In this document: positions 1 through 64,000 of the stretch, piece by piece
How positions within the stretch are numbered: position 1 is the stretch's first letter
Layout of the letters: each line of letters begins with the position of its first letter
From: Phytomonas francai
Lineage: Eukaryota; Euglenozoa; Kinetoplastea; Trypanosomatida; Trypanosomatidae
DNA: 64,000 nucleotides
Direction of reading: 5' to 3'
NCBI GenBank assembly: GCA_001766655.1
Contig: MJCC01000005.1
Location: forward strand, 352,072-416,071
Notes under the pieces: model-generated
Told to the model about the DNA's origin: nothing
The model's database searches: none
Seen by the model: the letters and a program-made list of their open reading frames with translations, nothing else
Program-made: the position numbers and the translations under genes

Positions 1-175
1 CTATTGTTTCTGTTGTTTGCGTGTTTATCGAGGGGGGTAAGAGAGTTTTCCAAATGTACAATGAAATTTAATAAAGATTTTAAAATATACTTATTCTAAA
101 CTTTCCTATTGTTTATTCGTACGGACTATGATCAAAGTAGTTAGAAAGAATAGCACCTAAAAAGTAGGAGGTAGC

Positions 176-727
176 ATGATTCGCCATACATGGCCCTCCT
201 TTTTTATAAAGAAAGTATTCCAAGTTACCAAACCTCCTATTAGTGGCTATGAGTTGGTGGAGCTTCCTAATGAAAAGGTCTTAAATGAGTTTATGCAGCA
301 CTTCAAGAAAAAAGCAATTCTAGTTGTCGTACACAGCGGAGACATTTTTACAGGTGATGTTCGTCCTGATTCATTGAAGTTAAGTGAAAGTAAAAAGCCC
401 GTCCACAAAACCAGCCTCTCGGACAAGGATACTAACCTCAAGAAGAGCCCTTATTCGGCTTCTCAAGATCCTCTCACACGTACGTTTATTTCATCGCTAA
501 ATAATGTGAATTTAGGTAATCCTGATGAATTGAGAATTGCACTTGTTCCAGGACCTAAGGCTCCCTACCATGTGAATAAGTATTCTATTTTGACTTACCC
601 TACAACGCTGTTGTTTATCGAAGGGAGATACGTTGATCGTTGTGTTGGGGCTAGAGCACGCGAGCTATCGATCAAGTCTCTGTTTATGCTGCGTAATAAC
701 GGACGTGATGTATTCTCGAGGGAGTGA
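176..727 (+). CDS. Thioredoxin-fold protein lacking the CxxC motif
   Basis: This 183-residue protein has a thioredoxin-like C-terminal half. A hydrophobic strand (residues about 46-52) is followed by a polar, serine- and lysine-rich insertion (about 60-110). A segment around Pro142 then has the shape of the cis-proline turn, beta strand and glycine of the family, ending in a VGAR-type turn and a helix. No CxxC redox pair is visible, so it is probably not an oxidoreductase; a structural or adaptor role is inferred. The ATG at 176 is the first in frame. It is the first gene on the window's + strand array. The fold is recognised from one motif only, so the family is uncertain. Confidence 0.55.
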   Translation: MIRHTWPSFFIKKVFQVTKPPISGYELVELPNEKVLNEFMQHFKKKAILVVVHSGDIFTGDVRPDSLKLSESKKPVHKTSLSDKDTNLKKSPYSASQDPLTRTFISSLNNVNLGNPDELRIALVPGPKAPYHVNKYSILTYPTTLLFIEGRYVDRCVGARARELSIKSLFMLRNNGRDVFSRE

Positions 728-860
728 AATGACCCGCCCTCGTAGCAATCATACTCGAAGCGCATATAACGGTTATTGCTGTCCTGCAGGGTGCGAATTT
801 CCCCTTTCCTTCCCCCCTTTCCCTAATCCCCACTCTTTCCCCTGGCATACTAACTTGAGC

Positions 861-903
861 CTTTTCCTTCTTTTCCCTCTTTTTTTTTTCCCCTCCCTCT
901 GAG
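861..903 (+). promoter_or_regulatory. Polypyrimidine tract and likely spliced-leader acceptor
   Basis: An almost pure C/T tract covers 861-900 and is followed directly by AG at 902-903, with a second AG at 914-915, just before the ATG at 918. This is the layout of a kinetoplastid trans-splice acceptor. The exact site used cannot be told from sequence. Confidence 0.55.
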
Positions 904-917
904 ATTTCGACACAGAA

Positions 918-1646
918 ATGAATTTTCCGCGTTCAAACCGTTTCTCGGCAGCCGAGGAGAGGCCGCGCTGGAATGCGGCCACGAAGGACGAGGCCCACCC
1001 CTTTCCCGAGCGCCCGCACATGCACACGAACACGCGGTACAACGGCGTCGAGGTCGTCCGCACGCACTTCCCGGAGACGGTCGAGGGGACGGCCTACTTT
1101 CGCCTGCCAAACGCGTCGAAGCCGCGGGTCTGGGATGTCAACCGGGCGAAGGCGCGCTCGTTAAATCGGCATACCTTCGAATGCCCCGCCCTCCAGGACG
1201 CGGAGCCGCCCTGGAGCTTCCTCGCGAGGGTCATCATCGACGACAACTCGCACGAGAAGAGGGGGAAGGAGCGGGGGTGGTGCGCGAGTACGGCGCTCGA
1301 GGGGAACCACGCGAACAGCTTCGTCCGGGCAAAGCCGGAACCGGACTACGTGAAGTGGAATAAGAAAAAGTCGCTCGTGAATACCGCCACCTACCTATCC
1401 CCTCTCCAGCGTGTGAAGGCGGAGGATGAGCGGATGCGCCGGGCTAAGCAGCAGCAACTCGAAGCCACGCAGATCACGCCCCTTTCATTTTACAAGCGTG
1501 CGGACTGCCCAGATGTGTTTAAGATGAGCAATATCGACGAGTGGTGGAATTTAGATACTGTGAAGGTAGCCGAGGAGCAAGCTGCTCTAAGGGCTAGTCT
1601 TCGGAGTAATCCCTATAACCCTTTACTATCTGCGCCGAGAAAGTAG
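918..1646 (+). CDS. Conserved-looking hypothetical protein, 242 aa
   Basis: The protein is 242 residues, rich in W, R, N and H. It has no membrane segment, no signal peptide and no motif I recognise. A basic helical stretch lies around residues 165-185 and the C-terminus is polar. The composition resembles small flagellar or cytoskeletal proteins, but this is only an impression. The ATG at 918 sits 14 bases after a strong polypyrimidine/AG acceptor, which supports the start. The codons are GC-rich in the first half and less so toward the end. Confidence 0.7.
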   Translation: MNFPRSNRFSAAEERPRWNAATKDEAHPFPERPHMHTNTRYNGVEVVRTHFPETVEGTAYFRLPNASKPRVWDVNRAKARSLNRHTFECPALQDAEPPWSFLARVIIDDNSHEKRGKERGWCASTALEGNHANSFVRAKPEPDYVKWNKKKSLVNTATYLSPLQRVKAEDERMRRAKQQQLEATQITPLSFYKRADCPDVFKMSNIDEWWNLDTVKVAEEQAALRASLRSNPYNPLLSAPRK

Positions 1647-2045
1647 GGGCTTTTGCGTTCTTTGCAAGGAAGGGAAGGGAAAAGTCAAAAGTTTTCGAAC
1701 TTAAAGTCTCGGTTTATACACCTTTATTGTATATTATAGCTTTTGTTCTTCGTTTGAATGGAAGTTTTCCTTCACACATGTATGTATGAATTATTTACCA
1801 CTTTTGGCATCGAAGCTTGTCCATTTTTGACGTATTATTACGGGAAAAAACAGACAAACCGATAGCGAAATTTTTCCCCTACTTGATGAGCCCAACCGAA
1901 ATACAAAAGGTCCGTATTTCTATGTTCTGGTAAATTTCTGAAAATCCATGTCATGTGGATGTTTCCTTTTCTTTCGTGTTTCTAGGGTATTGTTATTTAT
2001 GTCTAAGCATTTTTCCCCCCATAGACTATTTATATCTTTCTAAGA
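1647..2045. other. Intergenic, AT-rich
   Basis: There is no coding signal. The stretch holds the 3' UTR of the preceding gene and a T-rich tract (about 1960-2040) that could serve the trans-splicing of the EF-hand gene. Confidence 0.6.
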
Positions 2046-3323
2046 ATGAGTCTAAATAATCACACGCCAACTGCTAACCATTATGCGGCAATCGTTAGCA
2101 TGACAAAGCGGCTTCTCTTAAAGGGTCCCGCCTCTGTCAACGGCATTCGCAAGCTTAGCCGTGTGATGGGAATCAGCAACGATTGCGGGGGCTCCCGCAT
2201 TACCCACGACGCCTTTCGCGCGTCGCTCAAGGAGGTCGAAGCTTCCCTGAATGCGGACCAGCTGAAGGTTATCTTTGCGATGCTGGATGAGTCTGGATCC
2301 GGCGTGCTCGATCCATGCGAGTTCGTGGCCGCCCTCCGGTATAATATTTCCCCCCTGCGGAGGGTGTGGGTGCGGCGGGTGTTGAACGGCTTTTCGGTAA
2401 ATTCGGACGGGACCATCCCGATCGCGGAGCTGCACGATTCTTTTCGGGCGGAGGGGCACCCCGATGTCGTGCGCGGCGCACGCACCGCCGGCGAGGTTGC
2501 CGAGGATTTCCACTCCTCCTTTAACGCGAATACGAACCCGGACGGGGTTATCAGCTTGCAGGAGTTCGAGGAGTACTACGCTGGCGTTTCAGGCACCTTC
2601 TGCGATGACATCGACTTTGTGGCGATGCTGCGCGGCGTGTGGGCTGTTAAAGGGGCCGCTGGGGGCCTCTCCCAGAGCCTGGCCCTTGAGGGCAACCCCA
2701 CACCGCGAGGCTTTTCGGCCTACCAAACCATTGAAGAGAAGAACGAGGTGGTGGAAAGGATAAAGATGACATCGAAGATGACCTCCATCATCGTCGACGA
2801 GCACCGACCGAAGGTTATGGCCGATCATGGGCTCTCACTGCGCCTGCTCAGCCTGGCCCTGCGCTCCGCGGATACTTCGGATAGCCTTTTTCTTAGCGTC
2901 CAGGACTTTTTGTCCGCACTGCGCTCGCGCCGTCTGTACATAGACTGCCCAGAGGCTATTTGCGTCTTGGATACAAACCGGGATGGCAGCGTCGACTACG
3001 CCTACTACCTGGAGTTGTTAGTTTACGAATTGCCCGCCGCGCGGCGCCTGATGCTGGAGCGTCTTTGGCAGAAGCTGTTCCCGGAAAAAGATAACCGAGG
3101 TCGAGTCCATATAAAAAAGTTTCAGGCTAAGTTCGTGGCCAGAAATGGGAAGGAGAAGGATGGGTTTCTTAGCGCGTGGGATGTGCGAAAAGCGGTGGGG
3201 GGGAAGGTTGGGTTGTCTGAACTAATAGAGTGGTATACTCCCACAAGCATCGGAATTCAATTAGAGAAAGATTTTGAAAGCCTTTTACAAGAGCATTGGC
3301 CTGAGTTCAAAGATAATAGGTAG
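2046..3323 (+). CDS. Calcyphosin-like EF-hand protein
   Basis: This 425-residue calcium-binding protein resembles calcyphosin/CAPSL and looks like two calcyphosin halves in tandem. In the first half (about 45-200) three EF-hand loops can be seen: a D-E-S-G-S-G loop near 81, a weaker N-S-D-G loop near 119 and an N-P-D-G loop near 160. In the second half (about 265-425) one near-canonical D-T-N-R-D-G loop near 315 lacks the final Glu, and another loop is degenerate. Calcyphosin-like proteins in flagellates are often axonemal, which fits the neighbouring NME7, CEP41 and CFAP418 genes; this localisation is inferred. A linker of about 60 residues joins the halves. Confidence 0.82.
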   Translation: MSLNNHTPTANHYAAIVSMTKRLLLKGPASVNGIRKLSRVMGISNDCGGSRITHDAFRASLKEVEASLNADQLKVIFAMLDESGSGVLDPCEFVAALRYNISPLRRVWVRRVLNGFSVNSDGTIPIAELHDSFRAEGHPDVVRGARTAGEVAEDFHSSFNANTNPDGVISLQEFEEYYAGVSGTFCDDIDFVAMLRGVWAVKGAAGGLSQSLALEGNPTPRGFSAYQTIEEKNEVVERIKMTSKMTSIIVDEHRPKVMADHGLSLRLLSLALRSADTSDSLFLSVQDFLSALRSRRLYIDCPEAICVLDTNRDGSVDYAYYLELLVYELPAARRLMLERLWQKLFPEKDNRGRVHIKKFQAKFVARNGKEKDGFLSAWDVRKAVGGKVGLSELIEWYTPTSIGIQLEKDFESLLQEHWPEFKDNR

Positions 3324-4073
3324 TCGCAGTACTCGTTATTGTTATATGGAATAAGGAAAATGCAAAAATGTCCTCTATGTATTATCTTTGTATATTTATG
3401 AGATTATGTAAATTATACTGACCCGTATCGTGATGGGTGCCAGGACGGGTGAAATGGCCACTTTTATTTTCTCTTAGCGAACGAATGCTGCATGGGTGGG
3501 ATCGATTTTTTAGCTTTAGATGAGGTCTCTCCAATTTCTATATTTATATGGTTTCCCTATCCTCGCCTTTTTTATCGAGCAACACATCGCAAACGCTGAA
3601 GGGAAATCTTTTAAGCGGGGGTGTCCTTTCCAATGCACTGCAACCAAGGTTCCTTCGATAAAGACGGGAGAAGGGAGGGGGGCGAGGGAGGGGAACATTT
3701 AGTGTTCCGCTCCTCTAGACTCTAATAAGAGGCTGATAGTGTGGAATCATGCAATAAATGTTCACATTTCAACTGAATTTACAGAGAATTTATCAATTAT
3801 TGTACCTCGTGGAATGTCATGGGGCTCGATCCGGATCCTAGTACTTGATAAAATGATTTAGCAATATCAAGATACCTTATTGAGTGCAACCAAACATCTT
3901 CATATATTTTCACGCTTCAAAATAGTATTTCTTTATTCCGTATTGCTGCTCGATTTTGGTTAATTTCAAGTTTATGTACATTTTTTTCTAAGTCTGATTA
4001 TTGTATCACACTAATAAAACGCGCGAAAGACTTTATTCAAACCAAACCGTTCGTAATTTCCGTTTTGCGTGTC
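3324..4073. other. Intergenic, no gene seen
   Basis: 750 bases, AT-rich. A 60-codon open frame at 3520-3702 and its mirror on the other strand show no protein-like character. Nothing else is recognised. Confidence 0.6.
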
Positions 4074-4601
4074 ATGGAGGAGGTTTCTACTAGACATGAC
4101 CTGTGGGAATGCGCGGAATTTGAGGAGGCACGTGTGCGCCGAAGTGAGTGTTTAAACCCTAATGCCATTCATCTCCAAAAGAGGCTAACCGCACTGGATC
4201 TGAATTCCTTCAATGATATAACGTCAGGCATCTCAAAACTACCTCATGAGCTGGTGGATGCTCTTCAGAAGTATATTGAAGACTTTGAATATGAGGCTGC
4301 TGAAATGAAAGAACGAATTGAACAATTGAAATCGCAGCGCACGCAGGATGATGCACGAACACACGCCATAACGGCCAAGATAGATCGATTGAAGGGTGAT
4401 ATTGCCTTTCTTTCCGAGAAAACCTCGGCGGATGTGCTCGAGTTTCATAATAAAATGAAGCTCAGCGGTGAATCTTCAAGGGAACGGAAACGTGAGCTTG
4501 CGGAGATTCGGCGAAAGCAAGAGAAGGCAGAGATGGAGATCCGCCGGACTGAAATGGAGATCGAGCGGCTCCGAAAGATCTCAAAACGAGTGCGTAACTA
4601 A
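4074..4601 (+). CDS. Small coiled-coil protein
   Basis: The protein is 175 residues when started at the ATG at 4074; the open frame begins nine bases earlier only through a TTG. From about residue 60 to the end it is a continuous highly charged helix with heptad spacing, ending in basic residues. The N-terminal 55 residues are less regular. No domain is recognised. Coiled-coil proteins of this size are common in basal body and flagellar structures, and the neighbours NME7 and CEP41 fit, but no function can be assigned. Confidence 0.75.
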   Translation: MEEVSTRHDLWECAEFEEARVRRSECLNPNAIHLQKRLTALDLNSFNDITSGISKLPHELVDALQKYIEDFEYEAAEMKERIEQLKSQRTQDDARTHAITAKIDRLKGDIAFLSEKTSADVLEFHNKMKLSGESSRERKRELAEIRRKQEKAEMEIRRTEMEIERLRKISKRVRN

Positions 4602-4998
4602 AAGAAGAGAGAGACGAAAAAAAAAGTGAAAAAAGTAAGAAGACGGAGCCTAAAGGGCAGCCATGTGTATGGGGATGGTGAATGGGATGACTGAGTTCTT
4701 TTATCTTCTATTTATGTTAGATTTTATGTCTGGAAGTTGCTTTCAATAGATTTTATTTACTAGATCATTTTTGCGTCAGAATCATTCGAGATCAAAAAAT
4801 AATGAGGTGGTTGAAGGACTGCATGTGTAATAGTAGAGAATGCTCATAAGTCACCAGTTTTCCTTTTTTGTTAAATTCGCTTTTTATTTCCATTTTTTTT
4901 TTAATGATAATTACAACCCACAAGCAGTAGGTTAGATGATAAAGGAAGGTGGAAAGTTTACATTTCCGAAAAGAACTTCACCTACCATCTAAATCCTG
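4602..4998. other. Intergenic, AT-rich
   Basis: No coding signal. It contains an A-rich stretch directly after the coiled-coil gene and T-rich tracts (about 4860-4905) upstream of the next ATG. Confidence 0.6.
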
Positions 4999-6042
4999 AT
5001 GGCTCTTTCCAGGCACGATGATCGTATGGCATTTAATTGTGAGCAGTACGATCAGCATTCTCTCCTGAAGCGACACTTTGTCCTACTTTATTACTTTCAG
5101 GACGGGTCTGTAGAGATCCTTCAGAAAAACAACAACCAAGTTCACCTCAAGCGCACCAAAGTTCCGACCATACAAACTTCCAATCTTTTCTTAGGAGCCA
5201 CGGTCGACATTTTTGGCGTCCCAACGCGTATAATGGGCTGCGCGGATGAGGTAACGCGGCAGCTTTGTGCGAAACAGAATGAGCGAACCTCCATCCTCAT
5301 CGCGGAGTCCGCCTTTGGGTCGCTTGGACGCTATCTTTCCATTTTGGTCGAGGAGTGTGAGTTTACCGTGGCGAATCTGCAGATGGGGGAGGCCACCGCG
5401 GATATTGCGGAGGCCTACCACCTCCCTGCTGGGCTCCTCGACGAGCGCGTGGTCGTCGTTCAGGCCGTGCGATTGGGCGCACTTCTGAAAGGTACGGAAT
5501 TCGCCGCGCGCGTGGGCGGGACGTACGCCGCCGAGACCCCCGAGCAGGTCGCCCTGTGGGAAAAACTCGCCGTTCTGTGGGGCCAGGCGCCCATCGCCGA
5601 GTTCGACGAGCCCAACTGCGGCGTGGTTTTGCTCAAACCACACGCGATCGCGCGCGGGCACGCCGGGTACATCCTCCAGGAGTTGATCAACCTCGGCCTG
5701 GTTGTGAGCGGACTCACGCAGGTCTTCACAACCTCAAATGCGATGCACGACTTTTTGAGCCCGTACCGTGGCGTCCTGCCCGACATTCCCGGTACGGTGC
5801 AGAGCCTCGTTGGGAACCTGTGGGTCGTGCAGCTTATTGCCGTCGAGAGTCGAATTAATGTGGTCGAAGAGGTTCGAAAGGTATGTGGTCCATACGACAG
5901 CGGGGTTGCGCGGAAGCTGTTTCCGAACACCATTCGCGCGAAATTTGGTGTCGATAATACGCGAAATGCTGTGCACTGCTGCGACTTGGAGGAGGATGGA
6001 ATGGTCTATACAAAGGTTTTCTTTAAGTACTTCGCGGAGTAG
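4999..6042 (+). CDS. NME7: NME7-type nucleoside diphosphate kinase with DM10 domain
   Basis: The 347-residue protein has the NME7 architecture: an N-terminal DM10 domain (about 1-95) and two NDPK modules (about 95-200 and 205-347). The second module keeps the KPHA start and the R-A-x-F-G-x-D-N-T-R-N-A-V-H signature with the phosphate-accepting histidine at His326. The first module has no such histidine and is probably inactive. Human NME7 is similar in length, a component of gamma-tubulin ring complexes and a protein of the axonemal doublet lumen; this is known for the family and inferred here. The ATG at 4999 is the first in frame; Met10 is an alternative. It lies near other cilium genes. 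Confidence 0.92.
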   Translation: MALSRHDDRMAFNCEQYDQHSLLKRHFVLLYYFQDGSVEILQKNNNQVHLKRTKVPTIQTSNLFLGATVDIFGVPTRIMGCADEVTRQLCAKQNERTSILIAESAFGSLGRYLSILVEECEFTVANLQMGEATADIAEAYHLPAGLLDERVVVVQAVRLGALLKGTEFAARVGGTYAAETPEQVALWEKLAVLWGQAPIAEFDEPNCGVVLLKPHAIARGHAGYILQELINLGLVVSGLTQVFTTSNAMHDFLSPYRGVLPDIPGTVQSLVGNLWVVQLIAVESRINVVEEVRKVCGPYDSGVARKLFPNTIRAKFGVDNTRNAVHCCDLEEDGMVYTKVFFKYFAE

Positions 6043-6452
6043 CAAATGGGTTTCTTTTTATGTTGGTTGTGATGGGATTTCGATGTACAGAACATATGCA
6101 CACTGGGGCTTCCTTTGCCCTCTTTTTCTGTAAATTATGCAACTTTAGGTAGTCTCAAGCCGAAGCCGTTTCCCCCCTCCCGTGAACAGGAAGCGTTGTT
6201 TCATTACTATAATTTCATTCTTTGCTTTTGCTAACCTGCGCTCTTGAATATTTTCCTTCCCTTAACGACTTCTTTTTTGATAGAACATTCATAGATTGTG
6301 CTATTTTTTTTTCATTTTTCGATTCGTTTTCCTATTTTAAATAGTATTTATTAATTTTATACTAGAGTATCTGTTTTTATTATTGCATCATCGTCGTATT
6401 GGTTGTTTATGTGTTCATGTTTATTGCTAATCGCAAAATTACATAAAATGAA
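6043..6452. other. Intergenic, AT-rich
   Basis: No gene. T-rich tracts (about 6250-6370) precede the LRR gene and may form its splice signal. Confidence 0.6.
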
Positions 6453-8003
6453 ATGGATTTCGTATATTCCATTCCCGTAGTATCTCCACGAGATGCTTTG
6501 GCCTTTATCTATGACTCTGGGAAGCAGACTTCGACTCAAATCCCCGAGGATCCCAGTAAGGGTAACTTAATTAACGATAATTCGAATCATTCATGTTCAG
6601 CCTTCTCCTCCCCAGGTGGTGATCAAGCTCTAGAAATGCAAGAATCGCGAACTGCGTCATCAACGCTTCCCTATTTAGAAATGCTTTTGGCCTTAAAAAG
6701 CGACCATAAGGGTGAGGCAACCTCTTATTCGTCGAGCTTTACAACCGGGGAGTCAGATGCGGATGAGATACCCTTGGAGACTCGCACAGCCCAGTTTCAC
6801 ACGGCGTACGGGCTAGTAGAGAGCGTAATCGAGAAGGTGATCTGCGAACGCAACATACCAGTGCAGCGCTACAAGAATGCGCTACGCCAGTACATTTTGG
6901 GAAGCACACTGCCAACGTCGTTGGTAAACAAGGCTTTGGAGCTGCTGTCCTCTGAAAATAAGAATGCTCTTGATTCCCCAGGGCACCCTCCTTCACCTAA
7001 ATATTATGGTTCCTTAGTATCATATGTGCAAGCTGGTGAGGAAACGGTCTCTAAGACGAGACAAGCGCTACTCCACCGATATGAAAAGTGTTGTGAGGCT
7101 CTTGGGGTCGTTCCTGTTTCCAGTGTGATGGCGCGCATAGCTCCAGAAATTGAGAACCGCACGTTTAATAGTCTTACATATGAGCTTGGTCAATCGGCTA
7201 CAATGTCGCCGACACTCAACTCTTCGAACACGCATATCGGCCAATCTATCGCCGAGCCTCAACCTGATTCCAGCATTGTTTCGCTGATACCGCCCTTGCA
7301 GAGTCTTCCATGCGCTGCGAAGGAAACTAGCAGCCCCCAAGTCTTAAAGAAGAGCGTTTATTTACATACGTTGCCGCCCGAAGCACCCCCGCAAGGAGGT
7401 GGATGTGCGAAGCCCCTTGAAAACACTGATTCCCAATGCTTGCCGTCGACAGATATGGGCTCCAGCGATGCGATTTCCCTTTTTGGCGGGGCTTCGAAGG
7501 CGAACGGTGGTGTGGTTGATTTGAAACTGGCTAATGACAACGCCCTTTGTGTCTCCACACACCTCAGCGGCAGACACTCTCCCTGTAAGGACGCCACACC
7601 ATGGGTCCGCTCTCATACAGCCTCACACTTTGAGCCTAGAGAGGAGCACTGCGAGCTTGATTTCACGAGCTGTGGTGTCGGGAGCGCGGAGAATATGATT
7701 CCCTTATTCCGGGCGCTCGAGGAGTACCCCGAGGTGACATTATTGAGCCTGGCGAGCACCGGTATCGATGATGCAGGGGTGCGCGTTCTAGTGCACCTAT
7801 GCGAGGCGTTTTTCACTAATCTACGCTCGCTCGATCTCGGAAATAATCCTCTGATCACAGACCGCAGCGGCCCTTCTCTTCGAAACCTTCTTCAACGTAG
7901 ACGCACACTGCAGTTTGTACAAACGAGCGGATCGGGATTTTCTAATTTTTGGGTAAAGACAATTAACATTTTATCACATCGAAATTCTGAAGAAATGAAG
8001 TGA
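6453..8003 (+). CDS. Protein with C-terminal leucine-rich repeats
   Basis: A 516-residue protein. The first 390 residues are serine- and proline-rich and look mostly disordered, apart from a helical patch around 110-190. About residues 395-490 hold two or three leucine-rich repeats of the ribonuclease-inhibitor type, with L-x-L-A-S-T-G-I and L-x-L-G-N-N-P patterns. Such repeats bind protein partners. Nothing allows a narrower call; many trypanosomatid proteins of this kind are cytoskeletal. The ATG at 6453 is the first in frame after a T-rich region. Confidence 0.75.
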   Translation: MDFVYSIPVVSPRDALAFIYDSGKQTSTQIPEDPSKGNLINDNSNHSCSAFSSPGGDQALEMQESRTASSTLPYLEMLLALKSDHKGEATSYSSSFTTGESDADEIPLETRTAQFHTAYGLVESVIEKVICERNIPVQRYKNALRQYILGSTLPTSLVNKALELLSSENKNALDSPGHPPSPKYYGSLVSYVQAGEETVSKTRQALLHRYEKCCEALGVVPVSSVMARIAPEIENRTFNSLTYELGQSATMSPTLNSSNTHIGQSIAEPQPDSSIVSLIPPLQSLPCAAKETSSPQVLKKSVYLHTLPPEAPPQGGGCAKPLENTDSQCLPSTDMGSSDAISLFGGASKANGGVVDLKLANDNALCVSTHLSGRHSPCKDATPWVRSHTASHFEPREEHCELDFTSCGVGSAENMIPLFRALEEYPEVTLLSLASTGIDDAGVRVLVHLCEAFFTNLRSLDLGNNPLITDRSGPSLRNLLQRRRTLQFVQTSGSGFSNFWVKTINILSHRNSEEMK

Positions 8004-8095
8004 GGGTAGTAACTCATCAACATAGACTATTAAAAGAAGCTCTTTTTATTCTTAATCTCGGTACTAATATATAAAACTTAGCTTTTCTTGTATGC

Positions 8096-8155
8096 GTGTA
8101 TGTGCGTGTGTGTGTGTGTGTGTGTGTGGAGAGGGGGGGGGGGGGGGGGGGGGGG
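8096..8155. repeat. TG microsatellite followed by a G23 run
   Basis: A (TG)n stretch covers about 8096-8128 and an uninterrupted run of 23 G lies at 8133-8155. It sits in the 289-base spacer between the LRR gene and the next gene. Run lengths in an assembly are uncertain. Confidence 0.9.
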
Positions 8156-8292
8156 AACGGTCGCTATACCTCCATTCATGATGTAAATATTCAGTCTATT
8201 ACAATCTCCTTCATTTTTTTTGGGAATGTGGCTTACTCCTCTAAACTGAAGAAAATATCCGTTGATTCATATAAACTGTTTAAATTTTTCCA

Positions 8293-9603
8293 ATGTTATA
8301 CTCTCGCGGTGTCTCAACGCGGCAACCCCATCCGGTAACAATTAACCTAGACAATCTCGAAGAGCTGCAGGATCGCTGGGCGAAGCAGTACGAAACATCC
8401 CGATGCCCCCCTCCCCCCCCCGAGCTGAACTCCCCCCGGTCACTTGCTGCCTGCAAACATTGCAGAGTCGACCCCTCCAAGGACCTGCAGAAACTTTCCC
8501 TCATGCAGCACCTCCTGCGGCTGTCAGGCAAACTACAGTTCGTGGAGGAAACGGTCGCCTCGCTATCCCAGCGTCTCGATCTCAAGACAGCCCTGCAGAC
8601 CGCCGTTCTGGCTTTCCAACACACCACAATTGGGCTCGGAACGTCGAAGGAGAAGCTCGTCGCTTATATGGGATACATGAATCAGGAAGAGGTCCGAGGC
8701 CCGCGTATGGAGGAGCTTCGGCGAGTGCGTTTTCAGATGATCAAAGAGGAGGAAGAGAAGCACGAGGGCTCACACGATGGCATCGCAGGAGCTACCGCTG
8801 CTGTGAAGGAGAGTCCTTCCCATATGTTATCACGATCCCAGCTTCCAGATCGCTCGACTGATCGTGGTATGGTCGTTTCGGCGCTAAAAGTACAGAATAC
8901 GCGGTCCGATATGCTACCTTGTCCATCTAGAGGTCTTGTTGAAAGCTCGCCAGGCAAGACCCCAAGTTCCGCTCTAACCACACCCCTTTCTCACGCCCTC
9001 ACCACCTACACCGGCCGTTCTCAATCATTCTGCTCCTCGCGGACCCCGTACGTCCCGCGCGATGCGAAGGCGTTGAATACGAATTACTTCGGCAATCGCA
9101 CCTTCAGGCCTTGGGAGTCCGTCAGCAACCCTTCCGGCGCGCCTTTGCCGTATTCGGTGGACGGGCAGCCCGGTTTGGTGGGTTCGCATCTTCGAATAGG
9201 CGGCGGATGGTTGGAGGAGGGGGGCGAGGGCCGCGCTGAGGAGGATAAGGCGCCTTCTGCCGTCGTCCTTCGCTCCTCGAGCGGGAATCGACTTACGGGG
9301 GGGGAAACGGGGAGGGCGCCTGCCTCCACGGCTACTTCACGCGACGAGGGCAGCGGCGGGGTTGCCGCGCCCGACGCCGTTTCGATCTCTGATCGATCAG
9401 GCGATGAGAGCCGCGGTAATCGCATGCCCTCTGGAACTCAGGGCAGGAATCCTATAAAGGAGACGCTCGATATCAGCTTGTCCTCATCATTCTGCTATAA
9501 TTCTGTGAAGCAAGGCACCATCTACTTGCCTGTGCTCGACGCAAGGGAGCCACATGAACCTTTTGTTTACTATTGCGCTAACCCAGCACCGCTTTTTACA
9601 TAG
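8293..9603 (+). CDS. Hypothetical protein, 436 aa, mostly disordered
   Basis: The N-terminal 160 residues include helical, charged segments (about 55-110 and 130-160) with a proline-rich patch near 36. The rest is rich in Ser, Gly, Arg and Pro and probably unstructured, apart from a more hydrophobic C-terminal end of about 40 residues. No known domain is seen. The ATG at 8293 is the first in frame, 138 bases after the G23 run. The 3' half has strongly GC-rich codons. Confidence 0.72.
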   Translation: MLYSRGVSTRQPHPVTINLDNLEELQDRWAKQYETSRCPPPPPELNSPRSLAACKHCRVDPSKDLQKLSLMQHLLRLSGKLQFVEETVASLSQRLDLKTALQTAVLAFQHTTIGLGTSKEKLVAYMGYMNQEEVRGPRMEELRRVRFQMIKEEEEKHEGSHDGIAGATAAVKESPSHMLSRSQLPDRSTDRGMVVSALKVQNTRSDMLPCPSRGLVESSPGKTPSSALTTPLSHALTTYTGRSQSFCSSRTPYVPRDAKALNTNYFGNRTFRPWESVSNPSGAPLPYSVDGQPGLVGSHLRIGGGWLEEGGEGRAEEDKAPSAVVLRSSSGNRLTGGETGRAPASTATSRDEGSGGVAAPDAVSISDRSGDESRGNRMPSGTQGRNPIKETLDISLSSSFCYNSVKQGTIYLPVLDAREPHEPFVYYCANPAPLFT

Positions 9604-10137
9604 ATTTTTACCTTTTTATTCATTTACTTCCACTCGGAAGTATAGAGCCCTAAGAACGATAAAATAGAGCCTGATACAACAGGAGCTTAAGCGAATGTGG
9701 ATGAAGTACACCATTTAGGCATGAAAAAGGACTGTCGTGTGCACCATGTTTGTTTTTTTCAATCAATCCATTCTAAAAGTTAACGGCATTGCTACGACGA
9801 ATGAAATCAGCCGATTAAAAAAATAATAATGCCGATGGATATCTGTATTTTAAGATATTTTCATTGCTCACATGAATTTACTATCCAATATATTTTCCCT
9901 TTTCGTACACCTTGATATGTAATTTCCCTCCTCACGTTGTTTTTGTTACCATTTGGGTGTGTGCAATACCTTTTCAAGTGCTAGAACAGGTGGGGCTCTT
10001 TTGCATGAGCTTGCTGTATTATTTTGATGATTCAACCCTTGACCGTCTTTTCTTGATGGATTCACTTTATTTTTTCCTCTTCTGTGAAGAGCGCGAAGTT
10101 CTAGGACGATTTTAGATTAAGTCTTACCGACGGATCG
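9604..10137. other. Intergenic, AT-rich
   Basis: 534 bases with T-rich tracts. A 67-codon frame at 9912-10115 is low-complexity and not protein-like. No RNA gene is recognised. Confidence 0.6.
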
Positions 10138-10932
10138 ATGTTGGAGCGGAAGATGAAATCGAGCTTGAAGGAGCCAATTGGCGATAGGGATATCCTCCAA
10201 CGCCCGATCATTCCCAACCGCAAGTACCAGAACGTGAAAGGGGTCGTGGAGACGGGGTACACGGCCGAGGTCGCCGCGTTCATCCGCGGCCAGGCTGTCC
10301 GTCTAAAACGGCAGCCCGGGGAGCTCTTCCAGCGCCTGCGCACGAGCACCGTCGCGAATCACCTCCGCCGACGGCACCTGCCCCCCTTTTCCCCGCCGAT
10401 GGCCGATGGCGGCTACGCCCGACCCATGGACGAGTACGGCGGCTTCACGCCTTTGCTTCTCACGAGCGCGGAGAGGGCCTACGAGAAGGTCGACCTCCTC
10501 CTTTTAGACTGCCGTGGCCTCGAGGAATTCGACAAGTGCCATATCGCCGGGGCCCTGCACTACCCACGGCACCTTTTAAACCACGCGATGCGCCCCTTCC
10601 TGCCGGAGATGTACGCCTACAAGAATATCCCGGGGAAGTACATCGTCGTGTACGACTTCGACGAGTCGACCGCGGTCGAGATCGCGAACATCATCTGTGA
10701 AAAGGGGATCGAGAATATTGGCATGATCGCGGGCGGGCTGCAGGAGTTTTTGTACGACTACGCCGATTTAATCGTCGGCGAGCCGCCGGGGCCGATCGTC
10801 CCGCGCGACCCCGCCCTGCAGCGTCGGGCCGACCAGATCACCTTGGCGCGCAGTGAGGCGAAGAGCATCATCTCGCACAAACCCAAGAGCTTGTCGAATA
10901 GCCTGGCCAAGCCACGAACACGACAGACGTGA
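10138..10932 (+). CDS. CEP41: CEP41-like rhodanese-domain protein
   Basis: The 264-residue protein carries a rhodanese domain at about 100-220. It shares the order of CEP41 motifs: LDCR, CHIAGA followed by YPR, EMYAYKN, GKYIVVYD, CEKGIEN and the AGGLQEF turn. The active-site loop reads Y-D-F-D-E-S-T around residues 172-178 with no catalytic cysteine, as in CEP41, so no sulfurtransferase activity is expected. CEP41 acts at centrioles and cilia and is needed for axonemal tubulin glutamylation in animals; this role is inferred here. The N-terminal 100 residues are basic. Met6 is an alternative start. A neighbouring tau-tubulin-kinase-like gene shares the ciliary theme. Confidence 0.85.
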   Translation: MLERKMKSSLKEPIGDRDILQRPIIPNRKYQNVKGVVETGYTAEVAAFIRGQAVRLKRQPGELFQRLRTSTVANHLRRRHLPPFSPPMADGGYARPMDEYGGFTPLLLTSAERAYEKVDLLLLDCRGLEEFDKCHIAGALHYPRHLLNHAMRPFLPEMYAYKNIPGKYIVVYDFDESTAVEIANIICEKGIENIGMIAGGLQEFLYDYADLIVGEPPGPIVPRDPALQRRADQITLARSEAKSIISHKPKSLSNSLAKPRTRQT

Positions 10933-11660
10933 GGCCCATCCCCACGCTGGCCGAGCATGTTGGATGGGAAAAGGGAGACTAGCAATTGACGCCGCACGAC
11001 TTCGATTGTGAGCGTTGTCATGTAGTAGGAATGGTTTAGTGGAAGAGGTTTTGCAGAGCAAATCGTAATGTAACTGCCAAAATCTTCTTCGTGGATTTCT
11101 CTGATGTGTTTATTAGATACCCATGCTTTTTTGATTTCGTTTGTCAAATACGATACCTAGCTGAATTGTTATGTTATTGTCATTATTACTGCTATTGCTT
11201 CCTTTTTTTTTGGGGGGGGGGGATGAAGGGGGAGGGGGATGAGTTGGAAAGGTTTAGTAGTTGCTTTTCCATAAGTACTTTCGTAAATGCGCATAGTCTG
11301 TAGGAAAGAGACATGTCAAATCACAGCGTATGTGCGTGTTTTATTGCTGGAAAGGCTATAATAGTCCCTTACCGAACGTATTATTATTTTCATCCCTTCT
11401 ATTTTAGCACAAGAGAGCTTCGTGTGTATGATATATTTTATCCCATAATGTGTAAGTTTATTTAAATTACGTGTATGTAAGAGCGAGGTATACACATTTC
11501 GAAATGATCACTATCGAATATATATATAGTCTATATTTCATGATGAATACTTCACTATTCTAATCTCAAGTGTTCGAAAAAGGGAAGATCAAGAACTTTC
11601 CGATAGAATCGTTTTAAAATTTAGTGAAGAGGGACGACAAAGCGTCCCCCTCTTGGTTCA
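10933..11660. other. Intergenic with short G run
   Basis: 728 bases. A T run followed by a G10 run lies near 11201-11221, and a TA-rich stretch lies near 11518-11530. Open frames here are low-complexity and not convincing. Confidence 0.6.
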
Positions 11661-13985
11661 ATGCAAGTAGGTATAGTCAACTATACAAGCCAAAGAAACC
11701 CAAAACTATTTTCAAAGAACACCTTTAATCAGTTTCATTCAACATGCGAGCGGGAGGAATCCCCGGATGGCGAGCGCTGCTCGGACATGGCGGGTTCCCG
11801 ACCCGCCGGCAATCACCGTAGCCGGCGGCCGTGCGGGATGGGCTCCACCTACCCCGAATTTGCCCCCCGAGGCCTCGCGCGAAGCACCAATTCGGTCCAC
11901 CCCCTGCCTTTCGAGGGCGACCGCGCGCCCAGGGAGGGGGGCGAAAGGGAGCCGGAAAAGGCAAAGGAGGCGGAAAAGGCAAGGGAGGCGGAAAAGGCGA
12001 AGGAGGCGGAAAAGGCCAAGGAGGCGGCGCCTGCGCATCCGGCGGCGGGCAGCCCCGACCCACGCCCGGCCGCGGTCGGGGGGCCGCCGAGGCTCGCGCA
12101 GACGCGGGTGCGGCCGGGGATGTGCATCCGCGCGTGGATGATCACCTCGCGGATCGGCGCGGGCTCCTTCGGGGAGACCTTCGCGGCGATGAAGCTCCCC
12201 TCCCTCGCGTCCGAGGAGGCCTACAACGAGGACCGGCTGTACGTCCCGCGGGACATCGACGCGCTGCTCGAGGATCTGCCGCCGCCGAAGGAGCGACGGG
12301 AGGTTTGCATAAAGTTCGAGCAGGAGAATAAGAATATCCTGCGTTTAGAGGCGCTGGCGCTCAAAAAGGTGCAGCCGTGCCCGCAGGTGGTTCGCTTTAT
12401 TGGCAACGGGTGCGCCGATGGGATGAACTATTTAGTGATGGAGAGGCTGGGGCCGAACCTGACCGAGCACCGGCGCCGGAGCCCGCACGGCACGTTTAAC
12501 ATCTACACCACGCTGAAGGCCGGTATTTCCTGTCTGATGGCGATCCGAGGCGTGCATGAGCAGGGGCTCGTGCACCGCGATATCAAGCCGTCCAACTTCG
12601 TGACCGGGCTCCGGGGCTCGCCGGATCGGGCGACCTGCTACCTCATCGACTTCGGCCTCGCCCGGCGCTACCGCCGCTCGAACGGGGAGATGCGGCCCTC
12701 GCGGAAGAACGCGGGGTTTCGCGGGACGAGCCGCTACGCGTCGGTGGCCTCGCATCGCCGCATGGAGCTCGGCCGCGTCGACGATCTTTGGAGTTTGCTG
12801 TTTATGCTCGTCGAGTTCGCGACCGGCACACTGCCGTGGCGGAAGTACAAGGACAAGGACGACATCGGGCGCTGCAAGGAGGAGTCGATCACGCCGCAGC
12901 TCGTGCGCAACCTCCCGCGCGAGTTCCAGGCCTTCCTGGCCCACCTTCAAACCTTAGTCTACGAGGACGAGCCCGACTACGATTACTTGCTTTCCCTCAT
13001 CTACCGCGCCCTCGCGCGGCGAGGGTACCCGCCGAACAAGCCGGTGGACTGGGAGCTCGACCCGGTCACGATCGAGCAGGTCGCCGAGGCTGAGATTCGG
13101 ATGTCCCTGCACAAGCGAACGGGCGCGAGCAAACCCCACGCGGCGAAGCGGATCCATCCCGGGGACGGGACCCTGCCCGCGCGGCCGGATGAGCGGCAGG
13201 ATTCTCGCCCGCCCTCCCAGGACCCCGCCCCGCAGCCTAACGGGGCCGCCGTGGTGGCCCTCGACCCCGCCCAGGAGATCTTTCAAAGCATGGGGAGCGA
13301 CTCCCTGCACACCCAAAAGGTGCCGCCGCCGATCGTTGAAAAGCAGGCCAATCCCATCTATTCCTCATTCCAGGAGCTCGACGCGAATTGCAATGGGATT
13401 CACATCAGCGAGGTGGAGCTTCGACATCACCTGAACGTCAGGCCCGTTGGGGAGAACAAACACGACCCCGTCGCCCCACCCGCGCATGGCACGGTTGAGC
13501 CTGGTTTGAGGAAGGTCAACAATGCCGTTCGACAGGAAAGGACACCTGATTGCCCTATCACCAGCATCAAAGATAGTGGATCAATGCGGGGCGAGAAGAG
13601 TTTATTAAGGAAGGAGATGCCCTCACTGTGGGCGAGGGAGGGCCCCATAGGATCTTCAAACATAAATGTGGATCAGAACGACTTTTCATCTCGGGAATGC
13701 AGCAAGGGTTCCAACAAAATCTCCTTTTTAGAAAAGAAAGCAAGATATAAATCGGATGGAGAGAATGGGAAAAATCTGTCCAAGAGCGTTTTTATGGAGC
13801 TTGACCACCAAGGTGGCGCCCCGCATACGACGCTAGCACCAGATGTGCCGCCCCCTAGAAAGAAACATTTAGATGCAATACAGCAAACAGTACCCGAAAC
13901 GGAGAATGCACGATTATCAAAATCCTCAAATGATGTATCAGTGGTGAAGAAGGAAAAGACGAGCTGTGAATGTCGCATGATGTAG
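11661..13985 (+). CDS. Tau-tubulin-kinase-like (CK1 superfamily) protein kinase with possible CaaX end
   Basis: A 774-residue Ser/Thr kinase. The N-terminal 150 residues are basic and low-complexity and include four EKAKEA-type repeats. The kinase domain spans about 155-475, with a glycine loop at 166-171, the ATP lysine K218, HRD at 305-307 with IKPSNF, DFG at 330-332 and the F-R-G-T-S-R-Y-A-S substrate loop typical of TTBKs. About 30 extra residues sit between the glycine loop and K218. TTBK2 starts ciliogenesis in animals; a role at the basal body or microtubules is inferred. The long disordered tail ends in C-E-C-R-M-M, a plausible CaaX prenylation box. The ATG at 11661 is first in frame; a later start would leave the kinase intact. 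Confidence 0.88.
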   Translation: MQVGIVNYTSQRNPKLFSKNTFNQFHSTCEREESPDGERCSDMAGSRPAGNHRSRRPCGMGSTYPEFAPRGLARSTNSVHPLPFEGDRAPREGGEREPEKAKEAEKAREAEKAKEAEKAKEAAPAHPAAGSPDPRPAAVGGPPRLAQTRVRPGMCIRAWMITSRIGAGSFGETFAAMKLPSLASEEAYNEDRLYVPRDIDALLEDLPPPKERREVCIKFEQENKNILRLEALALKKVQPCPQVVRFIGNGCADGMNYLVMERLGPNLTEHRRRSPHGTFNIYTTLKAGISCLMAIRGVHEQGLVHRDIKPSNFVTGLRGSPDRATCYLIDFGLARRYRRSNGEMRPSRKNAGFRGTSRYASVASHRRMELGRVDDLWSLLFMLVEFATGTLPWRKYKDKDDIGRCKEESITPQLVRNLPREFQAFLAHLQTLVYEDEPDYDYLLSLIYRALARRGYPPNKPVDWELDPVTIEQVAEAEIRMSLHKRTGASKPHAAKRIHPGDGTLPARPDERQDSRPPSQDPAPQPNGAAVVALDPAQEIFQSMGSDSLHTQKVPPPIVEKQANPIYSSFQELDANCNGIHISEVELRHHLNVRPVGENKHDPVAPPAHGTVEPGLRKVNNAVRQERTPDCPITSIKDSGSMRGEKSLLRKEMPSLWAREGPIGSSNINVDQNDFSSRECSKGSNKISFLEKKARYKSDGENGKNLSKSVFMELDHQGGAPHTTLAPDVPPPRKKHLDAIQQTVPETENARLSKSSNDVSVVKKEKTSCECRMM
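11953..12024 (+). repeat. Four 18-bp tandem repeats coding EKAKEA-type units
   Basis: Four consecutive 18-bp units differing by single bases (cggaaaaggc followed by aaaggagg-like ends) encode a Lys/Glu/Ala helix in the N-terminal region of the kinase. Confidence 0.85.
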
Positions 13986-15103
13986 AATGTTGGCTTTCGC
14001 GACAGCCTTGCTGGTGTCTTTTGTTTATTTCCTTCACAGTATGATTAACGTTTTCTCTTGCTCTCGAGTAGGGATGTTCAATGGATTAGCCTCAGACTTT
14101 TGGTGCTGTTGCTGTCGGGTCGAATTTTTTATTGATCTTGAAGCATGTTGATGACCCCCAAAATGGATATTCTATAAAACGGTTGCTTCTTTTGCTAATT
14201 CATATATATATATGTATATCTATATGCGCATGTATATGTATGTATGCGGGGAATGTATTGAGGAAAGTGTAAATTTAATTTTTGGAGTGTTTTCACTATT
14301 CTTTCTTCAAAAGATGGACTCCCTATCCTACGTGTTACACAATTTTCACAGTTGATTTACCAGTAATAGGGTATAGGAAATCTTTGGGGCAATTAAACAC
14401 GAGAAAATCATAGAGTAACAGTGCCATAGTGGATATTTTTGTAGCTTTACATTGAAAATTGCTTATTCTTAGCTCTCGTTATGAGGAACGAAACAATTAT
14501 TTTACTTTTTCACCTAGACTTCAGAAATTCGGAATAACAAATGCATTTGAACCTTACTTCCCCCTCTCTCCCTTAAATAATAAAAAAGGGGATATACTTT
14601 CTTGTAAAATATTCGAGACAAATACTCTTTTTTATTCCTCTTGCTTTTTAGAATGATAGTACGCTTAACCGCGATGCTCTTAAGATACTCTGTGCTTTCT
14701 TGTTGTCGGATAAAGTTGCATTTAAATGTTTCCAGTGTTTCTTCTTTTTGATATTCTAGGAACGTTTGCCTTGTGCGGATAAAGATTTATATTTTCTTAT
14801 TTTTTGGATGTTATAACCGCCATGCTGAATGTATTTATATGACATGCACAAAACTAAAATTTATGGCTTCGTTTTTTTTATTTTTATTTTTAAATATAGA
14901 ATTAAGGATTTTATCCATTTTCTTCTTTTTCTACGCTATATTTTTCCTCATTTTTTTAATGCTTGAATAATAAAAAACATAAATATTCCAAGATAAGTTG
15001 AGAACCATACCTTGGATACGTGGAAGAATTAGGAGTCTAAGATCGTAGCTGGGAATTCCAAACTGAGGTTTGATTTTTCTGAAATAACGGGAAGTTCAAT
15101 CCA
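13986..15103. other. Long AT-rich intergenic stretch
   Basis: 1.1 kb with TA-rich and T-rich tracts (about 14200-14240 and 14870-14970). Two short hydrophobic open frames (14459-14656, 14773-14970) follow base composition and are not convincing. No RNA gene is recognised. Confidence 0.6.
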
Positions 15104-16141
15104 ATGGACGCAACCATTGATGACCTTATTGACGAGATTTTCAAGAAAGACGATAAAGTCATTTCGTATCAACAAGCCTCAAGCTGGGACTCTAGCCGCA
15201 GTAGTGACGAGGATATTTTTACTAGAAGAGCGACAGCTAAACCAAAAATATTTGACGAGGAGCTTCTGGTGCCGACTGGTCCCTTTACAACACTCTCTCC
15301 CCTATCTACCTCTGTAAAGCTGCCCATAAAAGCGAAGGATTTCGATAACTCTTCTGAGGAAGGCGACGGGGCTTATGGGTCGGAGGAGGGTAGCGACCGT
15401 CTCACCGCGCTGGCGAAGGCTACGTCTTTGACGAAGGGCCTATGCCAACAGCTGGGCAATTCCTGTCAGCCTACGCCTGCCGCACCCTTTCCCTCCCTCC
15501 CCTCCGCGGGCCTGCCCGCCTGTCCGGGCCAATGCTACGTTACGAACGTCCCGGCCGCGGCCCTCCTTTCGCGCGCCGACAAGAGCCCCTTTCCGGCCGT
15601 GGAGGGCCTGAAAAAACTCTGCCGAGGGGTCTACGACCGCGGCGCCTCGCTGGCGAGCATCCTCCGCCGTAAAGGGGCCTTCTACGTCGGCCAGCCGGAT
15701 CTCGGCAACGGCTGCCTGGACGGCAAGACGAGCGGGGCCCAGGGCGGCTGCCCGCACATCCTCTGCCTGAAGTGCAATTACGTTGTGATCCGCCTGCAGG
15801 GGGCGGAGTGGGTGAACGCCGACGGGGGGTTTGATCTCTACCTCACAACGCGAAATTACTACCCGGATTGGGCTCTTCTGGCCGGCTCGAGCCCGTTTGG
15901 GGCTGAGGGGGAGAGGGCGCAGGGGTCGGTGCTTCGTGAGAACCCCCACGCCGCGGCGTACTGTTGTCAGTGCTCCTTCCTTACTGTCAAGGCTGCACGG
16001 GTGGCTATCATGACCAAGCTGACAGACGTTGCTATTGCCCGCGAGGATAACTCCCCCTTCGCCATCGAGCTTCCTTTACTCCCTAGTCAGAAGCAAAGAC
16101 GGCCTCCGTTGTGGGTCTGCAAGGGGCATTCTTTGGTCTAG
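15104..16141 (+). CDS. CFAP418: CFAP418 (C8orf37) homologue
   Basis: The 345-residue protein begins with an acidic helix similar to the start of CFAP418 (D-x-L-x-D-E pattern). After a variable, Ser/Pro-rich middle it has the C-terminal family domain from about 215 to the end: CLKC (Cys221, Cys224), a segment with N-Y-Y-P-D, then CCQC (287-290) and the terminal W-V-C-K-G-H. The paired cysteines may bind metal. CFAP418 is a cilium-associated protein whose loss causes retinal degeneration in humans; a flagellar or basal-body role here is inferred. It is longer than the human protein (about 207 aa) because of the middle region. The ATG at 15104 is well placed. Confidence 0.82.
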   Translation: MDATIDDLIDEIFKKDDKVISYQQASSWDSSRSSDEDIFTRRATAKPKIFDEELLVPTGPFTTLSPLSTSVKLPIKAKDFDNSSEEGDGAYGSEEGSDRLTALAKATSLTKGLCQQLGNSCQPTPAAPFPSLPSAGLPACPGQCYVTNVPAAALLSRADKSPFPAVEGLKKLCRGVYDRGASLASILRRKGAFYVGQPDLGNGCLDGKTSGAQGGCPHILCLKCNYVVIRLQGAEWVNADGGFDLYLTTRNYYPDWALLAGSSPFGAEGERAQGSVLRENPHAAAYCCQCSFLTVKAARVAIMTKLTDVAIAREDNSPFAIELPLLPSQKQRRPPLWVCKGHSLV

Positions 16142-16397
16142 CGTTAGAAGGCTATTAGTGAGGGAATCTCTTTCTTTGCATCCCGATTGTTGTATTGTTG
16201 TTCACAATACAGGCGATGATGTCGTTGTTATCATTTTAATTTCCTTTGTCCTAATGGTATCGATTTTAATAGAAATCAACTGATTTTTTCCAAATTATTT
16301 ACAGCTTTTAAACCTTCCACCCATTTTAAAATTGGATCATTTTTCTCCCTTTTCCCGTTAACTGGCACATCTATGATTAGCGTCTTCATTTCTATAC

Positions 16398-16399
16398 AG
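16398..16399 (+). promoter_or_regulatory. Likely trans-splice acceptor AG
   Basis: A pyrimidine-rich stretch (about 16340-16395) ends with the AG at 16398-16399, 16 bases before the ATG at 16416. Confidence 0.4.
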
Positions 16400-16415
16400 C
16401 CCACCCTGCGACACA

Positions 16416-18278
16416 ATGGGTCCGCCCAAAAGAAGAACTAGTAAGAAGAAGGAGGTGCTACCAGATCTCGACAACCTGCCCGATGGCAAGTTCAACTATT
16501 ACATTCGGGGCTGGTCTTCCTATACCTCAATCAGGAATCTCACAAAACTTAGCCATGAGCTCGTAGCATCTTGTACAGCGGCGAACCGTGAGGTCGGGCC
16601 GATACCAAAAATGAACGTCTTGATTCTCCCTACCGACGGAAACGAGCATATCGAGGAAGAGGACTCAGAGGGGTCGTTGACGGTTGAGCTGGAACTCGCC
16701 GACCAGCTTCGGCTTGACGGCATCACGAAAAAGCTGGTAAGGGAAAGGGCGGCTTTGATTCGATCATGGAAGCCGGTGGACCCCGCACAGGAGCTCCCAC
16801 CACCATCATCACCATCGCAGCCCCCTCCAGAGGAGGTGGGAAACGCGAACGATAACAACATAAATACAGAAGGGAGTCCGGAGAGGCTTGATAACACCGC
16901 ACGGGCCCTTGAAGATGTCTCCAAAAATGCCTCTATGAATCCAATCGAAGAGGTTATCTTTAACGAACCTCATCCTTCAGGAGAGGATGCGCGGCGGCTT
17001 TTAGAGGAGCTGCAAGAAATTGAGATGACGCACGGAGCGCATCTCGGGACTCTTGATAACTGCATCACGGGGGATTTGCACATCCTGGGGATGGCACCGA
17101 GCATCGTAGTGCACCCCGACATTGTTGTCGAGGCCGCCGAGGAGGAAAAGTCACCCACCAAGAGGAAGCTTTCTAAAGCTAAGAGTAATGGGGATAAAGG
17201 CACTAAGGGCAAAAGAGGCAAGAAGACAAAACTAACCCCTGAGCAGATCGAGGAGATGGAGCGGCAAAAGGCGGAGGAGCAGGCTCTCCGAGAACGTCAA
17301 GTGCAAGAGGCGATTGAGCGTGCTCAGAGAAAGGAGGAATATTTGAAAACTTTCTCGCATCCTGATCGCTGGGCGCATATCACCATTTCTGGTCTAACCT
17401 TCACCGGAAAAATCCGTGTTAGTCGTGCCCACGTGACATTCCAGAATTGCCGTTTTATGGGCCAGCTCGGCAAGGACGATAGTGACGAGCCTCAGCTTAG
17501 CGTGTACCCTTTCAGCGTTGTGCACTTGACGAGGTGCACCTTTGAGACGCCTGCGACGTGCGGCCTGTACGCCTTTCCTTGCTCGCAGGTCTTGGTTAAA
17601 AAGTGCCTCTTCTGCGGCCTGCCGCACCAGGAGCTGGCGTCAGTCGAGTACAAAGACAGGCTCGGTGAGGCAAAGGATATTTCACACTTTGACAACGCAG
17701 AGGTCTCCTCTTCAAAGAGCGAGGAAAATTTTCTTCAGAAGTTTGCCAGGAAAACCGGTAGGGAGCTTGAGAAGGCGGGGGAACCTTTGGATGAAGAGCT
17801 TATGGAACGCTATAATGATCTGCGCGAGAGCAGTGCACTTTTAGTCGGCATACAAGTAGATAGCGCTAGAATTTACATAGAGGGCTGTCGCTTTACCTTC
17901 CTAGGAATCGGTGTTTTATTTTCTGGCCGCTGCGTACTCTCCGAGTTTCCTCATCTTTCCTTCGTCGAGAATGAGTTTAAGCCGAATGCCGTGATGAGCT
18001 TAAAGAATTCCTGGCTGCATCACATGTATGGCACTGCGGTTGTGATTGCGGCCTCTGAAGTTTCACTCAAAGGTAACGAGATTCACGACTGCGAGTACTA
18101 CGGTGTAGACTGCTACGCCAAGTGTGCAAATGTGAGTGTGTTGCGCAATCATTTTGGGATTTACGCGGTCCTGCGAGTCCGAAAAGGTACAAAGATTAAG
18201 CTGTTGAACAATACGCTACACGAAACCTTAGTGGATGACAATATCTATAACAATCCGTGTCTTGATCCAGTTTATTAG
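16416..18278 (+). CDS. Right-handed beta-helix protein, SHCBP1-like
   Basis: The 620-residue protein starts basic and has a proline-rich, disordered segment near 125-150. A lysine-rich charged region (about 245-310) leads into a right-handed parallel beta-helix from about 320 to 620. The repeats show the I-x-x-L-x-F-x-G, V-x-F-x-N-C-x-F and V-x-V-x-x-C-x-F pattern of PbH1 repeats, interrupted by a charged insertion at about 415-470. Animal SHCBP1 and SHCBP1L, spindle- and midbody-linked proteins, have similar folds; I infer only the fold with confidence. No enzymatic pectin-lyase residues can be judged by eye. Confidence 0.75.
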   Translation: MGPPKRRTSKKKEVLPDLDNLPDGKFNYYIRGWSSYTSIRNLTKLSHELVASCTAANREVGPIPKMNVLILPTDGNEHIEEEDSEGSLTVELELADQLRLDGITKKLVRERAALIRSWKPVDPAQELPPPSSPSQPPPEEVGNANDNNINTEGSPERLDNTARALEDVSKNASMNPIEEVIFNEPHPSGEDARRLLEELQEIEMTHGAHLGTLDNCITGDLHILGMAPSIVVHPDIVVEAAEEEKSPTKRKLSKAKSNGDKGTKGKRGKKTKLTPEQIEEMERQKAEEQALRERQVQEAIERAQRKEEYLKTFSHPDRWAHITISGLTFTGKIRVSRAHVTFQNCRFMGQLGKDDSDEPQLSVYPFSVVHLTRCTFETPATCGLYAFPCSQVLVKKCLFCGLPHQELASVEYKDRLGEAKDISHFDNAEVSSSKSEENFLQKFARKTGRELEKAGEPLDEELMERYNDLRESSALLVGIQVDSARIYIEGCRFTFLGIGVLFSGRCVLSEFPHLSFVENEFKPNAVMSLKNSWLHHMYGTAVVIAASEVSLKGNEIHDCEYYGVDCYAKCANVSVLRNHFGIYAVLRVRKGTKIKLLNNTLHETLVDDNIYNNPCLDPVY

Positions 18279-18781
18279 CTTCCATTTTTTACATTTCTTT
18301 CTTTCCCTCAGCACGTAGAAAAGTTGAGATGAGTAAAGTGAAGCCCTACATCAATTAAGATGTGAGAACCACAGTTATTGAATGGTTAGCATTTAAAACT
18401 GCAAAATGTATTGACTTTACTGAAAACAATATGTACAGAATCTTGTGGTGTTAAAATTCTGACCTACAGAGTCATGAGACACTAAAAAGAAAACATCGAC
18501 GGGAAACTTGTATTTTAGCTTGAATTATTCATCCTTTTTTTTTTTTGAGTAAAAAAAGGGGAAATTGATGCTAACCCATATTAATTTAAGTGAAAACGTA
18601 ATGACTTTCATTTTTCATAATTCCTTTTTTTCCTCACTTTCTGGATTTCAATTTGTTAATTAAGTTCAGCAAGTGGCAACCTCATTATTTTCTACCTATA
18701 CTAGCTATCTCATATATATATATATATACATATATCTTGATATATAGATATATACAACCTAATTTAGGACATTCATTAAAT
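18279..18781. other. Intergenic, AT-rich with TA repeat
   Basis: T-rich tracts are present near 18532-18545 and 18626-18660, and a TA-rich repeat near 18713-18750 just upstream of the MAPR gene. No gene. Confidence 0.65.
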
Positions 18782-19324
18782 ATGACACGCATCCAATTGG
18801 ATAAGAAGCTTGTTACTATTGGTGCTGAAGCCGCTGCAGTAGGTATCGCTGTGGTGTGTGTTCTGAAGGCAAAAGGTTTCATTAATGCCATACCCCTTTT
18901 AAATAAATGTAAGACATTCATTTTTAAATGTAAAAATTTGCACGAACATAGCTATTCAGACAGAAGTAACTCTGTAGATGGCACCCGTACGCCATCCCTT
19001 ACTCATCAACGAGGCTACACAGAGGAAGAACTTTCGATGTACAACGGCGTCGAGAATGAAAGAATTTTCGTGAGTCTTGGGCGGAAGGTTTACGAGGTGG
19101 GGAAGTCGCTCTACGGCCCAGGTGGGGCTTATCACATATTTGCAGGCAAAGAGGCATCTCGTTGTGTGGCAAAATCAGTTTTAGATGATAAACAGACAAA
19201 TAAGAACTGGTCAGATTGCACAGAGGAAGAGTTGCAGGCACTCGAAGAGCACGTGGCGCTGTACGATAAAAAATACCCAGTGGTGGGATGGTTTATACCA
19301 AATGACAACTTTTATGAAATTTGA
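18782..19324 (+). CDS. Membrane-anchored cytochrome b5-like (MAPR/PGRMC family) protein
   Basis: The protein is 180 residues from the ATG at 18782; upstream codons would need a TTG start inside AT repeats. One membrane segment is seen near residues 10-35, followed by a short polar linker and a cytochrome b5-like heme/steroid-binding domain (about 75-170). The domain shows the MAPR order: Y-T-E-E-E-L with N-G, V-x-V-Y-E-V, a G-P-G-G-A-Y-x-x-F-A-G-K-E-A-S core, an L-D segment and a terminal Y-P-V-V-G. MAPR proteins bind heme through tyrosine and support sterol and P450 metabolism, usually at the ER or outer mitochondrial membrane; the substrate here is unknown. Confidence 0.85.
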   Translation: MTRIQLDKKLVTIGAEAAAVGIAVVCVLKAKGFINAIPLLNKCKTFIFKCKNLHEHSYSDRSNSVDGTRTPSLTHQRGYTEEELSMYNGVENERIFVSLGRKVYEVGKSLYGPGGAYHIFAGKEASRCVAKSVLDDKQTNKNWSDCTEEELQALEEHVALYDKKYPVVGWFIPNDNFYEI

Positions 19325-20311
19325 ACGCCTCATTCTTGTCTGCATTGGAACAAAGTTGGTTATTAATGAGTTCAATCGCATTAACCAAAAACGATTCCAC
19401 TTCCAATGCTAGTAAATTTATAACAATATAAAAGAGACGGAATCATGGTACAATACGATCTGCGACTCTAAAGCGACTATATTTTTGCATTTCCTGTTGC
19501 TCTACTTTTTTCCCAATATGTAATTGGCTTCCTAGCTCATACAAAATTAAAACTAGCCAGCTCATTATCTGTATATTTATGATAAGCGTTTTTGTTGCTG
19601 CAATCTATACACTAATGTTATCAGGGAAGGCTTATAAACCTTCCTTCCCACGTTTCAAATGAATCTATTTGACTCTCCGCATTTACTAATTGGATTGCGG
19701 AAGTAGGAGTTTAAATGCATGGTAAAGAAAATTTTAGACATCATTGTCCACACATACATGCGACTGAAAAGCTGGAACCACGTTTGATGTGTGGAGGCTG
19801 GTTAGCGAATACATTATTATTATTTCTTCCCATTTTTGAGCAAGGAAATTGATTATGTATCTTCATATCTAACGGCTGCTTCACCATTATATTAAAAAAG
19901 GGTCACATAGAATAATCACGCATAATTTTTATATGAATTATGCATATGAATAGAAGCCACTGTTTTTCCCCGCTTTAGTCTTTTCCACTTCACGTGTTGG
20001 TTCAGCCCTCGAAGAGGCCGAGCTGAGACTGATCCATTTTATTGCCCCGTATGACTCTACGCACTGTACTTATCCGCTTCCCCCCCCCCCCCCCTTTTTT
20101 TTTTTTTAACGATTCCTGTCGGATAAAACACAAAAAAGTCTAATTTTCAACACAACCCATTGGGCAGGGCATCTTTTTTTTTTTTTTTGATTCTGCCAAA
20201 GGATCAAAAAAAAAAAAAAGCGCCGTGCCTTCCTGCGTCTGTCCGTTGCATGCGATTCCGTCGAGCCGGCCGCCGCTCTCCCCAGTCTCCCAGTCGTGAC
20301 GGCCGCGCGGA
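19325..20311. other. Intergenic with C15/T13 and poly-T/poly-A runs
   Basis: 987 bases. A C15 run (20080-20094) leads directly into a T13 run (20095-20107); further T and A runs lie at about 20170-20220. The runs probably supply the splice signal of the carrier gene. No RNA gene is recognised. Confidence 0.65.
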
Positions 20312-21481
20312 ATGGACTCGGTGCTGGGACGGCCGTGCGAGGAGGGCCGCGGGCGGCGGGCGGCGCGCAGGCCGCCGTGTCCGCCCCCCCCGCGGGCCGA
20401 CCTGCACGTCCGCCGCGACTGCTACAGCACCCTCGTGACCTTCGTCGCGGGCGGCGTCGCGGGCGCCGTGAGCCGGACCCTGACGGCCCCGCTCGATCGC
20501 ATCAAAATCATCCTGCAGGAGGGGCACCTCGTCGAGAACCCGGGCGGGCACGCCCACCACGGCCGCGGGCGAAGCTCCCTCGCGCACATCGCTCGCATTA
20601 TTAGGGCGGACGGGGGATGGCGGGGGTTCTGGCGCGGGAACCTCATCAACTGCTTGAAGGCGGGCCCGGAGTTCGCGATAGTCTTCTCCTTACGTCGGTA
20701 CTGCTCCTCGCTCTACGAGGACTGCATCGACCGCGAAGCCGAGCAGATGGAGGCCGCGGTACGGCAAATGAAGGAAAGTGGTATGCCAATCGGGGAAATC
20801 AATCTGCATAGGCTCGCCAGCGAATCCGGAGCCTCCGTTTTCACCCCGCCTTTGAATCACTATGTCCTCCTCTCGCAGGTGCCGCGTTTCGTCGTAAACT
20901 TTTTGATTGGGGCGGGTGCTGGGATTGGTGCACAGAGCATTCTCTATCCCATGGAAGTGATCAAAACCCGACTGTGCGTTTCCAAGACCGTCGAATTTAA
21001 GGGTGGTGTGAGGCAAATCGCAAGGAATGCGTACCAAAAAGGGGGGGTTAGGGAGTTTTACCGCGGCTTCGCACCCAATATGGCTGGTATCCTTATCTAT
21101 CGTGGCTTGGAGATGGGTTTGTACAGCAGCGCGCAGCAGTGGATCATGATTTACCGCATGCAGTTCTTGGGTATGAGTCGGCATGATTCGGCTCTGAGTA
21201 CCGCCGAGATCGGCCTCGCAGGCTTTGTAGCATCAGGAGTCTCTCAAACGGTATCTTACCCTTTTAATGTAATCCGAACACGTTTGCAAACACAAGGTTC
21301 GAACGGCCGGAGTTGGCACTACACGGGTATGACAGACTGCTTTGTTAAGATGGTCAGGGGCAAAGGAGTCTCTTCTCTTTTTAGTGGATTAACAGCTAAT
21401 TATTTAAAAGCGATCCCAGCGAGTACAATAATTTTTATCGTATTTGAGAAAATGCAACAATTATTCTTAGGGGACGACTAA
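20312..21481 (+). CDS. Mitochondrial carrier family protein, SCaMC/CoA-carrier-like
   Basis: The 389-residue protein has three carrier repeats. The signature motifs are P-L-D-R-I-K (from Pro60), P-M-E-V-I-K in the second repeat and P-F-N-V-I-R in the third, each after a G-x-x-G helix. The sequence S-R-T-x-T-A-P-L-D in repeat one and Y-P-M-E-V-I-K-T-R-L in repeat two resemble the ATP-Mg/Pi (SCaMC) and CoA carrier subgroups. No EF hands are present, unlike animal SCaMCs. The Asn of the third motif replaces the usual acidic residue. The protein should sit in the mitochondrial inner membrane and exchange a nucleotide or related solute; the substrate is inferred only to subgroup level. The N-terminus is Arg-rich. 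Confidence 0.88.
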   Translation: MDSVLGRPCEEGRGRRAARRPPCPPPPRADLHVRRDCYSTLVTFVAGGVAGAVSRTLTAPLDRIKIILQEGHLVENPGGHAHHGRGRSSLAHIARIIRADGGWRGFWRGNLINCLKAGPEFAIVFSLRRYCSSLYEDCIDREAEQMEAAVRQMKESGMPIGEINLHRLASESGASVFTPPLNHYVLLSQVPRFVVNFLIGAGAGIGAQSILYPMEVIKTRLCVSKTVEFKGGVRQIARNAYQKGGVREFYRGFAPNMAGILIYRGLEMGLYSSAQQWIMIYRMQFLGMSRHDSALSTAEIGLAGFVASGVSQTVSYPFNVIRTRLQTQGSNGRSWHYTGMTDCFVKMVRGKGVSSLFSGLTANYLKAIPASTIIFIVFEKMQQLFLGDD

Positions 21482-21853
21482 TAAAGAACAAATTGGGTGT
21501 GTAGAATTATATGAATATTATGGTTATACCACTTATTGGGAAGGGATGAAGGAGTGACTTTGTATGATGGTGGTGGTAGTAGGGCTTTATGTTCAGACAT
21601 TATATTATGAAACACACACACACATATATATATATCGATATATAGATATATATATACGTGCAGGGGAAAACCGAGTCGGTTGCCATTTGCACTGGAAGAG
21701 TTGCTATATGCCTAAAGTATATTTTTCAGGTGAAATTTATTCTGACGATTGCGTTGTCTCAATCATGTTGCGGAGTTTAATGCATATTATGTTTAAAGAT
21801 TAAACAGCTTATCTCAAATTAAGGCATGAGCTAAAAGTTGATTCATCGACATT

Positions 21854-21855
<2 letters not shown>

Positions 21856-21891
<36 letters not shown>
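21856..21891. repeat. TA microsatellite
   Basis: About 18 uninterrupted TA units in the intergenic stretch after the carrier gene. Confidence 0.9.
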
Positions 21892-21892
<1 letters not shown>

Positions 21893-22080
21893 GAATATAT
21901 ATGGGATAAAAAGTATTCACCTTAATTAGTATGATATTTTTGGAGGTGCTTATCTGAACAGTTGAACCATATAACATTTTATTCACATGTTTTTTTGCTG
22001 GTAATATTAACTCAGTTGATTTTTTTCCCTTTTTTTGTTGCCCCGAGTTTCCACTTTGGATAAACTCAAAATCTACAATA

Positions 22081-22287
22081 TTATGGTATAGATCCGTCTT
22101 TGTTATCATTATAATGTCTTTCACATGAATAGTAACTTTGCTTTGCTTTTTCCTCCAACAAAGAAAGGTATACTTGTTCTTTTGGCGTTAAACTCGGCTT
22201 ATTTGCATCAATTGTTTCTCCTTTTCCTGTTAGAAACGCAAAGAGGCCCCTGTTGACCTTTTCAGAAATAGGGAGATCTATTACCAT
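22081..22287 (-). CDS. Candidate small minus-strand ORF, 68 aa
   Basis: This ATG-started 68-codon frame has a balanced, protein-like composition with a charged, probably helical middle (T-P-K-E-Q then L-L-E-E-K-A-K), unlike the low-complexity frames around it. It runs against the direction of every other gene in the window and no polypyrimidine tract precedes it on its own strand. It may be chance, a relic or an unlisted small gene. No family is recognised. Confidence 0.2.
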   Translation of the reverse strand: MVIDLPISEKVNRGLFAFLTGKGETIDANKPSLTPKEQVYLSLLEEKAKQSYYSCERHYNDNKDGSIP

Positions 22288-22525
22288 TGGAGTATAAACT
22301 CCTATTGGGTGCTTTTAACTACTTACCCTTAACTCCGCTTACCATTAAGTTGCATTGCACAGCATTACTCTCATAGGTGGTGTTATCTTTTCGTTGCCTT
22401 TCATTCCTCTGTACAGATTATTCACGTGTACAAATGCTAAAAGACTCTGACATGCACGCACCCTTCCCCTTTTCTTTTCTCGTTGAAATGTAGTTAGTTT
22501 TTGTTTTTGTCACTGAAAACTGGCA

Positions 22526-22560
22526 CATTTTTTTTTGTTTCTTTCCATTTTGTTGCTTAG
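22526..22560 (+). promoter_or_regulatory. Polypyrimidine tract and likely splice acceptor
   Basis: A T-rich tract runs to the AG at 22559-22560. The ATG at 22598 follows 38 bases later. Confidence 0.5.
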
Positions 22561-22597
22561 TAGAGTAACTAATTTGGTGAATCCTTTGGTATTTGAC

Positions 22598-24451
22598 ATG
22601 CCCCTTCGTCGTTCCGGAGAAGCGGACGAGATGTTGAGTGTGGGGAACTATGTGCCTACGGATCAAATTGGGGGCACTAATGCCGCCATTGTGGATCCCC
22701 TGACTTTCCCACGCACCGACTCGAATGTTACCCAACAATCAAATAACGAGGCCCCAAATGAGGTCTTACAGCGGCGTTTGGGCGCTCGTGAGCAACCTGC
22801 CAACACGGAAGCGTCGAGTTCTCCAGTGCGCCAAACTAATAGCCCCTATCAGGAGAATAGAAGCCTGGACGAGGAGAATGCACCGATCTCGGAAATTCTT
22901 AACAATACTATCATCCACACTGACAGGCCGATGGAGAACTTGCCGTTACTTACGCTGCCGGAGCTCAAACTGATCGGCCGCCGCGTGAGCTTCAATTTGG
23001 GGACAAAGATCGGGCACGAGTTCGTTATAATGAAGTACGTCGGTCTTGTGGGGACCATTAACAAGGATACCGTGATGCTAATCCACGTCTTTCGCTTCAG
23101 GGGAAATGATAACGGGGCGTGCGTGATGAACCCCGACAGAGCACTAATCGAAATTCAAGGAAAGCGCAGCGTCGGCGCAGGGCCGACGTCGGAGGGGGTG
23201 GATTTGTTTATCTGGCCGGCCGAGTCGAACTCGACAATGATGCCGACTTTAGCTTCTACGACGGTGTCGCAGTCCGATCCGTCCAATTCGCCCGATCCGC
23301 CGGATCCGAAGCCCCCACAACTCGAAAACGCGCAAGCGGACAGCAGGAGCTTTGCCGACAGCGAAAAGCGGGTGTATAGTAAGGTGTTAGCTCAGCCAGT
23401 AGCCATGGGGCCGATCCCTTTTATTACCTTCTCGCGATCTAGCATCACCAACGTCAGCTTTGCACAGGAATCGCCAAATAAATTTTTCTCCCTTTTTAGC
23501 GATCCTTTAAAAAAGAACTTTGATTTACAGTGCTTGCGAATGTTCTGCCGGCGGTATATCGTGCACACGGTGCAGAAGAACAACCCGCAGAATATCTCGC
23601 TTCGGGCCTTTATCACCTGCCGTTGCAGCTGCCCAAATATTGACGATAGGCTGCTCTCCAAGGTCGCCAAAGAGGAGGTTGAGCACCTCGTAAGCATTGA
23701 ACGCGCGGCGAAACGGGCAAAGAAGAAGTCTCCTAACTTCAATCGTAACGCGCTGCGCGAGTACACTCCAACCTCGAGATTTTTTAGCCGAACCGGTGTC
23801 CTTTATCTCACCCATGTCCCTCAACAAACCTTTACGGTTGCCATGTTCGTGATCCTATTTAGTTTAGTGCTCGCACTCTCTTACACAATCGTATTGTTGT
23901 ATTGCACGCGAGTTGTTATTGCTCCGTACATAAGGCAGTCTCAGGTGTATATTTATTTTGGCACCTCTATGTGCCTTATAGCGGGTGCGTTCAGCCTAAT
24001 GCATTCTTTTTGTATGACAGTTTTCATCCCTAACAGCCTGAAGTTGTCAACAATTCGATTTTTATCTGGTGCACTTAGTATAGGTTCATGTTTTATGATA
24101 GTTGTGGTGATTATCCAGTATTTGCAACAGGCCACCTTTTTTAAATTTTTCCGCTATCACGTTCCACGCGAAGAACTTCTTGCATACTATTACATAAAAG
24201 ATTGCGAAGGGTATATTAATCCCTGTAAATCTGACTTTAATAAAACAGATGAGTATTTCCATTTTTGCATTCATGGAGACGTAGATAAGCCTCCGTGTTA
24301 CAAGTACTTGGAACATGAATACTTTATTGCTTTTAATCCATTGTTATGTATTGTGTTCCTTTTGGCGATTTTTTTGTGTTTTGAGCATTTTATGCATTTC
24401 AAGCTCATATATATTTCGCGAATGATACTCTCTCACTACTCTTCAGGTTAA
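22598..24451 (+). CDS. Four-TM membrane protein with large cytosolic N-terminus
   Basis: The protein is 617 residues from the ATG at 22598; the frame is open further upstream only from a TTG inside the poly-T tract. The first 100 residues are disordered. About 125-210 form a compact, probably beta-rich segment, followed by a Pro-rich linker. From about 410 there are four membrane segments (near 425-445, 460-480, 495-515 and 580-600). The loop between the third and fourth is long and cysteine-rich, with a C-x-G-Y-x-N-x-C pattern and later cysteines, which suggests a disulfide-bonded lumenal or surface domain. The topology is tetraspanin-like but the CCG signature is missing. Function unknown. 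Confidence 0.75.
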   Translation: MPLRRSGEADEMLSVGNYVPTDQIGGTNAAIVDPLTFPRTDSNVTQQSNNEAPNEVLQRRLGAREQPANTEASSSPVRQTNSPYQENRSLDEENAPISEILNNTIIHTDRPMENLPLLTLPELKLIGRRVSFNLGTKIGHEFVIMKYVGLVGTINKDTVMLIHVFRFRGNDNGACVMNPDRALIEIQGKRSVGAGPTSEGVDLFIWPAESNSTMMPTLASTTVSQSDPSNSPDPPDPKPPQLENAQADSRSFADSEKRVYSKVLAQPVAMGPIPFITFSRSSITNVSFAQESPNKFFSLFSDPLKKNFDLQCLRMFCRRYIVHTVQKNNPQNISLRAFITCRCSCPNIDDRLLSKVAKEEVEHLVSIERAAKRAKKKSPNFNRNALREYTPTSRFFSRTGVLYLTHVPQQTFTVAMFVILFSLVLALSYTIVLLYCTRVVIAPYIRQSQVYIYFGTSMCLIAGAFSLMHSFCMTVFIPNSLKLSTIRFLSGALSIGSCFMIVVVIIQYLQQATFFKFFRYHVPREELLAYYYIKDCEGYINPCKSDFNKTDEYFHFCIHGDVDKPPCYKYLEHEYFIAFNPLLCIVFLLAIFLCFEHFMHFKLIYISRMILSHYSSG

Positions 24452-25985
24452 TAGAGATCCGAGGGGTAGGGGCTTCGGGGAGGGGGGGGGATACAGAAAA
24501 GTTGTCCGTAAAGACCGAACAAAAATAAATAGTTTTTTAAAATTAACTTAGCATTTATGAATGACACAAGTGTTGAAGTTATGTGTTTTACTTTCTATTT
24601 CATTGTGTACAATAAAGAGGTTCAATCGTGGTAGAGTTGCTCCGGATTTGCCTTTTCATCTTGTTTTGTTTCAAGGAATCATCCTGATGGGTGTACAGAA
24701 TGGTGTTTTTTTTTACATATGCTTGTATCCTATTCTCATTGGGATATATATGTATATGTATTATACGTTATCTTAGCAGGTATTTTTTCTTTGCTAGACG
24801 ATTATTTTGTTTAGTTCATCTGTCTAAATGACCAGTTTTTGCTTGATAAAAAAAATGGGCTCGGGCTATGCTTTTACCCCCGTTGTTACAACTGAAAAGC
24901 CGATTTTCCCTATATAATTAGGGTTGCTTATATATATCAAGAGATCAAGGATTTGCTGGCTTCGTTTTCATTCATTAATATAATCGAATGTGGTATATTA
25001 TAAACATTTTTATTTTGTTCTTATTGTATAAAGTTCTGTAGGATTGGTATGGAATGGTTAACCATGAAGGCATTTCAACTTGCGCCAGTGAACGTTCAAA
25101 ATCAATCCTATCGTTTAATCGCCTCTATTTCTTCCCACTCCTTGAGGATTGTCTATATTCATATACACACCTTTGGGTAAAGTTCTAGACTATATATATT
25201 GTCTTTTGTAGTTAGAGAATGTACCTTATCCTTTCCGTCACTTCCCTCAAATGAAGCATTTCTTGAGGTTGTCAGCACCCTGTGATTTCCCGAGGGGGTA
25301 AGTATTGTGAGAAAATAATGGAAGTTTGTTTAGTTTGATTACAACTTAAGAGAGTTCAAAGTGCGTATATAAGCAGACTTATGGGACAATTTGCTCCTGC
25401 CTGTGGCTTCGGGTCTCAATTTTGTTGGCTATTGTGGATCTTCGTATCGTGCAGTTTCGTCTAGCTGAGCTTTTCCAAAGATTCGCTCTTACTGGGGCCT
25501 ATGAGGGCGCTGGGTAATATCTCGAAAAGGTGGAGTTTCCTTTAAGAACAGCCTGTTTCGACTAATAACATTTCTGAACACCTCGAATACAGCAAGCCAC
25601 CCAGACTCTTTTGGTTGACTGCACACGGGAGAAAATGCCACACTGAAGAGGGCAATCAGGGCTATCTTATCTCCTTGAATCACGCCTCTGAATCGAATGA
25701 AAAGATCAAAAGATGCTATCTTGCCCAGTTGTAAGTTTTCTTACTGGTCTTTTTTCCTTTACAGTGTAGAAAGCTATCTGTGGTCGTTTTTGTTTGCATA
25801 CATTTAAGAGTCTCTGTGGATCTTTGGTTATATGGATAAGCAAGCAAGCTTTTAAAAAAATGACAAAAAGACTTTTAAATAGTTTCTTCTTTTTAAATAC
25901 TTTAAGCTAGATTCTTGTTGCCACATAATCTTGTTGAAGAATAGGGAAGTAGGGGGTCGTCGCGAAAGGTTTTTCAGCTAACCTT
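24452..25985. other. Long intergenic stretch with a GC-richer island
   Basis: 1.5 kb, mostly AT-rich. The part from about 25380 to 25700 has higher GC and carries a protein-like minus-strand open stretch, listed separately. A 71-codon hydrophobic frame at 24561-24776 follows base composition. No tRNA-like B box is seen. Confidence 0.6.
25489..25740 (-). pseudogene. Possible coding relic on the minus strand
   Basis: The minus strand is open for 84 codons between stops, with a balanced protein-like composition and no ATG. It lies inside a GC-richer island in AT-rich DNA. This may be a decayed gene fragment, an RNA gene read as protein, or chance. No family is recognised. Confidence 0.2.
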
Positions 25986-26987
25986 ATGAAAATGAAATTA
26001 AAAAAGAACTTTAAAGTAACTGCCGTATCCGTTATCGCGTACAGCTCCTGTAGCATAGCAATGACGCTACTTAATAAGTTGATCATGAATACGTACGAAC
26101 TTAACTATCCAAATAGCTTACTTTTAATGCAAAACGGTGGAGCGCTTTTGCTGATCATCCTGGCGAAAAGGCTTCGTATTATCGATTACCCAAATTTTGA
26201 TATCGCAGTGGCACGGCTGTGGTTTCTGTCCTCTATAGCATTTGTGGGGATGCTTATTTCATCCATGAGGAGCTTGGAGATGATGTCGGTGTCAGCGCAG
26301 ACTGTCATCAAGAATCTAGCGATTATCTTAACTGCGGTGGGTGACTCCTACATTTTCGGTAAGCAAGTTAACATTGGCATGTACTGCTCCTTCGTTTTGA
26401 TCATCATTGGGAGCTACTTATGTGCGAAGGGCGACCCCTGGGTAACGCGCCAGGGACTCTTTTGGACCTTTGTCAATATTATCACGACGGTATGTTACAT
26501 GCTAAGCATAAAATTGCTTTCGAATAAAGTAGGAAAACAAATTGGGCGCTACGGCCCCGTATTTTATAGCAATCTTCTGTCGCTTCCCTTTCTTTTATTG
26601 ATGGGGTATAATGAGTTTCCACCATTTTTGGGTGCTGTAGGTCATGCATCGTGGATAGCGAAAGTGTTCCTCGCGCTCATGATTTTGGTGAGCGCGAACA
26701 TGTCATTTGCAGTCTTCTTCTGCATGGAGATGACCTCACCGACGACGTTTAGTGTTGTTGGTACACTAAACAAGGTACCGATTACCATTCTGGGAATCTT
26801 AATATTCCATCAATTTCCCAAACTGCTTGGCTACATAGGGATTTTCATTGCACTGATGGGTGGCTTTACGTACACCTTAATCAGTCTTAAACTTAGACCT
26901 ACAGATAATGAGACTACTAAGTTGAATACAAAGTCGAGCAATGGAAATTTTGTTGCTTTGGATAAAAATTCAAAGGATTTAGTTTAA
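25986..26987 (+). CDS. LPG2: GDP-mannose transporter, LPG2/VRG4 type
   Basis: The 333-residue nucleotide-sugar transporter has about ten hydrophobic segments covering residues 12-305 and a polar cytosolic tail. The GDP-mannose-binding motif of the family (GALNK) appears as G-T-L-N-K at 259-263, followed by P-I-T-I-L-G. The segment N-Y-P-N-S-L-L-L-M-Q-N-G near residue 35 also matches VRG4/LPG2. The protein should carry GDP-mannose into the Golgi lumen in exchange for GMP and, in trypanosomatids, supplies phosphoglycan synthesis where present. GDP-fucose or GDP-arabinose may also be carried, as known for Leishmania LPG2. The ATG at 25986 or Met3 starts the protein. Confidence 0.9.
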   Translation: MKMKLKKNFKVTAVSVIAYSSCSIAMTLLNKLIMNTYELNYPNSLLLMQNGGALLLIILAKRLRIIDYPNFDIAVARLWFLSSIAFVGMLISSMRSLEMMSVSAQTVIKNLAIILTAVGDSYIFGKQVNIGMYCSFVLIIIGSYLCAKGDPWVTRQGLFWTFVNIITTVCYMLSIKLLSNKVGKQIGRYGPVFYSNLLSLPFLLLMGYNEFPPFLGAVGHASWIAKVFLALMILVSANMSFAVFFCMEMTSPTTFSVVGTLNKVPITILGILIFHQFPKLLGYIGIFIALMGGFTYTLISLKLRPTDNETTKLNTKSSNGNFVALDKNSKDLV

Positions 26988-27638
26988 GATTAAAATTACT
27001 AGTACTACAAAGTCATCGGGATTTAGATCTCTGGGCGATAGCATTCTTTTTTTAAATAGCAATTGACAAAACGATCACCATTATTAAATTTGACTAAGGG
27101 GCCATATGTCTCCTCAAAGTTCCAGTTGTGCTTTTTTTTTTGGGAGGGAGGGGAGTTGATATTGCAATTATTCATTCATTTTGAATCCTAACATTTTATA
27201 TTTACAGCTTTGAAAATTAAATAAAAACAGGCATACTATGCGTTCACGTTACATCAACATGTTGAACAAGTATTACCAATTTGTTCAGAGCATGGTCATA
27301 TCTATGAATTTGTAATGATTTATAGTTGTTGCTTTTTTGTAGTCCCTTAATAATTTATTTGATGAACCTTTTTCATGTACCTTGAACAAATTGCTGTTTT
27401 TCTATGCGATTGTTTCTACTTGTGGGATGTTTTCTACTAGGAAATCTCGCCACATTTCGTTCAAGGAAAGGGCTTAGCGCAAATAGGAGAATTTCTATCA
27501 TATCACCATTCCGTGAGATCCGAAAAAAAGAGGGACAGAACGGTGGTGTCAGATCAAAAGTAACATTAGTCTTCGAAACGAGTGATTTATAAAACTAATA
27601 TAACCGTTCTGTCTTGTTTTAGACGTTGCTTCCCTATA

Positions 27639-27671
<33 letters not shown>

Positions 27672-27687
27672 CTCTGTACGTTTGGGA
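26988..27687. other. Intergenic with TG repeat in a 5' leader
   Basis: 700 bases. A pyrimidine-rich tract ends at AG 27621-27622, a likely splice acceptor, and a (TG)15 repeat lies at 27641-27670 between it and the RRP6 ATG. A 62-codon frame at 27404-27592 is not convincing. Confidence 0.65.
27641..27670. repeat. TG microsatellite in the RRP6 5' leader
   Basis: About 15 TG units, immediately upstream of the RRP6 ATG and downstream of the likely acceptor AG, so it would be part of the mature 5' UTR. Confidence 0.9.
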
Positions 27688-29754
27688 ATGACAGATCGCA
27701 GCAAAACGTTGCCCTCAACCAAAAGTATTGTCGATGAAGTGTTCTGCGCTGTAAAGGACTACAGCAAACTCGCCGCTGCTATTCCATCTGATGAGCATGA
27801 GTATCATATGGCTTTTGTGGGCTTTCGTAGGCACGTTCGCGAACACAGCGGCGTGCTTTTGAGCCTAATGGACAGGTGCTGCCGACTTCTTCCCAAGCGC
27901 CGTCGCGTCTCGCTCACTCCCGAGGACCCTTCCTGGCCGAAGCTCACGGATAAGCAGCGAATGACCGCTATGGAGGCGATCGATTCTCTTCTAGAGAGCG
28001 TGGATACAGTACTGGATAATCTAAAGGGGCAAAAGATCAATTCTGATGAGCAACTCTGTGTCACTTTTGGTTCCAGTCTTGGTGAGTCGACGAGTGTTAA
28101 TACGGAGAATGGCGGTTTTGCGCGCGTCGCTAATGTCATGCGGCCTCAGTTGGCTTTTGAGGTGCCCGTGGATAACTCCGAAGCTCCGTTTGTACCGATA
28201 TACAGCGACGAGAACGGTATCATGCGTACTGGCGAGCCCTACGTGCACCCCTTTGCTGAGAGAATCCAGAATTTTTCGCCTCCTGCGGAGCAGCTCATGC
28301 CTAATGTGGAGATCGCGCCTCTACCGCTTAGTTCCTGCCCTCTGAAGTTCATCGACACGGTGGATGGGCTGGAGCAGCTGGTGTCGAACGACCTTTTACA
28401 GGCGAAGGAGATTGCCGTGGATCTGGAGCACCACGATTACTACTCGTACTTGGGATTTACTTGTCTGATGCAAATCAGCACGCGCACGATGGATTGCATC
28501 ATCGATTGCCTTCGACTGCGCTCCTCGATGCGGCTTCTGGCGCCCGTCTTCCTGAACCCGAGCATCCTCAAGGTCTTCCATGGCGCCCGCGAGGATGTGC
28601 GCTGGCTCCAGAAGGATTTCTCGCTCTATTTGGTCAACTTCTTCGACACGGCCATCGCGCTGCAGACGCTGCACATGCCGCACAGCCTCGCCTTCGCTGT
28701 CGACCACTTCTGCCAGGTCAAGCTGTGCAAGCAGTACCAGACCGCGGACTGGCGGGTCCGGCCGCTCCCCGCCGCGATGGTCGACTACGCGCGGCAGGAC
28801 ACGCACTACCTGCTCTACATCCACGACCGCCTGCGCGCGCTCCTGCGCAACGCCGACCCCCGCGCGGCCCTCGGCAGCCGCCTCCTCCACGTCTACGCCC
28901 AGAGCGCCCGCCTCGCGCTCGAGCGCTACGAGAAGCCGGGCGGGCCCGCGGCGGGGCTCNNNNNNNNNNNNNNNNNNNNNNNNNNNNNNNNNNNNNNNNN
29001 NNNNNNNNNNNNNNNNNNNNNNNNNNNNNNNNNNNNNNNNNNNNNNNNNNNNNNNNNNNNNNNNNNNNNNNNNNNNNNNNNNNNNNNNNNNNNNNNNNNN
29101 NNNNNNNNNNNNNNNNNNNNNNNNNNNNNNNNNNNNNNNNNNNNNNNNNNNNNNNNNNNNNNNNNNNNNNNNNNNNNNNNNNNNNNNNNNNNNNNNNNNN
29201 NNNNNNNNNNNNNNNNNNNNNNNNNNNNNNNNNNNNNNNNNNNNNNNNNNNNNNNNNNNNNNNNNNNNNNNNNNNNNNNNNNNNNNNNNNNNNNNNNNNN
29301 NNNNNNNNNNNNNNNNNNNNNNNNNNNNNNNNNNNNNNNNNNNNNNNNNNNNNNNNNNNNNNNNNNNNNNNNNNNNNNNNNNNNNNNNNNNNNNNNNNNN
29401 NNNNCGGGCGCGCTGGCGCGGCGGCCCGCGCCGCAGATTCCGCTGCCGGGTAGCGACGTGCTCGCGCGGCTGCGGGAGGCCAAGCCGCCCGCGGGCGGAG
29501 TCGGGGAGCCCAACCCGGCCAACGACGGCGCCGAGACCAAGGAGGAGCGGGAGGAAGAGGAGGTGCTCGCACCGAGTGCCCTCAATGCGGGCGCCGTTGA
29601 GGCGGAGACGACAATGGAAGAGTCTGAAAAGATCGTTTTTACTACGGCTAAAGGGAGCAAGAACGAGTTCGAAAAGGCAGTCGCGTTGCGCCAGGCGTAT
29701 GGAACGGGTCCTGAGAATCGCAAGAAGCTCAAGAAACGCACTCGTCCGTCCTAG
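27688..29754 (+). CDS. RRP6: RRP6 / EXOSC10 exosome 3'-5' exonuclease (interrupted by gap)
   Basis: The protein is 688 residues if the gap length is right, close to its trypanosome relatives. An N-terminal PMC2NT-like helical domain (about 10-110) would bind the exosome cofactor Rrp47. The DEDDy exonuclease domain spans about 215-400: Asp245 and Glu247 (D-L-E), Asp303 in F-H-G-A-x-x-D, and Y367-x3-D371 in the Y-A-R-Q-D motif. The HRDC domain expected next falls in the N gap. The tail is charged and basic, as for nuclear RRP6. It should process and degrade rRNA and other nuclear RNAs with the exosome. I start at the ATG at 27688, because the frame upstream is only the TG repeat. Confidence 0.93.
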   Translation: MTDRSKTLPSTKSIVDEVFCAVKDYSKLAAAIPSDEHEYHMAFVGFRRHVREHSGVLLSLMDRCCRLLPKRRRVSLTPEDPSWPKLTDKQRMTAMEAIDSLLESVDTVLDNLKGQKINSDEQLCVTFGSSLGESTSVNTENGGFARVANVMRPQLAFEVPVDNSEAPFVPIYSDENGIMRTGEPYVHPFAERIQNFSPPAEQLMPNVEIAPLPLSSCPLKFIDTVDGLEQLVSNDLLQAKEIAVDLEHHDYYSYLGFTCLMQISTRTMDCIIDCLRLRSSMRLLAPVFLNPSILKVFHGAREDVRWLQKDFSLYLVNFFDTAIALQTLHMPHSLAFAVDHFCQVKLCKQYQTADWRVRPLPAAMVDYARQDTHYLLYIHDRLRALLRNADPRAALGSRLLHVYAQSARLALERYEKPGGPAAGLXXXXXXXXXXXXXXXXXXXXXXXXXXXXXXXXXXXXXXXXXXXXXXXXXXXXXXXXXXXXXXXXXXXXXXXXXXXXXXXXXXXXXXXXXXXXXXXXXXXXXXXXXXXXXXXXXXXXXXXXXXXXXXXXXXXXXXXXXXXXXXXXXXXXXGALARRPAPQIPLPGSDVLARLREAKPPAGGVGEPNPANDGAETKEEREEEEVLAPSALNAGAVEAETTMEESEKIVFTTAKGSKNEFEKAVALRQAYGTGPENRKKLKKRTRPS
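28960..29404. other. Assembly gap, 445 N
   Basis: 445 unknown bases inside RRP6, in a very GC-rich part. The reading frame before and after agrees if the stated length is right, so the gap size looks close to real. Confidence 0.99.
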
Positions 29755-30011
29755 AAAAAAGAAGAGATCATAAGCTAAAAAAGGGAAAATCGTTGTATTT
29801 TTTCTCTTTTTAAATCCGGTTGAAATATGTTAAAAGCGGAGCGTGCAGGTTTGTGCAGGTTTGTGCATGTGTGTGTGTGTCTGTGGTACGATTAAAGATT
29901 ACATGGTAAGTCATTTCAACAAAAAGTAACCGATACCAACAGAACATGTTTAAAAAAGCGCCACTATGTTAAACCTTTTTCGACGAAATGTACTCTTTTT
30001 CAGCCTTTCTT

Positions 30012-30055
<44 letters not shown>

Positions 30056-30289
30056 CGTTTCATAATATATAAACATGCATTGTGTCGGTTTGTATTTTGT
30101 ACTAGGGTACAGAAACCAACAATTAAAGAGCTAAAAAGTCTCGTTCCCTTTTCGTTCGAAAAGGGAACAATAAACTACCACAGTGCCTCAACCAAGCGTC
30201 AAGAGGAGATAAGAGTCTCTCAAAGCTTAACTAGCTCCATCGTTCAATTCTTTATTTCATTTCGTCTTACTGTTAGGTTTCCTTTCGTT
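29755..30289. other. Intergenic with TA repeat
   Basis: 535 bases. A TG-rich stretch lies near 29868-29880 and a TA microsatellite at 30016-30053. The TA repeat lies in frame with the next gene and lengthens its open frame artificially; it is probably upstream of or within the leader. Confidence 0.65.
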
Positions 30290-31816
30290 ATGCCTTTCAA
30301 TAGAGAACTCTTAGCCTCCATTACTTTTGAGCCCTCCGGAACCTCTGAATTGGATGAGGATGATTCGGGAGAAACGAATGAATTATGTAATGCGGATGGC
30401 TCGAGTACCAAACGAGATAAATTAAAAGGCTCCAAAGGATCTTCCGGAGACGATGAAAAGCAAAACGAAGCGACGAAACTCTTTATTCGTTGCCTTAAAA
30501 TAGCCCTCGAGCCTAGCCTCGTGAGCATCTCCTACCCTGAAAAACAGCGCCCTCTCAATTCCAAACGAGACTTCTCCATAGAAGTCACGACGAACTTTTA
30601 CCGTCAGAAACACAAAAATACCTTCTGTGGTGGGAGCCTTGGACAGGTGAGAGCGAAGCGCGCATCTTCCAACCGTATTTTTAATTCTCGCAGGGTCATC
30701 ACAACCAAGGTGCCCACGACCCTGGACGACATGCTAGACAACACTTACAACTCCTCGAACTCGGAGTGGGTCGGGACGAACCTGCGCAACATCCAGAAGG
30801 AAGAGTCCCTTACAGGCAGTGCCACGGGGAAGCGAGGGAAGTCGAACACGATGCGGCCCGAAAGTAGTGATGACAGCGAGAGCGACGACGATATTCCCCC
30901 AGTCGATTTTAAGTTTGTGGATTACTCCCCCATGTGCTACCGTCATATACGGGAGTTTTTCAACGTCAATTCGGAAAAGTTCTGCAACGTGTTATGTAAT
31001 AGTCGCTGGCATAGCATCCCGACGCCCGGCAAATCAGCCGCACAGCTTTTTTTCTGCGGGCATGACTGGGTTATTAAGACGATGACGCGACGGGAAAGTA
31101 ATTTCTTGCGCAAAATCCTTCACCGCTACTATTATCATGTTCGTGATAACCCTTTTACCCTCTTGCCTCATTTTGTTGGGCAATATCATCTGGACATTGG
31201 GACCCAGTCCTACAGCCTTATTGTCATGCAGAATGTGTTTGCAACAACAAATCCTATTCACGAAAAGTTTGACCTTAAGGGCAGTACGATTGGTCGGTTC
31301 GCGTCTGACGAAGAGAAGATGCGGGCAACTTGCACACAGAAGGATCTTGACATCCACAATCCCATCCATATCGGAAGCGAGCGCCGCCAGCTATTGATTG
31401 AGCAGCTCAAAAGGGATTGCGATTTCCTCAAGTACTCGAATATTGTGGATTATTCACTGCTGCTAGGGGTTCACATACTTCCCCCGAACGGGCGGCCTGT
31501 AGGGGGCGAGTCGTTTGCCGCGCACGGCGGTGCGGGAGGGGTGGGCAGGCCTAGCGCACCGGACAGCATTTCCTTTGCCATGGATGGGCGATGCTTCACG
31601 ATGGATGAGGGGGGCATGCTGAGCAATAACGTACTGGGGCTGCGGCAGGAGATTTATTACCTTGGTATCATCGATATCCTGCAAGAGTACGGCCTAGGTA
31701 AGCGAATTGAGACGGCAGCTAAGGGTCTTATGCATGATGCTAAGCGGATATCTTGCATTTCACCGTTTGCCTATGCCTCACGTTTTTTTTCTTTTATTTC
31801 GTCTATGATTGTCTGA
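30290..31816 (+). CDS. Phosphatidylinositol phosphate kinase (PIP5K family)
   Basis: The protein is 508 residues from the ATG at 30290. The frame stays open to 29966, but only through a TA repeat coding Tyr/Ile, so I prefer the later start. The PIPK domain covers about 200-508. Visible motifs are the phosphate-binding loop G-K-S-A-A-Q (from Gly247), the ATP lysine K263 in W-V-I-K-T, D-L-K-G-S (Asp328), the catalytic V-D-Y-S-L-L (Asp387) and I-I-D-I-L-Q (Asp462). A glycine-rich insertion (about 400-440) precedes the last motif. The activation loop ends in Y-A-S-R-F-F. It should phosphorylate a phosphatidylinositol monophosphate to PI(4,5)P2, but the PI4P versus PI5P preference cannot be read safely. 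Confidence 0.9.
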   Translation: MPFNRELLASITFEPSGTSELDEDDSGETNELCNADGSSTKRDKLKGSKGSSGDDEKQNEATKLFIRCLKIALEPSLVSISYPEKQRPLNSKRDFSIEVTTNFYRQKHKNTFCGGSLGQVRAKRASSNRIFNSRRVITTKVPTTLDDMLDNTYNSSNSEWVGTNLRNIQKEESLTGSATGKRGKSNTMRPESSDDSESDDDIPPVDFKFVDYSPMCYRHIREFFNVNSEKFCNVLCNSRWHSIPTPGKSAAQLFFCGHDWVIKTMTRRESNFLRKILHRYYYHVRDNPFTLLPHFVGQYHLDIGTQSYSLIVMQNVFATTNPIHEKFDLKGSTIGRFASDEEKMRATCTQKDLDIHNPIHIGSERRQLLIEQLKRDCDFLKYSNIVDYSLLLGVHILPPNGRPVGGESFAAHGGAGGVGRPSAPDSISFAMDGRCFTMDEGGMLSNNVLGLRQEIYYLGIIDILQEYGLGKRIETAAKGLMHDAKRISCISPFAYASRFFSFISSMIV

Positions 31817-32176
31817 AAAACAAAGGGCGGTAGATTATTTGCATTTTAGATAGTAGCGCAAATGCTCGTGTGTAAAAAAAAAAAGAGGGGGCGAAGGGGA
31901 GAATTGTGATGCTTCACTATGCGGCCCCTCTTCAGTTTTATAATAAGTGACCCTATTTAATACAAGCACCTCTATCATATATTATTATTATTATTATTAT
32001 TATTGGAGAGAATTCACATATACTGCCTTTTTTGTTGCTTTTCTCACTTTAAGGCAGAACGTGCAAGTGATTGCCGTTATTCGATCACTATTAGAAAGAG
32101 GTATTTAGCTGCTGAGCTGCATAGAAAGGGAATAAATAAAGAATCCAACCAAACTGCTAAATTTATTCAAAAAAAA
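31817..32176. other. Intergenic with ATT repeat
   Basis: 360 bases with an A-rich run near 31874 and (ATT)8 at 31981-32004. A TTG-started frame upstream of the next ATG is not considered coding. Confidence 0.65.
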
Positions 32177-33241
32177 ATGGAAGCCCCAGATACACTTGAT
32201 TCCTATTTTAGAATCGTGGATGATTTCTTCAGAAAGACATTTCGAGACGAATCTATTGTGGTTTTGGCCTTGAAGACGAAGCAGGTTTCATCTTTAAGTG
32301 CCAATGACAGTCTTTTTACTGGTACGCAGGAAGACACCGAGATGGTGGATCGCGCGGTCAACGGCTCGAAGTCGCTTTCTGGGGAGACAAGCACGCCAAT
32401 CGCGTCGCCGCCGCCGTCCGTCTCGACGAACGTCCTGACCTTTTCCCCTCGGATGTTCCTCAACCGCGATGGGAAGGCCCTTGGGAAGGTGAAGCTCTCG
32501 TGCATCTTCGACATCCCGAAGGTCTGCCGCGCGGCGCAGAGCCTCGTGCTCGACAGCGACGGCGTCGTGATGGGCAAGACGGAGCTGCGGGAGCTGCTCG
32601 AGGGGCTCGTCGTGCGCGGGCGCGTCGCCGTGAACACCATCGCGCCCGCGTCCGAGGACGTCACCGCGCTCGACGTGCGCTACCGCCGGAACGACTTCTA
32701 CTACGCCACGGGCTACCAGCGGAACGGCCTGGGGAGCAGCAACCTCCTCGTGAGCAGCGGGACGACCTTCTTCAACATCCTCGCCGGCGCGGGCTTCGAG
32801 CACCAGCGGCTGTCGTACCTCGAGCAGCCTGACGGCGGGCCCGCGCAGCTCGGCGTGCTCTACGCCGGCCTCGGCTTCACCGGCGTCGACTGGTGCGTCG
32901 CGGCGAAGATGACTCGGACGACGGACACCTGGAGCGGGGGGCGGGTCGCGCTGATGCAGCGGCTCGCGCCCGCGACCCTCGTGGCGTGCGCGTACAGCTT
33001 CGACATGGCGGCCTCGCGCGCGCACGTCGGGCTCGGCTTCTCGCAGGCCCTCGCGTCGGGGTGGGCCCCGCTCGCGAACGTGGTGCTCGCCTGCAAGGCG
33101 GAGAGCAGCGGGCTCTGCGCGGCGACGCTCCGGGGGTGGTTCAACGGCGCCATCCGCTGGGGGCTCGTCGTGCAGCGGAACATGCTCCAGAAGGACAGCC
33201 CCCCGCGCTTCGGGCTCACCCTCTCGATGGAAAAGGGCTGA
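32177..33241 (+). CDS. VDAC-like mitochondrial outer-membrane beta-barrel protein
   Basis: The protein is 354 residues from the ATG at 32177. A short N-terminal amphipathic helix (about 8-25) leads through a Ser/Thr-rich linker (about 50-85) to alternating hydrophobic/polar strands from about 90 to the end, with glycine-rich turns. This is the pattern of the eukaryotic porin/Tom40 superfamily, ending with a strand close to L-T-L-S-M-E. The family forms outer-membrane pores for metabolites (VDAC) or precursor proteins (Tom40; ATOM40 in trypanosomes). Kinetoplastids have divergent VDAC-like paralogues, and its place beside the PIP kinase gene fits one of these as I recall. Tom40-type is the alternative. 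The 3' half is extremely GC-rich, unlike the start. Confidence 0.68.
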   Translation: MEAPDTLDSYFRIVDDFFRKTFRDESIVVLALKTKQVSSLSANDSLFTGTQEDTEMVDRAVNGSKSLSGETSTPIASPPPSVSTNVLTFSPRMFLNRDGKALGKVKLSCIFDIPKVCRAAQSLVLDSDGVVMGKTELRELLEGLVVRGRVAVNTIAPASEDVTALDVRYRRNDFYYATGYQRNGLGSSNLLVSSGTTFFNILAGAGFEHQRLSYLEQPDGGPAQLGVLYAGLGFTGVDWCVAAKMTRTTDTWSGGRVALMQRLAPATLVACAYSFDMAASRAHVGLGFSQALASGWAPLANVVLACKAESSGLCAATLRGWFNGAIRWGLVVQRNMLQKDSPPRFGLTLSMEKG

Positions 33242-33346
33242 TTCGGTCGCCGCGATGGCCGCGTGCGCGACTATCACGATGACGGAAGAAAATGTGGAAC
33301 CATTTCTGAGTATTAACGGATAATAATTACAACAGTGACGTAGGGA

Positions 33347-33393
<47 letters not shown>

Positions 33394-33992
33394 CTGTGTG
33401 TGTAAGCTTTCCTGAATAAAGTATCGACATGTGCGTCGGGGTAGGGAGGGGAGGGAAGGTGCATAGATTATTTAGAAACTTCCGGTGATCCCTTCCTCTT
33501 TTATTTATTTATTTTTGGCGAGAAAAAGGAGGGAAGATTCAGATGCATGTGTATTAACAAGAGTGTGATAGACAGTACCAATGGGAAATATTTAGACTAT
33601 TATGCATTCGCCATCAAAAGACCTTTCATCTACTGTTTCAGGTGTGTGTGAGGGGGGGGTAAATGGTCAATGCTGATTTATTTCTACTGATAGATACTTT
33701 TTTATTTTTCATTTGTTTTGCTCAAGATGATCCATCAACAACAACAATAACAAACGGAAAAGTGGGAAGAATCAATTTTCTTGAGTGTAGTGTTTTGAGT
33801 CTGAATGTGACGAGCATTGAGCAAATCAAAGTGAATACAATCGGTTCGTAATGTACTGTTTGGCTGTCATTTTCTTCTATAGAAAAAAGCTTTCTCATAA
33901 TACAAACACCCACACATACACACAAGCATACACTACTAAGGATTTAATTAAAAAAAACAAATACAAAAGAGCAAAGTACACAAAAGAAGGAA
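33242..33992. other. Intergenic with TA/TG repeat
   Basis: 751 bases. A TA microsatellite (33350-33379) passes directly into a TG repeat (about 33379-33402). Frames at 33663-33851 and its mirror are not convincing. Confidence 0.65.
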
Positions 33993-34742
33993 ATGCTATG
34001 CAATCCTAAACCTCCTATTTCCCCCAAGACCGGCTCATTTTTGAAGGAAAAACGCCCTTTCCTACTGTATACCCTAATGCTGATCCTGTTGGGGGGCGCC
34101 TTTCGTTTCGCCTTTAAGGCTTATTGGAGTTCAGAAAAGTCCAACAAACTCGTGCGCTTCAGTTCAGAGGAGCCTGCTTCCGAAAAAAACCACAAACACC
34201 ATAACTCTTTGTCCGCTAAACACCGAAAGCGACACTCCAAAAGCGCGAAGATTAACCACAGCTTGCCATCGGTTATCCTCCTGCTCGGTATCTATGCTAG
34301 CGGGAAAACAGAATGGTCTAAGCAGTATATTGAGCGCGTATCTAACACATCTGTCGTCATTCGATCAGATGATATCCGAAAAAGCCTTGGTAAATCAGTC
34401 CAGGATCACACAAAAGAAGATGAAGTTGAATCTTTGATGCTGAAGGAGTTGGAGAAGCAAATTCAGCTTCATCAAACCATCATTGTCGATGATTGCGAGC
34501 ACAATATAAGTTCCGAATTCCGCAAGAAAATTATTGATGCTATTCCAACAGATCAGTTTAATCTGGTTGTCAGATGTTTCCCTTTAAAACCTATTTTTGC
34601 AAGAGAACGTTTGATAAAGGATAACAAAGAAGGGAAGGAACACTACGCGGCGACTGACTTGGAGCTCGAGAAGTTGGCTTCTAAGTTTTCTGAAGCGGGG
34701 GAAGAACTGAAAAATGAGGGTTGGATCGAGATAAAAGACTAA
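33993..34742 (+). CDS. Membrane-tethered P-loop kinase-like protein
   Basis: The 249-residue protein has one N-terminal membrane segment (about 28-48), a basic linker (about 55-90) and a compact P-loop domain. The Walker A motif G-I-Y-A-S-G-K-T is at 99-106, an R-S-D-D pair follows near 128-131, and a V-D-D-C segment near 168 is a Walker-B-like strand. A basic V-V-R-C-F-P-L lid region follows. The pattern resembles the AAA_33 / polynucleotide-kinase-type P-loop kinases. The substrate cannot be told: nucleotide, RNA end or small molecule are all possible. The ATG at 33993 is the first in frame. Confidence 0.72.
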   Translation: MLCNPKPPISPKTGSFLKEKRPFLLYTLMLILLGGAFRFAFKAYWSSEKSNKLVRFSSEEPASEKNHKHHNSLSAKHRKRHSKSAKINHSLPSVILLLGIYASGKTEWSKQYIERVSNTSVVIRSDDIRKSLGKSVQDHTKEDEVESLMLKELEKQIQLHQTIIVDDCEHNISSEFRKKIIDAIPTDQFNLVVRCFPLKPIFARERLIKDNKEGKEHYAATDLELEKLASKFSEAGEELKNEGWIEIKD

Positions 34743-35330
34743 TTTTCTTTCTGGAGTGAACTACTGCTTGATTTTCGATTACATATATACATCTCTCTAT
34801 TGTATTTGAACACGATATACACACGGAACGAAGCTGAATACTAAATATGTATTAGTGCGTTTCCTTTTTTATATAGGTATTTTCTCTAACAATAATAATG
34901 TTTTACTTATCATTGCGGACTCTGTAAGGTGTGATGAAAGAGACGTCTTTATATCCAATTTAACCACTAAAACTCAATCTGTCTGTTCAAGCGACTATAA
35001 AAAATGATTTTCAGAATTCTATCCCTGCGCCACGTTTTTCTTCCCTCTATCTAAACTTGTTTCTTTCGGGCATAGGTGCACATTCGAAAAGAAAAGAAGA
35101 AAAGAAATGTAATCCTATCATTAAATAAGTGGAACTAAAACGTTTCACTTCTATAGAAGTGTGACTATAAGTGTTCATCTCCCTTCATCAGTTCAAAAGG
35201 ACCTTCAATTGGCCGCGCATTGATTCTAAATATACGTAAGGCTTCCATTCAAGTCCTAGATTCGCCAAAGATACGTACTCCTTTCAAAGGGTACATGCAA
35301 ATGTGCTACAGCATACTAATTTTTTTGTGA

Positions 35331-35432
35331 GTGAGTGTGTGAATGTGAATGTGTGTAAATAGGTGACGTCACGCCAACCGCTGCTCTCGCGCTCTCATTA
35401 TCGCGAGGTAGTGATTTTCGTGGACGGAGATT
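35331..35432 (+). repeat. 102-bp direct repeat, copy 1
   Basis: Identical base for base to 36010-36111. It contains the palindrome tgacgtca and an inverted pair CTCGCG/CGCGAG separated by ten bases. Confidence 0.95.
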
Positions 35433-35862
35433 GAATAAGTAAATATATAAATATATATATATGTGTGTTTTCCCCGCTGCTGTGGGTAGAACAAGGTAGT
35501 TATAGTCTGTGTTCGCATGATGTGATATGGTATGCTCCTTTGTCTGATACACCTATTGACGAGTAGATACCTTTATAATCCCAATGCTATTTAAAATTAC
35601 TGAAGCGGACTGTTTTAACTTTCGCCCTGTTGATTTGCCGTGTCCTGGAATGCCATTGTTTTCTTGGTTCTCAACGCCACCTACGCTGTGCATTCTGATG
35701 AGTTAATTCGCTTAGCACTACCAATGTGGCGTGAGATTTCTTTACTATACTAAGGAAGGACCTGTTTAGGCAATCAGGCTCGCTTTTCTCTACGTGCAAG
35801 CTTTTCCCTGGGCATTCTCAGCCCACCCTCTGCGCTTAGGAACCGAATAACCCCCCTGCAAG

Positions 35863-36021
35863 ATGAAAAAGGACAAACTACTACTACTAATGTCGGAAGC
35901 GGCCTCAGGACTGGGGTCCCAGATGAAGATTTCCTTTGAACTTTATCTTTCGCTCCGATCTGACGGGGAACGGGTGCTCAGAGTTTTCTGCCTTGGTATG
36001 GGTTGGTTTGTGAGTGTGTGA
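35863..36021 (+). CDS. Candidate small ORF, 52 aa
   Basis: An ATG-started frame of 53 codons with balanced composition: a basic start, a leucine run, then a polar and an amphipathic segment. It ends in a TGA inside the second 102-bp repeat copy. A pyrimidine-rich stretch (about 35790-35850) and an AG just before the ATG resemble a trans-splice context. No family is recognised; chance or an element-derived origin are equally possible. Confidence 0.22.
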   Translation: MKKDKLLLLMSEAASGLGSQMKISFELYLSLRSDGERVLRVFCLGMGWFVSV

Positions 36022-36111
36022 ATGTGAATGTGTGTAAATAGGTGACGTCACGCCAACCGCTGCTCTCGCGCTCTCATTATCGCGAGGTAGTGATTTTCGT
36101 GGACGGAGATT
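36010..36111 (+). repeat. 102-bp direct repeat, copy 2
   Basis: Perfect copy of 35331-35432, separated by 577 bases. The flanks differ at once on both sides. Confidence 0.95.
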
Positions 36112-36394
36112 TTTATTTTGCCATACTCTTAGTTTCTGTGCAATAAGGAATTTCTTTTTTTTTTATGAAACATTTGGTTTTCTAGTGCTGTCGCCCTTTA
36201 TTCTTTCCCGTTCAATTATACTTTATGAAAATTTTTAGAGCGCTATGAATCGTATGGCTTGCGTTATTCATGAAATGTATAAATGTATGCGATTATTTCC
36301 TTAATGTCTTTTTAGTATGGCAGCGAGGTTTTTAGGGGTTGCAATTTTGCGTCTGATTGCCCCCTCCACACATTTTTTTAATTCAATATTGTAA

Positions 36395-37711
36395 ATGGAG
36401 TCGCCCATTCTCTTTTCTCAAGTTTCTTCCTCTGAGGAAACAGCGGAAGAGCACGCGGCTAGGTGTGTTTTGGCCCTTCAGCGGCAACGTCAAGCCATCA
36501 CCAACGAGGTAGAGCAGTTCTTTGCGGCTTGCACGCCGACCACCGATCACAAAGGCAACTCAAAGCAGAAAGTTATCCCCGCGGCGGAAGGGGAAGGGGG
36601 CCGCTCCCCCTCCCCTTCCCGCCGGATAAATTTCCTGAAGCTGCATGCAATGCATCGCAGGCGGTTGTATCTGCAGTACGCCGAGCAGCTCTCCCACCTC
36701 TCAGATACGCACCAATATTATAAGCTTCTTATGTGGTGTCATGATCACCACCTCTTTATTCACCCCAGTGTGAAGGCGGCACGCCGGCGCTCGGAGTTCC
36801 GTGATCACGTTTTTTTCGTTTCGAAAGACGTACCACGTATGACGCCGCTCTTAGCGATCCCAGAGCACCTAGTAATTGGATTTAAAGACGTCAACGACGT
36901 TACGGCAGATAACCAGAATAACCTTTACGATGCCCAACGGACGAGAGAATTCCATGCGCTCAATAGCGGGGGATCAGCCTCCGAGGAGGATGTTTGTCAA
37001 TTTTTTTTCAATTCCTTGGGTATGCTTGTTTCGGACTTGGTAACGGCAAAAAGCAGCCCGCTGAGCGATTTCCGCAGCTGCTTCGCGGAGCTGCTTTCAA
37101 AGACGCGCACACTGCAAAACGCCCCATACTTCGACGATGATGTTGTCTTTAACCCGGTTGAACCGTGCCTGGCGGATGTGCTGCTTCAGATGATTCGGAA
37201 TTACATCAGGGGCGGTCCGTTAGTCAATAAACTTTCCATGCAGGAGCTGCAGTGGGCAGTCAGCATTTGCCTATCGCATTCGACGCCGCTGTGTATCGAT
37301 TCCGTGCGGTCGATTGGAATCCTGCCCGTCATTCACGCGTTTCCGCATGGAGGAGAGAAAACGAACTCCTACCTCGTCACTCGCACCTCGCGCCGTGGAG
37401 CTTCTGCGAAGATGTCTGCCTTTTTTCGCCACGAATTTGGGTATGATTTCGATTCTATCCACGACGGAAAGTGGATTTACTTGCTTCCTGATAGACCACT
37501 CAAGGCCGGGGAGGAGATTCATGTTCAGGCGATGGCGCCAATATGCGATAAGGACGACATGGAGGCGCAACAGATGTGGCGTCTTAGCTGCGGTACTGCC
37601 CCTTCGAGCTACAAAAGTACCACCGAGGTTGCGGAACGTCGGGCGGGGTTAACAGCGGAGATCATATCCCTTGGTGAAAAGTACTTGACCCAGGAACAGA
37701 AGCGTTGTTAA
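36395..37711 (+). CDS. SET-domain (LSMT-type) methyltransferase-like protein
   Basis: The 438-residue protein has a helical N-terminus (about 15-125). SET-like segments follow: a first part near 130-170 with a V-P-R-M-T-P-L-L-A-I-P-E pattern, a helical insertion, and a C-terminal part (about 280-400). There a W-A-V-S-I-C-L-S segment, a P-V-I-H-A-F-P stretch with a following N-S-Y, and L-K-A-G-E-E-I match the order of Rubisco-LSMT/SETD3-type SET domains. The N-H-S core of active enzymes is not clearly kept, so activity is doubtful. LSMT-type enzymes methylate lysine or histidine on non-histone proteins; the target here is unknown. The ATG at 36395 is the first in frame. Confidence 0.6.
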   Translation: MESPILFSQVSSSEETAEEHAARCVLALQRQRQAITNEVEQFFAACTPTTDHKGNSKQKVIPAAEGEGGRSPSPSRRINFLKLHAMHRRRLYLQYAEQLSHLSDTHQYYKLLMWCHDHHLFIHPSVKAARRRSEFRDHVFFVSKDVPRMTPLLAIPEHLVIGFKDVNDVTADNQNNLYDAQRTREFHALNSGGSASEEDVCQFFFNSLGMLVSDLVTAKSSPLSDFRSCFAELLSKTRTLQNAPYFDDDVVFNPVEPCLADVLLQMIRNYIRGGPLVNKLSMQELQWAVSICLSHSTPLCIDSVRSIGILPVIHAFPHGGEKTNSYLVTRTSRRGASAKMSAFFRHEFGYDFDSIHDGKWIYLLPDRPLKAGEEIHVQAMAPICDKDDMEAQQMWRLSCGTAPSSYKSTTEVAERRAGLTAEIISLGEKYLTQEQKRC

Positions 37712-37985
37712 GCGTGACTATTTGGATGCACCTGTTCTTCGGTCTTACCAAACACGATCTAAAAGGCACAGGGAGACAAAATAAAACACTTAAAATATAC
37801 AGAATCCTAATGAATGGTACGCTCGTTTTCTTTTATTAAACGAAGCTCTTGCATCCTCTTCCTTTACTTCCAGTCCGTTGTGGTTTTGCGGTTGCCTTTC
37901 TTTTGTTTTTCTGTTGAACATTGCCGTAGTATTAGACTAGCCCCACACGCGCGTAGACCCATAAAAAAAAAAAAAGAACAACCCT

Positions 37986-38001
37986 CCCCCCCCCCCCCCC
38001 C
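37986..38001. repeat. C16 run just upstream of a start codon
   Basis: An uninterrupted run of 16 C three bases before the ATG at 38005, with an A13 run at 37963-37975 before it. Together they form an extreme version of a splice-site pyrimidine tract. Confidence 0.9.
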
Positions 38002-38004
38002 ACG

Positions 38005-38682
38005 ATGCCGAGCAAGCGTCGCCGCGCCCGTGAGGAGAAGCGGCGACACCGCGGCGGCGACCCCCCGGCGTCTCACCGTCGGGCTCGCCAGCGGCCTGCG
38101 TCGCGGCCGCGGCCGACGGCCCCCCCGCGCCCCCCCTCGCGCGTTTTCTGCCACATCTGCGCGCAGAACCACTGGACGGTGGCGTGCCCCCGTCTCCGCG
38201 CGCAGCCCGGCGAGTACCCGCTGATGGACCGCCGGCGGGGCTGCTGGCTCTGCGCGCAGCGCGGCCACACCGCGGAGCAGTGCCCCGTCCGGCGCTACCT
38301 CTGCCGCGACTGCGGCGGCGTCCACGAGACGCGGGCCTGCGCCTTCGCGTACGTGGGCGCCGTCTGGCACGAGTTCCGCGACCCCGCGACGGGCCACCGC
38401 TTCTACACGACGGCCGACGACACCGAGCCCCGCTGGGACCCCCCGTCACACGAGCGCGACGTCGTCCTCTGGCACTGCCCGAACTGCGCCGTGATGGTGC
38501 CCGCGCGGTACGCGGAGTGCGTGCAGTGCCACCGCCCCCGCCCCCAGTCCGCCCCCACCGACGACGACGACGACGACGACGACTCGTCGAGCGGGGACTC
38601 GACGAGCGGGTCCGACGCCGGCCCGCCGCGGAAGGGCGCCGCGCTCGAGGCGAGCAGCTCCGACTCCGGCGCGTTCGACTAA
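38005..38682 (+). CDS. Zinc-knuckle, WW and RanBP2-type finger protein
   Basis: A 225-residue protein with a very basic, Arg-rich start (about 1-45). Three CCHC-like zinc knuckles follow from Cys49 to about 115; the middle one is the canonical C-x2-C-x4-H-x4-C and the others have x3. A WW domain lies at about 121-147, with the two tryptophans 23 residues apart and W-x-x-P at the end. A RanBP2-type C-x2-C-x10-C-x2-C finger follows from Trp156. The tail is acidic, with Asp8 at 186-193, and serine-rich. The combination points to an RNA-binding protein in mRNA processing or splicing that also contacts proline-rich partners; the specific complex is unknown. The whole gene is very GC-rich. Confidence 0.8.
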   Translation: MPSKRRRAREEKRRHRGGDPPASHRRARQRPASRPRPTAPPRPPSRVFCHICAQNHWTVACPRLRAQPGEYPLMDRRRGCWLCAQRGHTAEQCPVRRYLCRDCGGVHETRACAFAYVGAVWHEFRDPATGHRFYTTADDTEPRWDPPSHERDVVLWHCPNCAVMVPARYAECVQCHRPRPQSAPTDDDDDDDDSSSGDSTSGSDAGPPRKGAALEASSSDSGAFD

Positions 38683-39659
38683 TACGCGGTGCCGGCTCGC
38701 GATTCCGTCCTTTGTTCGCTCCTCCTTCGCTTTCCGCCTCCATACCCCCACCCATTCTCGGAGGAGGTGGAGGATATTCCTCGGTTCGGATTTACGAACC
38801 GATCGGTGTCGTTAGTCGCGGTCCGTTGTTTTCGCGCATGAGGAGCACATTGGTTGAACATGCAGGCGGAAACAAACGGATGCCTCTGGAAAGGGGAGGG
38901 GGGAATAAACAAGGAATCCGCATTCTAACCTAATCACGAACTATACACTCTTGCTCCGAGTTTCAAGACAAATTCCGTACTTTGATTTGGATGATCTGCC
39001 GCCATTTTTTGATCTTTTTCCACCCTTTTTCCCATCTTTTTTTTTCAATCGAGTTAAACCTTTATAGGGCTATGTAGGCTTTTCATTCATATATAATAAG
39101 GGCTTTAAGGGTTGAAGCGACTTTAGTGGGTATACGTGTGTACACTGTACTTTGTGTAGGATCTCACCATCATTACCACTAAGAGTACTTTTATGCAAGA
39201 GTTGGAAAAGAATTCAACACGAAGAGCTGTCCGGGCAGCTTTCCGAATCAGTACCCTTTTAAGTAACCTCTATGGTGCCGTCCACACTGCGGCGTCCCAA
39301 AATGGCAATAGTGTTGAACGTATCTTTCAGGTTTCTCAAAGATGTTTGAAGAAAAGACCCTGACGAAGGAAATGATATATAGGGCGCGCATCCTAGGCTT
39401 GCTATTTCTTCCTCTTTCTCAATTACAGTAGTGGAATGGAGGGCCTCATGATGTCTGTAGATAAAGTATCTTGTGTCGGTAAAATCTTCCCTGCGCGTCG
39501 ATGAAGACAATGCCTGGGATGGTTGCTCTTTCCATAGGAAGGAGGGGAGGGGGCTAAGTACACAAGTGCAAAAATAAACACAATTAATGCGGGTAATAGT
39601 GCCTACATTTCACAGGATGGGAAGGTGTAAAGCCCGCGGATCGCGCAGGGCTCTTTGAT

Positions 39660-39669
39660 TTGTCTTACC
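39660..39669. repeat. Target-site duplication, left copy
   Basis: Ten bases, ttgtcttacc, repeated exactly at 39977-39986 directly after the A8 tail of the retroposon. Confidence 0.8.
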
Positions 39670-39743
39670 CCGCGGTATATGCCGGCCACCTCTGCGTGGT
39701 GCTTCGGATTAGTAGCCCGACGAGGGTGAAGCTAAGTGCCTGC
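39670..39743 (+). ncRNA. HDV-like ribozyme fold (Pr77 signature), degenerate
   Basis: The bases can be drawn as the nested double pseudoknot of HDV-like ribozymes. P1 is ccgcggt/gcttcgg (39670-39676 with 39701-39707; four Watson-Crick pairs, two wobbles, one mismatch). P2 is gccggc/gcctgc (39681-39686 with 39738-39743, one mismatch). P3 is ccac/gtgg (39686-39689 with 39696-39699; one base is shared with P2 in this drawing). P4 is ccc/ggg (39716-39718 with 39724-39726). The strand before P2 closes, gaagctaag, holds the cytosine expected to be catalytic. The weak P1 makes activity uncertain. In the family, the signature also works as an internal promoter. Confidence 0.6.
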
Positions 39744-39976
39744 AAGTCACCCGTCCTCGCGGACGACGGCTTCCATTCTTAGATGCTAATACTGGTAGGG
39801 TATTCGACAGGGCCTTTGCTAAGGCTACCCGAGCTGAGTTTCAGACTCAGACTGAACACTGTTAGCGCTTATCTTACCCAAATACTCGCTCGCCGAGTTC
39901 TCTGGCTTTACCAGACACCACTTATGCGCTGTGGTGATATTTGGGCCGTGCGCACGATAAGAATGGGGAAAAAAAA
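39670..39976 (+). mobile_element. Non-autonomous ingi/L1Tc-clade retroposon (NARTc/SIDER-like)
   Basis: A 307-bp element with an A8 tail at 39969-39976, flanked by a perfect 10-bp target-site duplication. Its first 74 bases carry the Pr77 signature of trypanosomatid non-LTR retroposons: gccggccacctc, then gtggtgc, then gaagctaag. The rest of the element has no convincing coding frame and I see no reverse transcriptase, so it must depend on enzymes made elsewhere. The length is near that of NARTc (about 0.26 kb) and below RIME or SIDER (about 0.5 kb). The intact duplication suggests a fairly recent insertion. The signature match is from memory, but the element boundary found independently from the duplication begins exactly where the signature should. 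Confidence 0.75.
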
Positions 39977-39986
39977 TTGTCTTACC
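39977..39986. repeat. Target-site duplication, right copy
   Basis: Exact copy of 39660-39669, directly after the A8 tail. Confidence 0.8.
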
Positions 39987-40844
39987 ATGTATTGTATGTT
40001 ATTAAGATGACGATGCTTCCGGAGGTGCCATCCTAGTAATACCTCAATTCTGGTGAAGGCGAGAGCCCTATGCACTGTCGTCGAAGAGGTCTCACATTGT
40101 AAAACTGCACAACGGTAACGAAATTCATGAATTCCGCGGCAGCAAATTGGTATTTTTAAGGCTATTCGAGATTCGACTTCTGTGGATAGGATCAATTTTA
40201 GTTTAGATCTCTGTTCATTCCCTTTACAACGTCCCTCACCATTTTGTTCGCATGAGGTAAGGGGTGGGGCGTCAGAAGCATTGGTAAACATATTCAAGGG
40301 ATTCAAAAGAGTACATCGCCAGAGCTCCGGGGTTCCCACCAATTGGTAATAAGTTGAAGTATCTTTGGTTGAAAACGGTCTATTTACTTACTTTTGAGAT
40401 AATCAGCATGTGCTGGAAGACACTGTTATGCTATCCGTAATGTTGACAATTCCATTCGCTGTTGTATCGATTATACGGTTTCTTTTAAGTCAAGCTTCGT
40501 GTTTACGAAAGATTCTTTTACGGACCTAACCTAAGATTTTCATCTTAGTTTTTGGTTGACTCGAGACTTCATTCTTTTCCCCTCCATTGTGGGTGATAAA
40601 CATATCCAAGAAGAGAAAAATTCAGGAAATGGAAAAGATGTGCACTAAAGGACTGAAAATATATGGTGTAAATATATATACATATTAATTTCGAATTCTA
40701 TGATGTCTTTTGTGCCCAAGATAAAAAAAGGTCAAGGTGGAAGAACAACAACAAAAACGAGGAAAATAAAAGAAGCATTAAGGTGAAAAAAATAGAAGCG
40801 AGGCTCTCTTTTAAAGGATCTATCCAAAACACCCATCGGTCATC

Positions 40845-42611
40845 ATGTCGACAAATTCAACACACCCGCATAGGAGATCACGTCTTTTTAGCTATAACTC
40901 TTTAGATCTCCCCCCCGAAATGATGATGAATATGAAACAGCGTTCGGTAAGGACATCTAAATGCGATCTAAAAAGGCAGATTCAAGAAGAATTTCAAGAG
41001 CAACAGAAAATGAAACGGGAGCGGCAGCTGCGTGGCCTAGTCCTTGGGAAAGGGCTTGGTGAGAAAGCTGAAAAAATGATTTTCAAGGGCTTTTACAAGC
41101 CACAAATAGCCCTTGAGAGAAAAGACTCGAAAGATAAACTGGAGGGCTGCAGTTCTACAACATACTCGAATGTTCAGTCTTTTCTACCAGAATTGGTTCC
41201 CAGTAGAGTATTTGAAGACACAATGAGCAAGGCGTTATCACATTCCGATGTTTCCGCGGGTGCATTACGGCATCTGGACTTTCACCTGCATAGCAACGCA
41301 GCCTCTTCGACACATCTCGAAACGACAGCCTCCACACTTACGCAGGAGGAGCATGGCTTGAAAGAGGGCTCTGCTCCTCAGTTGATTTCAAAATTCGAGG
41401 AAGCCTGCATTGAGATTCAGGATTCTATTGACAACTTAGAGTCTGAGCTCAATATGCTATGTGTGCCGCATCCATCTTTTAATGTCTTTTTAGATGTCCT
41501 TTCGCGGGCCTTGGAGGTGGTGGAGAGTGGTGACCTCAAGGAGGAGTTCGTCATGTCAAGCACCGCGCCGGATATGGAGAACTCCGAGATCAAAGGCTTG
41601 TGTGATGCTAAACCGGACATCCACCTTGTTGGCGCCGAGGAAGTGATGGATTATGTTCTGGGAAACATGATCGAGACCGCCTTCGAGCTCGTTCCTGTGA
41701 CCCACACCGCGCAATGGGTCCTGCAGTTCACCATTACCTTCCTGCGCTCGTTGAAGGCCCTCACGAAAGAGGATGCGTACCTGAGGCTCGGGCTTCTGGC
41801 GCGATGTGTGCGCCTGCTTGGGGGCACGGAGCATTTCTCCGCCACGCTCCTCACGTTCACGTTTTTGATCGAAGAGTACAGTGCCTTTTACGAACTAACC
41901 AATTCTGCGGAGAGTAACATTGGAACCCTGTTTAGCCATGTGGAATCGGTGTTAAATAGCATACTCATGGAGTCTTTCCCTCTTCGACGTTCAAAACTAC
42001 AGAGGGTTGATAAGCTTCTCAGGATGAGGTTGCAGCGTGTGATGATGTTTATCAGTGAACTGGACACTAGCTGGAGGCCGACTATTCATTTTCACCTGCG
42101 GTGGAAAGATAGATTCTTGAGTAAGTGCTTTTTTCGCATTCACAATATTATATCGCAATGTTATGTATTCTGTACTCATGGCTTCGTTGATGAGGCATTG
42201 TATTCTAAAATTTACGACTCTCGTGTTACTGGGAGGGTTTTAGGGACCATGGCTTCTCAGCCACAGATTGTGCTCGCACAGCGAGTTGAATACGAGCGCG
42301 TTGTTGAAGGCTTCACGTTCCAGCAAATCGGGGTTTCAGTGAAGAAACACTCCAGCTTGATAGTTGGCTATCAAATTTGCATGGCTGCGCGCTATGTGCT
42401 GCGGCAATCCACGCCAGAGTATGACAAAGCCTGGGGATTTAAAATGAACGAGACATTAAAGGTGCTAGATTCAGATAAAGCAGAACAAATTATTGCTAAA
42501 ATAGTTGCTCGAGCTAAACAAAAGGTTTTGAAATTGAATCGCCAACGTGGGACAACTGTCTTTATAACCCAAATTCCGGATTTAAAATCTTCGAAAAGCG
42601 CTTTAACCTGA
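40845..42611 (+). CDS. Hypothetical alpha-helical protein, 588 aa
   Basis: The N-terminal 90 residues are basic, with a charged helix near 40-70 and a G-K-G-L-G-E-K-A patch. Residues about 185-430 form a mostly helical region with an armadillo-like rhythm of amphipathic helices (T-I-T-F-L-R-S-L, L-G-L-L-A-R-C-V-R-L-L). The C-terminal 150 residues include a V-E-Y-E-R-V-V-E-G-F segment and end basic. There is no membrane segment and no domain I recognise. The ATG at 40845 is the first in frame after an A-rich stretch. It follows the long intergenic region with the retroposon. Confidence 0.72.
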   Translation: MSTNSTHPHRRSRLFSYNSLDLPPEMMMNMKQRSVRTSKCDLKRQIQEEFQEQQKMKRERQLRGLVLGKGLGEKAEKMIFKGFYKPQIALERKDSKDKLEGCSSTTYSNVQSFLPELVPSRVFEDTMSKALSHSDVSAGALRHLDFHLHSNAASSTHLETTASTLTQEEHGLKEGSAPQLISKFEEACIEIQDSIDNLESELNMLCVPHPSFNVFLDVLSRALEVVESGDLKEEFVMSSTAPDMENSEIKGLCDAKPDIHLVGAEEVMDYVLGNMIETAFELVPVTHTAQWVLQFTITFLRSLKALTKEDAYLRLGLLARCVRLLGGTEHFSATLLTFTFLIEEYSAFYELTNSAESNIGTLFSHVESVLNSILMESFPLRRSKLQRVDKLLRMRLQRVMMFISELDTSWRPTIHFHLRWKDRFLSKCFFRIHNIISQCYVFCTHGFVDEALYSKIYDSRVTGRVLGTMASQPQIVLAQRVEYERVVEGFTFQQIGVSVKKHSSLIVGYQICMAARYVLRQSTPEYDKAWGFKMNETLKVLDSDKAEQIIAKIVARAKQKVLKLNRQRGTTVFITQIPDLKSSKSALT

Positions 42612-43094
42612 AAGGAAGCTTGAGATAATCAGCCCTGATATGTGAAAAGTGGGAACGATGTCTTGCGAAACGCACTGGCGAATGCGATCCAATACAGTAG
42701 TGTTACTTAAGGAGAAATATTCATTCATTTTTTTTTAAATTAGCTGTACGCTCTACACAGCACACAAATGTAACTTGATATTTCATTTGAACATTTACTT
42801 CTGCTTTCCCTTGCAATTTCTGTTGTATTCTGTCAGAATTGATGTACTGCATATAGAATGTGCGTGTACGCCTCGATAGAATGAAGTTCCAGGAGATCTG
42901 CGATACATATTTCCCTTCCCTTCATTTATTCTTTTTCTACCTTTATATATATATATATATATGTATGTATACGCCGTGCTAATGATTTATTAAGCTTCAT
43001 CAAAAGCGCATTGCACACACAAAAAGGTACAGGGGGAAAGAAGGGTACTTCTGAAGGACGACACATTGGCTTTCTTGGCGATAGATTTTCAAAA
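42612..43094. other. Intergenic with TA repeat
   Basis: 483 bases; a T run lies near 42729 and a TA repeat at about 42944-42962, with pyrimidine-rich DNA before it. The upstream open frame of the next gene starts only with TTG. Confidence 0.6.
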
Positions 43095-44900
43095 ATGAGC
43101 TTATGTATAAAGAATCCCCCGCAATGCGTGTATATACAATCGCTCAATAATGAGCGAAGGTACAAACTTCTACTTCGAGGAGATACTTGCCTATTAGGCA
43201 CTGAGATGATAAAACAATACATAGAGAAATTGATCGGGGTCCCCGTAGCACAGCAGAAACTCACTTTCAACGGGCGCGAATTAGAAGATGGTTCGAGCGC
43301 AGATAGCATTGGGCTCTACAATAACGCTGTCCTTCACCTTCAGCACACCGATCTTCCTGTGTGCGACCTTTCAACTGACCCTCCGAATCAACGACCGGCT
43401 TCACCGGAGGAAAACGCAAGTCCAGAAGATAGAGCTTCTAGATCCCCCATAACCCCTTTACACTCGTCGAGCAGCCTCAAGACGATCACAACGAGGGGGT
43501 TGCCGCGTAGGTCCCCCCCTGGCTCGGAAGGCGTAGCGGAATACCAACTTCTTCAAAGGCGCGAGTGGGAAGCTAAACCGGGTGCCTACTTAGATCCCTA
43601 TTTTGAAGGCCATAAGGCTTCAAAGAAAACACGTGGGAGTACCCATGCCGGTCGAAGCTTCATGAAGAGTCTCCTCCCGACGCAATTTACCACGGATAGA
43701 ACCCCTTTTCATTCCGCGTCCAGTCATTTTAGACGGGATAACGCTACGGAGACGATGCATGACGAATCCACGACGGAAATCAGCCCAGAGGTACTCGGGA
43801 GTATGGGGGAGCGTAATGGAAATCCCTCCCTCTGTGAGGCGTCTGAAGACGCGCCATCGCTGCTGGAGGGTAGCCGAAGCATACAGCGGCAGAGCCTGCC
43901 AGGGAAAACGGAAAGCATCGGGAGGTTTCTCACCAGTTCAAAGGCCCCGGATGTATATCGAGGCCAGCGGGGTACGCTATCGAGGAGGGCTGCTAGCCAA
44001 AAGCACAGTTTACTACTTACCGATCGATATCTTCCTGCACTGAAGGCTGAAAACCAGGCCTTAACACGCGAAAATGAGCTTCTACAGGAAAAGCTGCTAG
44101 AGGCTGAGAGACGTGCCGCCAACGCTACGTCGGACTGGAAGCTGCAAGAGGAGGTTTTAGCGCTCAAAGAGGCTTTGGAGACCGCGGAGAAGGAAAAGCA
44201 AAAGGCTGTAGATGAGGCTCAAGCAATATGGCAGCATAAAGAAGCGGAGCTCATTGCGGAACTAGACCTCCTGAGAAAAGAGCTCATGCAGACCCGTGCG
44301 TTGAGGGAAGACCTACAAGACGAGCGACAAGGACGAATTACCTCACTTCAGTCTCAGATGCAGACTCAGAAAAATGAAATTCGCGCAAGGGAGGAAACAA
44401 TTCGTCAACTCCACTTTACACTGGCGGAGTTGCAAAGTAAACAGGATCCACGTGAGGTTTCTCCTTTTCTGGAAAAGTCCCTTGATGAGCTCGTGCAGGG
44501 TTTGCTGGAACGCATGTCAAGGGTGTTAGACGCCCCGCAGATTAAACTCGATGACAAAGGCACCTGTGCGATTAACATATCAGACGAGATGAACATATTT
44601 GTAACCCTAGACAGCGAATCCGAGCGACTGCACGTGTACACGATGCTGTTAAATGAACTTCCTGACTCTGAGGTGGTTCGCCTACGGCTCTATGAGAACT
44701 TATTAGAAGGTGCGCTTTTGGGAAGAAGCACGGCTGGGGGCACAATCAGCATCAGCAAAGAAGAAGGCATAGTGCTTCTGAGTATCTCGGTAGATGTTCG
44801 ATACAGCGATGAGGGCGCGTTAGCGCATCTCGTGTGTCCTTTCCTTGAATTAGTTAGACGTTGGCAGATAGACATTCAGAGATTACTGTCAATGCCCTGA
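43095..44900 (+). CDS. Ubiquitin-like, coiled-coil and CesT-like (type III chaperone fold) protein
   Basis: The protein is 601 residues from the ATG at 43095. Residues about 12-85 form a ubiquitin-like domain, with the I-K-x-x-I-E-K-L-x-G-V-P helix and the L-x-F-N-G-R-E-L-E-D turn. A Ser/Pro-rich linker (about 90-310) and a coiled coil (about 313-455) follow. About 456-601 matches the CesT/Tir-chaperone pattern: a helix, then D-D-K-G-T-C-A-I-N-I, strands, L-L-E-G-A-L-L-G, and a final helix with L-x-x-L-V-R-R-W. In bacteria this fold binds type III effectors as a dimer; kinetoplastids also carry such domains, with roles not known to me. The coiled coil may drive dimerisation. Confidence 0.7.
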   Translation: MSLCIKNPPQCVYIQSLNNERRYKLLLRGDTCLLGTEMIKQYIEKLIGVPVAQQKLTFNGRELEDGSSADSIGLYNNAVLHLQHTDLPVCDLSTDPPNQRPASPEENASPEDRASRSPITPLHSSSSLKTITTRGLPRRSPPGSEGVAEYQLLQRREWEAKPGAYLDPYFEGHKASKKTRGSTHAGRSFMKSLLPTQFTTDRTPFHSASSHFRRDNATETMHDESTTEISPEVLGSMGERNGNPSLCEASEDAPSLLEGSRSIQRQSLPGKTESIGRFLTSSKAPDVYRGQRGTLSRRAASQKHSLLLTDRYLPALKAENQALTRENELLQEKLLEAERRAANATSDWKLQEEVLALKEALETAEKEKQKAVDEAQAIWQHKEAELIAELDLLRKELMQTRALREDLQDERQGRITSLQSQMQTQKNEIRAREETIRQLHFTLAELQSKQDPREVSPFLEKSLDELVQGLLERMSRVLDAPQIKLDDKGTCAINISDEMNIFVTLDSESERLHVYTMLLNELPDSEVVRLRLYENLLEGALLGRSTAGGTISISKEEGIVLLSISVDVRYSDEGALAHLVCPFLELVRRWQIDIQRLLSMP

Positions 44901-45312
44901 GTGAGCTAAAAGGTATTTTATCTGAATGAATTATTTTGCTTCTTTTCCTTTCTATCTACCCTAATCCTCCTGTAATATCTCCTTGGAATTGGATACTGCA
45001 TTTATTTTACAGGTCTTAACGAACACTTGGATACACAATGCGAGCGACAGCTGATTTATTGTTGCTAGAGTATATTTAATGCTTTATTTGCAGAATATGG
45101 TCGAATTTATTGTATTTGATGCCTTCTCATGGTTTTCTTACAGTATAAGGCATTGACCTATTATTAGCGGATAGACCTCCTCCCCCTAAAAGGAAAAACG
45201 GCGTAGAGTGAGAAATAATCATACCTATATTCAGAGACGGCCTAAGAGTACATTTATTATTCCAATTCTCAAGTTACGCACTTTCACGGCACGATCAAAA
45301 ATCGCTAAGACA
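44901..45312. other. Intergenic, AT-rich
   Basis: 412 bases with pyrimidine-rich tracts (about 44930-44985). The upstream frame of the next gene begins with GTG and is not taken as coding. Confidence 0.6.
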
Positions 45313-46754
45313 ATGCCATCCCAAGCAATGCCTCAAGTACGCCTATTCTTAGTGGTTGTGAGTACGGGTTCATCGCTTGGGAATGATCGCCAACAGCTTT
45401 TAGAATGCTCTGCTTTGGAACTTCCTTTTCCTTCTATGACGAAACCAGCAACAACGATGCCATCCGGCTCTTACCCCTCAGAGTCGCGTTCGTCAACGTC
45501 AACCGTTCTAGGACGAAGCTCGCCTTGTTTGTACTGGGCCCTTAGAAATAGGCTCACATTTTCTAGGAAGCTTTTAGAGTTCAAAACGCTTATCAGTAGC
45601 GAAGATTCCGAGAAAGCGCACTCGTCCGTAAATTGTGCCGTTCGTGTCGCATGCCGGTCGAAAAAAAATTCTGTAAAGTTATGCCGTCATGACTGGGAAA
45701 CTGCGGACCCAGAAACGGTAATGAAGGTGAAGACCCATGGAAATGCCAGTACCTTGCCGAGCGATCCAGACATCTTCACAACCTTAAAATTAGGCGACTA
45801 TTTAGTGATTGCAGACACGGTAGAGATACACCTAGGTGCTGTGAAAGTGATCACAAGAACATTGGAAAACACCCAAGATGTGGATGACGCACCCTTATGG
45901 TTATTTAACGTGGTTGAAGGCAAAGGTGCTGTGTTTCCCACATCGCAGTCAGACCTTCATCCAATTGAGGAATGTGTGCTAAAAGGGGCATTATCCTGGG
46001 CTCAACTCCCGCGCGGTGCTCGAATGGAGATTATGCGGACAGCCTGGTGGATGCGAAAGTCAAGCCTGAGAACAGCCTCGACCCGTCCCAAGCGACCCAT
46101 TATCGCGGGCGGGGTGAGTCGGAATCCCGCGTGTGAGGGCCCCGAGCAAGCTTCAGACCCGGCCAGCGAGCATGACGCTGAAGCCGGTCTTTCCGACCTC
46201 GACGCGGCCACCCCCTCGCCCTCAAACGGCAATTCGCAGCTCGTCTTGCGCGACGCGGCCGGGGGGGGGGGATGGCGGCGGGATTGCCGCCCCGCCTCCC
46301 CGCCGGCAAGCGGGGCTCCGCCGCGTCCTCGGGGTCGGCCACGCAGGACGGGCCGGACGGCCTTTTGCGCGGCCCCGTCGTCGGCAGCCCGAGCCCCTCG
46401 CCGGCCCACGCGGGGCGGAAGCCGCCCTCGCTGGCCTACGGCGAGACCTACGACGAGCGGCTCGACGACGCCCTGGAGGCACTCGAGGACCGCTCGGCGG
46501 TGCTCGGCCAGAGCCACCTCCTCCACACCGCGCGGGCGGCCGCGTATTTGGGCCCGCTCGTCCTCGGCGGCGAGGCCGAGCCCCGCGGGGCGACCCCTGG
46601 CAGAAAGCGAAGCCGCCCGAAGACGACGACGACCCCGCGGAGGGTCGCGGCCCCGCGTCCCTCCGCGAGCGGCCTCGCTCCCCCCCCCGCCGTCCGCGCC
46701 GCAGCCCCGCCCAACGCGGACGAATCCCAGGAAGTTTTCTTTCTCCACATCTGA
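45313..46754 (+). CDS. Hypothetical protein, probably frameshifted in a G run
   Basis: From the ATG at 45313 the frame is protein-like up to about 46260. A run of 11 G at 46261-46271 follows. Beyond it the same frame turns into an Arg/Pro/Ala-rich out-of-frame sequence ending at 46794, while the neighbouring frame is protein-like, with Tyr-, Glu- and Leu-rich helices, to a stop at 46754. One missing base in the run would join the two into about 480 residues. The first part has a beta-rich segment (about 155-235, T-L-K-L-G-D-Y-L-V-I-A-D then I-H-L-G-A-V-K-V-I-T-R) and is Ser/Thr-rich before. No family is recognised. An assembly error is the simplest explanation; a real frameshift is possible. 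Confidence 0.6.
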
Positions 46755-47708
46755 GGAGTGGAAGGGAGAGGGATGGGCGGCGACCAAAGTGTGATTTTTT
46801 TTTCTTCTATTATGATTATTCCATTTGAGGCATAACCCTACCGAGATTAATTTTTTTCTAGATTTAAAGACGGTTCTAGGGTCCATTTGTTCTAGAGAAT
46901 TTGCGTTGTTAGTATTAATAGTATAGGGTAGGGCCCGGTGTAGCCGAACTGGGCGCCTTCTGTTCCATTGGTAGATTAATGGTTACATGGTATCCTTAAT
47001 AGTCTAATTCTTATTATTTATACTTGCAATAATTCATAACCACAAACAGCTACACTCAAAATAGAATATCTACTCGCTTGCATGTTTTCATAAGGGATGT
47101 GTTTCAGCCTTAGTGTTATGGGTGGCTTACTAACTTATGTTGTTACGTTCTTACTCTTTTTTGAACTTTTTCTTTTTTTTTTTCGGGGGGGGGGGGGGGG
47201 TACATGGTGAGTAGTACAGCTTTAAAGGCGGTTCGACAGGTTCGTAATCGCGGGGGGGGGGGGGGGGGGGGGGGGCATAGATTTTTTTTTATTCTTTCAA
47301 AAATATCTATCTCCCAAGATAGTTGGATCGATAGGTATAATAAATTGCTTAATTAATCTTTTTTTTTGAGCACACTAAGACTGCAACATTCGGTTCAAAG
47401 ACTCAGGGTTTGAAGGCGTATATTAGTCTTCCGTTGCACTTTAACCCAGATTAAACAATAAAAAGCTCATACATACGTTGGAGTAGAAGATACAATTGGT
47501 GTCGGTATTGTTTCTTCTCAACTTCCCTTAGGCATAAGTGTTTTTTTTGGGATAACTGGGATTGATAAAGTAAAAAAAAAAAAGGGAAAAAATAAGAATA
47601 ATTAACTTTACCTTTTGTGTTAACAGTTTAACTGTGATCATTGACATTTAAGTTGTGATAACACTACATCAAGGTTAAGGAATCACTATATAGAGATATT
47701 AAGGGAAA
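46755..47708. other. Intergenic with two long G runs and a stem-loop
   Basis: 954 bases. G16 lies at 47185-47200 directly after a T run, and G24 at 47252-47275. A stem-loop with a 7-bp stem lies at 46933-46954. T- and A-rich DNA follows to the SDR start. No gene. Confidence 0.7.
47185..47275. repeat. Two long poly-G runs (G16 and G24)
   Basis: Runs of 16 and 24 G on the coding strand, 51 bases apart, with a 50% GC spacer. Transcripts could form G-quadruplexes. Lengths may be misassembled. Confidence 0.85.
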
Positions 47709-49196
47709 ATGTTTCGTGTTTTTTCTGGTAGTTGTCTAACTCTGGAAGACATGGAAACCGTGGTGAGACATAATTTAGTTGAACGACCTCACATTCTGGG
47801 CCCCGGAGCGGACTATTTCACGGATGACGGAGAGCCACTTCGACCGCAACCCGAAGCTCATACCTTGCAAAAGGTGTTTTCTGGCAGTGCGTTGGATCTA
47901 AATGCGTTTGGCGGCGATGCCTACTCCGACGAGGAGCAAGGTGGGCCAGTGCGAACCGTAAACGGCCAACTACCTTGTCAACCACTCCCGGTGAGCACCA
48001 TTCTTAACCAACTTAGCTCCGAGACCGCGAAGGAGAGGGTGAAGAGCGTCAAGACGAGAACCAATGTCTTGGTGATAGCAGAAAACGGGTACCTCGGGTC
48101 CCATGTCGTGGCGAAGCTTCTGAAGGCCGATTACAGCGTCCGCCTGGCGACCTCGAACCTCGTGACCCAGCAGCAGCAGGCGGAGCTCTACAAGGTGATG
48201 AGCGTGGATGCACCCTCCCGGCTTTCGATCACGCATGTCGACATTAGAAATTCGATCGCGCTGCGGGACGTTATCAGGGGCTGCCGGTATATTATCCACT
48301 GCGGGTGCTCGAACGCGGCGGTGGATAAGAAAAAAGGACCGGTGGCGTACCACATGGAGACCATCCAGGCTCTTTTTGACGGTATTCGTCTCGCTGGGAA
48401 GGCCTCGGTAAAGCGCGTCGTGCTGACCGGTGCAGCCACCTCTGTTTTCCACATCCGCGACCCCCTGCCGCCGTCCGGAAAATTCGACGAAAGGTGCTGG
48501 AATACGGTCGCCAATTCGGAGACGGACCCCATCCCCTACGCCAAGATCGTCTTTGAGAAGGAAGCGTGGCGGCTTCGCCAGATGTTAGGGGTGGAATTAG
48601 TAGTTTTGCTGCCCTCGAGTACGATCGGCCCGAGCCGAACGGAGGAAACCAGTGATGCGATGATGGTGATCCAGGGATTGGCGAACGCCCCGTCCTATTT
48701 TCCATTTTGCCCCAAACTGTACTGGAACTATGTCGACGTCTGCGATGTCGCTGAGGCGCACGTGCGCGCGATGGAGTCGCCGGAGGCAAAAGATCAACGC
48801 ATCATTATTTCAAACGCCTGCCTGAGCCTGGCGGAGGTCAGTAGGATTATCAAAAAGCGGTACGCCCACCTGAACCCGCCGACGCGCTCAGCGAATACGC
48901 TACTGACGTTGCTGATTTATGCACCCCAGAGCGTGAACCTACGCTTCTTGTGGAGAAATTTGGGTGAGCGTAAACCACTGGATAATCGTCGTGCGATTGA
49001 AGAGCTGGGGATGCAATTCACCGATATGGAAAAAACCATTGGGGCATGCGTAGAGGAGCTGATGGATGCCAAAGCTGTCCCCACGCCACACGAGGCTCCC
49101 GACAAATCCTTTGTAAAGGTGGCTTTGGTTGCCTTCGGGGTGATTAGTCTTGTTGGAGCTCTAGGTTTGACTTTATTGAAAAAGAAAAGGAAATGA
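47709..49196 (+). CDS. Tail-anchored extended SDR (DFR/CCR-like) with altered active site
   Basis: The 495-residue protein has an acidic N-terminal extension (about 1-115). The extended SDR domain covers about 118-455, with the cofactor glycines in G-Y-L-G-S-H (Gly127, Gly130), a V-D-I-R strand turn and an L-T-G-A-A segment. In dihydroflavonol-reductase relatives the catalytic pair is Y-x3-K; here Lys279 is kept but the residue four before it is Ile275, with a Tyr only at 277. A single membrane helix (about 466-488) ends in K-K-K-R-K, which reads as a dilysine ER-retrieval signal with a cytosolic catalytic domain. Substrate unknown; sterol- or lipid-linked SDRs are often tail-anchored. Confidence 0.8.
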   Translation: MFRVFSGSCLTLEDMETVVRHNLVERPHILGPGADYFTDDGEPLRPQPEAHTLQKVFSGSALDLNAFGGDAYSDEEQGGPVRTVNGQLPCQPLPVSTILNQLSSETAKERVKSVKTRTNVLVIAENGYLGSHVVAKLLKADYSVRLATSNLVTQQQQAELYKVMSVDAPSRLSITHVDIRNSIALRDVIRGCRYIIHCGCSNAAVDKKKGPVAYHMETIQALFDGIRLAGKASVKRVVLTGAATSVFHIRDPLPPSGKFDERCWNTVANSETDPIPYAKIVFEKEAWRLRQMLGVELVVLLPSSTIGPSRTEETSDAMMVIQGLANAPSYFPFCPKLYWNYVDVCDVAEAHVRAMESPEAKDQRIIISNACLSLAEVSRIIKKRYAHLNPPTRSANTLLTLLIYAPQSVNLRFLWRNLGERKPLDNRRAIEELGMQFTDMEKTIGACVEELMDAKAVPTPHEAPDKSFVKVALVAFGVISLVGALGLTLLKKKRK

Positions 49197-49308
49197 AGCA
49201 CCACATGCGAAGGAGCAAAGACCCATGTAATTATCTATGTATGCTGAATCGTGGTGTACACTCCTCAGTGGTATGCTGCTGTTGTTGTTTTTTTGTGTGC
49301 ATGCGTGT

Positions 49309-49313
<5 letters not shown>

Positions 49314-49357
<44 letters not shown>
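49314..49357. repeat. TG microsatellite
   Basis: 22 uninterrupted TG units in the 3' flank of the SDR gene. Confidence 0.9.
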
Positions 49358-49359
<2 letters not shown>

Positions 49360-49717
49360 CTGGCCACATTCCATAGGTAATAAGTGTTAACATTGAGATG
49401 TATAACGCTTAGACGTTTTCCTTTTTTTTTGCTTCGTTTAACTCTTTCACTCCTTACGACTGTGATGCTTGCGAACTCAGCTCACTGCAGCAAATGAACA
49501 GAATCTTGGAAACGAAGTATAGTTGTGAAATAATAGGTGATGCTCATTCTGAGGAATAAGTTGGTCTCGATAGTTTCGTATTTGTACCAGTTTTTAGATA
49601 AATTACTCGCTGTTAATTAGGAAAATCCACGACAATAAAGAATAAAGCAAACAAAAAAAGAGGTCTAAGTGTGATTTAACAACAACAACAACAAGCACCT
49701 ATTATACGAATAATCAA

Positions 49718-49749
<32 letters not shown>

Positions 49750-49750
49750 A
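49718..49750. repeat. CTAT tetranucleotide microsatellite
   Basis: About eight CTAT units, followed by TA-rich and TG repeats. Confidence 0.9.
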
Positions 49751-50456
49751 TACACATATATATATATATATGTGTGTGTGTGTATAATTGTTTAACTGTT
49801 TTCCTGTATTGTAACGGATCCTAGAGGAAAAATAAGTCTATAATAGGCTATGTAGTACATTTACATATGGGTCTTTATTATTGAGTTTATAAATATCCAG
49901 TTCATATGTACTTTTGGTAATTACAATGACCGAATAGATTTACATGACGTATCTCGTTAATGTAGCGCTTTATAACTCTGCAGAAAAGGGTGAATGTCTG
50001 TATAAAAATCCCTACTCTCCCACTTCAGATAAAATATACCATCGAGATGTTTTTATGGGGTAATACAGGAATGAAGATGGGTTATTTTGAAATTGTTGTT
50101 TACTCACAAACTTAACTCTTAAAAAGCCATGAGTTTTTTAAACGATAATTAAAAATTCGTATTTTCAATTTTTTCCACATTTCTGCAATTATCTGCTTCG
50201 AATGACAGTTATGCAAAAAATAAAAATGCGCAAGCCGCACATGAGTAAAGTCAAAATCTCTTTACGCTTCCCAACATTTTGTCTCTCTACTTTCTCAAAG
50301 GGACCTATGTTTTGTCGGATTTCCTTTAAACTATTTAGGGAAGCCCACTTTACGGTTGCATCTTTTCCAACGCAGTGCTTCAAGGAATAGATTACTCGCA
50401 GGTATACAACTCAAAGTGTGTGAAGCAGCTTCGGGTGCCTTCTACTTTGAATACTA

Positions 50457-53400
50457 ATGTGGGGGGGTATTAAGTCGCGTAAAGACTACTCGCAGCATTT
50501 TTCTCGGTGGGTCCCCACCAAAGGTCTTGAGGGGATTCGAAAAGCCCTAGCACATGAACCGCGGCCGTGGTATCTCGCGTTTGGCCTTCATCAGCAAAAC
50601 AATCTTCTACAGGATCATCACTGCGCGCGTTTGATATCGTGGTGCACGACCATCGTCCAGCTTCATCGGACATCTTCGGGGAAAAAGGAGGTCTACCGCT
50701 ACGCCCACGAAACCTTTCATCTGCTGAATCATAGCCACAAGCCCGGAAAGGAGAGCTTTCTAGAGTTCATGCGCCTGTGTGCCGTTGGCAAGGATCTCAC
50801 GTCGGCGTTCGAATGGCATCAGCACTGGATCGAGACGAAGAAGAAGGGCCACGACTCGCTTCTGCACCTTGTCTGGCTTTTACGCATCGCAGCCCTCGGC
50901 CCGAGCGATGAGGGCGCGGAGGATATGGCGTCCGCCGTCCTCGAGGGCTACAGCCTCCACTTCTGCACCCCGATGGAAAACGGCGAGAGCGGGGAGCGGA
51001 GGCTTGCCCACTTCGAGCCTCAAAGCCCAGAGGAGGAGCAGCAGCTGCGCGGCCTCTTCCTCTCCTTCAAGGCCCTCCGGCCGCGCGTGCAGGAGCGAGG
51101 GCTGCTCGACTTTATCGACAGCCTCCCCGTGGAGGGGGGGGAGGGGGAGGTCCGGGCCTGGCTGGACGACGGCTGGCCGAGCAAAAGCCATCACCACGTC
51201 CTCCCGCATCTGGAGGGCGGGCAAAGCGCGCCGAGGGTTAGTCTCGAGGAGCCTCGTCTTCGCGATTCCATTTTAAACCCCGCGCTGATCCGGCGGCTGG
51301 AGGAGGCGGCCTTCGCGCACGACGTCCGCGCGGTGGTGGGGCTGCTTGGGGACTACCAGCGGCGCCTTTCCGAGGAAAAGGAGGCGGCCTTGGCGGGCAA
51401 GGCCCGGTCTTCATGTCTGAGGAAGGGAAAGGAGGGGGGGGAGGAGGAGGTTTGGCGGCAGTTCGCGGATGCCTCGGCGCGGCAGTTTCGCGCGCCCGTG
51501 GTCGAGGGCGGCGGGCTGACGCCGGAGCTCTACCACTACCTCGTGGTCGCGCTGGCGAGGACGCATCCGACGGCGGCGCTGCGCACGCTCGGGCGGATGC
51601 GCGATGCGAACCTGCGCGTGCTCGACCTCACCCGCGCCGTCGTCCTGGCCGCCGCCGCGGGCGACTTCGACGCGCAGCTCGCGCTTTTTAACGAGCAGCT
51701 CGCCGCGGTCGCCGCGCGCGCGAAGCTGGACGAGGACTTCGACCTCAGCAAGCCCGTCGAGCACTACTGGAAGTACGAGTACACGGAGCTCTTCGCCGCG
51801 CTCAACGGGCTGGACCTGGCGTCGTTCTACGGCCTGCTCCTGCGGGCGGGGCGGGGGCCGGGGCTCCTGCAGGCGCTGCTCCTCGCGTCCGGCCTCCACG
51901 GCGTGGAGGCGGCGGACCTCGTCGTCGTCGACGCCGCCCTGCGCGAGAGCGCCGCCGCGTATTTTCGCGCGCAGGCGGGGCCGCGCGAGCTCCAGGCGGC
52001 GCTCGACGCCATCCCGCGCGCGATGCCGCGGCTGGACCTCGCCCTCGTCGGCGCGCTCCCGCACTTCGCCGACTACGCCCTGCCGGCCGCGGACGGCATC
52101 GCGACGGACGCGGCCGGGCTCCAAAGCCGCCTTTTCGCGCGCGAGGGCGCCGCCGTCGGCGCCGCGTACGTCCTGGACGCCTCCTTCGTGGAGACGGGCG
52201 AGGGGTTTCTGAACCTCGGCCTGCCGCCCGCCAGGGAGGCGGGCTCGCTGATCCTGATCCCGTACGTCGCGCTCGCGCAGCTCGGGGCCTCGATCGCGAA
52301 GGGCGCGGAGGTGGTCTCCTTCGACGCCGTCCTGCAGGAGGCGATCCAGGGCGAGCCCTTCCTCGCCTCCCAGCGGCTGCGCGCCCTGCGCGCGCTTCTG
52401 GAGGGCCCCACGGCGGGGTCCGTCGGCCGCCGGGTGCGCCTCCTGCACTTCACGGAATGCCTGCAAGCCCACGGCATGCTGGAGAAGGGCGCGCTCGCGG
52501 AGCTCGGGCTCGACCCCGCCGCGTCGGACAACGACCACGTGATTCTCGTCCTGGCCATGCTCGCCGCGCTCGCCCCGCCCGGGATGCGGATTGTCCTCTG
52601 CACCGACGATCGCGCGATGCGGGAGACGCTCGAACGGGTATCGCCGCGGCTTTTCGCGCGCGCGGTCGAGGTTCTGTCGACCGAACCCCCCGAGACGGTC
52701 GTGGATCTGGACAAGGGCATCATCAACGATACACCGGCCATCGACTTCCATCTCGAGAATTTTACGCCGAAGTGCGGTAAAACAAACACGCGGGATGCCG
52801 CGAAATCACTGTCGAAGAGCCCCCCAGACGACTCGGCTTCCTCGGCCGAGGGAGGGCTCGAGGGGGTGAGGGATCGCAAGGTGGTAGACCTTGCCGCCAG
52901 TAGGGTGAATCCCTTCACCGCGCGGCCCGAAGGAGCGGAGGATGTTAAGGCCGCACACCTGTCTGATTCCCCCTGGCTTTCTATGCTTCAAGATCTCTCG
53001 GAAGATCCTCAAGCGCTCTCGTTGTCTACGAGTGAGCACGATGTACAAACGGAGGCGGCTAGTTCGAAGCAAACGGAGCTTGCATCGGCACCCAAAGCAA
53101 GCCTAACGACGCCTTTGGATGGGAATGAAGCCAAGGGTGCGGTGCAGCCCTACGAGGCGCTTATGAATCTCTACGCATCGCCGAGCGATATCGTCCCGAT
53201 AGGAGTGAAGGTGCAGGAAGCGGACGCGTTGGGCAGTATTTTTGAACAGTTCGACGTGATGGAGCCGGATACGCAGGCGCTGATGGAGGAGGAGACGAAG
53301 GCGCGAAAGAGCCGCTTGACAACAACAGGAGGGGGAGGAAATGAGAGCGGAAAGCGCCAACGACAACGACGACGATCGGCGCTGGAGAGAGAAGCGCTGA

Positions 53401-53600
53401 ACAGCCGCGGGGCCTCAAACAAGGAGAAGTATCACCTTGCACGGCAGCTATCCAACATGTCTGGCGGGCGCGTGCCCTTCAATTTTAGATACCGCATTGT
53501 CGAGGCTAACATCCTTGATCCGCGGAATGCGCCACTGCGTAAGAGCTACGAAGATGCTATGCGGAAGAAACGAGCGGCTTTCAAAAGGAACAGGCTGTGA
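50457..53600 (+). CDS. Large PIN-domain nuclease-like protein with helical repeats
   Basis: The protein is 1047 residues. The N-terminal 160 and the part from about 270 to 540 are helical with a PPR/TPR-like rhythm. About 565-745 form a PIN domain. Its acidic residues can be followed: Asp574 in V-L-D-A-S, a conserved helix with I-P-Y-V-A-L-A-Q-L, Asp691 and Asp693 in S-D-N-D-H, and Asp717-Asp718 in C-T-D-D-R. The rest (about 750-1047) is disordered and ends very basic. This would be a metal-dependent RNA nuclease guided by helical repeats, perhaps mitochondrial like the helicase downstream; both are inferred. A PRORP (RNase P) assignment is possible but the length and tail differ. The middle is extremely GC- and alanine-rich. 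Confidence 0.75.
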   Translation: MWGGIKSRKDYSQHFSRWVPTKGLEGIRKALAHEPRPWYLAFGLHQQNNLLQDHHCARLISWCTTIVQLHRTSSGKKEVYRYAHETFHLLNHSHKPGKESFLEFMRLCAVGKDLTSAFEWHQHWIETKKKGHDSLLHLVWLLRIAALGPSDEGAEDMASAVLEGYSLHFCTPMENGESGERRLAHFEPQSPEEEQQLRGLFLSFKALRPRVQERGLLDFIDSLPVEGGEGEVRAWLDDGWPSKSHHHVLPHLEGGQSAPRVSLEEPRLRDSILNPALIRRLEEAAFAHDVRAVVGLLGDYQRRLSEEKEAALAGKARSSCLRKGKEGGEEEVWRQFADASARQFRAPVVEGGGLTPELYHYLVVALARTHPTAALRTLGRMRDANLRVLDLTRAVVLAAAAGDFDAQLALFNEQLAAVAARAKLDEDFDLSKPVEHYWKYEYTELFAALNGLDLASFYGLLLRAGRGPGLLQALLLASGLHGVEAADLVVVDAALRESAAAYFRAQAGPRELQAALDAIPRAMPRLDLALVGALPHFADYALPAADGIATDAAGLQSRLFAREGAAVGAAYVLDASFVETGEGFLNLGLPPAREAGSLILIPYVALAQLGASIAKGAEVVSFDAVLQEAIQGEPFLASQRLRALRALLEGPTAGSVGRRVRLLHFTECLQAHGMLEKGALAELGLDPAASDNDHVILVLAMLAALAPPGMRIVLCTDDRAMRETLERVSPRLFARAVEVLSTEPPETVVDLDKGIINDTPAIDFHLENFTPKCGKTNTRDAAKSLSKSPPDDSASSAEGGLEGVRDRKVVDLAASRVNPFTARPEGAEDVKAAHLSDSPWLSMLQDLSEDPQALSLSTSEHDVQTEAASSKQTELASAPKASLTTPLDGNEAKGAVQPYEALMNLYASPSDIVPIGVKVQEADALGSIFEQFDVMEPDTQALMEEETKARKSRLTTTGGGGNESGKRQRQRRRSALEREALNSRGASNKEKYHLARQLSNMSGGRVPFNFRYRIVEANILDPRNAPLRKSYEDAMRKKRAAFKRNRL

Positions 53601-53621
53601 ATGAAAATTCTATCATGAAGT

Positions 53622-53666
<45 letters not shown>

Positions 53667-53910
53667 GATTTGAAAAGTGAATTCTATGCACACCATATTT
53701 TACTTCTTATGAAAAAGACGTTTGTCCAACTTACGCTTAAACTAAAAATACGCTAACAATCATAGCAGCTAAAAGGGCGGCCTCTTATTTGAACTCTTCA
53801 TCTGTTATATTGTTTGAGATTGCATGATAGGCCATGTGGATCTTGGGCTTCTACTATAATCATTTTTTCCCGCCCACTTTTCATTTCCTAAAAGTGAATC
53901 GCACACAATC
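53601..53910. other. Intergenic with TA repeat
   Basis: 310 bases; a TA microsatellite lies at about 53624-53664. T-rich DNA precedes the next ATG. Confidence 0.7.
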
Positions 53911-54543
53911 ATGGTGTTAGATGGTGCTGAACCTACCACAAGTGCTGAAAATGTAAGTGCAAAGGATTTGAGCTGTTCGGATTCGCTCAAAAACGTTCTC
54001 TGCCCTCCTCCAACCTCTTTCGAATACTTTACGGAGCGCTACTACAACCACTATTTGTTCGAGAATTGCAAGAAAATAGCAGGTAACAGCGTCCGTATTT
54101 TACAGCATACCAATGGGCTCTGCGTGGTGTGTATAGATCCATCCCATGCAGCCTTGCAGGCTATCCGTATCGCACTACCGGAGCAAAAGCTTTCCATTCT
54201 CTCCGTGGTGTTCGGAACTGGCAGAGGAAATTCCATCATTTCCGCAGGAGGTATTGAGGTCGTCGGAAAGAAGAAGAAGAATGCGCTCGTTTGTCAATCA
54301 GAAATGAAGTTGTGCACCCTTATGTTATCGGATGGCAGTTCGTATCCGATTCCGGCGTGCTTAAACGGCTTTATTATAGAGAAAAACGAAAGCTTGATGA
54401 CGAATCCGTGGATGGTGGCGGCTGCACCAACTGCTGAGGGGTTTCTTGCTGTGATTAACCCTAGCGCGAAAAATGACTTCATGGGCATGAAAAGGGTATG
54501 GACCGCAACTGGTGGGGATCTTTGCATTGAAGAACAAGATTAG
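53911..54543 (+). CDS. ABITRAM: Abitram (FAM206A/Simiate) homologue
   Basis: The 210-residue protein follows the family closely: F-x-E-R-Y-Y-x-x-Y-L (about 36-46), H-T-N-G-L-C-V-V near 65, D-P-S-H-A-A-L-Q near 75, a K-K-K-K turn near 115 followed by L-C-T-L and S-D-G-S-S-Y, then G-F-I-I-E-K-N-E and a final G-F-L-A-V-I. The fold is expected to be a lipoyl/H-protein-like beta barrel without the lipoylated lysine motif. In vertebrates the protein is linked to actin and nuclear speckles; its role in protists is unknown. The N-terminal 30 residues are polar and probably disordered. The ATG at 53911 is the first in frame. Confidence 0.8.
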   Translation: MVLDGAEPTTSAENVSAKDLSCSDSLKNVLCPPPTSFEYFTERYYNHYLFENCKKIAGNSVRILQHTNGLCVVCIDPSHAALQAIRIALPEQKLSILSVVFGTGRGNSIISAGGIEVVGKKKKNALVCQSEMKLCTLMLSDGSSYPIPACLNGFIIEKNESLMTNPWMVAAAPTAEGFLAVINPSAKNDFMGMKRVWTATGGDLCIEEQD

Positions 54544-54804
54544 TAATAACCGATGCGAGCGCGGCTGCTTGAAATTTACGCCGATGGCGAAGCAGAGTCG
54601 AGAAATAAAACGTTCGTCCTCTCTTTTTGGAATTTGAGAGTTATTTTCGTAGACATTTTCGATTTTCATTCTATGCTGCTCTAAGTAAAGCACTAAAACG
54701 ATGGGTAATCGCCAGTCTGAGAACTTCAGCTCAAGGTTATTATTTTATTGTATTAGTATCATTTAGGAGAAAAATAGAACTTTTTTTCTTCGCTTTCTTT
54801 TGAT

Positions 54805-57800
54805 ATGCGTCTTACAATAAACGGATTTATTTGTTTTTTAGGTCTAGAACAATATTATCTCCTTTTCGCACGAACCATAAAATTTTGGCGTCACGGAAGG
54901 GCTATTCGAATGCGTAGGTATTCAGTACGGGGTCTATCCGCAATCTTGAAAGAACCCCACTCCACCCTTTCTGCGAGAGAAATAGTATCGGAAAGCACTT
55001 TTACGTGGACAAAAGCGTTTTATTATAGGGTGGCTGGTCCGAACAGAGCTTTCTCGAGAGGTTCTTCCCTTCGGCGGGTAGGCACGTCGTTGTGCAATAC
55101 ACGTTTTGTACGCGCCGAAACCTCAATTTCACCGGAAGATATCTCCATCCTTCCGCGCATAGAGGAGGAAACGACTGAAACGAGTTACACCCGGGGGAAG
55201 TTCGCCAATGATGACGATATCCCCCCCGCATTGCGGGCCGCTCTTTCTTCCAACATGCCATCCTTCTTTCAGGATGAAGAGCACCTCGACACCTTTTCCC
55301 GTTCTCGCGTGATCAGCTTTCTAAAGCGGTATGCGAAAGACCGCGCGATATGTTCCGGAAAGGATGTCTTTCACACCCTGGAGGTAAACATGAACGCGAG
55401 CGTTCGCGCAGAAAACGAGGCGCCCATTTTCCACAGTTGTATTCATCTTCCCCTGCGGCACCCTGACGTTAGCGAAACGGGTCCTTCCGAGGGGCTGTGG
55501 GCGCACGGCGTCGCCTGCGATGCGAAAAGTGCCGAGCTCCTCGCCGCTATGCATGCGGAGCGCATTATCGACGAACTGGGCTATCATATTTACACCCTTC
55601 CCTCCATGCAGCGAAAGCACGCGGCGGCGGCGCGAAAGGCGGGGCGGTTTTCACCCAGCTCGGATGAGCTCGATGTGAGCCATATCCCGCGCGCGATGAA
55701 CTTCCCCCCACCGCTTCGGCAGGAGGCTTTGGAGGACGAGACGGAAGGTGGGAAATGGCAGCTCCTGGACGTGAAAGCGAGCGCGCACTTCCTTTCGCCG
55801 CCGGCCGCGCTTCTTTCCCCGTGCGTCTTCGACCCCAAGGCGGAGGCGCGGATTCGCGCCTTCTTCACGGCGCACGGCCTGTCGCTCGCGCAGTTCTGCA
55901 CCCTCGCGCGCGAGGCGCCGCGGCGCGACGGCGAGGCGGCCCTCCACGTCGCGGCCGTCCGGCTCCCGCCGGAGGTCGTCCCGCACGCCGCGGCGCCGGT
56001 GCACGCGCGCGGGAAGGCCCTGACGCGCGAGGCCGCCGTCGCGCTCGCCTGCATGCACGCGGAGCTCGTCCTCGACGCCCTCGGCGTGCCCCTCGTCCCG
56101 CGCGACGACGCGGGGCAGAAGCGGCACGCGCGCGCGGCCTGGGCCTTCGGCCGCCCAGCCCCCCTCTTCCCCTTCCCCCCCCCCTCAAGGAGCTGTGGGT
56201 CGGACGCGGGGGGCGGCGGTCGGCCCCGAGCGACGCGGAGACGCTCGTGCGCCGGCACGCGGCCCTCGCCGAGGCGACCACGGAGTTCGTGGAGACGGAC
56301 GTTGGCGAGGCCAGCGCCGTCGACGAGCTCCGGCGGCTCCTCGCCGCGCGCGGGGACCCCCGCGCCGAGGACCCCTTCTTCCACGCCCGCGTCCACGGGA
56401 CGGTGCAGGCGACGGTGGTGCTGCCGCTCCCCGCGGACTTCGGCCTGCGGGGGGGGGTCGGGCTCGCCGCGCGGGAGGCCGAGGCCGACGTGCTCGCCGC
56501 CATGCACGCGCTCGACGTGCTCACGGCGCTCGGCGTGCCGGTGCGGCCCGGGGACGCCGAGGCCCAGGCCCGCTGGGAGGCCGAGCGCGCCGCGAAGCTG
56601 CCGGGGAAGCTGCCGAGGCTGCAGCCAACGGAGCCCAGCCCGCCCGGGAGGCGTCTGAGCGTGCGGGACTTCGCGCAGTGCGTCGAGATCACCGGCGAGG
56701 AGGACGCGGCCGCGACCGGGACCGGGACGGGGGGGGGAGGGGTCCAAACGGGCGGCCGCGGCCCGGCGGGCGAAAAGAACGGGAATGCCTCGGCGAAGGG
56801 CGGGGCGCCCGACGACGCCCCGCCGCCCCCAGCCGCCCGGCGTCGCGCAAAAAGGGCTCAGCTGAAGGGCGAGCCCGCGGCCCCGCAGAACCCCACGGTG
56901 GATTACCTCCGCGCGAGAGAGACGGTCCCGCGCGAGGACTGGGATCTCCAGCCGGACACCCCCGAAGGGTATATTTTACTAGCCCCCCCAAAAAAAGAAG
57001 AGGAGGAGGAGGGGGGGATGGTGGTGGGCCCCATCGAAATGGCACTGCGCTCGCCCCGCCTGATTGATTATTCCTGTAAAGACCGCGTGATCCTGTACCT
57101 GGCGGGTGTGGGTCGACGCTTCGAAGACGTCTTTTCAACGCGGCTTTTGGAATCGGAAGAGGGGATGGGGGTTTACAGGTGCCGAGGCCGGCTTCCCCTG
57201 CCACAGCGGTATGGGGATCGATATGCGACCGGCGAGGCCTCTTCCGCCGCGGAGGCGATACATTTGGCGGCGATGCATGCAGAGCTGATTCTCGACACAC
57301 TCGGGGTTTGTCTCTTCACAGACGCCAAAAAGCAGCTTCGGCACGCGGAGGCGTCTGCGCAGCGCGGTCGCTGGGCCCCCAGAGGAGCGTACGAGGAGCA
57401 GCCGGCGGAGACTGCCTCGCCGCCACCACTACGTCGGGAAAGCAAAAGCCCCTTTCGTCGTGACCGTAGGCAAGAAAGACGCCGCACGGTATCTGTTGTA
57501 CGCCACCCCGAAAAGAACGCAACCCCCTTGGTGAAGGAGGCGGAAACGCCCTCGGAGGCGGTCGAGAAGGGAAAGGGTAGCTTGAAAAAGGATTCTGCGT
57601 GCGATATTGAAAATGGCGGTGTATCACCCACTCAAACCGAAGGGTGCGAGGAAAGTAGTAGTGGGGAAGCGGATTTGATCTTAGCTGCGAAAGCTAACGA
57701 CAACGCGCCCTCCCACAGCCCTGTTTTAGAGGATGAGCTGGACTCCGTATCGAAGCCACGCGTACAGTACTATTTACGACGCCACAAAAAAAAGAGCGCT

Positions 57801-60800
57801 GCAGAGGTAGAGTTCAAACTCGAATTGTTCGGAGGGACTGTTTTGCATACCGCGATGTGGAGTCTGCCTTTACCAACGGGATCTGATGAGGAGGAGATTA
57901 CGCTGCGAGTGCAGGGGGCCGCGCCGAGCAAACGGGATGCGGAGGTGCTGTCGTGGATGCACGCGGAGCGGTTGTTGGATTTCCTTGGCATTCCGATCTT
58001 TGATAACCTCCCCAAGCTGCAGGCCTGGCATGCGGAAAGGGTTCAAAAGCTCGGCCGAACGGCCCCAAGTGGGAAACCGAGTGACAAAGAAGCTGCAGAG
58101 ATGCAAAGTCGCTTAAAGAGTGCTGCCGAAGCTGGCTACGGCCTCCTCCCTCCATTGCGTCTTACCACGGCTGTGGCAAAGGGCCTGAGCCGTCCATGCT
58201 ATCCTGAAGGAGATTTGCTAACAGAGGAGGCGTGGAATGCCTACGTTGAGGCCTGCACAAGCTACATTTCCGATCGCCTGCTTTCCACCTATAATGATTT
58301 TTTTGCGATAGGGAGGGCCCCACGGAGCGGGCTCGACGTCCTTGATGAATCCTTGGAGGAGGCTGAGACGCTTCCGATCGATGCGGACGCGAAGCTACTA
58401 TTGCAAGACTACTGCAATGCCTCGGGGAGCATCTATCCAGTGTATTGGCGAACTCAGATCGTTGGCCCTAGTACGAATCGCGTTTCCTGGACGACGGTGC
58501 CAATCCCTGGCTTTGAATATTTGCAAGCGCAGGGGGTGGGTATGAATAAGGAGATCTCGGAGCGGCGGGCGGCCATGCACGCGCTCGCCGTACTATCGCG
58601 TGTGAATCCCAACCATGACTTTCATATTGTGAAGGCGATGCAGAGCGGCAAGAAGGGCAAGTCAAGTAACCGCTCCGCCCCCAACGAGGTGGAGGAAGAT
58701 GCAGACAGCTCGGATACGTTTAACCTTGATACCTTCATTCCGCTTATCAAGCTGCCAACGAAGAATCACCCGCCGCACGCTTCTGACGACGACCTCACCG
58801 GCATGACCAGCCCTACACAGGTCAAAAAGGCCAAAGGAGTATCCTTGTACGACAGCCAGCAGGATGAATTTAGCACTGAGGGGAAAATTCGTATTGTGGC
58901 GCTTTTCACGCTCTGCCAGGGCGTCATGGGCCCAAAAGTTCAGCACCAGGTTCGCTACGCGGAGGGAAAGGCAATCTACAGCGCGACCATTCAACTCACA
59001 GACGATGAGGACAGAATTTGGACGGCGAAGGCAGATGGCGAAGCGCCATTTCACAATGAGCGCAACGCCTATGTGGATCTTTTTACTCAACTCGAGAAAG
59101 GCCAGTATGGCTATTTTGAGTGCTTGCGAAATTTTTACAAACAACACCTGGCGATGAACCCGAAAAATATAATTGACATCAAGCTCACGCCAGAGCAAAA
59201 GAAGGCGATTCATGACGTCATCGGCTGCGTTCCGGCGGACATCATGGCGTCCGATGCCACGAACGGGGGTGTTGAGGAGGGGATTTCGACACCGACGTCC
59301 CAGCCGCCCTCCTTGCCGGACGCGGAGGAGGGGGAGAAGACGATTTATTTCGTACAGAGGCCCATCATGGGGGCCCCGGAGCAGTCGCAGATGCTCCTCC
59401 GGAAGCTCCAGCAGAAGCTCCAGGCGGGCGAGTACGTCGAGAACTACGCGAGGACGCGGGCGCGGCTCAGCATCCACGCGCACGAGGAGGAGATCCTTCA
59501 GGCGGTTGAGCGGAACCCCGTTGTGATTATCTGCGGGACGACCGGCTGCGGGAAGACGACGCAGGTCCCTCAGTTCATCCTCGACCACCTCACGCGCGCG
59601 GGGCGGGGGGCGGAGGGCTCGGTGGTGGTCACGCAGCCCCGCCGGCTGAGCGCCGTCTCGATCGCGCAGCGGGTGGCGGCGGAGCGGCTGGAGCCCATCG
59701 GGGACTCGGTCGGGTACATCATCCGCTTCGACTCCCGCCCGGGGAAGTACATCAACTTCTGCACCTCCGGCATCCTCCTCCGCGTGCTGAGGAGTAGCCC
59801 CAGCTTCGAGGGTATTAACTACCTCATTATCGATGAAATTCACGAGCGGGATATCAACTCCGATTTCCTTCTGGTTCTGCTCCGCGACATTGTGCAAAAG
59901 CGGCCTGATTTGCACGTCATCTTGATGAGCGCCACCCTCCACGCGAAACAATTTGCCGAGTACTTCTGGAATGCACCGATTATTAATATCGAGGGCTACA
60001 ACCATCCCGTGCAGGAGCTCTATATCGAGGATCTTGCGGCGTATGGCGAGCAGCACGGCTTTATGTCGCTTTTGTTAAAAGAAGCGGCGCTGTCAAAGGC
60101 GCGCGCCACCCCATCTGATTCCCTCTCAATTCCCCTGATCGGCGAGGATAGTTGGCCGGCCCTTACTACCCGTCCGGCGCCGTTTCTGGGCCACAGTATC
60201 CGACAGGTCACGACTGAGATCGATTACCCGACGGTGCATTTTGCCATCGAGCAGGCTGTGCGGTTGGTCGATCTCACGGACTCCTCCATCTTGGTCTTTC
60301 TGCCGGGCTGGGAGGAGATTATCCGAGCGAAGGAGATTCTCGAGCGGAACCCGGCCTACCACCTCATCCTCCTGCATTCCTCAGTCGGGCAGGAGGAGCA
60401 GATGCGGTGCTTTCTTCCAGCCCCGGCGGGGAAAATTAAGGTGATTCTCTCCACAAATATCGCGGAAAGCGGCGTCACGATCGACGACGTTGGCGCCGTT
60501 ATTGATACCGGACATATCAAGGAGAAGAGCTTTACACCCCGAAGGCAGGCTTCGAAAAATGGAACGCCGGAGCGAGACCTGGCGACCCCCTCCGAAAGCG
60601 ATTTCGTGGGGTTCTCCAGCGAGTACGGCAGCGTCTCGCAGCTCTTGACGGTTTACGCGAGTCGGGCGAACTGCGTTCAGCGGCGCGGGCGGGCGGGCCG
60701 GACGCGGCCCGGGGTCTGCATTCGACTCTACTCCCGAAAGCACTTCGCGCAGCTCCACGACTTTCAAACGCCCGAGATGCTCCGGACCCCTCTGGACGCG

Positions 60801-62075
60801 CTCTGCCTGCAGATCATCGCGCTGCGCGTCGGGGACCCGCGGGAGTTCCTCGCGAGGGCGCTCGAGCCGCCGGCGGCGGCCGAGGTCGAGGTCGCGCTCG
60901 CGCGCCTGCGGGATCTCGACGCGGTCGGCGCCGACGGGGCCCTCACCGCGCTCGGCCGGCGCCTTTCCATCCTGCCGGTGGAGCCGAGGATGGGAAAGGT
61001 GATTTTGATGGGCGCGCTCCTCCGCTGCCTCGACGCCGCCCTCACGATCGCCTCGCTCGCCGAGGCCGACGTCTTCATGCCGGCGCGGGAGTACAGGGAG
61101 GCGGTCCGGCTCCACCGCGAGGACCTCTCCAAGGACACCCGCTCGGACCTCATCGCCTCCGTCAACGGCTATAATTACTGGGCGGCGAATCACTACCAGA
61201 AAAGGCCCGTGGGGGTCATCCAGGCCCTCGAGAAACGCCTGCTCAGCGTTCCGCTGCTGTTGGGGCTGTCCCGGCATAAATCGCAGTTCCACGACATCCT
61301 CCTCGAGAGCGGCTTCCTCGTGGAGCCGCCGGAAGTGGGCGAAAGCAAGGAGGCCTGGTCCGCGCGCACGTCGGACTCGAAAGCCAAGGCCAACCGCCCC
61401 CCGCGCGAGACGTATGATGCCTTTATCGAGCAATCCCCATTTTCGTCCGAGTCTTCGAGTGTGGGGTTGGTGAAGTGCGTGATTGCCTCGGGGCTTCTTC
61501 CGCATCTTGCGATGAACCGACAGCGCCGTTTGCTGGATACAAAATTTGAACGTCTGGTGAGCACCTCCCCGGACTCCGTGATTCACCGAACCCCACAATC
61601 GAATATTAAGTTTCCATTTTTTGTTTACACCGAACTAAGCAAATCTTCCGAAACGCGACAACTCGTTCTAAGAGGGCTGACGAATGTATCGCTTTGGACT
61701 CTGCTGCTTATGGGCGCGAGCAGTGTTTCCATCACGTACGAGGATAAACTGTCAATAGGTTGTTTAGATGGATGGATTTTCTTCCGCGCGACGTTCGGGA
61801 CCCTCGAGCTCATCAAAAAACTCAGGCGCGCAGTTCAGTATTGCTTTGCCCAAAAAATTACAGATCCACACTCTTTCGAGAATAGTCAAAATGTCGAAAA
61901 GGTACGACTTCTTATTAAGGAGCTTGTCGAGAGCCCAATCAAGCCAAACAACTTGATTGATGAAATCTGGACCGAAACAGGCACCATTATCAAACCCTTC
62001 ATGGAGCCCCCTCAACCCGATTCGGAAGAGTCTTCAACTGAGCATAATAACAACGAATCCGAAACGACAAAATAA
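54805..62075 (+). CDS. REH2: REH2-type mitochondrial RNA-editing helicase (frameshift in C run)
   Basis: The gene would code about 2420 residues (T. brucei REH2 is about 2170). The frame from 54805 is protein-like to about 56170; after a C10 run at 56175-56184 the next frame continues to 62075, so one base seems missing. The N-terminus is basic and presequence-like; the ATG at 54910 is an alternative start. About seven dsRBD-like modules follow, several sharing an M-H-A-E-x-x-x-D-x-L-G core. The helicase has motif I G-x-x-G-C-G-K-T (about 59535-59560), II D-E-I-H (59832-59843), III S-A-T (59928-59936) and VI Q-R-R-G-R-A-G-R (60678-60701), then an HA2/OB end. REH2 is the mitochondrial helicase of editing complexes. 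Confidence 0.85.
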
Positions 62076-62654
62076 TTCATCATGAATTTTTATAGGCAAG
62101 AACTAAAGAGAAAGTTGCTGAAGCATGCCATGGAGCCAAAGTTATTGAAGGGTTAGAGGGGGGGGGGGGGGGGGGGGGGAATCGCAGTACAAAGCATCCC
62201 CACCAAAAAATGCGCAACTAGAAATGGAATAGGGATGAAATTCACAAAGATTGTATGCTAAAAATAAAAAAGGTAAAGGTATTTGGTGGCATTTATGTCT
62301 GTCAATCGAAAGTCGTCAGAAGCCTTTTGGGAGCTAGCGATCTCACATTTTTTAAAGTTTGTGCTATAAAAGCGTTGGTAAAGCTTGACTATAGAGCACG
62401 CTCCTAGAAATGTGGGCATTAAGTTTGCCCAAATCGTGTTCGCATTCCCTTACCTTCCACTTAACCATTTAATCCTTTTAACTTTATTTTCCCAGTATTC
62501 GTTTTGCCTCTGCGTAGAGTGATCCTCATACCGCAAAATATTTTCAAAAAAAAAAAAAGGGAAAAAAGGACCGCAGTAGTAAAATGAAAGTTGACTATTA
62601 CACTGAAAACATAAAATGAAATGTTTTGATGAGAAGCAATATTTTATAGGTAGC
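62076..62654. other. Intergenic with G22 run
   Basis: 579 bases. A run of 22 G lies at 62158-62179; A- and T-rich tracts follow. No gene. Confidence 0.7.
62158..62179. repeat. Poly-G run (G22)
   Basis: An uninterrupted run on the coding strand, 80 bases after the helicase stop. Confidence 0.85.
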
Positions 62655-64000
62655 ATGAGTAAATCCATTGAAAGACTACCTCATTGGTATCAAATAGGGG
62701 CTTTATGTGGGGTTTTGATTGTCATCTACTTGCACGATACCTTTTTCATTAGTTGGCTCGTAATGAGTCTCCACAATTCGCTCGGCACTGCGTGGATTTG
62801 GCACCCAGAGTATCGAACAGTTCTAAATCATTTATCGCTCAAGGAGCACTTGTGTTTCACCCTATACGGAATTGGCCTCGGGATTGTTGTGATGCTGTTG
62901 TACAAGGTTTTTTGTCAAGAAAGGTTTAAAATTGGTTCTTCTCTTTCCCAGCTCTTCCCAAATCGAAAAGGGTTGACCGCTCTTTTCTGCGTTTTACTAT
63001 GCTTCGTAGAAATGATTCGTATGCACGAAGTAACAATAGAATGTTTCAAAAATGAAACCTCTATAGCAAGTATCGCGCTCAAAGAGCTAGTAAGAAATAA
63101 ATCCAGCAATTCCAAGTCGAAATACGGTCTTCATTTTGTGATCCAAGTAGAGTTATTTGAGGCATACCTTCTCCGTGTGCTTCCTTATCAGATTATGGTA
63201 ACGCTTGTTGCCATCGCGTATCGGCTGTTCAGGGATATTCCACGGAAGCTTCACGTCGCGTTGCGGTGGTACATGGTCACCATCGGACTTGTCTATTCTG
63301 CTGGAAGTATTCTTTCTATATTATTTCTCAGGAGCAAACCAACTCTATCGTCGTTAGCACGCATTGCATGGTCGACTTTTATTTTGGGCACCGTCAACTA
63401 CCTTTACGGTCCATCGAGACGAGCAGGTATGGTGTTTACGATATCTTCCTCCCGCACAGTTATCCAAACTATTCGTGGTCTTCTAATGTGCATGGCGCTG
63501 CACAGCATCATTTCTTTATTTGCGCTTGCTCTCCTCGTCAGCGTGCATGTTGTGGAGCTTATTACGATCTGGTTTGCGGTAACACTGCTTATGATTTGGA
63601 TACCGGCTATTGTGGATTCGTGCTCGTTGGAGGGTATCGTCATCGTTTCAGGTCTGCTGAGCATTCTGCTCTATTTCATGAATGAACTTTCCAGTACGAC
63701 TGCCTTTCGCCTGGGAATCATGGTGGCGTTGTGGTGGCTAAATACCTCTCTCCTATATAACCTTACCGTCAACGCGTTTCATACGCGATACGTTGGGTTG
63801 GGCGTTGTGGTGTGGTGGCTTCTGTGGTCGATTTCTCTCCAAAAAAATATAAACAGGACTTATGGAAGCGATACCTGCCAAGCCCCGGCTGCTATAAATT
63901 TATCCGATCTAAAATCTCTTGTACAAAGTCGGGGCGACGAGGCTGTCAGCGCGGCAATGCCAATTGTAGATTGTATTATAAGCCGAAAAATAAAATGGCT
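62655..64000 (+). CDS. Polytopic membrane protein, cut by the window end
   Basis: The ATG at 62655 opens a frame that runs without a stop to the window end, at least 448 residues. It has about ten hydrophobic segments: two near the N-terminus (about 13-37 and 70-93), one near 110-123, then a cluster from about 160 to 405, interrupted by short basic loops. The end reached here is more polar. The layout suggests a multi-pass membrane protein such as a transporter or a glycan-synthesis enzyme, but no motif is recognised. The codons are less GC-rich than in the preceding helicase. Confidence 0.8.
   Translation, partial: MSKSIERLPHWYQIGALCGVLIVIYLHDTFFISWLVMSLHNSLGTAWIWHPEYRTVLNHLSLKEHLCFTLYGIGLGIVVMLLYKVFCQERFKIGSSLSQLFPNRKGLTALFCVLLCFVEMIRMHEVTIECFKNETSIASIALKELVRNKSSNSKSKYGLHFVIQVELFEAYLLRVLPYQIMVTLVAIAYRLFRDIPRKLHVALRWYMVTIGLVYSAGSILSILFLRSKPTLSSLARIAWSTFILGTVNYLYGPSRRAGMVFTISSSRTVIQTIRGLLMCMALHSIISLFALALLVSVHVVELITIWFAVTLLMIWIPAIVDSCSLEGIVIVSGLLSILLYFMNELSSTTAFRLGIMVALWWLNTSLLYNLTVNAFHTRYVGLGVVVWWLLWSISLQKNINRTYGSDTCQAPAAINLSDLKSLVQSRGDEAVSAAMPIVDCIISRKIKW

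Follow-up and report, generated by a model that had tools for sequence, protein, structure and literature searches.

A short L1Tc/ingi-type retroposon in Phytomonas francai, in all likelihood an internal-deletion product of a resident LINE

RIME and NARTc are short non-coding retroposons that carry both ends of a LINE, an A-tail and a duplication of about 12 bp, and that share the target preference of that LINE. In T. brucei and T. cruzi they are the partners of ingi and L1Tc, respectively (PMC12278014, PMC3820030), and for the ingi clade 12-bp duplications, upstream motifs specific to subclades and a tandem arrangement of LINE, duplication and LINE have been described (PMC3820030). Pr77-type folds self-cleave in vitro for L1Tc, L1Tco and TvSIDER1 (PMC4035085), and L1Tc has a CGTG downstream promoter element at +25 to +28 (PMC4748587). 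The Leishmania elements SIDER1 and SIDER2 are likewise short members of the ingi clade with a Pr77-type signature (PMC4035085, PMC5509151), which is present in SIDER2 as two tandem stretches of 79 nt (PMC4035085).

Within Phytomonas itself, PMC3916237 reports 41 PhDIRE and 7 PhSIDER from EM1 and two PhDIREs from Hart1, all of them non-functional; the short forms are thought to be deletion products of a degenerate ingi-type LINE, and an upstream motif was used when placing PhDIRE in ingi1. INGI elements were found in all 57 trypanosomatid lineages studied, with P. francai among the genomes (PMC12278014). In the open-licence papers searched PhSIDER and PhDIRE are named only in PMC3916237, and Phytomonas, Pr77 and a ribozyme appear together only in PMC12278014.

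The element described here lies in a stretch of 64,000 nucleotides from the P. francai genome, which we call the window. It occupies 39670-39976 (307 bp), and 39660-39986 reads TTGTCTTACC-element-TTGTCTTACC; its features are collected in Table 1. A sequence-only reading of the window had claimed these coordinates, a perfect 10-bp duplication and an A8 tail, and all three can be read directly from the sequence. The joint between the 5' and 3' modules is a GAYGTT-like microhomology, as read from the alignment of copies. Only one frame of at least 100 codons overlaps the element; it runs from stop to stop over 159 codons of the other strand. The DNA on either flank matches nowhere else in the genome.

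Table 1. Features of the element and its immediate surroundings (window positions)
Feature	Position	Strand	Basis or remark
Candidate endonuclease target pattern	39639..39658	+	-31 to -12; 8 of 11 fixed places match (flank read by eye)
Target-site duplication, left copy, TTGTCTTACC	39660..39669	+	sequence, duplication scoring
5' module, first ~268 nt	39670..39937	+	84-87% identical to five long LINE copies
Candidate P1, 5' strand, CCGCGGU	39670..39676	+	faces 39701-39707; 92.9% of cells paired
Candidate P3 hairpin	39687..39698	+	element 18-20 with 27-29
CGTG inside candidate P3	39695-39698	+	element 26-29
Candidate P1, 3' strand	39701..39707	+	alignment; element 32-38
Candidate P4 hairpin	39715..39727	+	element 46-49 with 55-58; 93.7% of cells paired
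GAAGCTAAG, invariant A-G-C	39728..39736	+	alignment columns
Hairpin downstream of the Pr77-like region, AAGUC..GACUU with inner GC stem	39744..39772	+	alignment, element 75-104
3' module, ~31 nt directly preceding the tail	39938..39968	+	common to LINE 3' end
A8 tail	39969..39976	+	sequence
Target-site duplication, right copy, TTGTCTTACC	39977..39986	+	sequence, duplication scoring

Just downstream, at 40845-42608, a protein of 588 aa is encoded whose best matches come from Phytomonas sp. EM1 and Hart1 (64-65% identity), followed by those from Leishmania tarentolae (37%) and Leptomonas seymouri (34%), six hits in all; the host is accordingly a Phytomonas distinct from both EM1 and Hart1. A further frame of 629 aa at 43011-44900 (+) matches the Pfam ubiquitin family near its start and the CesT chaperone family at its end.

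The element is clearly not alone in its genome. A BLASTN search of the whole 17.4 Mb (37 contigs, the window being on C33; E<=1e-3) found 33 matching places, window included, the nearest other copy being 93% identical over 313 bp. Seventeen of these are short and have both ends, if L021 is included, a copy that departs from the others in its first four bases; the remaining places are long copies, truncated pieces and fragments. Among the 17, the copy closest to that of the window is 94.2% identical (K2P 0.061). A subfamily of nine copies, drawn by the letters of the downstream hairpin, has a mean K2P of 0.099, and seven of the nine have clear duplications.

Some of the other places deserve a separate remark. 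On C32, at about 1226-1228 kb (locus L057, 5498-5796 and 6866-7164), two short elements form an inverted pair about 1.1 kb apart and 99% identical; their likeness is confined to the element, the flanks do not match, and the pair looks like gene conversion or a very recent insertion. A 5'-truncated copy on C30 (L052, C30:455000-462500, at 807-1067) has the 5' region (to ~272) running straight into a longer part of the LINE 3' end (5189-5276) and is a second, independent short-element junction. As to subtelomeric clustering, which we considered and rejected, four limits were set on the distance from a contig end: 5 kb takes in 2 of the 33 places (p 0.16), 10 kb takes in 3 (p 0.16), 20 kb takes in 7 (p 0.019) and 30 kb takes in 8 (p 0.052).

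Duplications were judged by one scoring applied equally to true and swapped flanks of the 21 two-ended copies (17 short, 4 long); the other 12 of the 33 places have an end that is missing or undetermined, or stand in tandem. A score of at least 8 is reached by 12 of the 21 copies (10 of 17 short, 2 of 4 long) and by 3 of the 420 swapped pairs (0.7%), and a score of at least 10 by 6 of the 21 and by none of the 420. The window copy scores 10, and since no swapped pair gets there under the same scoring, its 10-bp duplication is beyond chance. The twelve clear duplications are 9-13 bp long. In nine of the 21 copies the scoring found no duplication, and the most complete long copy, L046, is among them.

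The upstream flanks tell of a target preference common to the copies. The L1Tc/ingi endonuclease has the target pattern GAxxAxGAxxxxxTxTATGA, followed by 11 nt. Scored on the 28 upstream flanks available (28 of 33 places, short and long pooled; left out were four without a 5' end and one tandem copy), this pattern matches on average 5.68 of its 11 fixed places at -31, versus a mean of 3.05 (sd 0.30) over 681 offsets, among which -31 ranks first; the column counts of the flanks had been inspected before this scoring. A composition test that uses no pattern gives 6.37 bits in the last 32 columns versus 2.53 (sd 0.38) for 2000 random re-cuts, none of which reaches the observed value. Because PMC3820030 gives motifs that are specific to subclades, and prints for ingi6 an upstream signature that differs from the pattern used here, we claim a preference like that of the clade, not of a subclade.

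The same genome contains a LINE with the ends of the element. Seven places match the reverse transcriptase family RVT_1. In five cases the match sits a little way into a copy that starts with the 5' end of the element, and these five long copies also contain APE matches. The longest, L046 on C11, measures about 5276 bp from the common 5' end to the common 3' end, and its APE, RT and weak RNase H matches stand in separate, interrupted frames. The RNase H match has an E-value of 0.0012, below the curated cut-off; a genome-wide search with this family found one gene only, on C11 and far from the LINE. The 3' end of the element recurs at the 3' ends of L046, L047 and L048 and at that of the element upstream of L050 (permissive search at E<=1; match lengths 23-47 nt, E-values 0.0002-0.10), and the 3' end of L049 is similar by eye.

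Four of the long copies (L047, L048, L049 and L050) lack the same ~1149 bp (element positions 1442-2590), with which the start of the RT is gone, and L047 and L048 lack a further ~1444 bp downstream of this first deletion. The duplications of L047 and L048 differ from each other, thus the doubly deleted form of 2.75 kb has itself moved. The deletions in the long copies end at the short repeats CAGCAAAGC and CGAACC, and all three junctions examined, those of the LINE deletions and that of the short element, sit at short repeats. L049 and L050 have the same 5' junction and differ at only 0.7% of positions over 3.2 kb (99.3% identity); they are therefore related loci, rather than independent insertions. 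At L050 the 3' end of another element is followed by TCCGATTCA and then by the 5' end of L050 itself.

Two observations touch on other long places. L046 and L051 have a common motif, GAGACG...AACGCGATCCC, just upstream of the 5' end, the copies themselves being only ~71% alike; the motif is either a common target repeat or an extended 5' end. L055 (C32:519000-528000) and L056 (C32:736000-745000) match RVT_1 and have two TAA stops each. The short element was not found in these two loci, which are possibly a second, older type of retroelement duplicated on one contig.

The RT frame of L046 is 61% identical to a Phytomonas EM1 protein (44% of the query covered) and 44-48% identical to proteins of T. 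cruzi, T. congolense and T. theileri, among the best 120 of 2913 matches (7982 candidates scored). A tree was made of 32 rows, namely L046, 8 trypanosomatid rows picked among the 16 best hits, and the 23 other rows that ranked next; in it L046 and the 8 trypanosomatid rows are set apart from the 23 others with 100/100 support. On this comparison of sequences the RT of the resident LINE groups with trypanosomatid L1Tc/L1Tco-type proteins, a clade call that relies on the source names L1Tco and L1Tc in a tree with no row labelled ingi or CRE and no other trypanosomatid RT clade. The pairing of L046 with the EM1 protein has 85/58, the EM1 row covering 42% of the columns.

We are therefore highly confident that the element is a short, non-autonomous trypanosomatid retroposon of the L1Tc/ingi type and an internal-deletion product of the resident ~5.3-kb LINE. 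Because of the ends shared with the LINE, the RT kinship, the duplications and the target pattern at -31, it is a deletion derivative of the RIME/NARTc/SIDER type, moved in trans. The ingi/L1Tc-type non-autonomous insertion that the sequence-only reading had proposed is thus borne out by the number of copies, by a resident LINE whose ends match, by RT kinship and by duplications. We cannot say the same of its suggestion that the body, which it did not recognise, may be a new family of about 0.3 kb: the body consists of the first ~268 and the last ~31-40 nt of the resident LINE. Since it can be recognised, and since the PhSIDER kind is already named in Phytomonas EM1, little is left of this claim.

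As for how it came about, an internal deletion brought the first ~268 nt of the LINE together with the final ~31-40 nt, the two meeting at a short motif that is repeated, and left in place the Pr77-like 5' end (an internal promoter and possibly a ribozyme) and the A-tailed 3' end. RNA of the element would be made from the internal promoter, its 5' end at base 1 arising by initiation there, by self-cleavage of read-through transcripts, or by both. The endonuclease and reverse transcriptase of the LINE would then take this RNA, the genome would be nicked after a TATGA-like motif, the A-tail would prime reverse transcription, and the insertion would leave a duplication of 9-13 bp. Among the RT places in the genome we found no intact LINE, all five long copies being damaged, and it is for this reason that we infer the moving machinery from damaged relatives. 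Given that the nearest short copy is 94.2% identical and that the five long copies are all damaged, the window copy is probably a relic now, and the sequences suggest that activity lies in the past of the lineage, not today.

A bolder version can be imagined, in which retroposition went on until recently, leaving perfect duplications and a ladder of forms of about 5.3, 4.2, 2.75 and 0.3 kb, of which at least those of 2.75 and 0.3 kb moved in trans, and in which the 5' end common to them would fold as a variant of the HDV-like ribozyme, with an extended P4 in competition with the catalytic strand and a conserved downstream hairpin serving as a switch. In our opinion this version, taken as a whole, is unlikely.

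What the 5' end of this deletion derivative does is a question apart, since a working ribozyme would add to the explanation given above and not replace it. The Pr77-like signature that had been claimed for it stands: the core (GCCGGCCACCTC..CGTGGTGC) is intact in the window copy, with 0 mismatches at element positions 12-33, and 38 sites in the genome match it with at most 3 mismatches versus 3 for a reversed-pattern control, several of the 3-mismatch sites looking like chance. Two matches with 2 mismatches lie outside the 33 places (C30:246776-246797 and C36:261075-261096) and are probably more diverged ingi-type remnants.

The claims regarding an HDV-like fold fared less evenly. The boundary was said to coincide with the first base of P1, and in most copies P1 can indeed be formed (CCGCGGU at 1-7, GCCGCGG at 32-38), along with the P3 stem and the P4 stem ACCC/GGGU, but the window copy mispairs within P1. 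Likewise, from the drawing of P1 to P4 the helices P3 and P4 hold, whereas P2 of the window copy needs a mismatch and its 5' end is no better than shuffles (z +0.21 for 67 nt, z +0.78 for 106 nt). Of the check proposed with covariance models, no hit came: there is no Rfam match at gathering level across the window nor at E<=10 around the element, and a genome-wide search with RF00094 lists no copy of the element, only one weak match elsewhere (86 of 689 candidates scored). This miss says little, because the Rfam HDV model may fail to recognise even proven L1Tc-type ribozymes.

It is quite possible, though we would put it a little short of an even prospect, that in the better-preserved copies the 5' end works as an HDV-like ribozyme and cleaves itself, which would free an RNA beginning at base 1 from polycistronic transcripts of the host; for the window copy, with its mispaired P1, we rate activity lower. 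Besides the in-vitro cleavage of relatives (PMC4035085), this idea can draw on the structure alignment (26 rows, 24 distinct; left out were four places without a 5' end, plus L011, L021 and L027, in which the first 1-4 bases differ). Across the 24 distinct rows P1, P3 and P4 stand in HDV-like order with base 1 at the boundary and 92-94% of cells paired, P2 (11-17 with 69-75) can be written with one mismatch at 90.9%, and the P1-P2-P3-P4 structure pairs in 92.3% of cells versus 27-49% when slid. The duplication ends exactly at base 1 in 10 of the 12 clear copies and one base away in the other 2. The 5' end of L009 is more stable than shuffles (z -2.53 for 67 nt, z -1.94 for 105 nt), as is that of L047 taken with the hairpin (109 nt, z -4.52), and L046 (67 nt, z -1.38) is not clearly beyond them. 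GAAGCTAAG we take to be a candidate J4/2 within an HDV-like fold, with 39732 as the candidate for the catalytic C.

The same alignment also speaks against the ribozyme. No pair in P1, P2, P3 or P4 shows a two-sided change, as against 0-5 pairs in slid versions at this low diversity, and P4 changes on one side only; partners that were shuffled pair as well as the true ones, and a longer version of P1 and P2 gives the same picture. A canonical P1.1 was not found in the 5' ends of the copies, only a non-canonical C-U-G/U-A-G pairing can be drawn in its place, and a competing pairing, UUAGU/GCUAA, present in 95% of cells, would bury the catalytic-C candidate. Other structures were considered and set aside: of several rival P2 pairings the first (11-15 with 96-100) clashes with the downstream hairpin, and RNAalifold folds the 5' end differently and weakly, at -12.5 kcal/mol with a covariation term of -0.3. 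The downstream hairpin itself has two helices with 92.9% and 90.8% of cells paired, and one of its pairs has 8 two-sided changes (C-G to U-A); these eight track the division between the two subfamilies and could go back to one event. Compared by description with the L1Tc/ingi ribozymes of PMC4035085, the 5' end here agrees in the position of base 1 and in the arrangement of P1, P3 and P4, and differs in its non-canonical P1.1 and P2 and in matching no covariance model. PMC4035085 reports cleavage by folds of this type in several species and none in others that "a priori show adequate folding", therefore sequence alone cannot decide on activity.

It is a serious possibility as well, if not one we would call probable, that the 5' end is an internal promoter only, made of Pr77 and the CGTG element, and that its helices merely follow from the conservation of promoter letters. 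The CGTG at 26-29 of the window copy is one base off its place in L1Tc (PMC4748587), and letters that are conserved without covariation fit this view. Yet both strands of P1 are kept across a stretch of 38 nt, and cleavage has been demonstrated in relatives; besides, the roles of promoter and ribozyme do not exclude each other.

By comparison, we consider it very improbable that the copies are domesticated regulatory sequences of UTRs, as SIDER2 is in Leishmania. It is true that, among the 15 of the 17 short copies that were examined, not one sits within a frame of more than 159 codons, but the neighbouring frames are on the same strand for some copies and on the opposite strand for others (15 loci, flanks of 1-3 kb), and we found neither a SIDER-like sense bias toward neighbouring genes nor a sign of 3'-UTR domestication in these loci. 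The copy number is also low, tens as compared with ~2000 in Leishmania (PMC3916237), and the window element has one signature, not two in tandem as in SIDER2. Finally, we give practically no credence to a host repeat that resembles Pr77 by chance and was spread by segmental duplication, for although the inverted pair on C32 is 99% identical and L049 and L050 have a common 5' junction, that pair is alike in the element only, the window flanks have no second match, and the duplications are specific to each copy, which already refutes the idea for the 12 copies with duplications of their own.

The deletion derivative of the resident LINE has, then, several described counterparts. With RIME and NARTc it has in common both LINE ends, the A-tail, the duplication, a target preference common to short and long forms and, at L050, the tandem arrangement; it differs from them in keeping ~268 nt of the 5' end and only ~31-40 nt of the 3' end, and in duplications of 9-13 bp rather than a strict 12. 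With Leishmania SIDER1 and SIDER2 it has in common its shortness, the Pr77-type signature and the ingi clade (PMC4035085, PMC5509151). The closest counterparts are PhSIDER and PhDIRE of the same genus (PMC3916237), the former compared here by description; like PhSIDER, the element is short and apparently derived by deletion from a degenerate ingi-type LINE, and the RT of that LINE is the one 61% identical to an EM1 protein. Unlike what is reported for EM1, short copies here outnumber long ones (17 two-ended versus five close long copies, the counting methods being different), and, set against EM1 and Hart1, clear duplications are found here in 12 of 21 copies.

The kind of element is thus already known, and what is new is this element, in a genome whose balance of short and long forms is unlike that reported for EM1. 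As a type it is unremarkable, but a good many of its copies are well preserved. In our opinion, 17 two-ended short copies, 10 of them with clear duplications, and a common target preference suggest that the fate of ingi-type elements varies within Phytomonas, and the copies offer a modest collection of natural variants on which cleavage by the Pr77 fold can be probed.
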